NCBI RefSeq assembly: GCF_009765975.1
Contig: NZ_LMUJ01000060.1
Coordinates: forward strand, 103,268 to 167,267
Reading direction: 5' to 3'
Source: Acidisphaera sp. S103
GTDB lineage: Bacteria > Pseudomonadota > Alphaproteobacteria > Acetobacterales > Acetobacteraceae
Length of the DNA: 64,000 nucleotides
In this document: positions 1 through 64,000 of the stretch, piece by piece
How the letters are laid out: each line of letters starts with the position of its first letter
Numbering within the stretch: position 1 is the stretch's first letter
Notes under the pieces: generated by a model
Told to the model about the DNA's origin: nothing
Databases searched by the model: none
The model's input: only the letters and a program-made list of their open reading frames with translations
Program-made: the position numbers and the translations under genes

Positions 1-6
1 GGAAAA

Positions 7-39
7 GGCGTGGATGCCGATCTGCATCGGCATGACGGG
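7..39. repeat. 33-bp hairpin-forming intergenic repeat, copy 1
   Basis: The flanks GGCGTGGAT and ATGACGGG enclose an inverted repeat ATGCCGA / TCGGCAT with a 6-base loop. A second copy with identical flanks but a different, still fully paired stem lies at 23575-23607. It sits downstream of the pqiC stop codon. The 60 bases between it and that stop hold no gene that I can support. Confidence 0.6.
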
Positions 40-111
40 CGACGGCTGCCAAAGAGTCAACGTCAACGGCTTCTGGTATAAATTCCTGCGTAATGATCGC
101 TCATTTGAAAT

Positions 112-672
112 TCACCCACGACCCAGCATTCCGGCGGCCGCATCGGCGAGCTGCGCTGTCGCCGTACTCATCGCCGCGACCAGCGCGCCGGTCGTGGTGT
201 CGGTGGGCCGCACCGTGAGCGTCACGCCCCTCGACACGATACGCTTGCCGTCAACGGCGATCTGCGCCGCCAGCAGCACGGCGCCGTCGCGATCCAGGTC
301 GAATCGTTGCAGATTGATCTCCACCGTCGCGTCCGGCGGGGTGGAGATGGCGCCAGCGTCGCCATACACCATGCTGCCGGGCAAACGCTGGTTCAGTTCC
401 TGCACCAGGATGCGGCTCATCATCGCATCGAGCGGCTCGCCCCACCATTCGTTGGACAGCACGTCCATCCGATAACCCTCGGACGACCGCACGATCTGCG
501 AGCGTTCCAGGTAATGCGGAATGCCGATGGCGCGCAGCTGGATGACCCGCGGCGCACCGGTCAGGGTGGCGCCGGGAACCGACGCCAGCACATACAGGCT
601 CGGGTTGGGGGAAGTACAAGCGGACGGCAACACCGCCAGCGCCAGTAATGCAAACCGCCTGGATACAGTCAT
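112..672 (-). CDS. pqiC: PqiC/YmbA-type outer-membrane lipoprotein (ABC transport auxiliary)
   Basis: Predicted lipoprotein of 186 residues, the third component of the Pqi intermembrane lipid-transport system. The N-terminus is a lipoprotein signal (MTVSRRFALLALAVLPSAC) with the lipobox LPSAC. The rest matches the DUF330/ABC-type auxiliary lipoprotein pattern (PSLYVLAS, RAIGIPHYLERSQIV, EWWGEPLDAMMSRIL). The family is expected in the periplasm or outer membrane, contacting PqiB. I chose the start at 672 because a GGGGGT Shine-Dalgarno precedes it and the signal peptide begins there; a longer in-frame start at 711 would bury the signal. It follows pqiB by 28 bases and closes the pqiABC operon. 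The family call is firm; the transported lipid cannot be read from sequence. Confidence 0.85.
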   Translation of the reverse strand: MTVSRRFALLALAVLPSACTSPNPSLYVLASVPGATLTGAPRVIQLRAIGIPHYLERSQIVRSSEGYRMDVLSNEWWGEPLDAMMSRILVQELNQRLPGSMVYGDAGAISTPPDATVEINLQRFDLDRDGAVLLAAQIAVDGKRIVSRGVTLTVRPTDTTTGALVAAMSTATAQLADAAAGMLGRG

Positions 673-700
673 CGGACCCCCAAGGTCATGCGTATCTCGA

Positions 701-2389
701 TCATTGCACACCCTGATCGGTGCGGCCGCGGATCAGCGCCTCCGGGTGGCGGGACAGCAGATCGGCCAGCACACGGATCGAGCGTGCGGCGTCGGTCAAC
801 TGCATCATCAGGCGGGTGGCGTCGCGGCTGAACCCGGAATCGCCGCCATAGCCGGTCTGTAACGATGCGATCAGCTTGTCGGTGCGTTGCACCGTGGACT
901 CCAGGCCGTTGGCAATGGCCGGCAGCCGTTGCATCGCCGGCGTGACACCATGGTTGAGGTTGTTCACCAGAGTCTGTGCGCTCGCCAGCGTCGCTTTCAG
1001 TTCGGTAACGGACTGCTCAAGCTCCTTGTCGTTCACCAGCGTGTTCGCCCCGGCCAGGGTCTGGTCGAGGTTCTTGCCGATCGATTCGAAGGGGATACTG
1101 TTCAGCCGGTTGACCAGACTCGTGGCCGCCGTGGCTATGTCATCCGAACCGCTGCCCAGGACGGGAATGACATAGGCATTGCCTTCCTTTCCCAGTTCGC
1201 CCGGACCGGCATCTTTGTAAATGTCGATCGCCAGTTGCTTCTGGCCGGTCAGGATACTGCTGCTCTCCAACTTCACCCGCAGGCCGCGACGCACCAGGCC
1301 TTGCAACCTGGCGTCAAGGCCGGCATCGGTCGGCAGGTCCAGCATGGCGATGCGTTCAGGCTCCAAAGTGAAATGCACCGGGATCAGAACGTTATCCGCC
1401 GCCTTGTCGTAGACCAGGGAAACACCGGTGACCTCCCCTATCTTCTGTCCGCGTAAGGTAACCGGCGATCCCGCCGCCAGACCGGTGACGGTGCCGGTAA
1501 AGTTAGCAACGAACGGCAAGCTGCGCTTGTAGGTCGAGGAGTCGGCAGCGTCCTGCGAGTCAAACAATTGGAACGGCTGATCGGGCGAGCTTTCCGCGAC
1601 GATTTGCGGATTGTCGGGCGTTTCGAACGCGATCCCGCCCAGGATCACCGCCTTCAGCGATTCGATCTGGAGTTGCAGCCCGTTCGGGCCAAGCTGTACC
1701 GAGGCGCCGGATGCGTTCCAGAACCGCGAGTCGTCATGCACGTATTGATCGAACGGCGCGCGCACGAAGGCGTGGATGGTGATGTCCCGCGCCATCTTGC
1801 CGATGTCCCAGCCGAGGATCTCCCCCACGTCCAGATCGCGGTACATGATGGGGGAGCCCAGATTCAGCGATCCGATGCGATTGGCCCGCAGCAGAAAAGT
1901 CCGTCCGGGGATGTCCGATTGCAGCACCGGCGGATTCTCCAGGCCGACGAACGTGCGGGTTGGCGTGCCGCCGTCGCTGGACGGCAGCAGATCGATGTAG
2001 GAGCCGGAGAACAATGTTTGCAGCCCGCTGATCGCGCCTGCGAAGAAGCGGGGGCGCACCACCCAGAACTGCGCCTTGTCGGTCAGCAGGGGTTCGGCTT
2101 CACGGTTCATCCGCACCGTTACCAGCGCCCGCTTCAGGTCCTTGGTCAGCCCAATACTCTCCACGACACCCATGTCCACGTCCTTGTGCTTGACGTGGGA
2201 CATGTTCGCCTGCAGCCCCTCGGCGGTTTCGAGGGTGATGGTGATCAGTGGCCCGCGTTCGGAGAGCGTGGACCAGGCGAGCCAGATGCCGATGATCACG
2301 GTGACCACCGGAATGGCCCAGATCAGCGGTAGCCGGCTTTTGTGGTCAATCTTGGATTTGACGACGGCGGTCGGGTGTTGATCGCTCAT
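701..2389 (-). CDS. pqiB: PqiB-type MCE-domain intermembrane transport protein
   Basis: 562-residue periplasm-spanning protein with one N-terminal membrane helix (about residues 16-36, LPLIWAIPVVTVIIGIWLAW) followed by three MCE/MlaD domains. These begin near LITITLETAEGLQ, LLRANRIGSLNLGSP and ANFTGTVTGLAAGSP, and a helical C-terminal region follows. Three MCE domains and this length match E. coli PqiB, which forms a tube for lipid passage between the membranes. The start at 2389 gives an ATGA overlap with the pqiA stop, indicating translational coupling. An upstream in-frame extension inside pqiA is Gly/Pro-rich low-complexity sequence and is rejected as coding. Confidence 0.9.
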   Translation of the reverse strand: MSDQHPTAVVKSKIDHKSRLPLIWAIPVVTVIIGIWLAWSTLSERGPLITITLETAEGLQANMSHVKHKDVDMGVVESIGLTKDLKRALVTVRMNREAEPLLTDKAQFWVVRPRFFAGAISGLQTLFSGSYIDLLPSSDGGTPTRTFVGLENPPVLQSDIPGRTFLLRANRIGSLNLGSPIMYRDLDVGEILGWDIGKMARDITIHAFVRAPFDQYVHDDSRFWNASGASVQLGPNGLQLQIESLKAVILGGIAFETPDNPQIVAESSPDQPFQLFDSQDAADSSTYKRSLPFVANFTGTVTGLAAGSPVTLRGQKIGEVTGVSLVYDKAADNVLIPVHFTLEPERIAMLDLPTDAGLDARLQGLVRRGLRVKLESSSILTGQKQLAIDIYKDAGPGELGKEGNAYVIPVLGSGSDDIATAATSLVNRLNSIPFESIGKNLDQTLAGANTLVNDKELEQSVTELKATLASAQTLVNNLNHGVTPAMQRLPAIANGLESTVQRTDKLIASLQTGYGGDSGFSRDATRLMMQLTDAARSIRVLADLLSRHPEALIRGRTDQGVQ

Positions 2390-3753
2390 ATCGTTCCCGC
2401 CGGGACCGTCCCCGCCTGGGTCGTTTCCGCCTGGGTCGTTTCCGCCCGCATGGCCTGTGTCCGCCGTGACTCCGTCCTGTCGCGGGCGCTGTCCCACATC
2501 AGCCGCGAATCGAAGCTGTGCGCCGCCAGCATGGTCAGGATGACGACGGCGGCGAAGGCGATGGCGCCCGGGCCGGGGTAGACGCTGGCGAGCTTCCCGA
2601 ACTGCACCAGGGCCACCAGGATCGATTCCATAAATATGTCGATCATCGACCACCGGCCGATGGCGTCGACGATCCGGTACAACACCGTGCGGTCATGTAA
2701 GGCCCACCCCGTTCCGGAATGTGTGGAAAACAGCAGAATACCCAGCCCGATCAGCTTCAGGACCGGCACCGCAACGCTGGCGAAGAACACCAGCGCCGCC
2801 AGCGGCCACATCCCCAGATCGAGCAGTTCCCGCACGCCGCCCAGGATCGTGCTCGGCTCCCCGGCACCGAACCGAACCACCGTCAGCACGGGGTAGATAT
2901 TGGCCGGGATGTAAAGCACCATCGCGGCGATGGAAAAAGCCCAGGTGCGCGCGATCGCGCCGGGTTTGCGCACCCGCAGGCGAAACCCGCAGCGAGAGCA
3001 TCGCATTCCCGGGGCTGAGCGGCTGACCAGGCCACAGGTGTCGCAGCCGATACGCCAGCGATGGATATTCGGTTCGGGGCGGTCCGGCGTGGCCGGGTTG
3101 GCATCCAGCATGCGATGATGGCGGCGGCGGTTTGGGGGATCCAGCGCCTCCCACACCGCCTGGTCGTCCAGCAGGTGATCCGCCAGGACCATGATCACCA
3201 TCAGTCCGCCCAGTGCATAGACCGCGGGACCCAGATCGACCGTTGCGAGATCGCTGAGCCGCACATAGGCGACGAACAGGCCCAGCAGGTAGATTTCCAC
3301 CATCGACCACGGCCGCAGGTGCTCGACCCAGGCATAGATGGTGCGAAGCGCTCTCGGTGGCCGCTTCAGGCGCAGTCCGATCAGCACGGTCAGCATGGCG
3401 AGGATCCGAGCCAGCGGCGCCGCCACGGTGGTGACCAGAACGACCACGGATATTTCCCACAGCCCGTAATGTTCCAGCTCCACCGGACCGGTGATCAGGT
3501 CGGCGATACGCTGTTGGCCAGCGGTGGTGTCGGACACCAGCGACAGCGTCGACCCCAGGACGAACAGGACCAGCGCGCTGAGATTGAGGGCGAGCGGCAG
3601 CACCAGCGGATCGCGGCGGGTGTGGCGCAGCACGGCGTCGCAGCGGTGGCAGATAGCCCGAGCGCTGGGGGGCAGCGCCGGCAGGATCTGCATCTGGCCG
3701 CAATCGGGACATTCAAACAGCCGGGGCGCCGTCGTGTCGGGCGGCGTATCCAT
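2386..3753 (-). CDS. pqiA: PqiA-type inner-membrane protein (paraquat-inducible protein A)
   Basis: 455-residue polytopic membrane protein with two homologous halves, each led by a zinc-ribbon-like cysteine pair: CPDCGQ...CHRCD near residue 15, and CDTCG...CSRCGF in the middle. Each half contains four hydrophobic segments (for example LVLPLALNLSALVLFVLGS and MVLYIPANIYPVLTVV). This duplicated architecture is the PqiA/YebS family. It works with PqiB and PqiC in envelope lipid homeostasis. The start at 3753 begins just before the first ribbon; the 17-residue upstream extension lacks family resemblance. It is the first gene of the operon and reads away from the binding-protein gene at 3939. The C-terminus carries a degenerate repeat (AETTQAETTQAGTVPAGTI). 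Confidence 0.88.
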   Translation of the reverse strand: MDTPPDTTAPRLFECPDCGQMQILPALPPSARAICHRCDAVLRHTRRDPLVLPLALNLSALVLFVLGSTLSLVSDTTAGQQRIADLITGPVELEHYGLWEISVVVLVTTVAAPLARILAMLTVLIGLRLKRPPRALRTIYAWVEHLRPWSMVEIYLLGLFVAYVRLSDLATVDLGPAVYALGGLMVIMVLADHLLDDQAVWEALDPPNRRRHHRMLDANPATPDRPEPNIHRWRIGCDTCGLVSRSAPGMRCSRCGFRLRVRKPGAIARTWAFSIAAMVLYIPANIYPVLTVVRFGAGEPSTILGGVRELLDLGMWPLAALVFFASVAVPVLKLIGLGILLFSTHSGTGWALHDRTVLYRIVDAIGRWSMIDIFMESILVALVQFGKLASVYPGPGAIAFAAVVILTMLAAHSFDSRLMWDSARDRTESRRTQAMRAETTQAETTQAGTVPAGTI

Positions 3754-3938
3754 CAAATTGCTGCCTGGCGACCGATGAGTGCGTGCATCGTGGTGAATTA
3801 GCACGTGAAACCGGTCGAAAAAGAGGCGGCGACCACGGCCATCAAGAAAGTGTACCCGGCCGGTCGGCGGTCGCGGCCCATGGCTTTCACTCCGGCGACA
3901 ATTCGGGCAGGAATGGCAGCGTAATGGGAGGGTAAAGA

Positions 3939-5195
3939 ATGCACATATCGATGACCCACGGCACCACCGGTTCGTGGAAACGGAAATGGTTGGGTTCGGC
4001 CCTGGGCACGCTGCTGGTGACGGCGCTGGCCGGCGACGCGCTGCCTGCTTCGGCCGAGGATCTGCCGGGCGTGACGGCGACCGAGATCAAAATCGGCAAC
4101 ACCGACGCCTATAGCGGCCCGGCGTCGTCCTACGGCATCATCGCCAAGACCGAGACGGCGTTCTTCAAGATGGTCAACGACCAGGGCGGCGTGGCCGGCC
4201 ACAAGATCGACTTCCTCTCCTATGACGATGGCTACAGCCCGCCGAAAACGGTCGAACAGGTCCGCCGCCTGATCGAGCAGGACCAGGTCGCCATGCTGTT
4301 CAACACGCTTGGCACGCCCACCAACACGGCGATCGAGCGCTATACGAACCTGAAAAAGGTGCCGAACCTGTTCATCTCGACCGGCGCGGATAAGTGGGGC
4401 GATTACAAGCACTTCCCTTGGACGATGGGGTATCAGCCCAGCTACCGGACCGAGGCGCAGATCTACACGAAATACATGCTGTCGCAGAACCCCAAGGCCA
4501 AATTGGCGATCCTGTACCAGAACGACGATTTCGGTAAGGATTACCCGGCCGGCGTGAAGGACGTCCTGGGCGACAAATACGCCAGCGTCGTCGTCAAGGA
4601 AGCGAGCTACGAAACGACGGACGCGACGATCGAGAGCCAGATCGCCAGCCTGCAGGCCTCGGGCGCGGATACGCTGCTGGTGGCGGCGACGCCGAAATTC
4701 GCCGCCCAGGCGATCAAGAAGGTGCATGACCTGGGCTGGCATCCGACGTTCTTCCTGACCAACGTGTCGATTTCGGTCGGTTCGGTGATGACCCCGGCGG
4801 GAGTGGACAACGGGATCGGCATCATCACCACGGGGTATATGAAGGACCCCACCGACCCGGCGTTCAAGGACGACCCCGGCATGAACCAATGGCGGACGTT
4901 CATGGCGAAATACATGCCAGACACCGACCTGACCGATGCCAATCCGGTTTTCGCCTACGGGGTCAGTTCCGTGCTGCTGCAGGTGCTGAAGCAGTGCAAC
5001 GGCGACTTCTCCCGCGCGAACATCATGAAGCAGGCGGCGAACCTGCATAACGCGCCCGATCCGGTGTTGCTGCCAGGTATCACGGTGAACACCAGTCCGA
5101 CCAATTTCCACCCGATCCGCGCAATGCAATTGCAGAAGTGGACCGGCAAGACGTGGGAGCGGTTCGGCGGCGTCATCGAGGGGTCTGGTTCGTAG
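3939..5195 (+). CDS. ABC transporter substrate-binding protein, branched-chain amino acid type
   Basis: 418-residue periplasmic solute-binding protein of the LivJ/LivK (Peripla_BP_6) type. An N-terminal signal peptide (about residues 1-39, ending ALPASAEDLPG) precedes the mature start GVTATEIKIGNTDAYSGPAS. Typical family segments follow (FFKMVNDQGGVAGHKIDF, YDDGYSPPKTVEQVRRLIEQ, LAILYQNDDFGKDYPAGVK). The family binds branched-chain amino acids, amides or aromatic compounds for an ABC permease, but no permease or ATPase gene lies nearby, so the ligand is unknown. ATG codons at 3939 and 3951 are both possible starts. The gene is divergent from pqiA and convergent with the next gene. Confidence 0.88.
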   Translation: MHISMTHGTTGSWKRKWLGSALGTLLVTALAGDALPASAEDLPGVTATEIKIGNTDAYSGPASSYGIIAKTETAFFKMVNDQGGVAGHKIDFLSYDDGYSPPKTVEQVRRLIEQDQVAMLFNTLGTPTNTAIERYTNLKKVPNLFISTGADKWGDYKHFPWTMGYQPSYRTEAQIYTKYMLSQNPKAKLAILYQNDDFGKDYPAGVKDVLGDKYASVVVKEASYETTDATIESQIASLQASGADTLLVAATPKFAAQAIKKVHDLGWHPTFFLTNVSISVGSVMTPAGVDNGIGIITTGYMKDPTDPAFKDDPGMNQWRTFMAKYMPDTDLTDANPVFAYGVSSVLLQVLKQCNGDFSRANIMKQAANLHNAPDPVLLPGITVNTSPTNFHPIRAMQLQKWTGKTWERFGGVIEGSGS

Positions 5196-5208
5196 GACGC
5201 AGCGGAAT

Positions 5209-5235
5209 CGTCCGGGATTGGATCGATCCCGGACG
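5209..5235. terminator. Hairpin after the binding-protein gene
   Basis: Perfect 10-bp stem CGTCCGGGAT / ATCCCGGACG with a 7-base loop, 13 bases after the stop codon of the binding-protein gene. No strong U-run follows, so this is a candidate stabilising or weak termination hairpin only. Confidence 0.5.
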
Positions 5236-5250
5236 GGAAGCGCAACCTTG

Positions 5251-5296
5251 AACAAAAAACGTGGCGCGTGACGGCCCCACCCCGAAGCCGTCACGC
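5251..5296 (-). terminator. Rho-independent terminator of the ketopantoate-reductase-like gene
   Basis: On the minus strand a perfect 10-bp stem (GCGTGACGGC / GCCGTCACGC) with an 11-base loop is followed by GCCACG and then TTTTTT. It begins 14 bases after the stop at 5310. Confidence 0.7.
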
Positions 5297-5309
5297 CCTG
5301 CCCCGGTGG

Positions 5310-6374
5310 TCAGTTCAGCCGCAGGTCGATCAGGTGCTTCGGATCGGGCTGCAGTTCGCCTTTTTCCACCCGCTTGACGATATCGGTCAGCGCTGCGTTG
5401 GCGGGTGTGGGCAGGCCGATTTCCTCTCCCTTGCGGACGATGAAGCCGTTGAGGAAATCGATCTCGGTCCGGCGGCCTTTCACCATGTCCTGACCCATCG
5501 ACGGGCGATGCTCGCCACCGCCGGCTTTGCTGACCTCTTCCAGGCGGTGCTCGTCGTATTCCCGCGCCGCTGCGGGGTCGCCTTCGCCGGCCTTGGCGAT
5601 CACTTCAGGATCGATATGGTGAACGTCCTCCAGCTCATACCCCAGTGCCTGGCCGACGCGGATCGCCTCGCTGCCGAGACGGGCACCGAAGCGGCGCAGC
5701 GTGTTATCACGCAGAATGTCTTTGCTGATCAGTCCCGTGCTGGCGGACATGCCGTTTGCCATGGCGTTGGTCACCAGCTTCGACCAGCGTTCACCCCACA
5801 GATTGGTGGTCGCCAGCGCGGAATCGGTCAGCGCGACCAGGCGGCGGATTTCCTGCACACGCTCCGTGATGCGGCCATGCACTTCCCCGGTGCGGAACAC
5901 GGTGTGCTTGTCGCCGCTCTTGCCCGCCGCGCGGCGCACGTGGCCCGGCTCGCACAGGTCGACGGTGATGGAACTGGCGATGCAGCCGACCACCTTGCCC
6001 CATCCCACGACGCCGGCGATGGTCTCCTCATTCATACAATTTTGTAATGAAACGATGAACCCGGCGGGCGCCAAATACTGGGAGATCATGACGGTCGCCC
6101 ATTCGGTGTCGTACGACTTCATGCAGACGAAGGCGATGTCGAACGGCTTTTCCTTGGCGGCCTGCTGCAGTTCGGTTAGGTGCAGCGCCCGCACCGGCGT
6201 GGACCATTCCGGCACGTCGCGGATGTGGGACACCTTCAGGCCCTTGGCCTTCATCGTCTCCACATTCGCCGGCCACGGATCGATGAAAGTGATGTCCTCA
6301 CCGGCCCTGGCCATGTGGGCGCCGGCATAGGCGCCGACGGCGCCGGTGCCCATGATGGCGATTTTGTAACCCAT
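5310..6374 (-). CDS. Ketopantoate reductase family (ApbA/PanE) oxidoreductase
   Basis: 354-residue NADP-dependent reductase of the 2-dehydropantoate 2-reductase family. The N-terminal Rossmann motif is GTGAVGAYAGAHMARAG (residues 8-24). The family C-terminal helical domain includes WSKLVTNAMANGMSAST, with the catalytic Lys expected in WSKL. It is longer than canonical PanE (about 300 residues), as in many paralogues acting on unknown 2-oxo acids. A second paralogue at 48133-49056 is the closer match in length to PanE. Start at 6374 (ATGGGTTACAAAATC). The gene has its own terminator and stands alone. The pantothenate role is uncertain; the family call is firm. Confidence 0.85.
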   Translation of the reverse strand: MGYKIAIMGTGAVGAYAGAHMARAGEDITFIDPWPANVETMKAKGLKVSHIRDVPEWSTPVRALHLTELQQAAKEKPFDIAFVCMKSYDTEWATVMISQYLAPAGFIVSLQNCMNEETIAGVVGWGKVVGCIASSITVDLCEPGHVRRAAGKSGDKHTVFRTGEVHGRITERVQEIRRLVALTDSALATTNLWGERWSKLVTNAMANGMSASTGLISKDILRDNTLRRFGARLGSEAIRVGQALGYELEDVHHIDPEVIAKAGEGDPAAAREYDEHRLEEVSKAGGGEHRPSMGQDMVKGRRTEIDFLNGFIVRKGEEIGLPTPANAALTDIVKRVEKGELQPDPKHLIDLRLN

Positions 6375-6591
6375 GTTTCTCTCCCGCTCACAACTGTCCA
6401 GAAGCAGTGTGCCGACCCGCGCGGGAAACGCAACCGCTGGCCGTCCACCATTTTCGCGAGAAGCTGTTTGGGGCTTGCAATGATTACGATGGATTTACAC
6501 TTTTCACAATTTTGAAAATCCGTTGGCCTGACACGCTCCAGATACAAACTTCGTCCTACACAATAGACGCCGGTCGTGTTTCCGCGGAGTT

Positions 6592-7761
6592 ATGATGAAA
6601 ATAAAACGTGGCGTCGGGCTCATTGTCCCGGCCGTGTTGCTGAGTGCCGTCGTCCTGTGGCGGCTGATGGATCCTGCCTCGGCCGCCGACCAGGGGCCGG
6701 CGCCGTCGCCATCCGTGCCCGTTACCTCCGCGAGTGCTCAGGTTCAGGACGTGCCGGAATACCTGCACGGTCTCGGCACCGTCCAGGCGCTGAACATCGT
6801 GCAGATCAAGGCGCAGGTGAACGGCACCCTGATCGCCCTGCCGGTCGAGCAGGGGCACGAGGTTCACAAGGATGAGATCGTGGCGCAGATCGACCCGCGC
6901 CCGTACAAGGCCGCGCTCGACCAGGCCATGGCGCAGCGGGATGAAGATACCGCGCTGCTGCAAAGTGCGACGCTGGACCTCCGCCGGTACGTCGACCTCG
7001 CCAAGCGCAGCTTCGCCCCGGTTCAGCAGGTGGACGACCAGAAGGCGACGGTCGCCAAGGATACGGCGGCGGTCGCGCTCGACAACGCGATGGTCGAAAC
7101 CGCGCAGATCAACCTGGGGTACTGCACCATCCGGTCGCCGATCGACGGGCGATTGAGCTTCTATCTGATCAACATCGGCAACATCATCCAGACCAGCAGC
7201 CAGAGCACCGGCATCGTCACGATCACGCAGGACAAGCCGATCTCGGTGGTGCTGACGCTGCCGGAAGCCGACCTGATCCGGGTGCAGCAGGCTCGGACGA
7301 AGGGGCCGGTGTCGGTGGTGGCGTTCAACAGCCAGGATACCGGCAAGGCGCTGGCGACCGGGACGTTGCTGACCCCCGACAACACCATCGACACGGCGAC
7401 CGGCACGATCGCGCTGAAAGCGACGTTCGACAATGCTGACGATCACCTGTGGCCCGGGCAGTTCATCAACGCCCGGGTGCAGGTCGGCGTTCTGCCGAAG
7501 GTGGTCACGGTCCCCCTGTTGGCGGTCCAGCACGGCCCGGACGGCCTGTTCGTCTATACCGTCAAACCCGACAACACGGTCGATCAGGCCAATGTCCAGG
7601 TCGGCTACCAGGACGGCGACATGTCGGTGATTACCAAGGGCCTGTCGGGGAACGAGAAGGTGGTGGTCACGGGACAGTCGCGACTGCAACCGGGCACCCA
7701 CGTCCAGGCAACCGACCAGTCGGCCACCCAAGCCTCCGCCAACGGCACGTCACCGACCTGA
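6592..7761 (+). CDS. RND efflux periplasmic adaptor (MdtA/AcrA-type membrane fusion protein)
   Basis: 389-residue membrane-fusion protein. A membrane anchor/signal helix (about residues 8-25, LIVPAVLLSAVVLWRLM) is followed by the biotinyl-lipoyl-like half motifs (GLGTVQALNIVQIKAQVNG and LPVEQGHEVHKDEIVAQIDPRPY), an alpha-hairpin (residues 110-170) and beta-barrel sequence (YCTIRSPIDGRLSFYLINIG). It links the inner-membrane pump encoded 32 bases downstream to an outer-membrane channel; no channel gene is present here. GGAG lies just before two consecutive ATG codons (6592 and 6595); the second has better spacing. The C-terminal 20 residues are Thr/Gln/Ser-rich and variable. The substrate is unknown. 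Confidence 0.9.
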   Translation: MMKIKRGVGLIVPAVLLSAVVLWRLMDPASAADQGPAPSPSVPVTSASAQVQDVPEYLHGLGTVQALNIVQIKAQVNGTLIALPVEQGHEVHKDEIVAQIDPRPYKAALDQAMAQRDEDTALLQSATLDLRRYVDLAKRSFAPVQQVDDQKATVAKDTAAVALDNAMVETAQINLGYCTIRSPIDGRLSFYLINIGNIIQTSSQSTGIVTITQDKPISVVLTLPEADLIRVQQARTKGPVSVVAFNSQDTGKALATGTLLTPDNTIDTATGTIALKATFDNADDHLWPGQFINARVQVGVLPKVVTVPLLAVQHGPDGLFVYTVKPDNTVDQANVQVGYQDGDMSVITKGLSGNEKVVVTGQSRLQPGTHVQATDQSATQASANGTSPT

Positions 7762-7793
7762 TCCTATCGACCTAATTTCCGGACGCCATCGCG

Positions 7794-10700
7794 ATGAGCA
7801 TTTCGACGCCTTTCATTCAGCGGCCTATCGCTACCTCTCTGATGACGGCCGCGATCTTCCTGGCCGGGCTGGTCGCGTACCCGCTGCTGCCGGTGGCACC
7901 GCTGCCGAACGTCGAGTTCCCGACGCTGACGGTCACCGCGCAGTATCCCGGCGCCAGTCCGGAAACGATGGCATCCACCGTCGCGACCCCGCTGGAGACC
8001 GAATTCGGCCAGATGCTGCCGGGTTTGGCGCAGATGACGTCCACAAGCGTTCTCGGGACAACCACGATCGCCCTACAGTTCGATCTTGGCACGAACCTGG
8101 GCAACGCCGAGACGCTGCTGCTGGAGGCGATCAACGCCGCCCAGGGCTCGCTGCCGAAGAATTTGCCCAGTCCGCCGACGTTCCGCGCGATCAATCCGTC
8201 CGACGCCCCGATCCTGATCCTGGCGATGCAATCGGACCAGGTGCCGATCACCGAAGTGGACAACTACGCCGAGAATATCGTCGAGCAGCAGATTTCGCAG
8301 CTTCCCGGCGTCGGTCAGGTGCTGGTGGTCGGCCAGCAGACCCCGGCGATCCGCGTCCAGGTCGATCCCGCTCGCCTGGCATCGATGGGGCTGACGATGG
8401 AGGACGTGCGCACCGTCCTGACCAACGCGACCGTGGATGATCCGAAGGGCAGCATCGACGGGCCGAAGCAATCGTTTGCGATCTATGCCAACGACCAACT
8501 GACGAAGGCAGAGCCTTACAACAAGGTCATCATCGGTTATCGCAATGGCGCCCCGATCCGGATCGGCGACGTTGGACGAGCGGTCGACGGGCCGCAGAAC
8601 CGTGAGCTGGAGGCTTGGACGAACGACAAGCCCTCGGTCCTTCTGCTGGTGTTCAAGCAGCCCAGCGCCAACGTCATTTCCACCGCCGACGGCGTGAAGG
8701 GTCGGCTAGAGACGCTGAAGGCCGACATCCCGCCCAATGTCCGGATGACCGTCATTTCCGACCGCACGCTGACGATCCGAGCCTCGGTGAACGATGTGGA
8801 GTTCACCCTGATGCTGGCGATCGGGCTGGTGGTGATGGTGATCTTCCTGTTCCTGCGCAACGTCTGGGCGACGCTGATCCCGAGCATCACGATACCCGTG
8901 GCGCTGGTCGGCACCCTGGGCATGATGTACTTGTGTGGCTTCAGCCTGGACAACCTGTCGCTGATGGGTCTGACCATCGCGGTCGGGTTCGTTGTCGATG
9001 ACGCCATCGTCATGCTGGAAAACATCTTCCGTCATATCGAAGAAGGCATGGGACCGGTGGAAGCGGCGTTGAAAGGCGCCGGCGAGATCGGCTTCACCAT
9101 CGTGTCGATCAGCTTCTCACTGATCGCGGTGTTCATTCCCTTGCTGCTGATGGGCGGCATCATCGGACGGCTGTTCCGCGAATTCGCCATCTGCGTATCG
9201 ATCACCATCGTGGTCTCGGCGCTGGTATCGCTGACGCTGACGCCGATGATGTGCTCACGGTTCCTGGCGCCTGAAGACCACAAGCACGGGCGTATCTACA
9301 ATCTGATCGAGGGTATGTTCGCAGGGATGCTCCGCTTCTACGAGCGGACATTGGATATCGCCCTGCGGTTCCGCTTCATCACGCTGATGGTTTTCATGGG
9401 CACGGTGGCGCTGACCGCGTTCCTCTACATCATCATCCCGAAAGGCTTCTTCCCGCTGCAGGACACCGGCATCATGATCGGCGTCACAGATGCGGCACAG
9501 GATATATCGTACGACCAGATGGCCATCCTGCAGCGCAAGGCAGCCGACGTGGTGAAGGCGGACCCCGCTGTCGACTCGGTCGTGTCCGCGATCGGCGCGG
9601 GCACCGGCGGCCAGACAGGAAACGACGGCCGTATGTACATCACGCTGAAACCGTGGGACAAACGGTCCGCCAGCATCATGCAGGTGATCCGTCGGATCGA
9701 CCAGAAGATGAAGCCGATCGGCGGCATAAGGCTGTTTCTGCAACCCATCCAGGACGTCCGGGTCGGTGCCCGCCTCGGCAGCGCGCAATACCAGTACACA
9801 CTGCAGGATTCGAACCAGGACGAGCTGAACCAGTGGGCGCCGAAGGTCCTGGCGAAAATGCAGAAGCTTCCGCTGCTGGCGGATGTGACCTCGGATCAGG
9901 AAAACTCCGGCACGACCGAAACGCTGACCTACGATCGCGACCAGGCCTCCCGCTTCGGCGTTCAGCCGGCGACGATCGACGCCATCCTGTATGATGCCTT
10001 CGGCCAGCGCGAGGTGGCGCAGTATTTCACCGGCAACAAGGCCTACTACATCATCCTGGAAGCCACGCCGGCTGAGTACGGCAGCCTGTCAACGCTGCAG
10101 AAACTGTATGTGCATTCCTCGTCAGGTGCGATGGTGCCGCTCTCGACGCTGGTGCATCAGACGACCGTCCCGGTGCAGCCGCTGGCGATCAATCACCAGA
10201 GTCAGTTCCCGTCCGTGACGATTTCGTTCAACCTCGCGGGCAACGCAGCGTTGGGACAGGCCGTGACCCAGATCGAAGGCGTGGAGGCGTCGATGGGCCT
10301 GCCCGCCACGGTACAAGGCAGCTTCCAGGGCACGGCGCAGGCGTTCCAATCGTCGCTGAGCACCGAACCCTATCTGGTCGCGGCCGCCCTGGTCACCGTG
10401 TACATCATCCTGGGCATCCTGTATGAGAGCTACGTCCTGCCGCTGACGATCCTTTCGACCCTGCCGTCGGCCGGCGTGGGTGCGCTGCTGATGCTGCTGA
10501 TGTTTCATTACGAACTGACCGTGATCGCGCTTATCGGCATCATCCTGCTGATCGGGATCGTGAAGAAAAACGGGATCATGATGGTCGACTTCGCCATCAC
10601 GGCGGAACGGCGCGACGGGATGACTCCGCACCAGGCGATCCGGCAGGCCTGCCTGCTGCGCTTCCGACCGATCCTGATGACGACCATGGCGGCGATGCTG

Positions 10701-10922
10701 AGCGGTCTGCCGCTGATGCTGGAGAACGGTGCAGGGTCGGAACTGCGCAAGCCGCTCGGGTATGCGATGGTCGGCGGGCTGGCGCTGAGTCAGGTGCTGA
10801 CGCTCTATACGACGCCGGTGATCTATTTGTATCTCGATCGGATACAGCATTGGCTGGTGCCGCAGCGCCGGTCCGCCATACCCCGGCTGGCGGAGAAGAT
10901 GGGGGCGGCGACGGGGGACTGA
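7794..10922 (+). CDS. RND multidrug efflux pump (MdtB/MdtC/AcrB-like permease)
   Basis: 1042-residue inner-membrane proton/drug antiporter of the HAE1-RND family, full length. The N-terminus (ISTPFIQRPIATSLMTAAIF) is typical of the MdtBC branch. The proton-relay Asp pair is in VGFVVDDAIVMLENIF and the relay Lys in GIVKKNGIMMVDFA. Two large periplasmic loops flank the duplicated 6-helix halves. It forms a two-gene unit with the adaptor upstream. The family exports hydrophobic drugs, bile salts or metabolites; the actual substrate cannot be inferred. No regulator is adjacent. Confidence 0.93.
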   Translation: MSISTPFIQRPIATSLMTAAIFLAGLVAYPLLPVAPLPNVEFPTLTVTAQYPGASPETMASTVATPLETEFGQMLPGLAQMTSTSVLGTTTIALQFDLGTNLGNAETLLLEAINAAQGSLPKNLPSPPTFRAINPSDAPILILAMQSDQVPITEVDNYAENIVEQQISQLPGVGQVLVVGQQTPAIRVQVDPARLASMGLTMEDVRTVLTNATVDDPKGSIDGPKQSFAIYANDQLTKAEPYNKVIIGYRNGAPIRIGDVGRAVDGPQNRELEAWTNDKPSVLLLVFKQPSANVISTADGVKGRLETLKADIPPNVRMTVISDRTLTIRASVNDVEFTLMLAIGLVVMVIFLFLRNVWATLIPSITIPVALVGTLGMMYLCGFSLDNLSLMGLTIAVGFVVDDAIVMLENIFRHIEEGMGPVEAALKGAGEIGFTIVSISFSLIAVFIPLLLMGGIIGRLFREFAICVSITIVVSALVSLTLTPMMCSRFLAPEDHKHGRIYNLIEGMFAGMLRFYERTLDIALRFRFITLMVFMGTVALTAFLYIIIPKGFFPLQDTGIMIGVTDAAQDISYDQMAILQRKAADVVKADPAVDSVVSAIGAGTGGQTGNDGRMYITLKPWDKRSASIMQVIRRIDQKMKPIGGIRLFLQPIQDVRVGARLGSAQYQYTLQDSNQDELNQWAPKVLAKMQKLPLLADVTSDQENSGTTETLTYDRDQASRFGVQPATIDAILYDAFGQREVAQYFTGNKAYYIILEATPAEYGSLSTLQKLYVHSSSGAMVPLSTLVHQTTVPVQPLAINHQSQFPSVTISFNLAGNAALGQAVTQIEGVEASMGLPATVQGSFQGTAQAFQSSLSTEPYLVAAALVTVYIILGILYESYVLPLTILSTLPSAGVGALLMLLMFHYELTVIALIGIILLIGIVKKNGIMMVDFAITAERRDGMTPHQAIRQACLLRFRPILMTTMAAMLSGLPLMLENGAGSELRKPLGYAMVGGLALSQVLTLYTTPVIYLYLDRIQHWLVPQRRSAIPRLAEKMGAATGD

Positions 10923-10977
10923 CCGACGGTTTGGCGTTGACCCAAACGAGCGACCGCAGCGCTAATACTCCGTTCGT

Positions 10978-12333
10978 GTGGCGGAGAGGGCTGCGATCGT
11001 GGGTTCCGATGACAACAACACGTCCGACACCATGCCGGCATCCGCTGGAGAGATCGTCGAGCAGGCGATCACGCTCCATGAGCAGAACCGGCTGGCGGAA
11101 GCCGAAGCTCTCTACACAGCCGCGCTGTCGCTTGAGTCCGGACATGCCGGCGCGTTGACCCGTCTGGGTTTGCTCCGCTTGCAGCAGAACAGACCCCAGG
11201 AGAGCGCCACGCTGCTGCGGCGGGCGATCGAGCAGGCGCCGGATTCGGCCGAGGCGCATTCCCATCTTGGCGCCGCGCTGCAAAATCTTGGGTCGCACGA
11301 AGCGGCGCTCGCTTCACTTGACCGGGCGCTGGCACTGGCGCCGGAGTCCACGGAAGCGATGCGACGCCGCGCGCACACCTTGCATGCGCTCGGTCGTGGC
11401 ATGGAGGCGATCGCGGGCTATGAGACGCTGCTGGCGATAGAACCAGCCAATGGCCTTGCCCAACTGGGGCTGGCGACCGTTCTCGCGGTAGCCGATCGCG
11501 AAGAAGAGGCGTTCGTGCGCTACCGGAACGCGGCCGGTGCGAACCCCGCGCTGATCGAGCCGTTGTCGCATGCCCTTGCGGTCTTCGCGCATCGTCACCC
11601 AGGCGTGGCGCAGGCGGCCATGGGGCGGATCAACCAGTACATCGGGATGTTCCTGACCAACCATGCCAATCCCCGGATGGGCATTTATCCGGGGCTGACT
11701 TCGGCACCGTTTCATGATCCGGCGCGATTGCCGGGCGCTTTGGCACTGGAACGCGACTACGCGGTCATTCGCGCCGAGGTCGATGGCCTGGCCGCCTCGG
11801 CGTTTCAGCCCGAGGCGGAAAACCGGATGGGCCGAACGGGGTGGGACATCTTCCCGTTCTACGAACGAGGCCGCAAAAACGAGGAGAACTGTGCCCGTTG
11901 CCCCACGATCACCCGGGTTATCGAAGGCTCCAACACCGTGCGGACGATGGCTGGGTTGCTCTACGTCTCCAAGCTGAAACCCGGGATGCATATCGAACCG
12001 CACACGGGGCCGACGAACCTGCGGCTGCGGTGTCACCTGGGGATCAGGATTCCGGACGGTGACTGCGGCCTGACGGTCGGCGGCGAAACGCGGCGTTGGC
12101 AGGAGGGGAAGTGCCTGGTCTTCGACGATTCGCTGGAACACGAGGCGTGGAACCGCACGTTGGAGCCGCGGATCGTGCTGATTGTCGATTTATGGCATCC
12201 GGATCTGACCCCGGCGGAGATCACCTATCTGGAGGGGCTGCACCGGTTCGCATCCTATCAGGCGGTGAGCCTGAACCGATACTGGACGGAAAACGCCGAG
12301 GCTCGGTCCAAAATGCGGCGGCAGTACGATTGA
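10978..12333 (+). CDS. TPR-repeat protein fused to an aspartyl/asparaginyl beta-hydroxylase domain
   Basis: 451 residues from a GTG start at 10978, or 433 from the in-frame ATG at 11032. Residues about 25-190 form tandem TPRs (LYTAALSLESGHAGALTRLG, AHSHLGAALQNLGSHEAALA). Residues about 230-430 match the 2-oxoglutarate/Fe(II) aspartyl beta-hydroxylase fold (PF05118). Iron ligands are likely the His in MHIEPHTGPTNLRLR and the His in LEHEAWN, with a 2-oxoglutarate-binding Arg in EPRIVLIVDLWHP. The same order of TPRs and hydroxylase domain occurs in animal AspH. Expected reaction: hydroxylation of Asp/Asn side chains, or of a small or lipid-linked substrate. It stands alone after the RND pump. 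Domain calls are solid; the substrate is unknown. Confidence 0.82.
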   Translation: MAERAAIVGSDDNNTSDTMPASAGEIVEQAITLHEQNRLAEAEALYTAALSLESGHAGALTRLGLLRLQQNRPQESATLLRRAIEQAPDSAEAHSHLGAALQNLGSHEAALASLDRALALAPESTEAMRRRAHTLHALGRGMEAIAGYETLLAIEPANGLAQLGLATVLAVADREEEAFVRYRNAAGANPALIEPLSHALAVFAHRHPGVAQAAMGRINQYIGMFLTNHANPRMGIYPGLTSAPFHDPARLPGALALERDYAVIRAEVDGLAASAFQPEAENRMGRTGWDIFPFYERGRKNEENCARCPTITRVIEGSNTVRTMAGLLYVSKLKPGMHIEPHTGPTNLRLRCHLGIRIPDGDCGLTVGGETRRWQEGKCLVFDDSLEHEAWNRTLEPRIVLIVDLWHPDLTPAEITYLEGLHRFASYQAVSLNRYWTENAEARSKMRRQYD

Positions 12334-12458
12334 CCGGACGGGATCGTCCATGGGGCTGGCATGGAAAACAGGTTCGGTGGCGGAAGACCGATCGTTGCGG
12401 CCGGCGGAGTGCTTTCGGGGCCACCAGCCGCAACGATTACGCGATTTCGCAGCGCCGC

Positions 12459-13091
12459 TCAGGCCTTGCGGCGGAAGCGGCGAGCCACGCCAGATGCGAG
12501 CATCCCGACGCCCAGGATCGTCAATGTCGCCGGTTCGGGAAGAAGAGGGTCCGGCTCGTAGGGGTTCAGCGTGGTAGGCCCGCTGAGATCGAGCGGGCCT
12601 ACCACGGCGAAATAGTCGCTGTCGCCCGACGGCAGGCCGCCGTTGGCGAAGTTCACCGTCCCGGCCTCGGCACCCGCGCTTCCGGTGATGGCGGTGAAAT
12701 AGACGTCCGGACCACCAAACCCGGTCGTGTCGGGATTGTCGCCGGTTGGGGTGACACCGTCGCCGTCGAATCCGTCAATGCCGTTGACGGTGAAATCGAA
12801 AATGTCGCCGTAGGACGTGATGTTGAAGCTGCTGATCGGACCATTGGTGTAGTTGTTGACACCGATAAGCGTGTCACCCTCGGCGTCATATGGGCTGCCC
12901 GACGGGCCTGTTGATTCCGTGATGCTGCCGTCGGAATTGAAATTGATGTACAAATTGCAGCCCGCCGTCGCCGCACCCACCACGGGGCATGTTTCGTCAG
13001 ATGACAGACCGGGTTCCGCTCTGGCTGGAATCGCGGCGGCGGCAAGACCCGCGGACGCGACCGCTACCATAAGGATAGCAGAGATTTTCAC
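12459..13091 (-). CDS. PEP-CTERM sorting-domain exported protein
   Basis: 210-residue secreted protein with an N-terminal signal peptide (MKISAILMVAVASAGLAAAA, cleavage near ARAEP). The middle is rich in Asp/Gly/Ser beta-strand sequence with no recognised domain, and the C-terminus is a classic PEP-CTERM signal (LLPEPATLTILGVGMLASG then ARRFRRKA). The family is processed by an exosortase and usually linked to exopolysaccharide or the cell surface. No exosortase gene is in this window. The two cysteines near the mature N-terminus (DETCPVVG, AGCNLY) could form a disulfide. Isolated gene; function unknown. Confidence 0.85.
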   Translation of the reverse strand: MKISAILMVAVASAGLAAAAIPARAEPGLSSDETCPVVGAATAGCNLYINFNSDGSITESTGPSGSPYDAEGDTLIGVNNYTNGPISSFNITSYGDIFDFTVNGIDGFDGDGVTPTGDNPDTTGFGGPDVYFTAITGSAGAEAGTVNFANGGLPSGDSDYFAVVGPLDLSGPTTLNPYEPDPLLPEPATLTILGVGMLASGVARRFRRKA

Positions 13092-13590
13092 TGTTTTGCC
13101 CCCTCCAAATCCGACCAGTCCGATCGTGACGGTTCAGCAAGCAAACCTTATGCCATCGCAATTATTTCTTTGTTTACAATTATATACAATGTAAGGTTTT
13201 TGTTACCATCGTTGCGGATGTAAAATTTTCCGACATAATGCCTTTTGTCAAAAATAGCCGAACGCCAGCCGAAGCGAACGGGATCGGTGGGGCCGTGGGG
13301 CCTAATTCCCTTGTTCCGGGGGGTGAGTTCTCGCCGGCGATCATGCGTTGATTTACATTGAAACTGACTTGCCGGCGCCTTCCCCCACCGTGTCGGATTA
13401 AAACGGGGTACGTTATGATGTCCGGTGCCCCCGCCACGGCGCCGTGAATATGGGCTGGGCAGCACTATCGGGCAGAGAAACGATCTGGCCGCCGCCCCCC
13501 CGTGAGAACACAATTCTGTAGCGTATCACTGGATGGACGGATCGGCGTGCCCGGCTTATTGGGGCGAAAGACAACCCGCATGAGGATGCC
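13092..13590. other. Intergenic region, no supported gene
   Basis: About 500 bases between the divergent PEP-CTERM and maleylacetoacetate isomerase genes. An AT-rich patch near 13158-13208 (TTACAATTATATACAATGTA) is a plausible promoter region for the PEP-CTERM gene. Open frames here have no protein-like composition. Confidence 0.5.
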
Positions 13591-14247
13591 ATGGCCGCCT
13601 ACGAACTTTATGCTTTCTGGCGCAGTTCGGCCGCATACAGGGTCCGGGTCGCGCTCACCCTCAAGGGGCTTTCGGCGGAGGAGCACGCGATCGATCTCGA
13701 TGCAGGTGACCAGTACGGCGACGCTTTCCGAACGATCAACCCGTTGGCAGCGGTCCCGGCGCTGATCGTGCCGGGCCATCCGCCGCTGACGCAATCGCTG
13801 GCGATCCTGGAATATCTGGATGAAACCGTGCCCAATCCACCCTTGCTGCCGGCCGATCCGCTGGGCCGAGCGCGGGTGCGCTCGATCGCCGCGGGGCTGG
13901 CGGCGGATACGCATCCGCTGGTCGTGCCACGGGTACGACGCTACCTGACGACTATCGGCGGCTTCGACCAGGCGGCCTGGCGGGCGTGGCAGATCCAGTG
14001 GTTCACCACCGGGTTGCAGGGGCTGGAGCGACGCCTGGCGACAGACGCCGGAACCGGCCTCTATTGCCACGGCGATACGGTCACCGTCGCCGATATTCTG
14101 CTGATGAGCATCGTCGCGGTGATGCGGATGTTCAACATTGCCATCGCCGACATCCCAACCATCGATCGCATCGTCGCGCTGTGCGAAACGCAGGAGGCGT
14201 TTGCCAGGGCGGCGCCGCTGAAGCAGACGGGTGCGCCGACGGCCTGA
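13591..14247 (+). CDS. maiA: Maleylacetoacetate isomerase (zeta-class glutathione S-transferase)
   Basis: 218-residue zeta GST that isomerises maleylacetoacetate to fumarylacetoacetate in tyrosine/homogentisate breakdown, using glutathione as cofactor. The N-terminal thioredoxin-like domain has the zeta signature YAFWRSSAAYRVRVAL (the family's SSxxxRVR motif) and the glutathione-contact segment NPLAAVPAL...LTQSLAILEYL. The all-helical C-terminal domain includes YCHGDTVTVADILLM. Length is normal. Upstream hmgA and fahA partners are not in the window, so a stand-alone GST role is possible. Start at 13591 (ATGGCCGCCTACGAA). Confidence 0.87.
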   Translation: MAAYELYAFWRSSAAYRVRVALTLKGLSAEEHAIDLDAGDQYGDAFRTINPLAAVPALIVPGHPPLTQSLAILEYLDETVPNPPLLPADPLGRARVRSIAAGLAADTHPLVVPRVRRYLTTIGGFDQAAWRAWQIQWFTTGLQGLERRLATDAGTGLYCHGDTVTVADILLMSIVAVMRMFNIAIADIPTIDRIVALCETQEAFARAAPLKQTGAPTA

Positions 14248-14279
14248 CCGCTCGCCCCCGGAAGTAGGATGTTTACACC

Positions 14280-15665
14280 TTAGGCTGGCGGCCGGGACGG
14301 TGCGGCCTTTGCCAGCGTCGCCAGATATTCCGCCAGTTTCTCGGTCTGCCGGCGGATGTCCGGTACGGCGGTCATCTCCCAGAATGTGCCCTTGGTGACC
14401 GGGCCGACCGCGAACAGCCGGCGGGAGATCGCGCCGTCCTTGTTCAGCAGGGCGCAGTTGCCGGTGACGTCGAGGCCGAGCCGCAATGGGTCGGGCCGAG
14501 CCACGCCGTCATGCAGCAGCCCGCGGATCAGGGGATCGGGAATCCGGTCGTAGTCCGCGCCGGGGCCGGCGCAATTGACGACGCGGGCAACCTCGATCGG
14601 TACCAGCTTGTCGTTCTGACGAGGCCGGTAGAGTACCTCCGCCCGGTCGCCGTCGATCATGTACTGGCGCACCCGTCCGACCAGGATACGCAACTGGCCG
14701 CTGGCGCGCGCGGCGTCGATCCGATCGGCGACCTGCCCTGCCACGCGGTGACGGTGCACATCCCACCATGGCCGCAAATGCCGCAGGAAACGCCGGCGAT
14801 CCGGCAGGGACATGGTCTGCCACATATCGACGGTGAACGGCCGCATCTCATCGATGATCGGTTGCCAACCGCTACCCTCGGCGATGGCACGCGCGCTTTC
14901 CTTGCGCAAAAACCGCGTCAGGGCGTTTACCGCTGTCGGGAACGGTTCATGTTCCGGGGCGGGTGTCGGCACCGATGCGTGCCGGCGCGGCAGCAGGCCC
15001 CGGCGTGACAGGGCATGGATCGGCCCGCGATGGCCTTGGTCCAGCAACGAATTGACCGCATCCACCGTGGTCAGCCCGGTACCGAGCAGCAGGATCGGCG
15101 CATCCGGATCCAGATCCGTCAGGGCGTCGGGTGCCCATGGGTCCGGCCGATAGAACGGCGAGTCGTAGAAGCCGGTATCCGCCACCGGCACCGGCGCCGG
15201 CGGGAAATTACCGGTCGCCAGCACCGCGAAATCGGCCTGGATCGTGCGATCGCGGTCCAGGCGCAGCAACAGCGGACGGGTGCTGCGGTCCAGGCCGATG
15301 ACATCGCCCTTTACCAGTTCCAGGCGGTCTCGGCCGCTGCGCTTGATCTCGTCATTCAGCAGCGCGCGGATATAGGCCCCGAAGGCCCGGCGCGGCGCGA
15401 ATGTCCCGGGGCCGGCGTTTTCGCCCTCCGGTTGGCTGGTCAGCCAGTCCAGGAAATTGTTCGGCTGGTCGTGGAACGCGCTCATGCGGGCGGCCGGCAC
15501 GTTCAGAATGTGGCTGGGGTTGCCGGTGGCATAGGCCAGGCCGCGGCCGAACTGGCTGTTGCGCTCGATCAGCACAAGGCGGATGGGCGGCGGACAGTGG
15601 CGCAGCAGGTGCAGCGACAGCAATGTGCCGCTGAAGCCGGCGCCGATAATGGCGATGGTTGTCAT
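14280..15665 (-). CDS. FAD/NAD(P)-binding protein (NAD_binding_9 family)
   Basis: 461-residue flavoprotein-like oxidoreductase. The N-terminal dinucleotide fold is IAIIGAGFSGTLLSLHLLRH, followed by the NAD_binding_9 (PF13454) hallmarks FGRGLAYATGNPSHILNVPA and ARMSAFHDQPNNFLDWL. A second nucleotide motif is ILLLGTGLTTVDAVNSLLDQ, and the C-terminal part contains RVVNCAGPGADYD. The family resembles HI-type hydroxylase/N-monooxygenase folds, but its reaction is not established. Start at 15665, directly at the Rossmann fold; the longer frame upstream is not protein-like. It probably follows the 77-residue gene 34 bases upstream as an operon. Confidence 0.8.
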   Translation of the reverse strand: MTTIAIIGAGFSGTLLSLHLLRHCPPPIRLVLIERNSQFGRGLAYATGNPSHILNVPAARMSAFHDQPNNFLDWLTSQPEGENAGPGTFAPRRAFGAYIRALLNDEIKRSGRDRLELVKGDVIGLDRSTRPLLLRLDRDRTIQADFAVLATGNFPPAPVPVADTGFYDSPFYRPDPWAPDALTDLDPDAPILLLGTGLTTVDAVNSLLDQGHRGPIHALSRRGLLPRRHASVPTPAPEHEPFPTAVNALTRFLRKESARAIAEGSGWQPIIDEMRPFTVDMWQTMSLPDRRRFLRHLRPWWDVHRHRVAGQVADRIDAARASGQLRILVGRVRQYMIDGDRAEVLYRPRQNDKLVPIEVARVVNCAGPGADYDRIPDPLIRGLLHDGVARPDPLRLGLDVTGNCALLNKDGAISRRLFAVGPVTKGTFWEMTAVPDIRRQTEKLAEYLATLAKAAPSRPPA

Positions 15666-15699
15666 GTGAGATTGTCCTCGATACGGGCGGCGCGCCGGA

Positions 15700-15933
15700 T
15701 TAGCCGCGGGCAAGGGTTGGGGGTGGAATCTCGCAATATGGTTCCAGGATCGCTCGGCCGAACGGGGCGAGGCGCTCAAGCTCGATCCATTCGGAGGCGA
15801 TATCGCGCCCGGCCGGCCCGAACGACCGTTGTACCAACGCCTGGTTGCCACCAATCAGGAATTTGCCGAGGCCGATGACGAGGCCCACATCGCCGGTATC
15901 GGTACGATGGACGGTCTGTCCCAGTTCAATCAT
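15700..15933 (-). CDS. Small conserved-looking protein of unknown function (77 aa)
   Basis: Starts MIELGQTVHRTDTGDVGLVIG and is preceded by a strong GGAGGGG Shine-Dalgarno five bases from the ATG, which fixes the start over longer upstream frames. It has no signal peptide or membrane helix and no cysteine cluster. The composition suggests a small beta-rich soluble domain (GKFLIGGNQALVQRSFGPAGRD). It precedes the NAD_binding_9 gene by 34 bases and diverges from the Rrf2 regulator gene, so it may be under that regulator's control. I do not recognise the family. Confidence 0.55.
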   Translation of the reverse strand: MIELGQTVHRTDTGDVGLVIGLGKFLIGGNQALVQRSFGPAGRDIASEWIELERLAPFGRAILEPYCEIPPPTLARG

Positions 15934-16057
15934 GATCCCCTCCAATTTTTCGTTGGGTCGTGCCGGTTGCTCCATTGCACCGGACGCATGCCTGCCGCGA
16001 CAGGCGTCCGGCCGCGCCGTGCTTGCCAAGTCTGCCTCCCTTCTTTTACATACTTAG

Positions 16058-16074
16058 CCGATAGGGATTATCGG
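16058..16074. promoter_or_regulatory. 17-bp perfect inverted repeat, candidate Rrf2-type operator
   Basis: CCGATA-GGGAT-TATCGG lies in the divergent region between the 77-aa gene (start 15933) and the Rrf2 regulator (start 16179). Its symmetry and position fit an autoregulatory operator; the link to the Rrf2 protein is inference. Confidence 0.45.
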
Positions 16075-16178
16075 ACATCGATGGGGCGGCTTGTCAACAA
16101 GGAATTCACGGCCTTGCGGACCCGGCCGCGTTGCGATGAAAGGTTGACCCATGATGGCCACGCGGGCAGATCAAACGA

Positions 16179-16652
16179 ATGTTATCAAGCAAGGGAAAAT
16201 ACGCCGTCCGAGCCGCAACCATGCTTGCGGAGCGGTTCCCGTGCGACGGCTGGACCCCGACATTCGAGATCGCGGAGCGGGAACATATCCCCCGTAAATT
16301 CCTGGAAGCGATCCTGGTTCAGTTGCGCGACGGCGGTGTCGTCGAGAGCCACCGCGGGGCACAGGGCGGCCATCGTCTGTCGCGCGATCCTGATACGATA
16401 TCGGTGGCCGACATCATCCGGATCATCGATGGGCCGCTGGCGTTGACTCCGTGCGCCAGCGTGACGCGGTTTCGTCCTTGCCTGGATTGTGCCGACATCA
16501 AGGCTTGCCGGATGCAGCATCTGATGCGGAAGGCGCGCGATGCGGTGGCGGGGGTGTTGGAGAATTGCTCGCTGATCAGCCTGGCGGAGAGTCAGGACGC
16601 GGGCTCTGCCCGCACCCGCGAAGGGCCACCGGCCCTTCGATCCCATCCATAG
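16179..16652 (+). CDS. Rrf2-family transcriptional regulator with a four-cysteine cluster
   Basis: 157-residue winged-helix regulator (LSSKGKYAVRAATMLAERF, IPRKFLEAILVQLRDGGVV, wing SHRGAQGGHRLSRD). Cysteines C92, C101, C104 and C110 lie where IscR/NsrR-type proteins bind Fe-S clusters, but the spacing (Cx8Cx2Cx5C) differs from IscR (Cx5Cx5C). A redox, iron or sulfur signal is therefore likely but unproven. The last 15 residues are encoded by the terminal hairpin sequence and are probably not conserved. No isc/suf genes are adjacent, so it is not obviously IscR. Confidence 0.85.
   Translation: MLSSKGKYAVRAATMLAERFPCDGWTPTFEIAEREHIPRKFLEAILVQLRDGGVVESHRGAQGGHRLSRDPDTISVADIIRIIDGPLALTPCASVTRFRPCLDCADIKACRMQHLMRKARDAVAGVLENCSLISLAESQDAGSARTREGPPALRSHP
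16619..16639. terminator. Hairpin between convergent Rrf2 and symporter genes
   Basis: Stem CGAAGGGCC / GGCCCTTCG with loop ACC, overlapping the 3' end of the Rrf2 coding sequence. There is no U-run on either strand, so it is at most a weak bidirectional stop. Confidence 0.4.
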
Positions 16653-16656
16653 GGGG

Positions 16657-18174
16657 TTATTCGGCTAGCATCGGGGCTGGGGCCACGAAGGGGCGCAGCA
16701 GCGCGGACAGGACGATCGAGACCGCGACGTTGGCTATCAGTGCCCACAGGGCGATGTAGCCGGGGAAGTGGACGCCCATGAACGACAGCGTGAACACCGC
16801 TGCCTTGAATGACGTCGTGGAGGCCATCCACGTTCCTACCCCCATGCCGACGACCCAGCCGGCCAGCAGCGCCCAGCCGTTCAGCATCCGCAGATACAGC
16901 CCGAGGATCACCGACGGCAGCACCTGGATCATCCACAAGCCGCCCAGCAATTGGAATTGCAGTGCGTACGGCACCGGCACGAAGATGATGAACGCCAATG
17001 CGCCGATCTTCACCACCAGCGAGGCCAGCTTCGCCATCGAGGTTTCCTGTGCGCTCGTCGCGTTGGGCGCCAGGAACCCGCGATAGATCGTGCGGCTGAA
17101 AATGTTGGCGCAGGCGATCGACATGATCGCCGACGGCACCAGCGCACCGATCGCGATCGCGGCGAACGCTATGCCGGCGAACCATCCAGGGAAGATCGCC
17201 AGAATCAGCGCCGGCACCGCGAAGCTGTTGCCGTAGCGTTTGAACCCGTCGGCGAATGCCGGGTTGGTGCCGACATGCAGCGCCACGGCCATGAAGCCCA
17301 GAAGCGCCAGCAGGCCCAGCACCAGGGAGTAAGCCGGCAGCAGCGCGGCATTGCGGCGGATCGCGCCGGGGCTGGAACTGCTCAGGATCGCCGTCAGCGA
17401 ATGCGGATATAGGAACAACGCCAGCGCCGACCCCAACGCCAGCGTCGCATAGATGCTGTAGGCGCCGTAGGTGTCGGCCGCCGGTGCTGCCAATGTCAGT
17501 TTCGCTGCCGGAACCGCGGCGAAGATCGGGCCGAACCCGCCCAGTTTCATCGGCACGAAAATCGTCACCGCGATGACCACCAGGTAGATCAGCAGGTCTT
17601 TCACCACCGCGATCATCGCCGGAGCGCGCAGGCCGGAGGTATATGTGAACGCCGCCAGGATGACGAACGCGATGATCAACGGCAGGTCGCCGACCAGGCC
17701 GTCACCCGACACGCCCATCGCTCCGATCACCACCTGCATGCCGACCAGTTGCAGCGCAATATACGGCATCGTCGCCACGATGCCGGTGATGCCGACCGCC
17801 AACGCCAGCCATTTGTTGCCGTAGCGGCCCTGCACGACGTCGGATGACGTGACGTAGCCGTGCTTGTGCGCCAGCAGCCACAGGCGCGGAAACACCAAAT
17901 AGAGCAACGGATAGATCAGGATCGTGTAGGGAACCGCGAAGAACCCCAGCGCCCCCGCGCCGTAGACCAGGGCCGGGACGGCGATGAAGGTGTAGGCGGT
18001 GTAGAGGTCGCCTCCGAGGAGGAACCAGGTGACGAAGGTGCCGAACCGGCGGCCGCCCAGACCCCATTCATGCAGTTGGGTCAGATCGCCGGCGCGCCAG
18101 CGGGCCGCCCAGAAACCCAGCCAGGTGACGAAGATGAAGAGCGCGACGAAGACGATCAGTGCGGACCAGTTCAT
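16657..18174 (-). CDS. Sodium:solute symporter family permease (SSS, MctP-like)
   Basis: 505-residue membrane transporter with about 13 hydrophobic segments. SSS-family features include the N-terminal helix IVFVALFIFVTWLGFWAARW, the sequence LGGRRFGTFVTWFLLGGDLY and the conserved AAIAIGALVPSAIMSIACAN region. It is paired with a DUF3311 protein nine bases upstream, an arrangement known for rhizobial MctP monocarboxylate/amino-acid carriers. A short-chain organic acid or amino acid is therefore the best guess for the substrate. It converges with the Rrf2 gene. Confidence 0.88.
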   Translation of the reverse strand: MNWSALIVFVALFIFVTWLGFWAARWRAGDLTQLHEWGLGGRRFGTFVTWFLLGGDLYTAYTFIAVPALVYGAGALGFFAVPYTILIYPLLYLVFPRLWLLAHKHGYVTSSDVVQGRYGNKWLALAVGITGIVATMPYIALQLVGMQVVIGAMGVSGDGLVGDLPLIIAFVILAAFTYTSGLRAPAMIAVVKDLLIYLVVIAVTIFVPMKLGGFGPIFAAVPAAKLTLAAPAADTYGAYSIYATLALGSALALFLYPHSLTAILSSSSPGAIRRNAALLPAYSLVLGLLALLGFMAVALHVGTNPAFADGFKRYGNSFAVPALILAIFPGWFAGIAFAAIAIGALVPSAIMSIACANIFSRTIYRGFLAPNATSAQETSMAKLASLVVKIGALAFIIFVPVPYALQFQLLGGLWMIQVLPSVILGLYLRMLNGWALLAGWVVGMGVGTWMASTTSFKAAVFTLSFMGVHFPGYIALWALIANVAVSIVLSALLRPFVAPAPMLAE

Positions 18175-18183
18175 GGCGGTTCC

Positions 18184-18387
18184 TCAGCCTTCCGCCTTGT
18201 AGACGATCCAGGCCAACACGGCTGCGATGACCACCCACAGAAGCTGGTACCAATAGTAGAACGGGAAACCGAACAGCTCCGGCGTCAGGCGGTTATAGGA
18301 TGACACCCACAGCATCGCGATAAACGGAAGGACGAAGAGGATGCGGAGCCAGTGCCGCCGCGGCTCCGGACCGGGCTGGGTCGCCAT
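18184..18387 (-). CDS. DUF3311 small membrane protein, partner of the SSS symporter
   Basis: 67-residue protein with two hydrophobic helices (WLRILFVLPFIAMLWVSSYN and FYYWYQLLWVVIAAVLAWIVY) and the DUF3311 hallmark YNRLTPELFGFPFYYWYQLLW. Start at 18387 with AGGAAA upstream; the longer frame to 18441 is unsupported. The family is almost always found directly before an SSS symporter and is thought to be an accessory subunit. It lies nine bases from that gene, in the same operon. Confidence 0.87.
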   Translation of the reverse strand: MATQPGPEPRRHWLRILFVLPFIAMLWVSSYNRLTPELFGFPFYYWYQLLWVVIAAVLAWIVYKAEG

Positions 18388-18623
18388 GGATGTTGTTTCC
18401 TTCCCTGATCGCCTGCGCGAACCGACTAACGAGAATGTCACTTTTCGCGCTTCAATCAGATAAGTCGTTGCTCGTCAAATGGTTCGCTATTCGCAACTGC
18501 CCGGGGTGGGCGAAATCCCTATGCCGTATCCGTGCTGGCGATCCCGCGGCGGGTGGGCCCGTGGCAAAACGGCAACAGGTAGCAGGATCGCCAAAGAAAA
18601 TGCTGCATCGCAGCAAATAGCCC

Positions 18624-18652
18624 TTGCATGCTGCACCTGCGAAGGCCATTAT
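18624..18652 (+). promoter_or_regulatory. Promoter of the sRNA gene
   Basis: TTGCAT (18624-18629) and CATTAT (18647-18652) are separated by exactly 17 bases, a good alphaproteobacterial housekeeping-sigma promoter. Start of transcription is expected near 18659-18661. Confidence 0.65.
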
Positions 18653-18659
18653 AGAACCC

Positions 18660-18739
18660 GCAGACGCGCTACGGCGCACTGCTTTCTTGGACGTTTCCTC
18701 CCTAAACTTCGGCGGTGCCAAAAGCACCGCCGTTTTTTT
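18660..18739 (+). ncRNA. MmgR/alpha-r8 (Rfam suhB-type) trans-acting sRNA
   Basis: Predicted 75-80-nt transcript. A 5' hairpin at 18660-18682 has stem halves GCAG/CTGC and GCGC/GCGC capped by a C(UACG)G tetraloop. It is followed by the single-stranded sequence UUUCCUCCCU at 18694-18703, then a rho-independent terminator. From recall of the literature, that ten-base core is the hallmark of the MmgR (alpha-r8) sRNA family, an Hfq-dependent RNA of about 77 nt in Sinorhizobium meliloti that limits polyhydroxybutyrate accumulation. The CCUCCC core is anti-Shine-Dalgarno-like, so it could pair with ribosome-binding sites. The promoter, length and terminator all agree. A covariance-model search would settle the family; the existence of the sRNA gene is well supported. 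Confidence 0.78.
18710..18739 (+). terminator. Rho-independent terminator of the sRNA
   Basis: Nine-bp perfect stem CGGCGGTGC / GCACCGCCG with loop CAAAA, followed by seven T residues. Confidence 0.9.
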
Positions 18740-18845
18740 GTCCGCCATCCGGTGGTCCGATGGACGCCGAACCGCGCCCCTTCTCCCCGCGGCTTACATT
18801 GCCTGCGCCGTTTTGACAGAATGGAGGCGGCATGGGGGATGACGA

Positions 18846-19739
18846 TTGGACCAGCCGCTACGCGCCACGACACGACCAGCGCGGGCCGCCCCGGATCGGT
18901 TCGGGTGGGGTATCGGCGTCTCCGTCGCGCTGCATGTGGCGGCACTGGTTGGCTTGGCGTTCATACCCCATCACCTGACCCCTGCGACCGAGGCTCCGGC
19001 GGTCGAACTGGTCATGCTGCCGGTCGATGTGGAAACCGCTCCAACCGCGCCGTCACCGGAAGCCACGCCTGCCCCGGAACCCACCCCATCGCCTCCGCCC
19101 CAGCAGGAGGCCCATGTCGATCAACCGCCAATCCCTGAACCGGCGCCGCCGCAAGCCGAACCCGCACCTCCGGAGCCGGCTCTTCCGCCGCCAGTGACGC
19201 CACCACCGACACCGACAGCCGAAGCCCCGCCCCCAGAGCCGATGCCACCCCCGGCTCCTCTCCCTGAACCACCACCCGAACCTCCGCCGCCGCCTCCGCG
19301 CGTTCGGACAATCGTTCGGCGTTCGGCCGTCCCCCCTCACCCATCGCGAGCCCCAACCGCGCCAGCGGCGGAAACCTCACAGCCGCCAGCAGAAGCGTCC
19401 GCCGTCCCCCTGGTATCGCCGGGGCCGCCCGCGTCGCGAGAGGTACCTGCCCGTCTGGATCCCAACTGGCTCGCTGGCGTCAGCCAGTGGCTCCTGGCCC
19501 ACCGTACTTACCCGGAGATGGCTCGGGAACTCGGGCGGCAGGGCACGGTGGTGGTGCAGATCACCGTCGACCCGGACGGGCACGTGCGGGATGTGAAGCT
19601 GATGCAGGGCAGCGGATCGGAGTCACTCGATCAGGCCGCTCAGGCACTGGTGCGGAACGCTCACCTGCCACCGTTTCCGTCGGACATGAAGCTGCCCCAG
19701 CAAACCGTGACGCTGCCCATTCGTTATCAGCTGGAGTGA
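18846..19739 (+). CDS. TonB-family energy-transducing protein
   Basis: 297 residues from a TTG start at 18846, the first possible start after an in-frame stop, with GGGGG a few bases upstream. One N-terminal membrane helix (FGWGIGVSVALHVAALVGLAFI) is followed by a long Pro/Glu-rich periplasmic spacer (about residues 65-160). A TonB C-terminal domain ends the protein (WLAGVSQWLLAHRTYPEMA, GTVVVQITVDPDGHVRDVKL, LPIRYQLE). It transmits the proton motive force via ExbBD to outer-membrane receptors, but neither exbBD nor a receptor is adjacent. Two short Arg/Ala-rich stretches precede the helix, and start assignment is uncertain by a few codons. Confidence 0.85.
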   Translation: MDQPLRATTRPARAAPDRFGWGIGVSVALHVAALVGLAFIPHHLTPATEAPAVELVMLPVDVETAPTAPSPEATPAPEPTPSPPPQQEAHVDQPPIPEPAPPQAEPAPPEPALPPPVTPPPTPTAEAPPPEPMPPPAPLPEPPPEPPPPPPRVRTIVRRSAVPPHPSRAPTAPAAETSQPPAEASAVPLVSPGPPASREVPARLDPNWLAGVSQWLLAHRTYPEMARELGRQGTVVVQITVDPDGHVRDVKLMQGSGSESLDQAAQALVRNAHLPPFPSDMKLPQQTVTLPIRYQLE

Positions 19740-19857
19740 AACGGGTGTCACCCGGACGCCGCCTACCGCGGACCCGTCTGTATGAATTTCTGTCCATTGC
19801 ACGTGGCGCACGTGGTTACGATTGACCTGATGCGGCCCGGTCCATAGCTTCCGCCCC

Positions 19858-21435
19858 ATGTCCGATACAGTCCGCAACAACCTGACCGAACTCCCCAAGG
19901 CATGGCCGTTTGAGGAAGCGCGGAAGGTGGTGAAACGCCTCGCAGCGTCGGGCAAGGAAACCGCCTTGTTCGAAACGGGTTACGGCCCGTCCGGCCTGCC
20001 TCATATCGGCACGTTCGGCGAAGTCGCTCGGACCACCTGGGTGCGCCGAGCGTTTACCGAGATCACGGGACGGCCAGCGAAGCTGCTGGCGTTCAGCGAC
20101 GACATGGATGGTCTGCGCAAGGTGCCGGACAACATCCCGAACAAGGACCTGCTGACGCCGCACCTCGGCAAGCCGCTGACCCAAATTCCCGACCCGTTCG
20201 GCACCCATGACAGCTTCGGTGCCCACAACAATGCCAGGTTGCGGGCGTTCCTGGATTCCTTCGGCTTCGAGTATGAGTTCGCGTCGTCCACCGAATACTA
20301 TCGGGCTGGCCGTTTCGACGCCGCCCTGGTGCGCGTGCTGGAATGCTACGATGCGGTCATGGCCGCCACGCTGCCGACGCTGCGGGCGGAGCGGCAGGCG
20401 ACCTACTCGCCGTTTTTGCCGGTGCATCCGCATACCGGGATCGTCATGCAGGTGCCGATGGAGCGGATCGACCCGGCCGCCGCCACGGTGACCTGGAAAG
20501 ACCCGGCGACGGGCGATGTGTTCGAGACCTCGGTCAAGGGCGGTGCCTGCAAACTGCAATGGAAGGCCGACTGGGCGATGCGCTGGTATGCGCTGTCCGT
20601 CGATTACGAGATGTCGGGCAAGGACCTGATCGATTCCGTCAAGCTGTCTGGCCGGCTGTGCCGCATCCTGGGCGCGCAACCGCCCGATGGCATGACGTAT
20701 GAGCTGTTCCTGGATCAAGACGGCCAGAAGATCAGCAAGTCCAAGGGCAACGGGCTGTCGGTCGACGAGTGGCTGACCTACGCGCCACCCGAATCATTGT
20801 CCCAGTTCATGTACAACAAGCCGCAGAGCGCCAAGCGGCTGTATTTCGACGTGATCCCGCGCGCCGTGGACGAGTACGTCGGCAATCTCGACAAGCTGCG
20901 GGCGGAGGCCGAACCCGCCAACCCTGCGTGGCATATCCATGGCGGCCGTTTGCCGAACCATGCGGGCAGTCCTATCTCCTTTGCCATGCTGCTCAACCTC
21001 GCCAGCGTGGTGAATGCCGATTCTCCGGACATTCTTTGGGGCTTCATCCGCCGCTATGCGGCTGGCGCCAGTCCGGAGACGCAACCGTTGCTCGACCGGT
21101 TGGTGGACCATGCGATCGCCTATTACCGGGACTTCGTGCGGCCGGAAAAGCGCTACCGCCAGCCCACCGATATGGAGCGTGCCGCGCTGGAAGACCTGGC
21201 GGCCACGCTGGCCACGCTGGCGGACAGTTCGGCCGAAACCATCCAGAATGCGGTGTTCGAGGTCGGCAAACGCCACCCGTTCCCCGATCTGCGCACCTGG
21301 TTCGGCGCGTTGTATCAGATCCTGCTTGGCCAGCAGGAAGGGCCGCGTTTTGGCGGCTTCGTCGCCCTGTATGGCATCCCCGAGACGATTACGCTGATCC
21401 AGTCAGCGCTCACGCGTCGATCCGACGCGGCCTGA
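19858..21435 (+). CDS. lysK: Lysyl-tRNA synthetase, class I
   Basis: 525-residue class I LysRS, the archaeal-type enzyme used by many alphaproteobacteria. The HIGH-like motif is [17 protein letters not shown] near residue 45 and the KMSKS-like motif is KISKSKGNG near residue 290. The C-terminal helical anticodon-binding part is present ([19 protein letters not shown]). It charges tRNA-Lys with lysine in the cytoplasm. The stop is followed after three bases by the MprF-like gene, so the two are almost certainly co-transcribed. Lys-tRNA is the lysine donor for phosphatidylglycerol lysylation, which makes the pairing functionally suggestive. Confidence 0.93.
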
Positions 21436-21438
21436 GTC

Positions 21439-23484
21439 ATGGCGGCGGGCACCCGAAAGGCGTTGAAAAGCTGGGTTCGCCATTTGCCGCCGATGCTGGG
21501 CATCGCTCTGCTGATTGGTGCCATCTACGTGGTGCAGCGAGAATTCCGCCACCTTCGGCTGAAGGAGATTGGTGAAGCACTGGCCGCGATTCCGGACCAC
21601 GCGCTGGTGTTTTCGTTCACCTGGACGATCCTGTCCTACTTTATCCTGACGTTTTACGATCGCCTCGGCACCATCTACGCGGGCCATAAAGTGTCTTATG
21701 GGCGGGTCGCGTTCGCGTCCTTCTGCGCCTATGCGCTGTCACACAACCTGGGATTTGCCGCCATATCCGGCGCCGCGGTGCGCTATCGCCTGTACGCGCA
21801 CTGGGGGCTGACACCGCTGCAGATCGGCAAGACCGTTGCGTTCTGCAGCCTGACCTTCGGCCTGGGCGGGATGGTGCTGGGCGGCTCGATCCTGTTCATG
21901 GAGCCGCGGGCGATACCGTTCTTCGGCCCGCATCTGCCGAGGCAGGCGCTTTACGGATTCGGCGTGCTGCTGTGGGCCATCGTCCTGGGCTACGTCACGC
22001 TGGCCAAGGTGTTTGGCCGGATCAAAGTCGGCGGCCACGACATCGAACTGCCGGGCTGGCGCATGGCGATCATCCAGGTGTTGCTGGCCACTGTCGATGT
22101 CGCCGTCACCGCCACCATCTTCTATGCCCTGCTGCCGCATGCGACAGGCCTGACCTGGCTGATTTTCCTGGGCGTCTACGTCGCGTCCTACACCGCCGGC
22201 CTGGCCGCCAACCTGCCGGGCGGCATCGGCGTGTTCGACACCGCGATGCTGTTCGGGCTGTCACCCTATATCGGCGCGCCACGCATCATCGGCGCGATCC
22301 TGGTGTTTCGCCTCTACTACTATGTGATTCCGCTGTTTCTCGCCGGCTCCCTGTTCGCCGGTAACGAGATCCTGCTGCGGGGTGGCGGCCTGCTGGGCCG
22401 TTTTGGCCGTCTGGCGCCGGTCCAGGCGGTCGGCCGCTGGAGCGAGCCGGACTTCGCCGTCACCGCCGCCACCGGGGCCGTCGGCCTGTGCGGCGTGCTG
22501 ATGCTGTGCCTGGGCGTGTTGGCGCCGGAGGCTGATTTCTCCTGGATGGACCCGGATTACGGCGTGTTTGCCAGCCAGGCAGGCCAGTTCGTCCCGTCGC
22601 TGATCGGCGCCGGGCTGGTGGTGATGGCGATCGGCCTGTCGCATCGGGTCAACCTCGCCTGGGGCCTGACCATATTCCTGCTGGTTTTGGGGGCCGCCTT
22701 TACGGCCACGCAGGAAGCCCGCATCTGGGTGGTCGGCCTGCTGGTGTTGACGACGCTGCTGCTCGCACCGTTCAGGGCCTGCTTCTATCGCCACCCGCAT
22801 CTGATGAGCGGGCCGCTGCAGCCGGGCAGCGCCTTGACCCTGGTCGTGCTGGGCCTGTGCCTGTTCTCGCTGGCGGTCACCCGATCGCACACGCATCTGT
22901 TGCACAACAATGCCTTCTGGGCGGTCATCATCTCCCGCGAGTTACCGAATACCGTGCGGCTCGCGGTCGCGATCTCCATGCTGCTTGGCCTGACGGCGAT
23001 CTGGCTGCTGCTGCGGCCGGGCCGCGTGCGCTATCTGCCCTGGGACAGCGACGCGCGCCGCCTGCTGTTCGGGATGGGGGCCGGGCCGTATCAGACCGCC
23101 GATGGAGTCGTCCTGGGGGAATCCGAGCGGGCGGCGATCCCGTTTCGGCGGTTTGGCCGGGTGCTGTTGGGCCTGGGTGACCCTGTCGGCGAGGAGGCTG
23201 ATCGGATCTCGGCGATCTGGCGCCTGCGTGACCTGGCGCAGCAGGAGGGATCGGATGCCGCGGTCTGGCATGCCGGCCCCGAATTGCTGAAGGTGTATGG
23301 CGACCTGGGCCTGACCGCGCTGCCGCTGGGGCCGGACGGCCTGCCGATGCCGGAATCGGACGGCGATACCCCGATCGCCGGGCAATACCTGGTTTGCAAG
23401 GCGGAGCGGGACCTGACCATGTTGCTGCCGGTGTTGCCGGCCCTCGCGCTGGGGTTGCGGCCGACCGTGCCGGCCGTGGTTTGA
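21439..23484 (+). CDS. MprF-like lysylphosphatidylglycerol synthetase/flippase, C-terminally truncated
   Basis: 681-residue membrane protein. The N-terminal part (residues about 20-520) has some 14 hydrophobic segments with the LPG-synthase/UPF0104 signature (YTAGLAANLPGGIGVFDTAML). The C-terminal part opens like the MprF catalytic tandem-GNAT domain (GPYQTADGVVLGES, VLLGLGDPVGEEADRISAIW, WHAGPELLKVYGDLGLTALPLG). It then stops after about 140 residues, where complete MprF proteins continue for roughly 180 more. The second GNAT unit, which carries the active site, is therefore absent and no continuation is visible downstream. It may be a flippase only, depend on a partner, or be decaying. Directly follows lysK with a three-base gap. 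Confidence 0.8.
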   Translation: MAAGTRKALKSWVRHLPPMLGIALLIGAIYVVQREFRHLRLKEIGEALAAIPDHALVFSFTWTILSYFILTFYDRLGTIYAGHKVSYGRVAFASFCAYALSHNLGFAAISGAAVRYRLYAHWGLTPLQIGKTVAFCSLTFGLGGMVLGGSILFMEPRAIPFFGPHLPRQALYGFGVLLWAIVLGYVTLAKVFGRIKVGGHDIELPGWRMAIIQVLLATVDVAVTATIFYALLPHATGLTWLIFLGVYVASYTAGLAANLPGGIGVFDTAMLFGLSPYIGAPRIIGAILVFRLYYYVIPLFLAGSLFAGNEILLRGGGLLGRFGRLAPVQAVGRWSEPDFAVTAATGAVGLCGVLMLCLGVLAPEADFSWMDPDYGVFASQAGQFVPSLIGAGLVVMAIGLSHRVNLAWGLTIFLLVLGAAFTATQEARIWVVGLLVLTTLLLAPFRACFYRHPHLMSGPLQPGSALTLVVLGLCLFSLAVTRSHTHLLHNNAFWAVIISRELPNTVRLAVAISMLLGLTAIWLLLRPGRVRYLPWDSDARRLLFGMGAGPYQTADGVVLGESERAAIPFRRFGRVLLGLGDPVGEEADRISAIWRLRDLAQQEGSDAAVWHAGPELLKVYGDLGLTALPLGPDGLPMPESDGDTPIAGQYLVCKAERDLTMLLPVLPALALGLRPTVPAVV

Positions 23485-23521
23485 TAACAACCCGCCGAAA
23501 GACTGACGCACTGACCCCTCG

Positions 23522-23607
23522 CCGTCATGGTGGGCGAAGGCTGACCATCCATGCCTTGGGTTAGAAGGGCAGAAGGCGTGGATACTGGCATTCGCCAGTA
23601 TGACGGG
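23522..23607. repeat. Inverted pair of hairpin repeats (includes copy 2 of the 33-bp repeat)
   Basis: The forward unit at 23575-23607 has the same GGCGTGGAT and ATGACGGG flanks as the copy at 7-39. Its stem is changed to ATACTGG / CCAGTAT, so base pairing is kept while sequence differs. A diverged unit in the opposite orientation (CCGTCAT ... ATCCATGCC) lies at about 23522-23556. Confidence 0.6.
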
Positions 23608-23668
23608 GTGGCCGCGGGTGGAGAGTGGATCTCGTGCGGGTGGGTATAAGCTGTCTCAACCGCTACGT

Positions 23669-23775
23669 TTAGAGCGTTTTCACCCTGACTGTGCAGGGAG
23701 AAAACGCTCTAACGCTTTGTTTGATCGCATGATTCACGCGCTCTGGACGTTCCGCCCAGCGCGATCATGCTCTAG
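23669..23775. repeat. About 107-bp double-hairpin intergenic repeat
   Basis: Outer arms TTAGAGCGTTTTC and GAAAACGCTCTAA form a perfect 13-bp inverted repeat that continues inward as CCCTG / CAGGG. A second hairpin follows (GCATGAT + CGCGCT pairing with AGCGCG + ATCATGC). The element ends TGCTCTAG, overlapping the thiD stop. A related half unit (TTAGAGCGTTTCCACCC) lies at 52352-52368. The 185 bases between the MprF-like stop and this repeat hold only the other repeat pair. Confidence 0.6.
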
Positions 23776-24571
23776 GTCGACAATCGGCCCAGATCGACCG
23801 TGACGCTGTGATCCAGCGGTCCGTGGCCGTGGCCGAAGCCGGGCGCTGCGGCGATCGCGGCTCGGACATAGGCGCGCGCGCGGACCACCGCATCCCGCAG
23901 GGACAAACCCTGCGCCAGCCCCGCCGCGACCGCCGAGGCGGTCGTGCAGCCGGTCCCATGCGTGTGCCTTGTCTCGATCCGCGGTGCCGAGAACGCCTCG
24001 ATACCGTCGGCCGTGGCGAGCAGATCGGTGACTGTCGCGGACTCCAGATGACCGCCCTTCAGCAGCACCGCCGGCACACCCATCGCCAGCAGCGCCGCGG
24101 CGGCGGCCCGCATGTCCGCCTCGGTGCGGATGGTCAGGCCGGTCAAGGCCTCGGCCTCGGGCAGGTTCGGGGTGATTACCGCGGCACGCGGCAACAGTCG
24201 CCGGCGCAAGGTCTCCACCGCCTGCGTGGCCAGCAGCGCCTGGCCGCCCTTCGCCACCATCACCGGGTCCAGCACCAGCGGCACGTCGGTCGTTAGAGCA
24301 TCGCAGACCGTGTCGATCGTCGCGCTGTCGCCTAGCATGCCGATCTTGATGGCGTCGGCGCCGATGTCGCTCATGACGACGTCGATCTGCTGGTGAATGA
24401 AGTCTTGTGGCACCGGCATCACGCCGTGCACGCCCAGCGTGTTCTGCGCCGTCAGCGCGGTGATCGCCGTCGCAGCGAAGGCACCCAGCGCGGTGATCGT
24501 CTTGATATCCGCCTGGATGCCGGCCCCGCCGCCGGAATCCGATCCGGCGATCACCAGCACCCGGCCCTTCA

Positions 24572-24572
<1 letters not shown>
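23772..24572 (-). CDS. thiD: Hydroxymethylpyrimidine/phosphomethylpyrimidine kinase
   Basis: 266-residue ribokinase-fold kinase that phosphorylates HMP and HMP-P in thiamine synthesis. Motifs are VIAGSDSGGGAGIQADIKT at the N-terminus and the anion-hole/ATP loop GTGCTTASAVAAGLAQG near residue 215, with DPVMVAKGG in between. Start at 24572, giving a one-base overlap with the glmM stop (TGATG), so it is translationally coupled. It is the last gene of folP-glmM-thiD. Confidence 0.92.
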
Positions 24573-25942
<1,370 letters not shown>

Positions 25943-25984
25943 GCGCTGTCTGTCACTCCGCGCGGACATCTAATGGAAGCCGTT

Positions 25985-26833
25985 TCATTCGGCCAGTGCC
26001 CGCCAGACGCGCAGCGCCTGCACCGTCTCCAACACATCGTGAACCCGCAGGATCGCGGCGCCGTGTTGCACGGCGAACAGTTCGGCGGCGAGTGAGCCCG
26101 GCAAGCGCCGGCGTGCGTCGGTTTCGTCGGTCAGGGCGCCGATGAGGCTTTTGCGCGACAGGCCGGCCAGGACCGGATAACCCAGGCTGACCAGGTCGGG
26201 CAGCCGCCGCAGCACCGCGGCCGACTGCTTGGATCGCTTGGCGAACCCGAATCCCGGGTCGATCGCAATCTGCTCCGGCCGCACACCGGCCTGGATCGCG
26301 GCGTCGATGCGCTGCTCCAGTTCGGCTCGCACCTCGGCCACGACATCGTCGTAAACGGCCAGAGTGGCCATCGTCTCCGGCGTGCCGCGCATGTGCATCA
26401 GCACAACCGGACAGGCGTGTTCCACCACCACGGCAGCCGCCAACGGGTCATGCACCAGGGCGGAGACATCGTTGATGATCCTGGCGCCGGCGGCCAGCGC
26501 GGCCCGCATGGTTGACGCGTTGCGGGTATCCGCCGAGAGGCAAACGCCCTCGGCGGCCAGGGCGCGAATGACGGGCAGCACGCGTGCCTGCTCGACATCG
26601 GGTGGCACCGGGGTCGCACCCGGGCGGGTGCTTTCACCGCCGACGTCGATGATGTCGGCGCCGTCGGCCGCCATCGCCAGGCCGGCCGCGATGGCGTCTC
26701 GCGAATCGGCGCGGCGCCCGCCGTCGCTGAAACTGTCCGGCGTGACGTTAAGGATCGCCATCACCAGCGGCCGGTCGAGGGCAAAGCCGGCCCAGCAGGC
26801 GGCCGGTCTCGCGATATGTCGGGGAGGAGACAT
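25985..26833 (-). CDS. folP: Dihydropteroate synthase
   Basis: 282-residue TIM-barrel enzyme of folate synthesis that joins pterin pyrophosphate to p-aminobenzoate; it is the sulfonamide target. Motifs are MAILNVTPDSFSDGGRR, DIIDVGGESTRPGATPV, RIINDVSALVHD, VLMHMRGTPETM and IDPGFGFAKRSKQ. Start taken at 26833 (MSPPRH); an upstream ATG at 26890 is possible but adds unconserved sequence. First gene of the folP-glmM-thiD operon. Confidence 0.94.
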   Translation of the reverse strand: MSPPRHIARPAACWAGFALDRPLVMAILNVTPDSFSDGGRRADSRDAIAAGLAMAADGADIIDVGGESTRPGATPVPPDVEQARVLPVIRALAAEGVCLSADTRNASTMRAALAAGARIINDVSALVHDPLAAAVVVEHACPVVLMHMRGTPETMATLAVYDDVVAEVRAELEQRIDAAIQAGVRPEQIAIDPGFGFAKRSKQSAAVLRRLPDLVSLGYPVLAGLSRKSLIGALTDETDARRRLPGSLAAELFAVQHGAAILRVHDVLETVQALRVWRALAE

Positions 26834-27759
26834 TTTGGTCACACCTGAGCGGCGAAGCTGGAATCCGGGTCGCGCCGGGCAGACGGCCAAGCCGGCGACA
26901 GTCGGCGGCCGTTACCGCGAAAAGAGCCAGGAATCAAGATTTTAGGCCCAATCATTCGGTGCCGGGACGCTCACCGCCGGGGCACGTGCCTTCCGTTTCA
27001 GCAATGGCTGCACAGGGACGGCCCACACGAAGATTTTCGGCCACCCCGCCGGATGACTGGTGTAGCGTACCACGGTGGGCAAAAATTAGAACAAACAGGA
27101 CACATGTTAACGCGTTGTTAAGAGTATCCATGTATTCCAGTGTCCCGGTGCCGCCGTTTCGGATGCGCCGCGGGCTTTGAGAGGCGCATGACGCACCTGA
27201 CAGCCTATAACGGCGCGACCGCCGTCCCGCCAAATCCCGGATCGCCGCTCGCGATCGATCGGCACGGATGCAAGTATCTCCCTGCGAACATGGCTGCACA
27301 CCGTCCCGCGATTCGGTTCGGATTGGTTTTTTCTAGTGGCGTGGCGAATTGTCTTGAATTGCGACACGCCGGCTTTCACTATTCCGTGATTGGCCGTTCT
27401 GGCACTGCCTTGTCGGCGCCCGCATATGCCGGTTGCCGTTCCCTGAACGATGAAGTCCCAGCCTCGCTATCCGGGATGACCGCACCCGCAGCCCCGGCAT
27501 CAGACTGCGACAAATGACGCTTCAACCTATTGAATCGGTCTCGGCTTCGAACCGGTGGAAGAAAGATTAATGCAGATGACTAGGGTTTTGATCACAAAAT
27601 ACACGTCGATGTCATGATCTGCGATGTCCGAATGATGCGAATCGACGAAAACATTCCCGCGACACCTCCCCCATACGCTACGGTTGCACCCATCTTGCAT
27701 AAGCAGATGCGAGCGGACCCGACACACCGTGGCACCAACCCTAACAATGGAGCGGCCGA
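26834..27759. other. Intergenic region of about 925 bases, no supported gene
   Basis: Lies between the divergent folP and prkA operons. Open frames on both strands are short, codon-atypical and lack convincing ribosome sites. One minus-strand frame (26952-27131) begins with a short hydrophobic stretch (MDTLNNALTCVLFVLIFAHR) but continues without protein character. The part near 27540-27640 is AT-richer and may carry the prkA promoter; I could not identify a confident box. Confidence 0.4.
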
Positions 27760-29706
27760 ATGAATACGGTCGATGACATTTTTTCCGTTTACGCGCGAAC
27801 CTTCGAGGCTCATCGCGAAGCCGAGATTTCGCTGGCGGATTATCTCGACGCTTGCAAGAAAGACCCGCTGGTCTACTCCACGGCCACCGAACGGTTGCTG
27901 GCCGCGATCGGCGAGCCGGAGATGGTCGATACCTCGAAAGATCCGCGTCTCGGCCGGATCTTCATGAACCGGACGATCCGGGTCTACCCGGCGTTCAGCG
28001 AATTCTACGGCATGGAAGAGACGATCGAACGCATCGTCGGTTTCCTGCGCCACGCCGCGCAGGGCCTCGAGGAGCGCAAGCAGATCATGTACCTGCTTGG
28101 CCCGGTGGGCGGCGGCAAATCATCCCTGGCCGAACGGCTGAAGGCGCTGATGGAGACGTTCCCCATCTACGTCCTGAAGGCCGGCGACGACCTCAGCCCG
28201 GTCTTCGAAAGCCCGCTGGGCCTGTTCGATCCGGACCGCATGGGGTCGATGCTGGAAGACCGCTACGGGATTCCGAAGCGCCGGCTGACCGGTCTTATGA
28301 GCCCGTGGTGCATCAAGCGCCTGGACGAATTCGGCGGCGATATCTCCAAGTTCCGCGTGCAGAAGCTGACGCCGTCACGGCTGCGGCAGATCGCGGTGGC
28401 GAAGACCGAACCGGGTGACGAGAACAACCAGGACATCTCCTCGCTTGTAGGCAAGGTCGACATACGCAAGCTGGAAATGCACGCACAGAACGATCCTGAT
28501 GCTTACAGCTACTCGGGTGGGTTGAATCGTGCCAACCAGGGCATGCTCGAATTCGTCGAGATGTTCAAGGCGCCGATCAAGATGTTGCATCCGTTGCTGA
28601 CGGCGACACAGGAAGGCAACTACATCGGCACGGAAAATATCGGCGCGATCCCGTTCCAGGGCATCATCATGGCGCACTCCAACGAGTCGGAGTGGCAGTC
28701 GTTCAAAAACAACAAGAACAACGAAGCCTTCATCGACCGCATCTACGTGATCAAGGTGCCGTACTGTCTGCGGGTGACCGAGGAGCAGAAGATCTACGAG
28801 AAACTCGTCACCTCGTCCGAATTGGGTACCGCACCGTGCGCGCCGGCGACGCTGGAGATGCTGGCTCGGTTTTCCGTGCTGTCACGTCTGAAGCGGCATG
28901 AAAACTCGACGCTCTACGCCAAGATGCGGGTCTATGACGGCGAAAGCCTGAAGGAAACCGATCCGCGTGCTCGTTCCCTGCAGGAATACAAGGACACAGC
29001 GGGCGTCGAGGAAGGCATGGACGGCACGTCGACCCGCTTCGCCTTCAAGGTGCTGGCGGCAACGTTCAACCATGACACCACAGAGATCGCGGCCGATCCC
29101 GTGCATTTGATGTACGTGCTTGAACAGTCGATCCGGCGCGACCAAATGCCACAGGAGACGGAAAAACGTTACCTGGAGTTTATCAAAGGCGAACTGGCAC
29201 CACGCTACGCGGAGTTCATCGGCAACGAGATCCAGAAGGCCTATCTGGAATCGTATCATGATTACGGACAGAACTTGTTCGACCGCTATGTGTCCTATGC
29301 CGACGCCTGGATCGAGGACATCGATTTCAAGGACGCCGATACTGGTCAGTTGTTGAATCGGGAACTGCTCAATCAGGAGTTGACCAAAGTCGAAAAGCCA
29401 GCGGGAATCGCCAATCCCAAGGACTTCCGCAATGAGGTGGTGAAGTTCAGCCTGCGCGCCAGGGCGAATAACAACGGCAAGAATCCGTCATGGACCAGTT
29501 ACGAAAAAATCCGTGACGTGATCGAGCGCCGCATGTTCAGCCAGGTGGAGGAACTGCTGCCGGTCATCAGCTTCGGATCCAAGAAGGATGGCGAAACCGA
29601 AAAGAAGCACACCGAGTTCGTCGAACGCATGACGGCCCGTGGCTACACCGAACGGCAGGTCCGACGGCTCGTTGAATGGTACATGCGCGTGAAGCAGGCC
29701 GGCTGA
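27760..29706 (+). CDS. prkA: PrkA/YeaG family serine protein kinase
   Basis: 648-residue full-length PrkA. The N-terminal AAA+ domain has a Walker A motif (YLLGPVGGGKSSLAERLK, residues about 110-127), and a C-terminal kinase-like domain includes the region VKFSLRARANNNGKNPSWTSYEKIR. The family phosphorylates Ser/Thr or acts as an AAA+ protease and takes part in nitrogen-starvation and stationary-phase stress. It is the first gene of the conserved prkA-yeaH-spoVR operon. ATG at 27760 follows GGAG by seven bases. Confidence 0.95.
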   Translation: MNTVDDIFSVYARTFEAHREAEISLADYLDACKKDPLVYSTATERLLAAIGEPEMVDTSKDPRLGRIFMNRTIRVYPAFSEFYGMEETIERIVGFLRHAAQGLEERKQIMYLLGPVGGGKSSLAERLKALMETFPIYVLKAGDDLSPVFESPLGLFDPDRMGSMLEDRYGIPKRRLTGLMSPWCIKRLDEFGGDISKFRVQKLTPSRLRQIAVAKTEPGDENNQDISSLVGKVDIRKLEMHAQNDPDAYSYSGGLNRANQGMLEFVEMFKAPIKMLHPLLTATQEGNYIGTENIGAIPFQGIIMAHSNESEWQSFKNNKNNEAFIDRIYVIKVPYCLRVTEEQKIYEKLVTSSELGTAPCAPATLEMLARFSVLSRLKRHENSTLYAKMRVYDGESLKETDPRARSLQEYKDTAGVEEGMDGTSTRFAFKVLAATFNHDTTEIAADPVHLMYVLEQSIRRDQMPQETEKRYLEFIKGELAPRYAEFIGNEIQKAYLESYHDYGQNLFDRYVSYADAWIEDIDFKDADTGQLLNRELLNQELTKVEKPAGIANPKDFRNEVVKFSLRARANNNGKNPSWTSYEKIRDVIERRMFSQVEELLPVISFGSKKDGETEKKHTEFVERMTARGYTERQVRRLVEWYMRVKQAG

Positions 29707-29745
29707 CAATGCCAGCCGAACCCAAAGAGGTCTCACAGGCACGCT

Positions 29746-31047
29746 ATGCATATCGTTGACCGCCGCCTGAACCCGAGTGGCAAAAATCTGGCCAACCGCC
29801 AGCGCTTCATGCGGCGGGCCAAATCACAAATCCGCAAGGCCGTGCATGAAAGCGCCGGCAGCCGTAGCATCAAGGACGCCGACGAAGGCGGTGAAGTCGT
29901 GCTGCCGGCACAGGGGGTGCACGAACCGTCGTTCCGGCGCAGCGGTTCGGGTGGCATTCGTGACCATCTGTTGCCGGGCAACAAGGAATACATCGCCGGC
30001 GACACGATCCAGCGGCCGCCAGGGGGCGAGGGCGGTAGCGGATCCGAGGGCAGCCCCGATGGCGAGGGCGAGGACGATTTCCGCTTCGCCCTGTCGCGCG
30101 AGGAGTTCGTGGATTTGTTCCTGGAGGATCTGGAACTTCCCGATCTTGCGAAACGCCGGGTCGTCAATGCCGAAGCCCTGGTCTATCATCGGGCTGGCTA
30201 CTCGGTCAGCGGCTCGCCGGCCAACCTGGCACTGAATCGCACGGTGCGGAACAGCCTGTCTCGCCGCATCGCGCTGCACCGGCCGAAACCGGAAGAACTG
30301 CAGGCGTTACGCGATGCGATCGAGGCACTCAATCCTGACGACGACGTCAAACGCCGAGCGCTGGAGGAGGAGTTGGCGCGCAAGCAGCGGCGTACGGGGG
30401 TTATTCCGTATATCGACCCGCTGGACGTGCGGTACCGGCGCTTCGAGTCGCATCCGAAGCCCGTGGCGCAGGCCGTCATGTTCTGCCTGATGGACGTGTC
30501 CGGCTCGATGACTGAACACATGAAAGACCTGGCGAAGCGGTTTTATGTGCTGCTGTATATCTTCCTGAAGCGGCGGTACAAGAACGTCGAGGTCGTGTTC
30601 ATCCGCCACACGCACCAGGCATCGGAAGTAGATGAGGAAACTTTCTTCAACAGCCCGGAAACCGGCGGCACCGTGGTGTCCACCGCGCTGGAGGAGATGC
30701 AGCGGGTCATCGACGAACGCTATAGCCCCGACAGTTGGAACATCTACGCCGCCCAGGCGTCGGATGGTGACAACACCGCCAGCGACAACGACAAGACCGC
30801 GGCACTGCTGACCCAGGTGATCCTGCCGGCCTGCCAGTACTATGCGTATCTGGAGGTCGGGCGGGACTCGGAACACTTCCCGCCGGGCTTCATCCGCCGG
30901 GATAGCGATCTTTGGCAGACCTATTCGACCATTATCAAAAACGGTGCGCCCATGGCGATGCGCAAGGTCGGCCATCGCAGAGACATCTACCCGGTGTTTC
31001 GGGAACTGTTCGCGAAGAAAACCGGAGCGGAGGCTGCTGCCGAATGA
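29746..31047 (+). CDS. yeaH: YeaH/YhbH family protein (DUF444, VWA-like)
   Basis: 433 residues, conserved partner of PrkA. The N-terminus is basic (MHIVDRRLNPSGKNLANRQR). A Gly/Ser/Glu-rich acidic linker lies at residues 85-105, and a von Willebrand A-like domain has the MIDAS motif MDVSGSMTEHMKD near residue 250. The C-terminus includes YYAYLEVGR. The biochemical role is unknown, but the gene is co-regulated with prkA across proteobacteria and firmicutes. The stop overlaps the spoVR start by four bases (ATGA), so translation is coupled. Confidence 0.93.
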   Translation: MHIVDRRLNPSGKNLANRQRFMRRAKSQIRKAVHESAGSRSIKDADEGGEVVLPAQGVHEPSFRRSGSGGIRDHLLPGNKEYIAGDTIQRPPGGEGGSGSEGSPDGEGEDDFRFALSREEFVDLFLEDLELPDLAKRRVVNAEALVYHRAGYSVSGSPANLALNRTVRNSLSRRIALHRPKPEELQALRDAIEALNPDDDVKRRALEEELARKQRRTGVIPYIDPLDVRYRRFESHPKPVAQAVMFCLMDVSGSMTEHMKDLAKRFYVLLYIFLKRRYKNVEVVFIRHTHQASEVDEETFFNSPETGGTVVSTALEEMQRVIDERYSPDSWNIYAAQASDGDNTASDNDKTAALLTQVILPACQYYAYLEVGRDSEHFPPGFIRRDSDLWQTYSTIIKNGAPMAMRKVGHRRDIYPVFRELFAKKTGAEAAAE

Positions 31048-32609
31048 GTACCACGCTGATCCGGGCGGAACGCCCGTTGTTCGAAGGCGCCGACTGGGAA
31101 TTCGGCACGATCCAGCGGTGCCATGACGAAATCGAGAAGGTCGCCCTGCAGGACATGGGCCTAAACGTCTATACCAACCAGATCGAGGTCATCGGCACCG
31201 AACAGATGCTGGATGCGTACTCCTCGATCGGCATGCCGCTGTTCTACAAGCACTGGTCGTTCGGCAAGCACTTTTCCCGTCATGAGGCGATGTACCGGGC
31301 GGGCATGCAGGGGTTGGCGTATGAGATCGTCATCAACTCCAACCCATGCATCAGCTACATCATGGAGGAAAACACCGCCACGATGCAGACGCTGGTGATC
31401 GCGCACGCGGCGTTCGGGCACAACCACTTCTTCAAGAACAACTACCTGTTCCAGCAATGGACCGACGCCAACGGCATCCTGGATTACCTGGAGTTCGCCA
31501 AGGACTACATCACATCGTGCGAGGAGCGTTACGGTGAGGTGGCGGTCGAACGCCTGCTGGATGCCGCGCATGCGTTGATGAGCCACGCCGTCCACAAATA
31601 CCCGCGTAAGCGCGCAACCGATCTGCGCACCGAGGAAAAGCGGGAGCGGGAGCGGCGCGAACACGACGAGAAAGTGTTCAATGACCTGTGGCGCACGGTG
31701 CCGGGCAAGGAGAACATCCGCCACGATCCGACGGCCGCCGAACAGCGCAAGGCGCTGTTGGAACTGCCGCAGGAAAACATCCTGTATTTCATGGAAAAGA
31801 GCGCGCCGCGGCTTGCCCCATGGCAGCGGGAAATCCTGCGTATCGTCCGCATCATCGCGCAGTACTTCTATCCGCAATCGCAAACCAAGGTGATGAACGA
31901 GGGCTGCGCCACCTACACGCACTACACCATCATGAACCGGCTGCACGAAAAGGGCCTGCTGACCGACGGGGCGATGGTGGAATTCCTGTCGTCACACACC
32001 AACGTCGTGTTCCAGCCCGAATTCGACGACCGTCGTTATTCCGGCCTCAACCCCTATGCGCTTGGTTTTGCCATGATGCAGGACATCGAGCGCATCTGCA
32101 CGTTGCCGACGGCCGAGGATCGGCAGTGGTTCCCGCACATCGCCGGCTGCAACGACCACATGAACGTGCTGCGCGACGTATGGGCGAACTATCGCGACGA
32201 AAGCTTCATCCTGCAGTACCTCAGCCCGAGACTGGTGCGCCATTTCGGCCTGTTCCACATCGTGGACGACGCCAGCGAACCGAACATGCGGGTCGAGGCG
32301 ATCCACGACGAACGCGGCTACCGCAAGATCAAGCAGGCGCTGGCGAAGCAGTACGATGTGTCGTGGAACGCGGCCGATATCCAGGTGGTCGATGTGAACC
32401 TGGCCGGCGATCGCCGCCTGATCCTGCACCACCGCGCGTTGAACCGCGTGCTGCTGGAGGAGAAGGATGCCCGCATGGTCTTGCAGCATCTGGCGGATCT
32501 GTGGGGTTACGACGTGCTGATGAAGGAGATCGACCCGGGGACGGAAGCGGTCATGAAGGAGCACGCCGCATCGCCGCGCCCGGGGATCGTGACGATCGAA
32601 CCGAAGTAG
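31044..32609 (+). CDS. spoVR: SpoVR family protein (YcgB-like)
   Basis: 521 residues, start fixed by the ATGA overlap with yeaH; a longer frame back to 30912 is only the yeaH sequence in another frame. SpoVR hallmarks are FKNNYLFQQWTDANGIL, VMNEGCATYTHYTIMNRLHEKG and NPYALGFAMMQDIERIC. It was named for Bacillus spore cortex formation, but in non-sporulating proteobacteria it belongs to the PrkA/YeaH stress module. His/Glu-rich motifs suggest a metal site; function is undefined. Confidence 0.94.
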   Translation: MSTTLIRAERPLFEGADWEFGTIQRCHDEIEKVALQDMGLNVYTNQIEVIGTEQMLDAYSSIGMPLFYKHWSFGKHFSRHEAMYRAGMQGLAYEIVINSNPCISYIMEENTATMQTLVIAHAAFGHNHFFKNNYLFQQWTDANGILDYLEFAKDYITSCEERYGEVAVERLLDAAHALMSHAVHKYPRKRATDLRTEEKRERERREHDEKVFNDLWRTVPGKENIRHDPTAAEQRKALLELPQENILYFMEKSAPRLAPWQREILRIVRIIAQYFYPQSQTKVMNEGCATYTHYTIMNRLHEKGLLTDGAMVEFLSSHTNVVFQPEFDDRRYSGLNPYALGFAMMQDIERICTLPTAEDRQWFPHIAGCNDHMNVLRDVWANYRDESFILQYLSPRLVRHFGLFHIVDDASEPNMRVEAIHDERGYRKIKQALAKQYDVSWNAADIQVVDVNLAGDRRLILHHRALNRVLLEEKDARMVLQHLADLWGYDVLMKEIDPGTEAVMKEHAASPRPGIVTIEPK

Positions 32610-32622
32610 GGAGACGACGCCC

Positions 32623-35289
32623 CTACTGAACCGGCCCCTTTACCACCAGCGCCAGGTCGTCGGGCCGGATCCAAGCCGCAAAAGCCCGCTGAATATCCGC
32701 TGCGGTGATCGTCAGATACTGCGCCGCGGCGATCTGCCGCGAATCCAGTGGTAATCCCAGTTCCACGAGACGCAGATATTCCCCCGCGATTCCCCCAATA
32801 CTTGCGCGCTGCATCGGCAACCGGCGCAGCAACTCCGCTTTCGCACGAGCCAGTTCGGATGCGCTGACCGGATTGGTCTGCATCTCCCGCAGATCGCGCA
32901 AAACCAGGGCACGCGCCTTGTCCACGTTCTCTCCGTCCGCCCCGAATGACACGCTGTAGTCTGCCCGGATGCGCGACCAATCGAGGTCGCTGCTGACGGA
33001 ATAGACATACCCCGACTTGATACGCAGGTCCTGATACAGGCGTGACGAAAAGCCGCTGCCCAAGATGGTGTTGCCGAGCAGCAGGGCGTAGCGGTCGGGG
33101 CTGGTGACCGGCAATTGGAAGGTCTCGGCCAGGGACACACTGTCTTGCAGCGAATTGCTGTCCTGAACACGGGCGCGGGACGGTTTGTTCGGCCCGATCG
33201 GCGGCAGGTCGATCGCAGGAGCCGGACCCGTCGCCTGCCAGGAACCGAACGTCTGGTTGACCACCCGGCGAGCCTGTTCGGCGGTAACATCTCCGACCAC
33301 CACGATGGTCGTAAGATCAGGTCGGAAGGCGGCGGCGTAATAGGCGTGCACGTCCTCGGGCCGTAGCGCCATAACCGTGTCGGGTGTTGCTTGCCGCAAG
33401 GTGGGATCGCCCTCCGGCACGACCGCGCGCGTGACCGCTCGGCGGAACAAGTAACCCGGGGTGTGCAACCGTCCGCCCACACTTTGGCCGAGCTGGCCGC
33501 GAACCACGGTAAAGGCATCCGACGGGAACGCCGGATGCAGTTCGTTTTCTGCCAACAGCCGCATGCCGTCCTCGAAGTCCGGCGTCAGCACTTGGAGCGA
33601 GAATTCGGGACCGGCGTTGATCCGCGCGGCGATAGCGTCAACCGCCTTTCGGAAGGCCAGGCGGTCACGGGATTCGGTGCCATATTCGAACAGCCCGCGA
33701 GTCAGTGCAGCGACACCTTCTTTGCCCGCCGGCTCCTGCATCCACGTCACTTGGCGCACCGAGCCGTAGACCGACACGGTCGGACTGACATGCTCCGGCT
33801 GGACGATCAGCCGCAATCCATTCGGCAGCGTGCTAACATCGGGCGGATCGCCGGGATCCGGCACATGCGGCTGGGCAAGCGCGGCGGCCGCCCAGGACGG
33901 TAGGGTCACCGCATGATCCGGCGGGCTATCGAACGATTCGGTGCCGCCGAAGCCACTGCCCGCGACGGGTTGGGCGGATTCGCGCGGCGTCAGGATTGCG
34001 GTCACGGCGTGATCCGGGTCAAGCAGCAGGCGCGCCAGCCGATCGACGTCCTCCACGGTGACGGAGGCATAAGCGCGGGCGACATCGTCGGGTGACTGGT
34101 CGCCCCGAAAGGCAAGTGCCCGCGACCAGCTTTCGGCCAGCCCGCTGATGCTGTTGCTGTTGAACGCCAATTGCGCCAGTTCTTGCCGTTTGGCTGCCGC
34201 CACCAGATCCGCCGACACGCCATCCCGAGCGGCGTCGGCGATGAGGCGGCGCACGTTGGCAAGCAGTGGTGCCGGATCATCCCCGATCGGGAACGCCGCC
34301 ATGGCGAGGCCGAAGCCGACATCGGCCTTGGCCTGGTAGGTAAATTCAGCGAACAGTGCCTTTCCATCCGGGACAAGATCGTACAAAGCGCCGCGCTCGC
34401 TGCTCAGAACGTCCGACAAGATATCGGCGGCGGCGAAATCTCGCTGATTCAAGCCAGGCATCCGATAGGCGAGCGCAATCAGCCCGAACGGGAAATTGGT
34501 CTCCAGTGTCAGGGTCTTCAGTTGCACCGGACTGGTCACGATCGCCTTGTGGGCGGGCAGGTCGCGGCTAGGTATGCCATCAAATGCGGCTTGCGCTTGC
34601 ACCAGGGCGTCGGCCGGTCGCACGTCGCCGACAATCACCAGGATGGCGTTGTTCGGCGCGTACCATTTTTCATAGAACCCGCGCAGCAAGGCAGCATCGG
34701 TCTGATCGAACGACGGGCGAGTGCCCAACGCGTCATGCTCGTATGGCGTATGCTCGAACAGGATGGCCTGAGCCTGGGACATGAAATTGTAGAATGGGCT
34801 GGACAGGTCGCCCGAGACTTCTTGCTCGATAGCACCGCGTTCCTTGTCCCAATCCGCCTGCTTCAGGCTGAGGCCACGCATCCGGAGTGCCTCGATCCGC
34901 AACGCCATATCCAGATTATCGGCCGGGACGGTATAGCTGTACTGCGTGACGGTTTCGGTCGTGTCGGCGTTGTAGGTTCCGCCCAGCAACGCACCAAGTT
35001 CGGCGAGTTGATCCTTGTCGAGACCCTCGCTGCCACGGAACATCATATGTTCGACCGCATGGGCGGTGCCGGGGAAGCCGTCCGGCGCATCGTTCGATCC
35101 CGCCAGATAGTTCATCTCGGTCGTTACGACGGGGGCGAGGCGGTTCGGCACGATGACGACGCGCAGGCCGTTGGACAGCGTGGCGCGAAGAACGCTGTTC
35201 GCTGGTGCCGCCGGTTCGACAGCTCGACACGGGATGGCAGCGACAACCAAGACAAGGGCGGCGATCCAGCCAATCGTACGCTGCTTCAA
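32623..35289 (-). CDS. M16-family zinc metallopeptidase with two M16 units
   Basis: 888 residues from a TTG start at 35289, preceded by AGGAG seven bases upstream and directly followed by a signal peptide (LKQRTIGWIAALVLVVAAIPCRA). The longer frame to 35514 overlaps the promoter region and is rejected. The first M16 unit has the inverted zinc motif HAVEH with the third ligand in the segment DKERGAIEQEV. The second unit (about residues 490-880) lacks HxxEH, as usual for the inactive half. Periplasmic peptide or protein degradation is expected. Convergent with spoVR, divergent from the PheC-like gene. Confidence 0.88.
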   Translation of the reverse strand: MKQRTIGWIAALVLVVAAIPCRAVEPAAPANSVLRATLSNGLRVVIVPNRLAPVVTTEMNYLAGSNDAPDGFPGTAHAVEHMMFRGSEGLDKDQLAELGALLGGTYNADTTETVTQYSYTVPADNLDMALRIEALRMRGLSLKQADWDKERGAIEQEVSGDLSSPFYNFMSQAQAILFEHTPYEHDALGTRPSFDQTDAALLRGFYEKWYAPNNAILVIVGDVRPADALVQAQAAFDGIPSRDLPAHKAIVTSPVQLKTLTLETNFPFGLIALAYRMPGLNQRDFAAADILSDVLSSERGALYDLVPDGKALFAEFTYQAKADVGFGLAMAAFPIGDDPAPLLANVRRLIADAARDGVSADLVAAAKRQELAQLAFNSNSISGLAESWSRALAFRGDQSPDDVARAYASVTVEDVDRLARLLLDPDHAVTAILTPRESAQPVAGSGFGGTESFDSPPDHAVTLPSWAAAALAQPHVPDPGDPPDVSTLPNGLRLIVQPEHVSPTVSVYGSVRQVTWMQEPAGKEGVAALTRGLFEYGTESRDRLAFRKAVDAIAARINAGPEFSLQVLTPDFEDGMRLLAENELHPAFPSDAFTVVRGQLGQSVGGRLHTPGYLFRRAVTRAVVPEGDPTLRQATPDTVMALRPEDVHAYYAAAFRPDLTTIVVVGDVTAEQARRVVNQTFGSWQATGPAPAIDLPPIGPNKPSRARVQDSNSLQDSVSLAETFQLPVTSPDRYALLLGNTILGSGFSSRLYQDLRIKSGYVYSVSSDLDWSRIRADYSVSFGADGENVDKARALVLRDLREMQTNPVSASELARAKAELLRRLPMQRASIGGIAGEYLRLVELGLPLDSRQIAAAQYLTITAADIQRAFAAWIRPDDLALVVKGPVQ

Positions 35290-35571
35290 ATACCTGCTCC
35301 TATCGGGCGGATACCGGCCCTGGGGAGGGATGTAGATGATCGCTATCGATATGTCAAAGCAACGAACTATTTCGCGGGTGCCTGAGCGGCGTCTGGCGTT
35401 ACGCCGCATCGTCCAGGATATGAGGTCTCGGTCATGACAGGAAACGAGATGACGTTGGTTGCGGTCAACCGGCGAGGATACTGCTATCGTTCCTTGCGGC
35501 GGGTGCCGGCGCATAGGTTTTGCTTATTGAGATCAATCGCGAACCCGCGATCGAGGTTGCAGGGGGACAAC

Positions 35572-36408
35572 ATGTTTGCCGTGACGATGGAAGCTTCCAC
35601 CCTTCGCACGTTCCATCAATGGGTCCGCGGGCAAATTGGGAATGGTCCGGTGCGCCTGCTGGTGTTTTTCGCCGCGTTGCTGTTCGCCACCGGCGCGGTG
35701 GCACAATCCCGCCTGGATGATATCGCCGCACGCGGCACGCTGCGTGTTGGGATGACCGGCGATTACCGGCCGTTCTCCCAGCGCGATGCGGCCGGCGGCT
35801 ATACCGGGCTGGACGTGGATATGGCGAATAACCTGGCCGAGGCGTTGGGCGTGAAGGTGGAGATCGTTCCCACGACCTGGGCCTCGCTTCTGCCCGACCT
35901 GAGCAGTGGAAAATTCGACATCGGGATGGGCGGTATTTCCATCACTCTGCCACGTCAGCGGCTGGCGTTCTTCTCGCGGCCGGTGATGCGGGTGGGCAAG
36001 GCCGCTATCGCCCGCTGCGCCGACAAGGACCGATTTCAAACCCTGGCGGAAATCGACCGAGCCGGGATCAAGGTCATCGTCAACCCGGGCGGCACCAATG
36101 AACGGTTCGATCGTGCCAACCTGCATCAGGCGGACATCGTCGGATTCCCCGACAATGCGCGCATTTTTGACGAACTGGTGGCCGGCAAGGCAGACCTGAT
36201 GATCACCGACGCCGTGGAAACGAAATTGCAGCAGAAGTTGCATCCGGAATTATGCGCGATTCACCCGGATCAACCGTTTGACTTCGGTGAGTTGGGTTAC
36301 CTGCTGCCTCGCGACATCGTTCTGAAGCAGTTCGTCGATCAGTGGCTGCATATCGCGGTTGAGAACGGCCTTTGGCGGGGGCTTTTGGAGAAATATCTGG
36401 GTTCCTGA
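35572..36408 (+). CDS. Periplasmic cyclohexadienyl dehydratase-like / amino-acid binding protein
   Basis: 278-residue SBP_bac_3-fold protein with a signal peptide (about residues 20-43, VRLLVFFAALLFATGAVAQ). The mature part SRLDDIAARGTLRVGMTGDYRPFS, together with FDIGMGGISITLPRQRLAFFS and VNPGGTNERFDR, closely resembles PheC. PheC makes phenylpyruvate or arogenate-derived products from prephenate in the periplasm. An ordinary amino-acid ABC binding protein is the alternative; no ABC genes are adjacent, which favours the enzyme. Start at 35572 follows an AGGGGG site; the upstream in-frame ATG at 35434 is rejected for lack of a signal sequence. Confidence 0.8.
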   Translation: MFAVTMEASTLRTFHQWVRGQIGNGPVRLLVFFAALLFATGAVAQSRLDDIAARGTLRVGMTGDYRPFSQRDAAGGYTGLDVDMANNLAEALGVKVEIVPTTWASLLPDLSSGKFDIGMGGISITLPRQRLAFFSRPVMRVGKAAIARCADKDRFQTLAEIDRAGIKVIVNPGGTNERFDRANLHQADIVGFPDNARIFDELVAGKADLMITDAVETKLQQKLHPELCAIHPDQPFDFGELGYLLPRDIVLKQFVDQWLHIAVENGLWRGLLEKYLGS

Positions 36409-36437
36409 CGCCCATATTCTTATGAGAAGACGCAAGA

Positions 36438-36548
36438 TTGGGAACCGCAAATACGCTGGATGACGGCTGGTGTCGATCCCGAAACAAGGAGCGGAATGTC
36501 CCGAATCCATTGTTGTTTGCGTTTCTCCGCGTTATTTGCGGTTCCAAA
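36438..36548. repeat. About 110-bp intergenic element with 19-20-bp inverted ends
   Basis: The left end TTGGGAACCGCAAATACGC (36438-36456) and the right end GCGTTATTTGCGGTTCCAAA (36529-36548) are inverted copies with two differences. There is no open frame inside, and no flanking target duplication is obvious. It resembles non-autonomous palindromic intergenic repeats. Confidence 0.5.
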
Positions 36549-36609
36549 TTCCTTTGCCCGGGCAGCCCGCTTCATTGCCCATTCGGAAATGCCGGCGCGA
36601 CGACCGTTT

Positions 36610-37488
36610 TCACTTCTTGCACCACGCCGCGATCTGCGCGTGTGTCGCAAACCAGCAGCCACCTTTCGCCTTCATGTGGTGAATCAACCGTTCCAGCAGC
36701 GGCAGCCGCGACCGGTGGCCGGTGATGTGCGGATGCATCGTCAGCAGGAACATGCCGCCTTCGTCCCAGGCGCCGTCGAATTCGGCGGTGAAAATCTCCT
36801 CCACCGCAGACGGCGGTGTGTAGGGGCGCAGGCCGGAGAACCGCAGCATGTTGAAGTAAACCGCGTCGTCCCGGATCCATTCCGGTGGCAGTTCGACGAT
36901 GCCGGTGGGTTCGCCCTGGTCCTCCAATTCGTACGGATCGTCATCCGCCATCAGGCTGCTGTCGTACAGCAGCTTCATTTCGCGGATGATATCCAGCGTG
37001 TTCACGGAAAAATCCCACGACGCCGTCCGCATGCCGACCGGTTCGGTTCCGCTGATTTTGGCCAGTGTTTCGCGGGACCGCAGGGTCAGTTCGCGTTCCG
37101 CCTCACGCGGCAGGGTCGTGTTGACCTCGTGGATCCATGAATGGATGCCGATCTCGTGCCCGTCCGCGGCGACGGCCCGCACTTCGTCGGGATGAATCAG
37201 GGCGGACACCGCCGGATAGAAAAATGTCGCGGGCACCGATTCCCGTTCCAGTAACCGCCGGATCCGAGGCATCGCCTGGCGGCCACCATACTGGCCCTGG
37301 CTGATCCGCATCGGGCTGGGATCGTTGTCGCGCAGTGGGATCGTCTCATGATCGGCGTCGAAGCTGATCGCCACGGCGCAGCGCGCGCCCTCGGGCCACG
37401 ATGCTGGCTTCAGGCTGCGTCCGGCCCGAGCACGATTGATCATGGTGCGCCAGGTTTCTTCGGGCCACTGCCAGGGTTCGAGACTCAT
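36610..37488 (-). CDS. Polysaccharide deacetylase family protein (PgdA-like)
   Basis: 292-residue NodB-fold deacetylase. The metal-binding Asp pair is in VAISFDADHETIPLRD and the His-x3-His motif is in GHEIGIHSWIHEVN. Later segments are PVGMRTASWDFSVNTLDII and MFLLTMHPHITGHRSRL. The arrangement resembles Helicobacter PgdA-type deacetylases and related ring-amide hydrolases. No signal peptide is seen, so it is probably cytoplasmic, which argues for a small-molecule amide substrate. Start at 37488 follows GGAGGG. It is divergent from an amidase gene, so the two may act on the same nitrogen compound. Confidence 0.84.
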   Translation of the reverse strand: MSLEPWQWPEETWRTMINRARAGRSLKPASWPEGARCAVAISFDADHETIPLRDNDPSPMRISQGQYGGRQAMPRIRRLLERESVPATFFYPAVSALIHPDEVRAVAADGHEIGIHSWIHEVNTTLPREAERELTLRSRETLAKISGTEPVGMRTASWDFSVNTLDIIREMKLLYDSSLMADDDPYELEDQGEPTGIVELPPEWIRDDAVYFNMLRFSGLRPYTPPSAVEEIFTAEFDGAWDEGGMFLLTMHPHITGHRSRLPLLERLIHHMKAKGGCWFATHAQIAAWCKK

Positions 37489-37556
37489 GCGGGGTTCCCT
37501 CCATGCGCTGTGGGCGGCATGCTGCACCCAGTTCGCCCCATCGGAAAAGAGCACCC

Positions 37557-38951
37557 ATGCCCGATTTTGATCCCGCCCTGCTGAGTGCCGAGGATATGCT
37601 GGGTTACTTCGGCCGCCGGCAACTTACGCCCGTCGATGTCCTGCAGGCGATCACCGAACGGGTGGCACGCCTGAACCCGGGCCTCAATGCATTCGCGGTG
37701 ATGAATCCTGGGGCATTGCAGGCGGCCGGCGAAAGCACCTCCCGCTGGCGGTCGGGTCGGCCGCTTGGCATGCTGGATGGCGTGCCCTGCACGGTGAAGG
37801 ACCTGGTCGATCTCGCCGGCTTCCCGACGCGGCGCGGTAGCCGGACCACCAGCACAGATCCGGTGCCGGATGATGCGCCACTGGTCGCCGGTCTGAAAGC
37901 GGCCGGGGCGGTGATCGTGGGCAAGACTACGACGACCGAGTTCGGTTGGAAGTCGCCCGGCGACTGTCCGCTGCACGGCATTACGCGCAACCCGTGGAAC
38001 CCGGATTACACGACCGGCGGGTCGTCCTCCGGCGCTGGGGCGGCCGGCGCGGCCGGGTTTGGGCCGCTGCATGTCGGCACGGATGCCGGCGGGTCGGTGC
38101 GCATTCCGGCGGCGTGGTGCGGCCTGGTGGGGCTGAAACCGACCTATGGCCGCATCCCGCAATGGCCGGCGAGCGCCTTCGCCAGCGTGTCCTGTGCCGG
38201 CCCGATGACCCGCACGGTGCGCGATGCGGCGCTGATGTTCTCCGCCATGGCGCGCTGGGACCTGCGCGACCCGTTCTGTCTGCCGGACGACCCGCGCGAC
38301 TGGTGCGACGGCATCGAGGACGGAGTCTCTGGCCTGACTGTCGGTATCTTGCGTAATCCCGGCTTCAACGCCCCGGTCGATGCCGATGGCACCGCCGCGG
38401 TGGAGCGCGCCGCCCAGGTCCTGACCGATGCCGGCGCCTTCGTGGAAGAAGCCGACGCCGGCCTGCCGGAGACCAGCAGCGTGTTCGGGCGGGTCTGGGG
38501 GGCGGCACTGGCTCGTTTGGTCGCGGGGATGCCAGCGCAACTGGTGGGTCTGCTGGATCCCGGCATTCGCGAGGTCGCGCAGACGCTGGGCGGGATGACA
38601 GCGATCGACTTCATGGATGCTGAGGCCACCCGAGCCGCTGCCGGCCATGCCATGGCTCGGTTGCATCAGCGCTACGATCTTGTACTGTGCCCGACCGTGC
38701 CCGCCGGGCCGCCGCTAGCCGAGGCCCCGACGGTCGATCCGGTACGCGCTTTGTGGACGGCGTGGGCGCCCTGGACATTCACGTTCAATTTGACGCGGCA
38801 GCCGGCGATCACCGTGCCGATGGGTCCTCGGGCGGATGGGATGCCGAACTCGGTGCAGATCGCGGCGGCGCAGTTCCGGGACGACTGGGTGCTGCGGGCG
38901 GCCAGGGCGATCGAGGTGGCGCAGCCGTTCCAAATTCCTGATCTGGGGTGA
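37557..38951 (+). CDS. Amidase signature family protein
   Basis: 464-residue amidase. The Ser-cisSer-Lys triad is visible: Lys in VIVGKTTTTEFGWK, cis-Ser in TGGSSSGAGAAGAAGFGP and nucleophile Ser in HVGTDAGGSVRIPAAW. The length fits GatA-like hydrolases, but no gatB or gatC is nearby, so it is a catabolic amidase of unknown substrate. Start at 37557 (MPDFDPALLS); the longer frame from 37503 lacks a ribosome site. It diverges from the deacetylase-like gene at 37488, sharing a 68-base promoter region. Confidence 0.86.
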   Translation: MPDFDPALLSAEDMLGYFGRRQLTPVDVLQAITERVARLNPGLNAFAVMNPGALQAAGESTSRWRSGRPLGMLDGVPCTVKDLVDLAGFPTRRGSRTTSTDPVPDDAPLVAGLKAAGAVIVGKTTTTEFGWKSPGDCPLHGITRNPWNPDYTTGGSSSGAGAAGAAGFGPLHVGTDAGGSVRIPAAWCGLVGLKPTYGRIPQWPASAFASVSCAGPMTRTVRDAALMFSAMARWDLRDPFCLPDDPRDWCDGIEDGVSGLTVGILRNPGFNAPVDADGTAAVERAAQVLTDAGAFVEEADAGLPETSSVFGRVWGAALARLVAGMPAQLVGLLDPGIREVAQTLGGMTAIDFMDAEATRAAAGHAMARLHQRYDLVLCPTVPAGPPLAEAPTVDPVRALWTAWAPWTFTFNLTRQPAITVPMGPRADGMPNSVQIAAAQFRDDWVLRAARAIEVAQPFQIPDLG

Positions 38952-38953
38952 AA

Positions 38954-38969
38954 GTAAGCGATTGCTTAC
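38954..38969. promoter_or_regulatory. hipBA operator 1
   Basis: Perfect palindrome GTAAGCGATTGCTTAC (6-4-6), immediately after the amidase stop codon. First of three related sites with a 26-base repeat distance. It overlaps the proposed -35 element TTGCTT (38963-38968). Confidence 0.75.
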
Positions 38970-38991
38970 ATGCACGAATGTATGCGATAAC
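38963..38991 (+). promoter_or_regulatory. Candidate hipBA promoter
   Basis: TTGCTT (38963-38968), a 17-base spacer and GATAAC (38986-38991). It would start transcription near 38998, giving a leader of only about 24 bases without a clear Shine-Dalgarno. Both boxes lie within operators 1 and 2, consistent with repression by HipB. Confidence 0.45.
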
Positions 38992-38995
38992 TTAC
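38980..38995. promoter_or_regulatory. hipBA operator 2
   Basis: GTATGCGATAACTTAC, an imperfect copy of the same 16-bp site exactly 26 bases after operator 1. It covers the proposed -10 element. Confidence 0.7.
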
Positions 38996-39005
38996 TTTGC
39001 GCAAT

Positions 39006-39021
39006 GTAAGCGATTGCATAC
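39006..39021. promoter_or_regulatory. hipBA operator 3
   Basis: GTAAGCGATTGCATAC, 26 bases after operator 2 and directly abutting the hipB ATG at 39022, so it occupies the mRNA leader. Confidence 0.72.
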
Positions 39022-39315
39022 ATGTCCGGTACGGTAATCAGAACCCCCGCCAACCTTGGCGCTTTGATCAGGGACCGCCGGCTGGGGCTTGGCCTCGACC
39101 AAGCCGAACTGGCCAAGCGGGTGGGTGTCAGCCGTCTCTGGATCAACCAGGTTGAGCGGGGCAAACCGGGAGCAAGCATTGGACTGGTTCTGCGAACTCT
39201 GATGGTCCTGGGGATCGAGCTGAGTGCCAATCAGTGGAACAAGACACCCGCACCCGCGGCAACACCGGATATCGATGCGATCGTGGAAGGCGCCCGCGAC
39301 CGGAGGCAGCCGTGA
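39022..39315 (+). CDS. hipB: HipB-like XRE-family antitoxin/repressor
   Basis: 97-residue DNA-binding protein with an XRE helix-turn-helix at residues about 11-65 (LGALIRDRRLGLGLDQAELAKRVGVSRLWINQVERG). The C-terminal tail is short. It is expected to neutralise HipA and repress its own operon through the three upstream palindromes. The ATG directly follows operator 3, and no Shine-Dalgarno is visible, suggesting weak or leader-poor initiation. It overlaps hipA by four bases (GTGA). Confidence 0.88.
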   Translation: MSGTVIRTPANLGALIRDRRLGLGLDQAELAKRVGVSRLWINQVERGKPGASIGLVLRTLMVLGIELSANQWNKTPAPAATPDIDAIVEGARDRRQP

Positions 39316-40589
39316 GCGAATTGATCGCTCTGCTGAACGAACGTGAAGTGGGGACCGTCCGCCAGGATCGGGGGCGGCTCGCGTTCGAATATGCGGAGTC
39401 CTGGCGCAACGCGCCGGCTGCCTATCCGTTGTCCTTATCGATGCCGTTGGCAGCCGCGCATCACGGTCATGCATCGATCGCGCCTTATCTTTGGGGGTTG
39501 CTGCCAGACAGCGAATTCATCCTCAGTCAGTGGGGGCAACGTTTCCATGTGTCGCCACGCAATCCCTTCGCCCTGCTGACCCATGTCGGCGAAGATTGTG
39601 CCGGTGCTGTCCAGTTTGTGCGTCCGGACCGACTGGAAGCATTCCTGAGCACTACGCATGGCGACATCGAATGGCTGACCGAAGCAGACGTGGCGAACAG
39701 GCTGCGCAGGCTTCAGGCCGATGCCAGCGCATGGCGTGCTCCACAGGATACCGGGCAGTTCAGCCTCGCCGGGGCCCAACCCAAGACGGCCCTGGTCTTC
39801 GATGGGCAGCGTTGGGGCGTGCCATCCGGGCGAGAGCCTACGACCCATATCCTGAAGCCAGCGACAGGCCGCATGGATGGCCACGCACAAAATGAGCATC
39901 TCTGCTTGTCGCTGGCCCGAGCGCTTGGGCTTCCGGCGGCGCGATCCGAGGTCATGACGTTCGAGGACGTCACGGCCATTGTGGTCTTCCGTTACGATCG
40001 CATCCGCCCGGCCGGCACAACCCATGCCTATCGCGTCCATCAGGAGGATTTCTGCCAGGCATTGCGCGTGCATCCAGCGCAAAAGTATCAGAACCAGGGT
40101 GGTCCCGGGCCCAAGCCGATGGTCGATCTGTTGCGGGCGAATGCATCCGGCCAGCGGCCCGATCGGGACGTCGAGACATTCCTCGACGCGCTGATCCTGA
40201 ACTGGCTGATCGGCGGTTCGGATGCGCACGCCAAGAACTATTCCATCCTGATTGGCAGCGGCGGCCTGGTTCGCCTGGCACCGCTGTACGATGTGGCGAG
40301 CGTCCTGGCCTATCCGGATGTCCAGCCGCGCAAGGCAACGCTGGCGATGAAGATCGGCAATACATACCGGTTGCACGATATCGGTCTGCCCGAGTGGCGC
40401 GATCTGGCGGCGCAGGTGCGATGGGATGGCGATGCAATGGCGGACCGGGTTCGGACGATGGCCACCGAACTGCCGGACCGGCTCACCGATGAGGTTCGGA
40501 CGATGGGCGAGGTGGGATGTTCACACCCGTTGATCGATCGGTTGGCACATGTGCTGATCGAACGGGCTACCCAGATCGCTCGGCAATGA
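39312..40589 (+). CDS. hipA: HipA-like serine/threonine kinase toxin
   Basis: 425 residues from a GTG start overlapping the hipB stop. The N-terminal HipA_N-like domain (VSELIALLNEREVGTVRQDRGRLAFEY) is followed by the kinase domain with FSLAGAQPKTALVFDGQRWG (P-loop region), THILKPATGR and the catalytic/metal motif LIGGSDAHAKNYSIL near residue 308. E. coli HipA phosphorylates glutamyl-tRNA synthetase and causes growth arrest; the target of this one is unknown. All kinase motifs appear intact. The stop overlaps the eutB start (ATGA), an unusual link between a toxin operon and a catabolic operon. Confidence 0.9.
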   Translation: MSELIALLNEREVGTVRQDRGRLAFEYAESWRNAPAAYPLSLSMPLAAAHHGHASIAPYLWGLLPDSEFILSQWGQRFHVSPRNPFALLTHVGEDCAGAVQFVRPDRLEAFLSTTHGDIEWLTEADVANRLRRLQADASAWRAPQDTGQFSLAGAQPKTALVFDGQRWGVPSGREPTTHILKPATGRMDGHAQNEHLCLSLARALGLPAARSEVMTFEDVTAIVVFRYDRIRPAGTTHAYRVHQEDFCQALRVHPAQKYQNQGGPGPKPMVDLLRANASGQRPDRDVETFLDALILNWLIGGSDAHAKNYSILIGSGGLVRLAPLYDVASVLAYPDVQPRKATLAMKIGNTYRLHDIGLPEWRDLAAQVRWDGDAMADRVRTMATELPDRLTDEVRTMGEVGCSHPLIDRLAHVLIERATQIARQ

Positions 40590-41959
40590 CAGATTACGTC
40601 AGCGACTTCCACGGTGAGCGCCACCGCTTCGCGGACCTGAAGGATGTTCTTGCCAAAGCATCCCACCGCCGGTCCGGCGACGAACTCGCGCGGCTGGCGG
40701 CGGAGTCGGACGCGCAGCGGGTCGCCGCTCGGTCCGTGCTCGCCGACTTGCCGTTGGCGGTGTTGCTGAACGAGGCCGTTGTTCCTTATGAAACGGACGA
40801 AGTAACGCGACTGATCCTCGACAGCCACGATACGGCGGCGTTCGCGGCGGTTTCACACCTGACCGTCGGTGGGTTTCGCGACTGGTTGCTGTCCTATGAT
40901 GCGACCCCCGAACGGCTGGCGGCGCTTGCTCCGGGGATCACGCCGGAGATGGCTGCTGCTGTTACCAAGCTGATGCGTAACCAGGATCTGATCAGTGTCG
41001 GCAGCCGGTGCCGGGTGGTGACGGCGTTCCGGAATACGCAAGGATTGCCGGGGCACCTGGGTTCCCGCTTGCAGCCGAATCATCCCACCGACGATCTGCG
41101 CGGTATTGGCGCGGCCACGATCGACGGTCTGCTGCTGGGCTGCGGCGACGCGGTGATTGGGGTCAATCCGGCGACCGACAGTGTGGCGAACGGCATCGCC
41201 CTGCTGGATATGCTGGAAACGCTGCGCCTACGGCACGACATCCCGACCCAGACCTGTGTATTGACACATGTCACCAACGCGCTGGAGATCATGCGGCGTG
41301 GTGCCCCGGTCGATCTGGTGTTTCAGTCGATCGCTGGCACGGAAGCGGCGAATGCCGGCTTCGGCGTGAATCTGGCGATCCTGCGCGAGGCCCAGGACGC
41401 CGCGTTGTCCCTGAAGCGAGGCGCCGTCGGCAACAACGTCATGTATTTCGAGACCGGCCAGGGCGCCGCGCTGTCCGCCAACGCCCATCACGGCGTGGAC
41501 CAGCAGACAGTGGAAGCCCGCGCCTATGCCGTCGCCAGGGCGTTTTCGCCGCTGCTGGTCAATACGGTGGTGGGGTTCATCGGCCCGGAATACCTCTACG
41601 ATGGCAAACAGATCATTCGGGCCGGGCTGGAAGATCATTTCTGTGGCAAGCTGATGGGCGTGCCGATGGGTGTCGATGTCTGCTACACCAACCACGCCGA
41701 GGCGGATCAGGACGACATGGACTCGCTGATGACGCTACTGACCGTCGCCGGTGTGACATTCCTGATCGCCGTACCCGGTTCGGACGATGTCATGCTGAAC
41801 TACCAAAGCGCGTCCTTCCACGACATTCTGTATCTACGTTCGCAATTCGATCGTCCTGCCGCCCCGGAATTCGAGGCGTGGCTGGAACGGATGGACTTGA
41901 AAGACCGAGCCGGCCGGATCAAGGGACCACGCGTGACCCGCCTGCTGACCGATGTCTGA
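40586..41959 (+). CDS. eutB: Ethanolamine ammonia-lyase, large subunit
   Basis: 457-residue adenosylcobalamin-dependent lyase subunit that splits ethanolamine into acetaldehyde and ammonia. Family segments are KLMRNQDLI, FRNTQGLPGHLGSRLQPNHPTD, GCGDAVIGVNPATDS and FQSIAGTEAANAGFGVNL. Start at 40586 overlaps the hipA stop by four bases; the longer frame from 40517 is hipA sequence in another frame. It overlaps eutC by eight bases. No microcompartment shell, eutA reactivase or eutE/eutG genes are present, so this is a minimal eutBC pair needing imported or synthesised B12. Confidence 0.93.
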   Translation: MTDYVSDFHGERHRFADLKDVLAKASHRRSGDELARLAAESDAQRVAARSVLADLPLAVLLNEAVVPYETDEVTRLILDSHDTAAFAAVSHLTVGGFRDWLLSYDATPERLAALAPGITPEMAAAVTKLMRNQDLISVGSRCRVVTAFRNTQGLPGHLGSRLQPNHPTDDLRGIGAATIDGLLLGCGDAVIGVNPATDSVANGIALLDMLETLRLRHDIPTQTCVLTHVTNALEIMRRGAPVDLVFQSIAGTEAANAGFGVNLAILREAQDAALSLKRGAVGNNVMYFETGQGAALSANAHHGVDQQTVEARAYAVARAFSPLLVNTVVGFIGPEYLYDGKQIIRAGLEDHFCGKLMGVPMGVDVCYTNHAEADQDDMDSLMTLLTVAGVTFLIAVPGSDDVMLNYQSASFHDILYLRSQFDRPAAPEFEAWLERMDLKDRAGRIKGPRVTRLLTDV

Positions 41960-42698
41960 CCCGTGGGTCGCATTACGAACGACGACTCGGGCACGTATCG
42001 GCCTTGGGCGTACCGGCGACGCGCTACCCATCAAGGACGTGCTGGAATTCCAGCTTGCCCATGCCAGGGCACGAGATGCTGTCCATACACCGTTGGATAC
42101 GGAGGTTATCGCCCGAGCGGTCGCGCCACTGACGTCCGTGATGGTTCGCAGCAAGGCGGCGGACCGGGAAACCTATCTGCGGCGACCTGATCTGGGGCGG
42201 CAACTCGGCTGCGATATCGATCCGTCGGGACCCTGGGACGCGGTTTTTGTCATTGCCGACGGATTGTCGCCCGTCGGGGTGCAGATCCACGCACCACCGC
42301 TGCTGCATGCCTGCCTCGACCGGCTTCCCGGTTGGTCCGTCGCCCCCATCGTCATCGCTACCCAGGCTAGGGTTGCCCTGGGGGATGAGATCGGGGCGCT
42401 GCTGCAAGCCTGTCTCTGCGTGGTGCTGATTGGTGAGCGGCCGGGGCTGAGTGTCGCCACTAGTCTTGGGGTTTACCTGACGTATCGACCGCGTATCGGC
42501 CGACGGGATTCGGAACGCAACTGCATCTCCAACATCCACGCCGACGGTCTGTCCTACGAAGCTGCCGCCCACATGTTGGTGTGGCTGATGACCGAGGCGC
42601 GCCACCGCAAGCTGACCGGCGTCGGTCTCAAGGACGATCGGCCGGTAGCAGCGCCAGCGTCTCCCGAGCGATTACCCGCTCCTCATAGGTCGGGATGA
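41952..42698 (+). CDS. eutC: Ethanolamine ammonia-lyase, small subunit
   Basis: 248-residue partner of EutB. Segments are ALPIKDVLEFQLAHARARDAV, DAVFVIADGLSPVGVQIHA, VLIGERPGLSVATSLGVYLTY and RRDSERNCISNIHADGLSYE, which includes the cobalamin-contact region. The last 23 codons run antisense over the end of ackA (71-base overlap) and encode an Arg/Pro/Ala-rich tail beyond the usual family end near LTGVGLKDD. The tail is probably dispensable. Start at 41952 overlaps eutB. Confidence 0.92.
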   Translation: MSDPWVALRTTTRARIGLGRTGDALPIKDVLEFQLAHARARDAVHTPLDTEVIARAVAPLTSVMVRSKAADRETYLRRPDLGRQLGCDIDPSGPWDAVFVIADGLSPVGVQIHAPPLLHACLDRLPGWSVAPIVIATQARVALGDEIGALLQACLCVVLIGERPGLSVATSLGVYLTYRPRIGRRDSERNCISNIHADGLSYEAAAHMLVWLMTEARHRKLTGVGLKDDRPVAAPASPERLPAPHRSG

Positions 42699-43806
42699 CG
42701 AAGGCGGTCAGGCGGCTGGACGCGGCGGTGATCCGGCCTGTGCCCTGTTCGTTGGCCGCGTTGTCCAGTGCGAAGCCCAACCAGCGCAACCGGTCCAGCA
42801 CGCGCGCCCGGATCGGTGCGCTATGTTCGCCGATGCCGGCGGTGAAGACCAGCCCGTCGATGCCGCCCATGCTGACGGCCAGCGCGCCGGCGGTGCGGGC
42901 AGTGTGATAGACGAAGTATTCAACAGCCAGCTTCGCCAGAGGGGCATCGCTGGCCAATAGGTCGCGGATGTCGTTGGATAGTCCGGACAGGCCTTTCAGG
43001 CCACAATCGTGGTAGAGGAATTTCTCCACGCGATCGACCGGCCAACCCTTTTGCTGTTGCAGCCACAGGATCACGCCGGAATCCAGCGACCCGGACCGGG
43101 TGCCCATCGGCAGTCCGTCCAGCGCGGTGAAGCCCATCGACGAATCGATGCTGTGCCCATTCACCAGCGCACACATCGACGCGCCCGATCCCAGATGGCC
43201 GACCACGACTTTGCCGGCGGCGATCTCGGGAGCCTGGGTCTTCATGGCTCCGGCAATGTATTGATAGGACAGGCCGTGGAATCCGTATCGGCGGACGCCT
43301 TCCTGATATAGCGCATCCGGGATCGCGAACCGGTCGGCGACGGCGGGATGGCCTCGGTGGAACGCGGTGTCGAAACAGGCGACATGCGGGATGCCGGGGA
43401 AGCGTTTGCGCAAACCCTTCAACACATCCAATGCTGGCGGATTGTGCAGTGGGGCGAGCGGCGAAATCGCCTCGATCTGGGCCAGGATCGCGTCATCGAC
43501 CAGGACGGAGCGGTCCAGGTCGGGGCCGCCATGCACGACACGGTGGCCGAATGCCGCGATGTCTCCGGAAAGCGGGCCGTCGGACAGATCGGCCAGCACC
43601 TGCATCGCCGCATGCGGATCGGCTGCGGTGATCGCGCTGTCCCGGGGCGTCTTGCCGGTGATCTTCAGGTGTGCCTGGCCGCCGATCCCATCCACCGCGC
43701 CGGACAGCAGCGGCGGAGCCTCCGGCCGCAGCGGATAGGCGGCGAATTTCAGGCTGGACGACCCGGTGTTCAGCACGACAATGCGGCGATCGGCTTCGGA
43801 CATCAT
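42628..43806 (-). CDS. ackA: Acetate kinase
   Basis: 392-residue acetate/butyrate kinase-family enzyme interconverting acetate + ATP and acetyl phosphate. Motifs are VLNTGSSSLKFAAYPL, FGHRVVHGGPDL, HNPPALDVLKGL, YGFHGLSYQYIAG and FTAGIGEHSAPIRARVL. Tandem ATG codons at 43806 and 43803 are both possible starts. No pta or phosphoketolase gene is adjacent. It converges on eutC with overlapping 3' ends. It could use acetyl phosphate from acetaldehyde oxidation, but that link is inferred. Confidence 0.93.
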   Translation of the reverse strand: MMSEADRRIVVLNTGSSSLKFAAYPLRPEAPPLLSGAVDGIGGQAHLKITGKTPRDSAITAADPHAAMQVLADLSDGPLSGDIAAFGHRVVHGGPDLDRSVLVDDAILAQIEAISPLAPLHNPPALDVLKGLRKRFPGIPHVACFDTAFHRGHPAVADRFAIPDALYQEGVRRYGFHGLSYQYIAGAMKTQAPEIAAGKVVVGHLGSGASMCALVNGHSIDSSMGFTALDGLPMGTRSGSLDSGVILWLQQQKGWPVDRVEKFLYHDCGLKGLSGLSNDIRDLLASDAPLAKLAVEYFVYHTARTAGALAVSMGGIDGLVFTAGIGEHSAPIRARVLDRLRWLGFALDNAANEQGTGRITAASSRLTAFVIPTYEERVIARETLALLPADRP

Positions 43807-43885
43807 TCACCCCTTGGCCTTTCCGGCCGACAGCGTACATGCTGGCGAGCGACCGCGATAGCAGCCCTCCGGAGGACACAAGATC

Positions 43886-46216
43886 ATGACCGCCACGAAG
43901 TTCGGCCTCGCCCAGCCTGTCCGCCGCGTGGAGGATCCCCGGCTGTTGAAAGGCGCGGGACGCTACACGGACGACATCGTGCTGCCGAACATGTTGTTCG
44001 GTGTGGTGCTGCGCAGCCCGCATGCGGCGGCGGCGATCACACGGCTGGACACGACGGCGGCAGCGCAACTGCCCGGGATCGCCGGGGTTTATACCGCGGC
44101 CGATCTGAAGGCTGACGGCGTGGGGCCCCTGCCCTGCGCGGCGCTGGTCGAAAACCGCGACGGCACGCCACAGGCCGCGCCGCCGCATCCGGTTTTGGCT
44201 GAGGGTGCCGTGCGCCATGTCGGCGATCCGGTTGCCTTCGTTGTCGCCTCCACGATCAAGCAGGCGCGCGACGCGGCGGAAGCGATCGAGGTGGATTACG
44301 ACATCCTGCCCTCCATCACCGATCTTCCCACCGCGATGGACAAAGACGGGGTGCTCGTCTGGCCGGAGGTGAAGCATAATTTGGCGTTCGATTGGGAGAT
44401 CGGCGACAAGACCGCGACCGAAGCGGAATTCGCCAAGGCCGCGCATGTCACCAAGCTGACCATCGTCAACAACCGGATCGTGGTCAACTCGATCGAGGCG
44501 CGGGCAGCGCTGGCGGATTTCGATACGGCGACCGGGCGGTGGACGCTGTACGCCAATACCCAGGGCGGCTGGCTGGTGAAGAACCTGATCGGACCGCTGT
44601 TCGGCACCGATCCAGAGAAGTTCCGCATCGTCACCCCTGATGTGGGCGGCGGCTTCGGGATGAAGCTGTTTCTGTACGCCGAACACGCGCTGACGTGTTT
44701 CGCCGCGCGCAAGTTGGGCCGGCCCGTGAAATGGGCGGCCGAACGCGGTGAGGCGTTCCTGTGCGATACCCAAGGCCGGGACAATCTGACGGTGGGGGAA
44801 TTGGCCATCGACGCAGACGGGAAATTCCTGGCGCTGCGAACACGCAACGTCTCCAACATGGGCGCGTATCTGTCGACATTCGCGCCGTATATCCCGACCT
44901 ATGCCGGCACCGGCGTGCTTTCCAGCGTGTACGGGTTCAAGGCAATCTACGCCAACGTGCTGGGGGTGTTCACCAATACCGTGCCGGTGGATGCCTATCG
45001 CGGTGCCGGTCGTCCCGAAAGCAACTATCTGGTGGAGCGGCTGGTCGATGCCGCGGCCAGGGAACTTGGTGTCGACAAGGTCGAGTTGCGGCGGCGGAAC
45101 ATGGTGCTGCCGGATGCGATGCCGCATTCGACGCCTGTGGGAAAGTCGTATGACAGCGGTGATTTCCGGATTGTGCTGGATGCGGCGACCAAGCGCATGG
45201 ACTATGCCGGTTTTGCCGGCCGGCGAGCCTCGGCGGCGGCAAAGGGCAAGCGGCGCGGGCTGGGTTTGGCATACTACCTGGAAGCGACCGGCGGCGATCC
45301 AACCGAACGGGCGGAAATACGGTTTGCCGACGATGGGTTTGTTGATGTGTATGTCGGCACGCAATCCACCGGTCAGGGGCACGAGACGGCCTACGTTCAG
45401 TTGACGGCGCATAATCTGGGCATCGATGGCGACAAGATCCGCATCCGGCAAGGCGACACCGATACGATCCCGGTCGGCGGCGGCACCGGCGGTGCACGCA
45501 GCCTGTATTCGGAGGGGCAGGCGATCCTGCTGACCTCGGAATCGGTGATCAGGAACGGCAAGCAGGCAGCAGCGGAAGAGATGGAAGCCGCGGTGGCGGA
45601 TATCGCGTTCGCCGAGGGTCGTTTCTCTATCGTCGGCACCGATCGCGGCATCGATATCGTTGCATTAGCGGCGACCCAGCGGAAGAAGGCGGCAGCGGGA
45701 CAGGCGGTGACATTGCTGGATGCCGCCGAAATCGCGCCGATCGATGCGCATACGTTCCCGAACGGGTGCCACATGGCGGAAGTGGAGGTCGATCCGGAAA
45801 CCGGTTCGGTGGAACTGATCCGCTACAGCGTGTGCGACGATTTTGGCAAAACGGTGAACCCGTTGATCGTGCGCGGCCAGGTGGCTGGCGGCGTGGCGCA
45901 GGGCTACGGCCAGGCGGTGCTGGAGCATACGGTTTACGATCGGGATTCCGGCCAGTTGCTGTCAGGCAGTTTGTTGGATTACGCGTTGCCCCGAGCCAAC
46001 GAGTTCCCCGACATCGAAGTGGAGTTGCTGGAAATCCCCTGCGCGTCCAACCCGCTGGGGGTGAAGGGCGCGGGCGAGGCCGGTGCCGTGGGAAGTCCAC
46101 CGGCGGTGATCAACGCGATCATCGATGCGTTAAGCGGAGACGGTGTGACCCACATCGACATGCCGGCAACGCCCGAGCGGGTGTGGCGCGCGATGGCGTT
46201 GGCGAAGGCGGCTTAG
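43886..46216 (+). CDS. Xanthine dehydrogenase/CO dehydrogenase family molybdopterin-binding large subunit
   Basis: 776-residue molybdenum hydroxylase catalytic subunit. The N-terminal a/b hammerhead (VRRVEDPRLLKGAGRYTDDI) is followed by cofactor-binding segments TPDVGGGFGMKLFLYAEH, YRGAGRPESNYLVERLVD, STGQGHETAYVQL and GVKGAGEAGAVGSPPAVIN. AYRGAGR marks it as a form II CoxL-like or aldehyde/purine hydroxylase rather than true CO dehydrogenase (AYRCSFR). The FAD and 2Fe-2S subunits normally encoded beside it are absent, so its partners must be elsewhere or lost. It diverges from ackA by 79 bases. Confidence 0.88.
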   Translation: MTATKFGLAQPVRRVEDPRLLKGAGRYTDDIVLPNMLFGVVLRSPHAAAAITRLDTTAAAQLPGIAGVYTAADLKADGVGPLPCAALVENRDGTPQAAPPHPVLAEGAVRHVGDPVAFVVASTIKQARDAAEAIEVDYDILPSITDLPTAMDKDGVLVWPEVKHNLAFDWEIGDKTATEAEFAKAAHVTKLTIVNNRIVVNSIEARAALADFDTATGRWTLYANTQGGWLVKNLIGPLFGTDPEKFRIVTPDVGGGFGMKLFLYAEHALTCFAARKLGRPVKWAAERGEAFLCDTQGRDNLTVGELAIDADGKFLALRTRNVSNMGAYLSTFAPYIPTYAGTGVLSSVYGFKAIYANVLGVFTNTVPVDAYRGAGRPESNYLVERLVDAAARELGVDKVELRRRNMVLPDAMPHSTPVGKSYDSGDFRIVLDAATKRMDYAGFAGRRASAAAKGKRRGLGLAYYLEATGGDPTERAEIRFADDGFVDVYVGTQSTGQGHETAYVQLTAHNLGIDGDKIRIRQGDTDTIPVGGGTGGARSLYSEGQAILLTSESVIRNGKQAAAEEMEAAVADIAFAEGRFSIVGTDRGIDIVALAATQRKKAAAGQAVTLLDAAEIAPIDAHTFPNGCHMAEVEVDPETGSVELIRYSVCDDFGKTVNPLIVRGQVAGGVAQGYGQAVLEHTVYDRDSGQLLSGSLLDYALPRANEFPDIEVELLEIPCASNPLGVKGAGEAGAVGSPPAVINAIIDALSGDGVTHIDMPATPERVWRAMALAKAA

Positions 46217-46395
46217 GGGACTGCTTCTCCTAAGCGGTCGTCATGAACCAGATGTGAATCCGAAGTGCGTGTGCGCGTCGGTGAACGGTCCCGATCGTTG
46301 CAATGGCAGACGTGACGCACAGGTGAGAACGATGCGCGATGGCGCCGGCACGCCGGTCGGATCGACGTCGTTCTAGCCAGCGCACTAGATTGGGC

Positions 46396-46935
46396 TCAGC
46401 CATCTGCATGAAACGCGTTCGGCGGCGCGCCAATATCGCGGCAGGCATATCTGACTGTCTTGCTGCCCCCCTGGATGATCTCCGAACCGACCGTCACAAA
46501 TCCTAACGCGGCATGAAACGCATCCGAAACCGGATTGGGTGGATCGGCATTGATCTCACAGACCACAAGCCGATGACCCGCCCGAGACGCATGTTGGAAC
46601 AGGTCCATATAAAGCTGGCGGGCATAACCACGACCGCGCGCGGCTGGTGCGACGACGATCCGATCCACATACACAAATCGCTCATAACGTGCGCGGAACC
46701 ACAGGAAGTTGACACTATCGTAATCGGCGTCCTGATCGAACGCGAGAAGGAAAGCATCCGCTTGCCCAATCCTGCGCGCCAGGAACGACTGCTGCACAAG
46801 ATGGGCAAGACGTTTGGGCTCCAGCCAGGACAAAGCCTGTGCGTCAGCGTTATTCAACGCCAGCAGGTCTGTCCCCAGTGATCCTTCACCGGATAGCTCG
46901 GGTGGGTAAACCATGCACAATTCACGGGTTGTCAC
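46396..46935 (-). CDS. GNAT-family N-acetyltransferase
   Basis: 179-residue acyltransferase with the acetyl-CoA loop VVAPAARGRGYARQLYMDLF (motif A, R-G-R-G-Y) and the later segment VSDAFHAALGFVTVGSEII (motif B). It is related to DUF/GNAT proteins of the YuaN-like type that act on small metabolites; the acceptor is unknown. The start overlaps the dapA-like stop by four bases (ATGA), so both are read from one message. The 180 bases between it and the molybdenum hydroxylase gene contain nothing recognisable. Confidence 0.82.
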   Translation of the reverse strand: MTTRELCMVYPPELSGEGSLGTDLLALNNADAQALSWLEPKRLAHLVQQSFLARRIGQADAFLLAFDQDADYDSVNFLWFRARYERFVYVDRIVVAPAARGRGYARQLYMDLFQHASRAGHRLVVCEINADPPNPVSDAFHAALGFVTVGSEIIQGGSKTVRYACRDIGAPPNAFHADG

Positions 46936-47819
46936 GACGTCCTCCGCTCGATTGCCCGATCGATTCGAGCAGCCAGGGCTTCGGTGATCGGGGTCATCGG
47001 CAATCGCACCTCCGGGCTATCGATCAGGCCAACACGCCACAGCCAGTGCTTGATTGGCGCCGGGCTGGGTTCGGCGAACAGCAGCCTCGGCAGATCCACC
47101 AGCCGTTGCCAGGCCGCCAGGGCACCGGGCTGGTCGCCGCGCAGCAGCATGTCGCGGATCGCGACGAAGCCCCGGGTCTGGATATGGGCCGAGGCCAGGA
47201 TGCCACCATCGGCGCCTTGGGTCAGTGCGGTGTAGAACAAAGCATCCTCGCCGGTCAGCACCGTGAACCCAGACGGCCGGGCTCGCAACAAATCAAACGA
47301 CTGAGCCGCGTCGGCACAGCAATCCTTGACCCCGGCGATGTTGCCGTGTTCGGCCAATCGCAGCATCGTCTCGTTGCCCAGGTTAACGCCGGTTCGATAC
47401 GGAATGTTGTAGATCAGGATGGGCCGGGTCGTGGCATCCGCCAGCGCCGAGAAATGACGGAATAACCCGTCCTGTGACGGCCTCGTGTAATAAGGACACG
47501 TGATCAGGTATCCATCGATCGGCCAGCGCTCGGTCGCCTCCAGAGCCTTGACGACCTTGTTCGTATAACTGCCGGACACGCCGAGAAACACCGGAATGCG
47601 CGGTCCGGTCGTTTCCAGTTCCGCGGCCGTGACCCGCACGAGGCGTTCGGTTTCCGCGTCGTCCAAGGTCAGCCCTTCACCGGTGGTCGCCGCCAGGATC
47701 AGGCCATCGACCAGCTCCGTTGCGTAGTGCCGGATCATGCGGCGCAGCGACACCTCATCCAGTCGATCGTCGCGGAACGGGGTGATCAGCGGCAGCCAGA
47801 TACCATTGAGGGGATTCAT
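46932..47819 (-). CDS. dapA: Dihydrodipicolinate synthase family lyase/synthase
   Basis: 295-residue class I aldolase-fold enzyme. Motifs are GIWLPLITPFRDDRLDE, TTGEGLTLDDAETERLV, GVSGSYTNKVVKALE, the catalytic Tyr region LIYNIPYRTG and the Schiff-base Lys in IAGVKDCCADA. Canonical DapA joins pyruvate and aspartate semialdehyde for lysine and peptidoglycan synthesis. A related keto-acid aldolase is possible because the gene is coupled to a GNAT gene rather than to dapB. Start at 47819 follows GGAGGG by nine bases; the 32 upstream codons lie in the terminator region. Confidence 0.87.
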   Translation of the reverse strand: MNPLNGIWLPLITPFRDDRLDEVSLRRMIRHYATELVDGLILAATTGEGLTLDDAETERLVRVTAAELETTGPRIPVFLGVSGSYTNKVVKALEATERWPIDGYLITCPYYTRPSQDGLFRHFSALADATTRPILIYNIPYRTGVNLGNETMLRLAEHGNIAGVKDCCADAAQSFDLLRARPSGFTVLTGEDALFYTALTQGADGGILASAHIQTRGFVAIRDMLLRGDQPGALAAWQRLVDLPRLLFAEPSPAPIKHWLWRVGLIDSPEVRLPMTPITEALAARIDRAIERRTS

Positions 47820-47865
47820 CGTCTTTCGCCCTCCTGTGAAGCCGGAGAGACGGGAAAGATGGCAG

Positions 47866-47893
47866 AAAAAAACCCCGTCAAACCGGCGGGGTT
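47866..47893 (-). terminator. Minus-strand rho-independent terminator upstream of dapA
   Basis: On the minus strand AACCCCG / CGGGGTT with a 9-base loop runs into seven T residues. It would end transcripts coming from panE and separate them from dapA. Confidence 0.75.
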
Positions 47894-47939
47894 CTGATCG
47901 ATCCTGTGACGCCAAAGCTTAACGCGTGCGTAGGTCCTC

Positions 47940-47964
47940 AGTCCCCTTGAACGGGGACTTTTTT
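47940..47964 (+). terminator. Plus-strand terminator-like hairpin
   Basis: AGTCCCC / GGGGACT with loop TTGAAC followed by six T residues on the plus strand. No plus-strand gene precedes it, so it may stop antisense transcripts or mark an unrecognised RNA. Together with the hairpin at 47866-47893 it brackets about 45 bases without a gene. Confidence 0.55.
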
Positions 47965-48028
47965 GCCTTCGCGTGCTGATGGCGGCAGGTGATCATGGAT
48001 GGATCGTTATCTAACGAAATCGTGAGTG

Positions 48029-48136
48029 TCAAGGCTTCGATGTGACAATCGGGCCGGAGGTCCGGGCATCCCGAACGGTCGAGAGCAGAATCAGAAGGGC
48101 GTAAAGCATCAGGCCGGCCATGTCTGTCGCGCTCAT
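48029..48136 (-). CDS. Candidate 35-aa membrane micropeptide coupled to panE
   Basis: The ATG overlaps the panE stop (ATGA). The product has a hydrophobic stretch MAGLMLYALLILLSTV at residues 6-21 followed by a charged tail (RDARTSGPIVTSKP). Translational coupling and one clear membrane helix support a real small protein, but its size gives little coding signal and I recognise no family. Confidence 0.35.
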   Translation of the reverse strand: MSATDMAGLMLYALLILLSTVRDARTSGPIVTSKP

Positions 48137-49056
48137 GCTGCGGCAAGCTTCGCCTGGTAGACCGACAGATGGGCGAATGCCGCGGCAATCAGCGAGGTGG
48201 AAACGCCGAGCGCGCGGCCCCTGACCAGAAGATCGCCGAGGATCTGGTCTGCTTCGACCGGACTGCCTTTCAGCAAGTCGCGATACATCGAGGACGTCAA
48301 AGGCGATGCTTTTTGTGTGATGGCCGCCTTGGTGGCGACCAGGAATGCCTCGGTTGGGGTGTGACCGGCGGCGGTGACGACGGAGGTCACCTCGTCGAGA
48401 AACGCGAGAGCGAATACAGCTCCGTTCGGGGCGGCTTCGACCTCGCCGATACTGCCGCGCATCAGGCAGCAGATGCCACCGAGCGTGGCGAGAAGGATCC
48501 ATTTCTGCCACATCTCCAGCTCGATGGTGCGTGACAGACGGGCGTCGAAGCCGACGCCCTGCATGAGTTTGTCGAGGGCGTCGGTGCGGGCCGAGGGCAG
48601 TCCGCTCATTTCGCCATAGGCAAGATCCTGCAGCGTGTTGAGCTGCACGATGCGGCCTTGATCGTCGACGATCGTGGCCACCTTGCAGACGCAGCCGGCG
48701 ACAGCTTGCCGACCGAACCGCGCAATCAGGGCATCCACATGTTTCATGCCGTTCAGCACGGGCAGAATCATGGTTTCGGGCCCGACAGCCGGCGCCAGGT
48801 CGTCCAGCGCCGCTTCCAGCGAGAAGGCTTTCACCGTCAGCAGAATGGCGTCGTAGGGCGCCTCGATCGTGCCGGCGGTGACCAGCTTGGGGGTCAACGT
48901 GACGTCGCCGTGCGGGCTGACGATCTGCAACCCGTTCGCCCGCAGCCGTTCGGCGCGCGCGGGGCGTACCAGAAACGTCACATCGCGGCCCGCCTGGGCC
49001 AACCGGCCACCAAAATAGCCACCGGTCGAACCGGCTCCGACGACAAGAAGACGCAT
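48133..49056 (-). CDS. panE: 2-dehydropantoate 2-reductase (ketopantoate reductase)
   Basis: 307 residues, the normal PanE length. Rossmann motif GAGSTGGYFGGRLAQAGRDV at the N-terminus, LLTVKAFSLEAALDDLAP with the conserved Lys, and the ligand-binding region IELEMWQKWILLATLGGICCLMRG with the second catalytic Lys. It reduces ketopantoate to pantoate with NADPH for coenzyme A synthesis, or acts on a similar 2-oxo acid. Start at 49056, directly at the fold; a longer frame crosses the divergent promoter. It is divergent from a MarR regulator with a large inverted repeat between them, implying regulated rather than housekeeping expression. Confidence 0.86.
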   Translation of the reverse strand: MRLLVVGAGSTGGYFGGRLAQAGRDVTFLVRPARAERLRANGLQIVSPHGDVTLTPKLVTAGTIEAPYDAILLTVKAFSLEAALDDLAPAVGPETMILPVLNGMKHVDALIARFGRQAVAGCVCKVATIVDDQGRIVQLNTLQDLAYGEMSGLPSARTDALDKLMQGVGFDARLSRTIELEMWQKWILLATLGGICCLMRGSIGEVEAAPNGAVFALAFLDEVTSVVTAAGHTPTEAFLVATKAAITQKASPLTSSMYRDLLKGSPVEADQILGDLLVRGRALGVSTSLIAAAFAHLSVYQAKLAAA

Positions 49057-49135
49057 CGTTGTCTGTTCCTTCAGTTGACCGTGTGGGCGGGTGCGCCGGC
49101 CTGGCCTGGCCACAAGGCGCCCGCCGGCAATTGTT

Positions 49136-49172
49136 GGCATATGCACATATCGCAAGATTATGGGCACATGCC
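49136..49172. promoter_or_regulatory. Large inverted repeat between panE and marR, candidate MarR operator
   Basis: GGCATATGCACATA (49136-49149), a 9-base spacer and TATGGGCACATGCC (49159-49172). The arms pair at 12 of 14 positions. The site lies 80 bases upstream of panE and 47 bases upstream of the chosen marR start, the usual place for a MarR operator serving both directions. Confidence 0.6.
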
Positions 49173-49218
49173 TATGTTGTTCAAGAGGCCTGCCCACCAC
49201 GATGGAGCAAATAGTCCG

Positions 49219-49707
49219 ATGGCACGGAAACAATTGGCGGTGGCTACGCTGCCGGAGTCGGTTTGCAACGGCACCGCGCTGCGCAAGGCGACACGTCGGG
49301 TTTCCCAGCTTTACGATGCGGTCCTGGCGCCCTGCGGGCTGCGCTCGACGCAGCGGTCGATTCTGATGCACATCGCTCGCGCTGGGACGCCGACGATGGG
49401 GGATCTGGCGGCGGCCCTGGTGCTGGACCGGTCGGCGCTCGCGCACAATTTGAAACCGCTCGAACGGGATGGCTTCGTCACAGTCGTCGTGGACCCCGCG
49501 GATAAACGCAGCCGGTTGGTCACGTTGACGGCGGTGGGAACGGCCAAACTGGACGAATCACAACGATTGTGGCGGCAGGCCCAGCATCGTTTCGAGGCCA
49601 CGTTCGGACCGGAACAAGCGACCGCGTTGCGACAGTCCCTGGCAGTGATATCGTCGGCCACGTTCGCGAAGGCGTTCCAGGACGCGGACGATACGGTCGT
49701 TGTATGA
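49219..49707 (+). CDS. MarR-family transcriptional regulator
   Basis: 162-residue winged-helix regulator. Helix region CNGTALRKATRRVSQLYDAVL, recognition helix GDLAAALVLDRSALAHNLKPLERDGFV and wing VVVDPADKRSRLVTLTAVG match MarR/HTH_27 proteins of the DUF24-adjacent group. Likely represses itself and panE through the inverted repeat upstream. In-frame ATG codons at 49168 and 49174 lie inside or next to the repeat, so 49219, with GGAG upstream, is preferred. Confidence 0.86.
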   Translation: MARKQLAVATLPESVCNGTALRKATRRVSQLYDAVLAPCGLRSTQRSILMHIARAGTPTMGDLAAALVLDRSALAHNLKPLERDGFVTVVVDPADKRSRLVTLTAVGTAKLDESQRLWRQAQHRFEATFGPEQATALRQSLAVISSATFAKAFQDADDTVVV

Positions 49708-49774
49708 TGGTCTCAGGCACTTTCTTCGGCCACGGCATGTGTGCCGGTGCGGGCGATGAGACGGGAGTCAGGCG

Positions 49775-50161
49775 ATGGACAGTTCGGCCGGATTGGATGC
49801 CTTTGAGGGCAAGCGGTATCTGAATCTGGAAACCTACCGCAAGACCGGTAAAGGGGTGCGCACGCCAGTATGGTTCGCGGCGGAACCGACTGATTCCGGC
49901 CGGCCGAAGCTTTATGTTTATTCCACCGCCGATTCCGGGAAGGCGAAGCGCATACGGCGCACGGGCGTTGTGAAGATCGCCCCCTGCGACGCGCGCGGAC
50001 GGGTGACAGGTTCCTGGACCACCGCGCATGCCGCGATCGTCGGCGGCGAGGAATACGAGCACGGTATGCGGCTGCTGAACCGAAAATACCGGCCGTGGAA
50101 ACAGATCCTGGACCTGTTCGCCCGGCATGCGCGCGTCATGTTCGCGATCCGGCCGGCCTGA
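49775..50161 (+). CDS. PPOX-class F420-dependent oxidoreductase-like protein
   Basis: 128-residue split beta-barrel flavin/F420-binding protein. Pattern: N-terminal FEGKRYLNLETYRKTGKGVRTPVWFA, then YVYSTADSGKAKRIRRTGVVKIAPCDARG and a C-terminal LLNRKYRPWKQILDLF helix. This matches the TIGR03666/Rv2061-type PPOX family best known from actinobacteria, whose members use F420 or FMN. Whether this bacterium makes F420 is unknown, and FMN is possible. Follows marR by 67 bases in the same direction. Confidence 0.8.
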   Translation: MDSSAGLDAFEGKRYLNLETYRKTGKGVRTPVWFAAEPTDSGRPKLYVYSTADSGKAKRIRRTGVVKIAPCDARGRVTGSWTTAHAAIVGGEEYEHGMRLLNRKYRPWKQILDLFARHARVMFAIRPA

Positions 50162-50345
50162 CCCGCGGGGCGCCTCAATCGGCGAGCCAGGCGGCTTCTC
50201 CGCCGATTCCGCCGATCAGGATCAGGTTGAAGACAGGGAAGGCGATGGACAAGGCAGGCAACACTTGGTTTTCTCATCACACGATGCTTGCACAACCGAC
50301 AACAGCGACATTGAATGGTGTAAAGTCAAACCAAGGGGAACCACC

Positions 50346-50891
50346 ATGGGAACGATCCACGCCCGCCTTGCCCACGTCGGCATCAACGCACATGACCAGA
50401 AGCGATTGGTAGAGTTCTACACCACTGTCCTCGGGCTGATGGTGACCGACAGCGGGAAGGCTCGCAATGGGATGGAATTGACCTTCCTCAGCGCCAGTCC
50501 GGGCAACCATCACCAGCTTGTCCTCGCCGGCGGGCGGCCGGACACGTCCGGGTTCAATCCGATCAACCAGATTTCCTTTATGGTAGACTCGCTGGCCGAT
50601 CTGCGGGTGGTGCATCGGCGGGCGCTGGACAACGGCGCCACCGACATGCGGGTCACGTCGCACGGCAATGCCTGGTCGTGCTACTTCAAGGACCCGGAAG
50701 GCAACACCGTCGAAGCCTACCTGGACACGCCGTTCCATGTGCCGCAACCGCATGGGGAGCCACTGGACCTGACAAAGTCGGACGATGACATCCTGCGGGA
50801 GACAGAAGCGTCATGCCGAGCGGATCCGGGGTTTATGATGATGGAGGCGTTTCAGGAGTCGTTGGCGACTCGATTGGCGACCGCTGGGTGA
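50346..50891 (+). CDS. VOC-superfamily (glyoxalase/extradiol dioxygenase-like) protein
   Basis: 181 residues from ATG at 50346, with AAGGGG seven bases upstream; the longer frame from 50127 has no fold character. A paired beta-alpha-beta-beta-beta fold has metal-ligand positions His in ARLAHVGINAHD and Glu in KDPEGNTVEAYLDTP, with NQISFMVDSLADLRVVH between. Related to catechol 2,3-dioxygenase-like proteins; its substrate is unknown. The C-terminal 35 residues extend beyond one VOC unit (ILRETEASCRADPGFMMMEA). Confidence 0.82.
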   Translation: MGTIHARLAHVGINAHDQKRLVEFYTTVLGLMVTDSGKARNGMELTFLSASPGNHHQLVLAGGRPDTSGFNPINQISFMVDSLADLRVVHRRALDNGATDMRVTSHGNAWSCYFKDPEGNTVEAYLDTPFHVPQPHGEPLDLTKSDDDILRETEASCRADPGFMMMEAFQESLATRLATAG

Positions 50892-50972
50892 AGGCTGCCA
50901 GACCAGGGTGTCGCGCCGGGTTGCCACGGCGCCTGCCTTCGCACGCCATCCGGCAATGAAACGACTGATCGT

Positions 50973-52355
50973 GTGATGACTCACCTGTTGACCTGGCATG
51001 GCACGGTGGTGTGTCGGGAGCGCGTACGCGGCGCGCTGGTTCATCGTTCCGTGACCGGACCGTTCGACGGTGTGGACGTGCTGGAAATCGGCGACTTGGG
51101 CAAAGTGCTCCAGGCCGATGTCGGCCATCTCATGCGCGATGACGAGGACGCCCTGCATGTCATGCTGGACGGCGGCCCACTGGCAGGCTGGACGATTTCC
51201 CGTGCGCCGGATCATCGCAGCCTGAATTTGTCGCGTGGCGGCAACAGCCTGACAGCTTTGGCGGGGGGCGACCGTATCGCGCTGGCGGGGGGCGATCCCG
51301 GGTGCGAGGGGCGTTTCCTGGCCATCGGTCCGGACGATTTGGCGGCGTTGCGCGACGTCGTTGCCGCGAAGTGGCTGGTCGAATCGGCTGGTGCATCGAA
51401 GCAGCCGCAAATTGGCGTGCTGACACCCGGGTTCGGGCTACGCATCGGCGCACTCGACGTCGATCTATGCTGGAACCTGCCCTTCGATCTATCGGAGTGG
51501 CCCCACCAGTTGACGTTGCTGCCAGAGGCCTGGCGCCTCGACCGCATTTACCGATACCGCCCCTTGATCTATTTCGCAGTGTTTGGCGATACGACGATCA
51601 TGCGGCAATTCGCCCTGAGCCTGGCCTCGCTGGTGACAACCGGCGCATACGACGGTGCCATCGTCGTGATGACCGACAAAACGACGGCAGAGATCAGCGC
51701 GCTTGTCCCGCCTGGCATGCGGGCTACCCTGGTGGTGATGCCCACCGCCGCCAGCGATCGGCTCGGTTACATGGCATCCCGCCTGACGATCGGCCGCTGG
51801 CCGGATGCTGGGGCGTTTCAACCGCTGCTGTATGTCGACACCGACATCATTTTCGACCTTCCCGTCAGCGGGGTGCTTCAGGCGATCGCTCTGTCCGACC
51901 GAATGACCGCCGTGGAGGAGCCGACCGAATCCCTTGCTACCTCCGATGTCGTCGGGAGCGGACTGATACGGGCTGACGGCTGTTCACCCGGGTCTGAATT
52001 GGGCTTTAATTTCGGGGCGCTGGGCATACCAAATCTGCGGCGGCATGGGCCAATGCTGGCACTGATGGGCCGGGTCCTGCATAACCGGTTGACGTTGTGC
52101 GGCCGTGAATCGCTGCCTTTCCCGGACCAGGCGATCGCCAATTATGTCGCCTATCGCCGACGCGCGGTCGATACCGCATTGCTTTCGGCATATGTACGCC
52201 TTGCCAGCCAGCAGGCCGATCCAGCCAGTAGGCGGGGTTTGGTACATTTCTGCTGGGCGACGGGTGCGGTGACCAAGGCCGACGCGATGCAGCGCTATTT
52301 TCAGCGTCTGGCCGAATCTGGCGACGCCGCGGGCACTTGGGTTCGTTCGGCTTAG
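50973..52355 (+). CDS. Glycosyltransferase-like protein (GT8/GT-A fold) with unknown N-terminal domain
   Basis: 460 residues. The N-terminal half (1-195) is beta-rich with no recognised family. The C-terminal half looks like a nucleotide-sugar GT-A domain: FAVFGDTTIMRQFALSLASL, IVVMTDKTTAEISALV, the DxD-type motif LLYVDTDIIFDLPVSG near residue 290, SELGFNFGALGIPN and a final GLVHFCWATG. No membrane helix or signal peptide, so a cytoplasmic transferase adding sugar to an envelope or protein acceptor is likely. It stands alone, convergent with dnaJ. Confidence 0.6.
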   Translation: MMTHLLTWHGTVVCRERVRGALVHRSVTGPFDGVDVLEIGDLGKVLQADVGHLMRDDEDALHVMLDGGPLAGWTISRAPDHRSLNLSRGGNSLTALAGGDRIALAGGDPGCEGRFLAIGPDDLAALRDVVAAKWLVESAGASKQPQIGVLTPGFGLRIGALDVDLCWNLPFDLSEWPHQLTLLPEAWRLDRIYRYRPLIYFAVFGDTTIMRQFALSLASLVTTGAYDGAIVVMTDKTTAEISALVPPGMRATLVVMPTAASDRLGYMASRLTIGRWPDAGAFQPLLYVDTDIIFDLPVSGVLQAIALSDRMTAVEEPTESLATSDVVGSGLIRADGCSPGSELGFNFGALGIPNLRRHGPMLALMGRVLHNRLTLCGRESLPFPDQAIANYVAYRRRAVDTALLSAYVRLASQQADPASRRGLVHFCWATGAVTKADAMQRYFQRLAESGDAAGTWVRSA

Positions 52356-52490
52356 AGCGTTTCCACCCGGCCAGCCATCCGCGCTTCGCCGGCCGGTGCG
52401 AAGATGGCAGGGACACGCCCGGCCATGACGATAACGCAATTATACGCGGGCGCCCGACGCGACGATTCCAGTCAGGGACACGATCGCGCC

Positions 52491-53627
52491 CTAACCCCGC
52501 CCGCCTTCGAAGAAAGCCGCCACCTTGGCGAAGAACCCCTCATGATCAGGGCTGCCTTTGCTGCCCTTGGACGCTTCGGCCTCGAATGCCTCCAGCAATT
52601 CCCGTTGCTTCGGCGACAGGTTCTGTGGTGTTTCAACGGCGACCTGGATAAACATATCGCCGCGTGCGGCACTGCGCAGCACGGAGAATCCCTTGCCGCG
52701 CAGCCGGAACTGTTCCCCCGTCTGCGTGCCGGGTGGGATCTTGACCCTCGCCCGCGATCCGTCGACCACCGGCACTTCGATGTCGTCGCCCAGCGCCGCC
52801 TGGGTCATCCGCAGCGGCACGCGCATCAGGATGTTGGCCTGCTCGCGCTGGAAGAATTCATGTGGCCGGACCGAGACATGCACGTACAGGTCGCCGTTCT
52901 GGGCGCCTTGGCCACCGGCTTCGCCCTCGCCGTTCAGGCGGATGCGGGTGCCATCCTCCACACCCGCCGGGATTGCCACCGACAGGCTGCGCTCCCGCTG
53001 CACGGTGCCGGCGCCCTGGCAGACACGGCACGGGTTGCGGATCACCCGGCCCTGGCCGCCGCAGGTGGGACAGGTACGCTCGATCAGGAAAAATCCTTGC
53101 TGCGCCCGCACTTTTCCCGCGCCATGGCAAGTCGGGCAGGTATCCGCGGTACGGCCTTTATCCTGGGTGCCGCTGCCCTCACAGCTTTCGCACTTGACCC
53201 GCGTGGGTACGCGCAGATTGACCTTGGTGCCGCTGAATGCCTCGGCCAGACTGATTTCCACGCCCTGTCGCAGATCGGCGCCGGTGCGCGTGCGCTGGCC
53301 GCCACGCCTGTCGGTCCCGAACATCTGGGCAAAAATATCGCCGAGATCGCCGCCGGCGGAGAAATCGAATCCGCCCATGCCGGGGCCCCCACCGCCGCCC
53401 TGCTCGAACGCCGCATGGCCGAACCGGTCGTAGGCGCCGCGCTTCTGGTCGTCCTTCAGGATGTCGTACGCTTCGCTGACATCCTTGAAACGAGCCTCGG
53501 CCTGCTTGTCGCCAGGATTGCGATCGGGGTGAAACTGCATGGCGAGCTTACGGTACGCCCGTTTCAGGTCGTCCGCACTCGCGTTCCTCGCCACACCCAG
53601 CGTGGCGTAATAATCCTGCTTGGCCAT
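52491..53627 (-). CDS. dnaJ: Chaperone DnaJ (Hsp40)
   Basis: 378-residue type I J-protein. The J domain has the HPD motif (MQFHPDRNPGDKQ), followed by a Gly/Phe-rich linker (EQGGGGGPGMGGFDFSAGG). Four zinc repeats are complete (CESCEGSG, CPTCHGAG, CPTCGGQG, CRVCQGAG), then the substrate-binding C-terminal domain. It delivers substrates to DnaK and stimulates its ATPase. It lies 123 bases downstream of dnaK in the same direction. Confidence 0.96.
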   Translation of the reverse strand: MAKQDYYATLGVARNASADDLKRAYRKLAMQFHPDRNPGDKQAEARFKDVSEAYDILKDDQKRGAYDRFGHAAFEQGGGGGPGMGGFDFSAGGDLGDIFAQMFGTDRRGGQRTRTGADLRQGVEISLAEAFSGTKVNLRVPTRVKCESCEGSGTQDKGRTADTCPTCHGAGKVRAQQGFFLIERTCPTCGGQGRVIRNPCRVCQGAGTVQRERSLSVAIPAGVEDGTRIRLNGEGEAGGQGAQNGDLYVHVSVRPHEFFQREQANILMRVPLRMTQAALGDDIEVPVVDGSRARVKIPPGTQTGEQFRLRGKGFSVLRSAARGDMFIQVAVETPQNLSPKQRELLEAFEAEASKGSKGSPDHEGFFAKVAAFFEGGRG

Positions 53628-53750
53628 ATCAGCCCTTTATAGCGTGGCGCGCCCCTGATGCGCCCCGAAAAATCCATCACCTGAAACAGAAATCGCGCCC
53701 GCCTTCGAAGAAGCGCGGGCGCGACCCATCATTCTGGCAAGCCGACCAAA

Positions 53751-55670
<1,920 letters not shown>

Positions 55671-55743
55671 TCGAATATGCTCCTTTCAGCGGACGGCGGC
55701 GGCCCGAAGCACCAACGCTGTCCCTATTGTGAATAGTCCAGGA

Positions 55744-55773
55744 TGTATGAGACGGACGCGGCCGGGACAAGGG
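55744..55773 (-). promoter_or_regulatory. Possible heat-shock promoter of dnaK
   Basis: On the minus strand CCCTTGT and, 15 bases later, CTCATACA resemble sigma-32 boxes; they lie about 75 bases upstream of the dnaK start. Match is partial and no CIRCE element is present here. Confidence 0.3.
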
Positions 55774-55835
55774 TTAAAGCCAATTTTTCCGTTCCGTTCC
55801 GTCCGATTGTGCGCCGTTATCAGGCCTTCGCCAGT

Positions 55836-56417
55836 TCAGCTCTTCCCGGGGCCGGCGAGTTCCTCCGTCGCCGCCTTGGCGACGACGACCATAGCGGGAC
55901 GCAGCAGGCGTCCGTTCAGGGTCCAGGCCTGGGACCACGCCTGGATGACCGTGCCGGGGGGATGGAGTTCGCTCTCCTGCTCCGCCATCGCCTGATGCAG
56001 GTTGGGGTCGAACGGCTGGCCGACCGGGTCGTCGCGCTTGATCCCGTTCCGCTCCAGCGTGCTGATAAAGCTGCGTTCGACGCCATCCAGGCCCTCGCGG
56101 ACCTTGGCGACGATCGCCGGCTGGTCGTCCGACGGTGGCGGCAGGCTGTCGATGCCGCGCTTCAGGTTCTCCGCCGCCTCGACCACGTCGGTGGCGAATT
56201 TCTGCACCGCGTACTGCCGTGTGTCGTCGACGTCCTTCTTCGCCCGGTTGCGGACGTTGGCGTTTTCCGCCTCGGCGCGCATCCAGCGTTCCTTCATCTC
56301 GGCGAGTTCGGCTTCCAGCGCGGCGATGCGGTCGGCCGCCGCCTGCATCATCTGTTCGGCCGTCAAAGGTTCCTGGGGGGGCGCGGCATCCGGTTCGGCC
56401 GCGGTCTGATCTGACAT
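55836..56417 (-). CDS. grpE: Nucleotide exchange factor GrpE
   Basis: 193 residues from 56417, or 207 from an upstream ATG at 56459; AGGA lies closer to the first. An acidic disordered N-terminus precedes a long helical region (ALEAELAEMKERWMRAEAENANVRNRAKKDVDD) and the beta domain motif NGIKRDDPVGQPFDPNLHQAM. It releases ADP from DnaK. The gap to dnaK is 165 bases, enough for a separate promoter. Confidence 0.94.
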   Translation of the reverse strand: MSDQTAAEPDAAPPQEPLTAEQMMQAAADRIAALEAELAEMKERWMRAEAENANVRNRAKKDVDDTRQYAVQKFATDVVEAAENLKRGIDSLPPPSDDQPAIVAKVREGLDGVERSFISTLERNGIKRDDPVGQPFDPNLHQAMAEQESELHPPGTVIQAWSQAWTLNGRLLRPAMVVVAKAATEELAGPGKS

Positions 56418-56507
56418 GGTATCCTGGTCTGGCTGAGGTTCAACGGAGATTGCGGCCATCAGTTAGGGAAGACGGCGGCGAAGAACAACCCGTTTCGAGT
56501 CGTTTGT

Positions 56508-57623
56508 TCAACCCAGCAGTTGCCCGATCACCCTGGCGGTGTAATCGACGACGGGGATAATCCGGCCGTAGTTGATCCGGGTCGGGCCGATCACCCCGAT
56601 GGCGCCGACGATCCGGCCGCCGTCGTTGCGCGCCGGCGCCACCACCATCGACACGCCGGAGGTGTTGAACACGCCGCTCTCCGCCCCGATGAAAATCCGC
56701 ACCCCATCCGACTGTTCGGCCAGTTCCAGCAGGCGCAGCATCGTCTCCTGCGCTTCCAGCCGCTCAAACAGCGCCTGGATCGCGGTCAGCCGGTCGAGCT
56801 GGGTAACGTCTGAGAGCAACCGAGCCTGGCCGCGGACGATGAGGCTGCCGGAGCGGCCCTCGCCGGTCCAGGTGGCGAGGCCGGCGGCGACCACCAGGGT
56901 GGACAGCGCGTCCAGTTCGGTGCGGTTGGCGGCGATCTCCTCGGCCACCAGCCGGCGCAGTTCGGCCAGCGGCCGGCCGGACAGCCGGGCGTTCAGGTAG
57001 TTGCTGGCCTGCTGCAGGGCCGAGGGCGGCAGGCCGGGTGGCGTCTCGATCACCCGGTTTTCCACCTGCCCATCCGCGTTCACCAGCACCACCAGCGCTC
57101 GGCCGGGTCCCAGGGGAACGAATTCGATGTGCTTCACCGCGCCTTCCGACTTCGGCGCCAGGACCAGTCCGGCAGCGGCGGACAGACCGGACAGCAGGGA
57201 ACTGGCCTCGGCCAGGGTGTCTTCCAGGCTTCGGCCGGACGCGGCCAGCGCGGCGGAGATCGACACGCGTTCGTCTTCGGTCAGGTCGCCGAAGTTCAGG
57301 AGGCCATCGACGAAGAGACGGAGGCCCTGGTCGGTGGGCAGGCGGCCGGCGGAGGTGTGGGGGGCGAACAGCAACCCGGCGTCGGTCAGGTCGGCCATCA
57401 CGTTGCGGATGGTGGCGGGCGACAGGGTCATGGGCAGGCGGCGAGCCAGCGTGCGGGAGCCGACGGGTTCGCCGGTGGCGACGTATTGCTCGACGATTTC
57501 GCGGAGGACGGCCGCCGACCGGGCGTCGAGACCGGGGGGCAGCGGCGGCGGTGCCGCCGGGAATGGCTGCGTCCGTCCGTGGAAGTGCGGGAAGCGGTTG
57601 GACGGTGGGATGGGCATGTTCAT
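56508..57623 (-). CDS. hrcA: Heat-inducible transcription repressor HrcA
   Basis: 371-residue repressor with an N-terminal winged-helix domain (IVEQYVATGEPVGSRTLARR, LSPATIRNVMADLTDAGLL, SAGRLPTDQGLRLFVDGLL). The C-terminal GAF-like domain includes IGAESGVF and IGPTRINYGRIIPVVDYTA. It binds CIRCE inverted repeats and represses chaperone operons until heat shock. A Pro-rich N-terminal extension (MNMPIPPSNRFPHFHGRTQP) precedes the domain. No CIRCE is visible near grpE or dnaK, so its targets are likely elsewhere, such as groESL. Confidence 0.93.
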   Translation of the reverse strand: MNMPIPPSNRFPHFHGRTQPFPAAPPPLPPGLDARSAAVLREIVEQYVATGEPVGSRTLARRLPMTLSPATIRNVMADLTDAGLLFAPHTSAGRLPTDQGLRLFVDGLLNFGDLTEDERVSISAALAASGRSLEDTLAEASSLLSGLSAAAGLVLAPKSEGAVKHIEFVPLGPGRALVVLVNADGQVENRVIETPPGLPPSALQQASNYLNARLSGRPLAELRRLVAEEIAANRTELDALSTLVVAAGLATWTGEGRSGSLIVRGQARLLSDVTQLDRLTAIQALFERLEAQETMLRLLELAEQSDGVRIFIGAESGVFNTSGVSMVVAPARNDGGRIVGAIGVIGPTRINYGRIIPVVDYTARVIGQLLG

Positions 57624-57935
57624 CGGTTGTGCTCCAACGGATGAGGGTAGGGAGTGGGAGAGGGATGGTCAATTGAATCAGTTGATTGATATGGCAGAGA
57701 CGACCACGGTGGCATATGTTGATTTTCGCCTTAAATGTAGATTCGATACGATATTCGATCATCGACGCGCTCCAATGGCACTAGACGGTTGGCTACGCAT
57801 TCCGCGCGGCATCGCAAAGCATCGTGAGGTTGGACGCCGTGGCAGGGTCGTAGCGACGGCACGGGTGGACATGTTCTGGATCAGAGGATAGAGGCCCTTA
57901 CCCTTGACTTGGGTATTACGTGTCGCGGTGCTTCG
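57624..57935. other. Intergenic region between hrcA and the polysaccharide island
   Basis: About 310 bases. AT-rich near 57720-57760. Contains TCGATCATCGA, a short perfect palindrome at about 57756-57766, but no CIRCE. No protein-coding frame is supported. Confidence 0.4.
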
Positions 57936-59141
57936 ATGAGTACCCGGTGGGGAGAGGGAGACCAATTGCAACGCGGAACACGGATAGAGTGGTTGGACGG
58001 CCTGCGAGGAATCGGGGCTGTTCAAGTCTGCCTGTTTCATCTCAGCCCGGCATTCGGCTTTGACGCTCCTTACGGTCCCGCATTAGTGGCGTTTGACGGG
58101 CAACTTGCCGTTTTTATCTTCTTCTTCATTAGCGGTGTGGGGCTCGCAGGGTGGGCGAATAGCGACTTTCCCCGCTGGACACGGTTAATTGTGGCTCGCG
58201 CCGCACGGCTATTCATCCCAAGCATGGCTGCATGCCTGTTTGCCTTCGGGGTATGGATAATCCTATTGCCCTTCAGCCCACAAGTATGCGGCCTTTTGCC
58301 AGCATCCAAATTGACCGCATCCGTGGCAGCGAAGTTTCTCACTGATATTTTTATGTTCATGCCCTTGCTCGGGCATCGGGACAGCTCATTATTCTTGAAT
58401 GTTCCGTGGCTTGGTATGCTGATAAGGCAGCACGCCTTCACTATTGGACCTCTCTGGACCATTAGTATAGAATTTTATGGCAGCCTCGTTGTTTTAACCC
58501 TTGCCGCGTCAAAGCGATTTTCCAAGTGCGTTGTGATTTTAGCAGTTTTTATTGCACTTCTTCTAACACTACGGTCGATTCTGTTTCCGTTCGTCGTTGG
58601 CTTTGTGATGTTTCATGCTCGTAATCGCATTCGGTTTAACATGCCAATTCTTGTCACCCTTGCAGTTCTGTCAGGAGGTTTTTTTATCTCGATTGCGGCG
58701 TCAAACAATGTCTATTTTTCCTGGGCTGAGTGGATTGCGCGTGTTAGCTTCATGGTTCCTGCGCAATCTTCGTACTCCGTGCAAAAATGCGCTGCCGCCC
58801 TGCTAATATTCTGCGTGATTTTTCTGTCGCCTGAGGCTAAAATGCTTCTTTCCAATAGATTTTTCCGATTCCTGGGAAGTGTTTCTTTCCCTCTATATCT
58901 TACACATTTCCCGTTACTCATGATTTTTTGGGCAACGGATAGATTTTTGCTGGCGCGCGGTATGCCAACCAAGGCCACCGTTTATTTATCTCTGGTTCCC
59001 TACACGCTGTGCTTGTGCGCCGCGATTGCTATCTTCAGGCAAATAGATACATTGTCGATAAATGCATCCCGTGCAATCGTGGGACGCCGCCGTACAGATC
59101 GGGCCACGATCCCCCAAGAGCAGGCCGATTTAGCCGCCTGA
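57936..59141 (+). CDS. Acyltransferase 3 family membrane protein
   Basis: 401-residue integral membrane O-acyltransferase (PF01757) with about ten hydrophobic helices. The family N-terminus is RIEWLDGLRGIGAVQVCLFHLS with the catalytic-type His. A TTG-initiated longer form from 57909 is possible. The DNA is visibly less GC-rich than the surrounding genes (T-runs such as TTTTTTTATC), suggesting horizontal acquisition. Such proteins add acetyl or other acyl groups to O-antigen or exopolysaccharide sugars. It opens an island of surface-polysaccharide genes. Confidence 0.83.
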   Translation: MSTRWGEGDQLQRGTRIEWLDGLRGIGAVQVCLFHLSPAFGFDAPYGPALVAFDGQLAVFIFFFISGVGLAGWANSDFPRWTRLIVARAARLFIPSMAACLFAFGVWIILLPFSPQVCGLLPASKLTASVAAKFLTDIFMFMPLLGHRDSSLFLNVPWLGMLIRQHAFTIGPLWTISIEFYGSLVVLTLAASKRFSKCVVILAVFIALLLTLRSILFPFVVGFVMFHARNRIRFNMPILVTLAVLSGGFFISIAASNNVYFSWAEWIARVSFMVPAQSSYSVQKCAAALLIFCVIFLSPEAKMLLSNRFFRFLGSVSFPLYLTHFPLLMIFWATDRFLLARGMPTKATVYLSLVPYTLCLCAAIAIFRQIDTLSINASRAIVGRRRTDRATIPQEQADLAA

Positions 59142-59204
59142 TCGTATTGAAGTCGCTGACTTGTGGATAGTGCTTCATTCCCGCCCACAGGATGCCGCCT
59201 GATC

Positions 59205-60089
59205 CTATTTCATCTTGCGCACTACCACCGTGCCGGACATGTCGGGAATAGGGATGACTAATTCATCCTTGTTGGCAAAAAATTCGTCAACTGCCTTTTC
59301 GACACCTTCCCAGTACAAGGACGTGTAGTCGTGCATAATTAAAAAGCCACCAGGAACAAGGCGCGGCCAGAAAAATTCGAGAGCAGCACAGAATGGCTTG
59401 TACAGATCGCAATCCAGATGCACCAGACAGAATTGTGTATCATCTGGCACCTGGGCAGCAGTCTCGGGAAAATAACCTCGTATGAAGTGAGCATGGTCAC
59501 CCGGTACATTTTCCTTAGCCTGGTCGAACGAGGTATCAGCGTAGCCACCGCGATGTTTGACCTCATCACCAACCAAGTCTTGCTCCGAGAATCCCTCAAA
59601 CGTATCGAACAGATAGATCTGTTTATCGAGGCGTTTGGCCGCTCGGGCTAACACGCTCGCCGAATTTGCCTTATCGACCCCCAGTTCAGCCATGTCGCCG
59701 GTAAGTTTGGATACGGAAATAAAATCGATAACAAGACAAAGAAAATAAAATCGCGCACGATCATATCCATATTTGGGGCTTCGCCGCACAAAACCAACAA
59801 CATCCTCTGCCGGGCGCATCACGCCACCCCGCGCAATGTAGGTATCGTAGTTGTCCGTGTAGCGCTGCGGCGCCCCTGCCAAATATGGACCGGGCGGCAG
59901 GAACCAATCGGGCATCATGTCATCGGCGTTCAATGTCGGCCGCAAGGCAACGCGCCAGGCTTCGACCTTGTCCTTGAGATCGGCAAGTTCAGACCGAGCG
60001 GCGTCCCGTTGTTCGAATAGCCGCCGAACCGACGGGACCATCAAAGCAGCTTGCTTCACAGCATGTCGCAGCATAGAGTTACTTCTCAC
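59205..60089 (-). CDS. TylF/MycF-type O-methyltransferase
   Basis: 294-residue S-adenosylmethionine-dependent sugar O-methyltransferase (PF05711). A helical N-terminus (LFEQRDAARSELADLKDKVEAW) precedes the AdoMet fold: DMAELGVDKANSASVLARAA and YLFDTFEGFSEQDL. Metal-binding residues are HLDCDLYKP and LIMHDYTSLYWEGVEKAVDEF. It methylates a hydroxyl of a nucleotide- or lipid-linked sugar in macrolide or polysaccharide pathways. Its polysaccharide-gene neighbours make a surface sugar the likely acceptor. Codon use is less GC-biased than in the flanking housekeeping genes. Confidence 0.86.
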   Translation of the reverse strand: MRSNSMLRHAVKQAALMVPSVRRLFEQRDAARSELADLKDKVEAWRVALRPTLNADDMMPDWFLPPGPYLAGAPQRYTDNYDTYIARGGVMRPAEDVVGFVRRSPKYGYDRARFYFLCLVIDFISVSKLTGDMAELGVDKANSASVLARAAKRLDKQIYLFDTFEGFSEQDLVGDEVKHRGGYADTSFDQAKENVPGDHAHFIRGYFPETAAQVPDDTQFCLVHLDCDLYKPFCAALEFFWPRLVPGGFLIMHDYTSLYWEGVEKAVDEFFANKDELVIPIPDMSGTVVVRKMK

Positions 60090-60228
60090 AATAGTTGGGT
60101 GTCGACGAATTCAGCAATTGATCCGCCAGAATTTTCGAAAAGCCGGTGAAGTCGAACACTCGCATCACATGCGATCTCACCTTGAACTAGAAGTTTGCCG
60201 GCCCTCCGATCGGTCGTCAACTGGAGCG

Positions 60229-61605
60229 CTACACGGCCGGTAGGCCGGAGCGCTGCTTCATCGCAGGCAGGTCTGTCAAGCGACCTCCATCAACTTCGCG
60301 GCGATCGAGATGCCGAAGGATGGCATCGGCCACCGCTTCCGGAGATGTCTCCGACAAGCAGATCGGCTCCTTGAAGCCGCGTGGGCAGTTGATCATCCAA
60401 TCCTTGGTGGTCCACCAACAACCGCCACAAACACGCGGAGCGATATTGATGTTTTCATCGTACCCGAAATAGGCGGCAGGAGTCGGCCCGAACATGACGC
60501 ACGAGACAGTGCCCACACATGCGGCGAGATGCACAAGGCCGGTCTCACTGTCAATATGGAGCATGCTGCCAGATAGGATTGCCGCGACATCGGCAAGCTT
60601 TGTCTCGCCGATCAGTTGCACGTCGACCCCCTCAATCGGTTGGCTGGTCTGCGAGCCGAGTTGCACCACGAACAGATCGCCACGGCGGGCGCGCAGTATT
60701 TTCAGAAGTTCAGCGAAATGAGGATAGGCTTTTGTTGACCTACTCACCAAGTCAGCGGTGGAATGGAATTCCGCATCGAATCCATTGTGAATCGTTAGAT
60801 AAGGGCGCTGTAGCAGACCCAATTTTTGGCTCAAGGATTCATCGAACGCAATTTCCAACCTGTGTCCACCGTAGGGAATACCGGACATCGCACTGACAAA
60901 ATTATTCCGATTCAAATTTGTAAACATCGCTTTGGCACCGAGGGATCCGTCGAGATAAGGGTGGACGGAAATGATCTCGTTCAAGTGGCGAGAGTGACGA
61001 AACCGATCAATATTCTGACATATACTTACCAATTTGGGCCACTCTCTATTAATTCTGCCCCATTTGATATATTCATATTGTATCGTAATAAATTGCGTCA
61101 CCGTCATCGCCAGTCCATAATATTTGTAATTCTGCCTATCATTCCAAGAAAAATAGTCATCGTAGCATCGATTGAACTGAGCCATCGTGCTGAAAATCCA
61201 TCTGGCCACCTCTGGCCTGGAGCTGTAGACATCGAAGCGGAACTCACCAGCCGCGGCAATCAGATCACGAATATGTCGGGCGGCAATCAAGTGATCCCCG
61301 ATACCACCACCAACTCTGAAGGCAATCATTCCCTCGGCCGCATCTGGTCTATCGGTCTCAAGAAATGCCGATTCCGGGCGCGTGGCCGGAAAATCGCCCA
61401 GTAGAATTCTACCAGCCCGGCGAAACCGCTGAGCAACCCGATAAAACGCGCGAACCAACCAAAATATAAGTCGGCCCAACGCACTACCGCGCAAACCGAG
61501 AGTGTCATAGGTCTTGATGAACCTATCCCGAAGCATCAAACGCACCCTTTCATAGTTACCCCGAGGTGCTCGAGAATGACTAGCCGTGGCGTGTCTATTC
61601 CACAT
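60229..61605 (-). CDS. GT9-like glycosyltransferase with CX2CX10CX8C signature (paralogue A)
   Basis: 458 residues, related to ADP-heptose-LPS heptosyltransferases (GT-B fold). Features: GGGIGDHLIAARHIRDLIAA (N-terminal acceptor fold) and LTIHNGFDAEFHSTADLVSRS. The nucleotide-sugar segment is DSETGLVHLAACVGTVSCVMFGPTP, interrupted here only by quoting. A distinctive cysteine array CGGCWW...CPRGF...C follows (CX2CX10CX8C). The first 70 residues are basic with amphipathic helices suited to membrane contact. It is clearly homologous along its length to the gene at 62282. The donor and acceptor sugars are unknown. Confidence 0.78.
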   Translation of the reverse strand: MWNRHATASHSRAPRGNYERVRLMLRDRFIKTYDTLGLRGSALGRLIFWLVRAFYRVAQRFRRAGRILLGDFPATRPESAFLETDRPDAAEGMIAFRVGGGIGDHLIAARHIRDLIAAAGEFRFDVYSSRPEVARWIFSTMAQFNRCYDDYFSWNDRQNYKYYGLAMTVTQFITIQYEYIKWGRINREWPKLVSICQNIDRFRHSRHLNEIISVHPYLDGSLGAKAMFTNLNRNNFVSAMSGIPYGGHRLEIAFDESLSQKLGLLQRPYLTIHNGFDAEFHSTADLVSRSTKAYPHFAELLKILRARRGDLFVVQLGSQTSQPIEGVDVQLIGETKLADVAAILSGSMLHIDSETGLVHLAACVGTVSCVMFGPTPAAYFGYDENINIAPRVCGGCWWTTKDWMINCPRGFKEPICLSETSPEAVADAILRHLDRREVDGGRLTDLPAMKQRSGLPAV

Positions 61606-62281
61606 GCCGACTTTTGTCGGAAAGGGACCTTCGCAATCAAAAACATGTGATTGGCATTTTCAGGCCCATTCGCTCACCGATGGCCTTGCGAACCATAGCC
61701 CTCCGCACGCCTTACGAACATGTCTGGTTCGAAATACCAGAAATGCGACGAAGGGCCACTTTAGTGCCGTGGTCACACCGCCATGGCCGGAATCATGTCC
61801 CCCCAACCCTCGACCACACCTCACCGTACCAACGCAAGACGCTTCCATACCTATATTTGCGACCCATGGTTGAAAACCAAGCCCGTTGAGGTTTAATGGC
61901 ATCAAGGGTCGAACTGGCCTGCTGACTTTCGGGCCAGGTGTTCCGCGCGACCATTGCTAAGAAGACGATACGCTAGGTGGTGGACCGGTCGTAAACTAAA
62001 TGCCATCTAAAAATTCGGATAGTAACGAAATCGTGAGCGGCAAACGCCGGCTCCTATTGAAATAGGAAGCAATATTATCGGCATCACGGCAAGACGTCCC
62101 GGATAGCGTAAGCGTCTTTCACTCGTAAGTGGTAGCGACATGCGTCATCAATTCACCCGATTTGGGCTACCCCATCATGCAAGTGGGTGTTATGGGAGAG
62201 GCGAATCAGGTAACGAAGCGAGGTCATGAAATCTCGTTCGACTCAGTGTTCACGTAATTGTCAGATATAATAAAGGGCTGA
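61606..62281. other. Intergenic region of about 675 bases, no supported gene
   Basis: Separates the two divergent GT9-like paralogues and is AT-richer than the window average. Frames on either strand are short and unsupported. I see no repeat pair, transposase remnant or convincing terminator. It presumably holds promoters for both genes. Confidence 0.4.
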
Positions 62282-63655
62282 ATGACTGCTATTTCGCAAA
62301 CGGCGCAGCGTGCCAAACGTGTTGCCCGGATTTATCGGGACATGCGCGAACAAACCGGTAACCCGTTTTCCGCCCTATATTATGTCGCCCGTCTGATCAC
62401 GCAAAGGTTGCCCGTTGCTGCCCGCCAGGCCCGCAGCGTTGCGCGACACAAAGCGGACGTCCAAAAAATCATGGACATGAGGACAAAAGCAGGGAATCAA
62501 ATGCCGTTCCTCGGCATCAAATTCACCGGTGGCCTGGGGGACGCCCTTGTTGTCGCCCGGTTCCTGCGCGACTTGTCCGCCCATGTCGGCGGCTTCGATT
62601 TCGACATCTACTGTAGCCAATCAGGACGAGCGCAGTGGGTATTTGGCGCGGTTGAGGGCCTGCGTGATTGTTACGACGATCTTTTGTTCGACTTTACCCT
62701 GTCCGACTACGACCTGGCGGCCCGGGTCAATCAATTCGTGACGTTTTACGAAAACTCGGCGCGTTGGACGCACCTCCGTTCACATCCCAAGCTTGTGGAA
62801 GCCGCATGCAACGCGATCCGATTTCGTCCGACAATTGAGCCGTTTATTGAGAATCATCCATACATGGATAGCTACCTCGCGCAAAAGGCCGTTTATGCCA
62901 ATCGCAACCGCGCTGATTTCCTTCATAGCATGGTCGGCATACCCTATGGCGGCGATCGTCTGAATCTGCCGGTGACCGCCGGAATGGCAGAGCGGCATGG
63001 CCTGACACCAGGCCGCTACGTCACGATTCACAACGGCTTCGATCCAGATTTCTTCACCGCAAGCGGTCAAGCGACAAAATGTTATCCGCATTTTGGGGCC
63101 GTCGTGGCACTGCTGCGGCAGAAACGGCCCGATCTTCGGTTTGTCCAAATCGGCGTCGCGACCAGCCAGCCGCTGGACAACGTCGACCTCAATCTCATCG
63201 ACCAAACCTCCCTGAAGGAGGCCGCGGGGCTGATTGGCGGTGCACTTTTGCACGTCGACAATGAAGGCGGCCTTGTCCACCTCGCACGCTGTCTTGGCGT
63301 GGACAGTTGTGTTGTCTTCGGGCCGACGCCGTCCAATTACTTTGGCTATGCCGGAAACGTGAACATCGACCCGACGTTTTGTGGCGGGTGCTGGTGGAAC
63401 AATAAAACCTGGATGGACCAATGCCCGCGTGGCTTCCAGACGGCGCGCTGCATGACGGAGCAATCCCCCCAATCCGTCGCGGTCGCAATCGATCGGCATT
63501 TGTCTGGGAAAGCCGCATCCCGGCAGGCCATCCAGGACAAGCCCAGGCTGGTACGCCCGATAACCGGCACCGTCTGGTCGGCCGAACAGGCGCTACCGGA
63601 CCAGGCCGACACGGGCCACAACGCAAAATGGGCAAGCCATGTGACCACCCGTTGA
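62282..63655 (+). CDS. GT9-like glycosyltransferase with CX2CX10CX8C signature (paralogue B)
   Basis: 457 residues, homologous end to end to the gene at 60229. It has GIKFTGGLGDALVVARFLRD, YVTIHNGFDPDFFTASG, LHVDNEGGLVHLARCLG and VVFGPTPSNYFGYAGNVNI. The cysteine array CGGCWW...CPRGF...C has the same CX2CX10CX8C spacing as paralogue A. The basic N-terminal 70 residues are again helical. Compared with A it is more GC-rich, so the two copies probably arrived or drifted separately. Likely transfers a sugar during lipopolysaccharide or capsule assembly; details unknown. Confidence 0.78.
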   Translation: MTAISQTAQRAKRVARIYRDMREQTGNPFSALYYVARLITQRLPVAARQARSVARHKADVQKIMDMRTKAGNQMPFLGIKFTGGLGDALVVARFLRDLSAHVGGFDFDIYCSQSGRAQWVFGAVEGLRDCYDDLLFDFTLSDYDLAARVNQFVTFYENSARWTHLRSHPKLVEAACNAIRFRPTIEPFIENHPYMDSYLAQKAVYANRNRADFLHSMVGIPYGGDRLNLPVTAGMAERHGLTPGRYVTIHNGFDPDFFTASGQATKCYPHFGAVVALLRQKRPDLRFVQIGVATSQPLDNVDLNLIDQTSLKEAAGLIGGALLHVDNEGGLVHLARCLGVDSCVVFGPTPSNYFGYAGNVNIDPTFCGGCWWNNKTWMDQCPRGFQTARCMTEQSPQSVAVAIDRHLSGKAASRQAIQDKPRLVRPITGTVWSAEQALPDQADTGHNAKWASHVTTR

Positions 63656-63674
63656 GGCGGCCCCGAAAGCCGGT

Positions 63675-64000
63675 CTAACCCTGCCCGTACAAGGCCACGG
63701 CGTTGTTCAGGAAGAAATCCCGCTTCTTCTGCTCGGGCAGCGGCATGGGCAGCACCTGGGTCGGATCATCGTAATCCCAATGCGGGTAATCGGTCGCGAA
63801 CAGCAGCCGGTCCCAGCCGATCCAGTCGATGGCGTCCAGCACGTGGGCGCGATTCGCTGGCTCCTCCATCGGCTGGGTCGTCAGCCAGACGTGGTCGTGG
63901 ATGTATTCGGACGGCAGCCGCTTCAGGTGCGGTGTTTCCACCTTCAGCCGGTTCCGGATCTTGTCTAGCCGCCATGCCAGTGACGGTACCCAGGCGAAAC
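63675..64000 (-). CDS. Amidohydrolase 2 family protein, C-terminal part (runs off window)
   Basis: The frame is open to the window edge, giving the last 108 codons. The visible protein includes FAWVPSLAWRLDKIRNRLK, KRLPSEYIHDHVWLTTQPME and the family C-terminal metal motif DRLLFATDYPHWDYDDP, which carries the conserved Asp ligand. This matches metal-dependent TIM-barrel hydrolases/decarboxylases of the PF04909 type. The N-terminal half with the HxH motif lies outside the window, so substrate and start are unknown. Confidence 0.85.
   Translation of the reverse strand, partial: FAWVPSLAWRLDKIRNRLKVETPHLKRLPSEYIHDHVWLTTQPMEEPANRAHVLDAIDWIGWDRLLFATDYPHWDYDDPTQVLPMPLPEQKKRDFFLNNAVALYGQG

Follow-up and report, generated by a model that had tools for sequence, protein, structure and literature searches.

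The window, that is, the whole stretch of 64 kb (64,000 nucleotides) of Acidisphaera sp. S103 DNA that was analysed, holds a small RNA gene with a predicted promoter and, upstream of it, a palindrome that matches the consensus operator of PhaR. Downstream of the small RNA lie a tonB-like gene and then the gene for a class I lysyl-tRNA synthetase; upstream, in divergent orientation, are genes for a DUF3311 protein and an SSF symporter. The features of the locus, in window positions, are:

18601-18615, no strand assigned: palindrome TGCTGC-ATC-GCAGCA, a putative PhaR/AniA site by consensus match, 8 bp upstream of the -35 box
18624-18629, + strand: -35 box TTGCAT, read from the sequence
18629-18643, no strand assigned: degenerate second PhaR-like box TGCTGCACCTGCGAA, seen by eye just downstream of the -35 box and off consensus
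18647-18652, + strand: -10 box CATTAT, 17 bases from the -35 box, read from the sequence
18660-18739, + strand: alpha-r8/MmgR-type sRNA of about 80 nt, from the RF00519 match and the folding z-score, with a predicted start
18660-18682, + strand: 5' hairpin H1, GCGC(UACG)GCGC, with a C(UACG)G tetraloop, by folding
18684-18708, + strand: near-invariant stretch of 25 nt, TTCTTGGACGTTTCCTCCCTAAACT, mostly unpaired, from the consensus of 89 family sequences
18694-18703, + strand: 10-mer anti-Shine-Dalgarno core (seed) TTTCCTCCCT, from the sequence
18710-18739, + strand: Rho-independent terminator, a 9-bp stem at 18710-18732 followed by seven T, from a mechanical terminator scan
18846-19739, + strand: tonB-like neighbour (TonB_C), considered to lie outside the unit, as this adjacency was not found in relatives

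The covariance model of RF00519 (suhB/mmgR, "Makes More Granules Regulator RNA") matches 18674-18747 with 54.2 bits (E 2.3e-8), above its gathering cut-off of 41 bits and over model positions 1-77 of 77. No other Rfam family scored above its own cut-off in the 64 kb, and a match to RF02791 (CcsR1) on the opposite strand was rejected at 21.1 bits against a cut-off of 65.3. The window RNA almost certainly belongs to the RF00519 alpha-r8/MmgR family, as the initial annotation had proposed from the letters alone, naming RF00519 as the check; the Acetobacteraceae-like host that it had surmised is indeed a member of Acetobacteraceae.

Judged by its sequence, 18660-18739 is a complete alpha-r8/MmgR gene. 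The elements that had been read there at first sight are in place: the promoter boxes are 17 bases apart, the 5' hairpin has its C(UACG)G tetraloop, and the terminator stem is followed by seven T that end at 18739. A length of about 78 nt had been given, which is similar to the predicted size, although the RNA measures 80 nt if it starts at 18660. The predicted RNA folds with an energy of -32.9 kcal/mol (z -4.72), and none of 200 shuffled sequences was as stable. The core had been described as exposed, and this holds in part: the mean unpaired probability of the 10-mer is 0.77 over 90 Acetobacteraceae copies, but in the minimum-energy fold a weak 3-bp helix, GGA/UCC, touches the core UUUCCUCCCU. 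The promoter is absent from the output of a strict sigma-70 scan for 18624-18652, because its -35 and -10 hexamers score under the threshold of that scan. In 27 copies from Rhodopila-type records (see below), CTTG stands at the place of the -35 box in 26, which favours the predicted promoter, and the layout TTG-N18-22-MATTMT is found in 14, or in 21 if the looser CANTNT is allowed.

The host genome (8.37 Mb in 116 contigs) carries a second alpha-r8 copy (L001 1410-1575; G000:C110:314975-315048), which scores 60 bits, is very similar to the window copy upstream as well as within the RNA, and has an operator of its own, TGCTGC-GGC-GCAGCA. It sits between an SPFH/Band 7 gene and a conserved gene that is DUF2076-like by eye, a site that recurs in Rhodopila-type records. 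A third RF00519 match, on the minus strand (L003 1501-1579; G000:C29:287958-288036), has 35 bits and the core CUCCUCCCCCCAAACUUG, and lies just before a small gene with no Pfam match and near an S24 peptidase gene. It was left out of the copy count because it is below the cut-off and in a locus with an S24 peptidase; it may be a mimic carried by a prophage or simply a terminator, and the phage collection gave no match.

When the window-type RNA was searched for exactly in named genomes, 21 records were found, of which several belong to one genome; they are titled Rhodopila (R. globiformis DSM 161 in two cases), Proteobacteria bacterium or Acetobacteraceae bacterium, and the contigs of R. globiformis DSM 161 hold three copies. 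With a slightly shorter query string, 27 copies were counted in these 21 Rhodopila-type records, some of them in tandem. At E<=0.001, RF00519 matches 123 of 150 Acetobacteraceae genomes and 159 of the 289 genomes of the class sample (120 and 126, respectively, above the cut-off), in searches with stricter filters by which weak matches are lost. A search confined to a library of open-access full texts returned no paper on mmgR in Acetobacteraceae or on suhB sRNA in Gluconacetobacter.

The predicted fold of the Acetobacteraceae form differs from the Rfam consensus, in which a hairpin H2, GCCC-UUCUU-GGGC, stands directly before the core. H2 is not formed in the Acetobacteraceae copies, where the mean pairing probability of its 3' arm is 0.01 (90 copies, the host's own included) as against 0.82 in 38 copies from other families, which are mostly top-scoring and thus biased toward intact hairpins. 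Since the window RNA is predicted to fold without H2 and yet passes the RF00519 score, we take the absence of the hairpin as structural variation inside the family. In the consensus of 89 Acetobacteraceae sequences, for entry to which the nine bases TTTCCTCCC were needed and from which four copies of another subtype were excluded, hardly any variation is seen in the stretch UUCUUGGACGUUUCCUCCCUAAACU. This stretch is preceded by the variable 5' hairpin, which was judged by per-sequence folding in place of column-wise covariation, because the alignment does not register there; the H1 region is more stable than its shuffles in the 90 Acetobacteraceae copies (mean z -1.80) and in the 38 others (mean z -1.72). 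Between the window copy and L001 the loop of H1 differs and the stem is kept. The separate subtype, which contains GACUGGCGUUUCC, makes up 4 of 94 Acetobacteraceae copies (L185, L197, L212 and L214); it has a different conserved 5' hairpin that ends with UUGGUCCUCUUUCU, has no exact PhaR box, and is possibly a sibling under other control.

TGCRNYGCASMA, the PhaR consensus that was derived for Bradyrhizobium from DNase I footprints together with related promoters (PMC6201568), has a single exact match in the window, the palindrome at 18601-18615. This palindrome also contains CTGCNNNGCAG, the published PhaR site of Rhodobacter (R. sphaeroides) as quoted in PMC12542648. Several Rhodopila-type copies have, by eye, strings at the corresponding position that resemble the degenerate box TGCTGCACCTGCGAA.

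Operator conservation was scored as an exact match to the PhaR consensus within a stretch of 120 nt upstream of each copy. Copies were accepted on the core string TTTCCTCCC, a T-run and position, and loci that yielded nothing were dropped (3/86 from family genomes with PhaR, 0/7 from family genomes without it, 1/30 from other families with it and 3/8 from other families without it); as the loci came from the upper parts of score lists, well-kept copies may be favoured in the counts that follow. The exact box is present upstream of both copies in the host, once in each, and upstream of 68 of 84 distinct copies in other PhaR-bearing Acetobacteraceae genomes (75 if one mismatch is allowed). It was found with 7 of 8 copies in the seven Acetobacteraceae genomes in which no PhaR was found, and with 19 of 32 copies from PhaR-bearing genomes of other families. 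Where other families lack PhaR, the counts were 0 of 6 copies (four genomes) for the exact box (Fisher p 0.02, uncorrected for relatedness) and 2 of 6 if one mismatch is allowed; two of the three loci dropped from this group, seen with a shorter core string, likewise had no exact box. Control stretches from Acetobacteraceae loci held an exact box in 1 of 769 cases and a box with one mismatch in 36, and under a looser filter the exact box was found with 35 of 44 family copies versus 3 of 846 controls.

Two separate exact boxes precede 30 of the 84 family copies and one precedes 38, while the 16 without an exact box include the four copies of the distinct RNA subtype. A pattern seen by eye in many copies of the wider family pairs a box ahead of the -35 element with a second one close to where transcription is expected to start. 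In the Rhodopila-type records, a set that overlaps the previous one through L287, the exact box is found with 23 of 27 copies; the palindrome arms are largely kept and the three central bases (N3) vary, which is the pattern expected of a protein site.

The host genome has a single gene each for PhaR (PF07879, E 1.9e-30; G000:C33) and Hfq. PhaR (PF07879) was detected in 117 of 150 Acetobacteraceae genomes, the host included, and in 168 of 289 class genomes. Within the family (n=150), 116 genomes have both sRNA and PhaR, 7 the sRNA only, 1 PhaR only and 26 neither, so that 8 are discordant; the corresponding numbers for the class (n=289) are 137, 22, 31 and 99, where many of the 22 rest on weak sRNA matches. 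The family genomes with neither may be one clade, and shared ancestry may explain much of the co-occurrence. The seven family genomes with the sRNA only are drafts of 77-96% completeness and, given that seven of their eight copies keep the box, either the assemblies lack PhaR or the box is read by something else. The host has five phasin matches: L113 and L114 are preceded by two exact boxes each, those of L113 flanking CTTGAC, the sub-threshold L117 is preceded by one, and no exact box precedes L115 or L116.

In S. meliloti, depletion of PhaR raises MmgR, and the shift of an mmgR promoter fragment by PhaR is lost when the palindrome is deleted or changed (PMC12542648); activation of S. meliloti MmgR by NtrC is also reported, in the title of a cited paper. 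The siblings SisA-D of Caulobacter were recovered with Hfq, SisA represses mRNAs via the 10-mer, and a conserved 10-mer core is reported for the family (PMC12559287). The suggestion, made from the letters of the core, that the RNA binds many mRNAs in an anti-Shine-Dalgarno manner agrees by analogy with SisA of the same family.

It is very probable that PhaR controls the window sRNA, with 18601-18615 as its putative binding site. PhaR is a repressor that binds polyhydroxybutyrate (PHB). In the absence of PHB, PhaR would sit on this palindrome, and perhaps also on the degenerate box after the -35 box, and the promoter would be blocked; PHB granules would titrate PhaR, and the sRNA would then be transcribed. 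Hfq would present the core UUUCCUCCCU, which would pair with Shine-Dalgarno regions so that translation of a set of mRNAs is repressed. With good confidence we take the RNA to be a trans-acting alpha-r8 (MmgR/SisA-type) sRNA of the Hfq-dependent, anti-Shine-Dalgarno kind, repressed by PhaR and released by PHB; repression through Shine-Dalgarno pairing is likely, and any particular target is doubtful. Because this switch resembles that of genes controlled by the PHB-granule sensor, the RNA probably links the regulation of other genes to the carbon store.

Like MmgR of S. meliloti, the window RNA is an alpha-r8 RNA of RF00519 with a PhaR/AniA palindrome at its promoter, to which binding is published in that species (PMC12542648). 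Unlike MmgR, it is not predicted to form the H2 hairpin of the Rfam consensus, and the host has two copies above the cut-off where one is reported for S. meliloti (PMC12559287). With SisA-D of Caulobacter crescentus it shares the family, the 10-mer anti-Shine-Dalgarno core, the presence of more than one sibling and an Hfq gene in the genome; however, four TonB-dependent receptors were found in the host and none is established as a target, and the Caulobacter siblings have a sponge, CrfA, whereas the search for a sponge in the host covered core-complementary sites only. The PhaR-controlled phaP promoters of Bradyrhizobium and Sinorhizobium have PhaR boxes around the -35 box, a feature shared by the window promoter, and the host's own L113 and L114 have two boxes each; unlike the phasin promoters, the window promoter has one exact box and drives an untranslated sRNA, not a granule protein.

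The place of the RNA upstream of a tonB-like gene had been put forward as a new context, and the adjacency is real, the tonB frame beginning about 105 bases past the terminator on the same strand. TonB was, however, found in 0 of 71 sRNA loci of relatives (roughly 1.5 kb of flank to either side in the majority) and in 0 of 21 Rhodopila-type records, and neither TonB nor the sRNA core was found upstream of lysS in 29 loci of relatives, 7 of which had less than 700 bases there; a proline-rich TonB may escape tblastn. On these counts tonB was rejected as a conserved partner, and the context looks incidental and so far particular to the host genome. This makes it improbable that the RNA works with its neighbour, either by regulating TonB-dependent uptake or by read-through past the terminator that expresses tonB. 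In favour of such a role, SisA represses TonB-dependent receptors in Caulobacter (PMC12559287), and one receptor of the host, L130, pairs with the RNA around its Shine-Dalgarno region at -26.7 kcal/mol, an energy that none of the 44 background genes reaches; but the other three receptors rank 28, 31 and 42 of 44, and only 6 of 30 loci with receptors of the L130 type, the host's own included, pair better than shuffles (p<0.05). With only four TonB-dependent receptors, a receptor regulon of the size seen in Caulobacter is unlikely. The tonB mRNA itself is not supported as a target (-15.0 kcal/mol; 19 of 44 background genes equal or better), nor are the phasin mRNAs (-13.6, -9.0 and -11.2 kcal/mol, with 21, 40 and 31 of 44 background genes equal or better), in a duplex-energy test with a crude choice of start codons.

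It is also unlikely, though a little less so, that the RNA is a genuine alpha-r8 sRNA whose palindrome is read by another regulator, or whose promoter PhaR activates. PhaR may have a positive role too (PMC6201568), activators can bind in the region ahead of the -35 box that holds the site, and the box is kept in 7 of 8 copies from the family genomes without a found PhaR; however, S. meliloti PhaR represses mmgR (PMC12542648), the palindrome equals the Bradyrhizobium footprint consensus, two phasin genes of the host carry two such boxes each, and exact boxes are absent from the six copies in PhaR-free genomes of other families. Very unlikely is a window copy that is decayed or silent and kept only because L001 works. 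L001 is very similar, occupies a genus-shared site beside an SPFH gene and scores higher (60 against 54.2 bits), but the window copy has intact palindrome arms, promoter boxes, H1 stem, 25-nt stretch and terminator, and the difference between the two H1 loops with conservation of the stem speaks against decay. The DUF3311-SSF neighbourhood recurs beside copies in 3 of the 21 Rhodopila-type records, and the SPFH gene that flanks L001 is found in 10; in one locus, L289, an MFS gene stands between the sRNA and DUF3311.

The PhaR wiring of MmgR was already known from S. meliloti (PMC12542648). What is added here, from comparison of sequences, is that PhaR-type wiring appears common to most of the Acetobacteraceae copies examined and that the predicted RNA fold differs there. 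The family has two reported functions, in rhizobia the control of PHB and in Caulobacter that of nutrient receptors, and the conservation of a PhaR operator in the distant Acetobacteraceae suggests a common logic, namely, that the family reports stored carbon. We lean towards the view that PhaR control of alpha-r8 sRNAs is ancestral in Alphaproteobacteria and not a rhizobial speciality. At least one copy would then serve as the RNA arm of a PHB-status response, with phasin-like wiring, wherever PHB storage and PhaR are kept; lineages free of PhaR would lose the boxes, duplicated siblings, such as the box-free ACUGGCGUUUCC subtype, would escape this control, and Acetobacteraceae would have dropped H2, which would make UUCUUGGACGUUUCCUCCCUAAACU one long open pairing region.

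Several further observations concern the wider distribution of the RNA, its core and its operator. In a genome of the same genus, L071 1526-2115 (G099:C4) is a tandem array of three alpha-r8 copies, each with a PhaR-type box. The family may travel on plasmids: partial plasmid matches to the sRNA region (H1-H12), with 80-97% identity over 21-43% of the query, come from Roseomonas, Acidiphilium, Acidibrevibacterium and one record labelled Acidithiobacillus, and no gene is listed beneath them in a table that does not include RNA genes. The host genome has 11 sites complementary to the core within one mismatch, two of which are the sRNA genes, versus 18 for the reversed pattern, so there is no excess of such sites. 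Of the remaining nine, five are spaced from an open frame as a Shine-Dalgarno sequence would be, and these frames encode Rap1a, DctP and metallo-beta-lactamase fold proteins (by Pfam) and VOC-like and short-chain-dehydrogenase-like proteins (by eye). Listing the open reading frames around eight other full TGCTGC-N3-GCAGCA palindromes of the host genome yielded no assigned regulon gene; these palindromes lie on C6, C40, C52, C83 (two), C85, C97 and at C110:341278.
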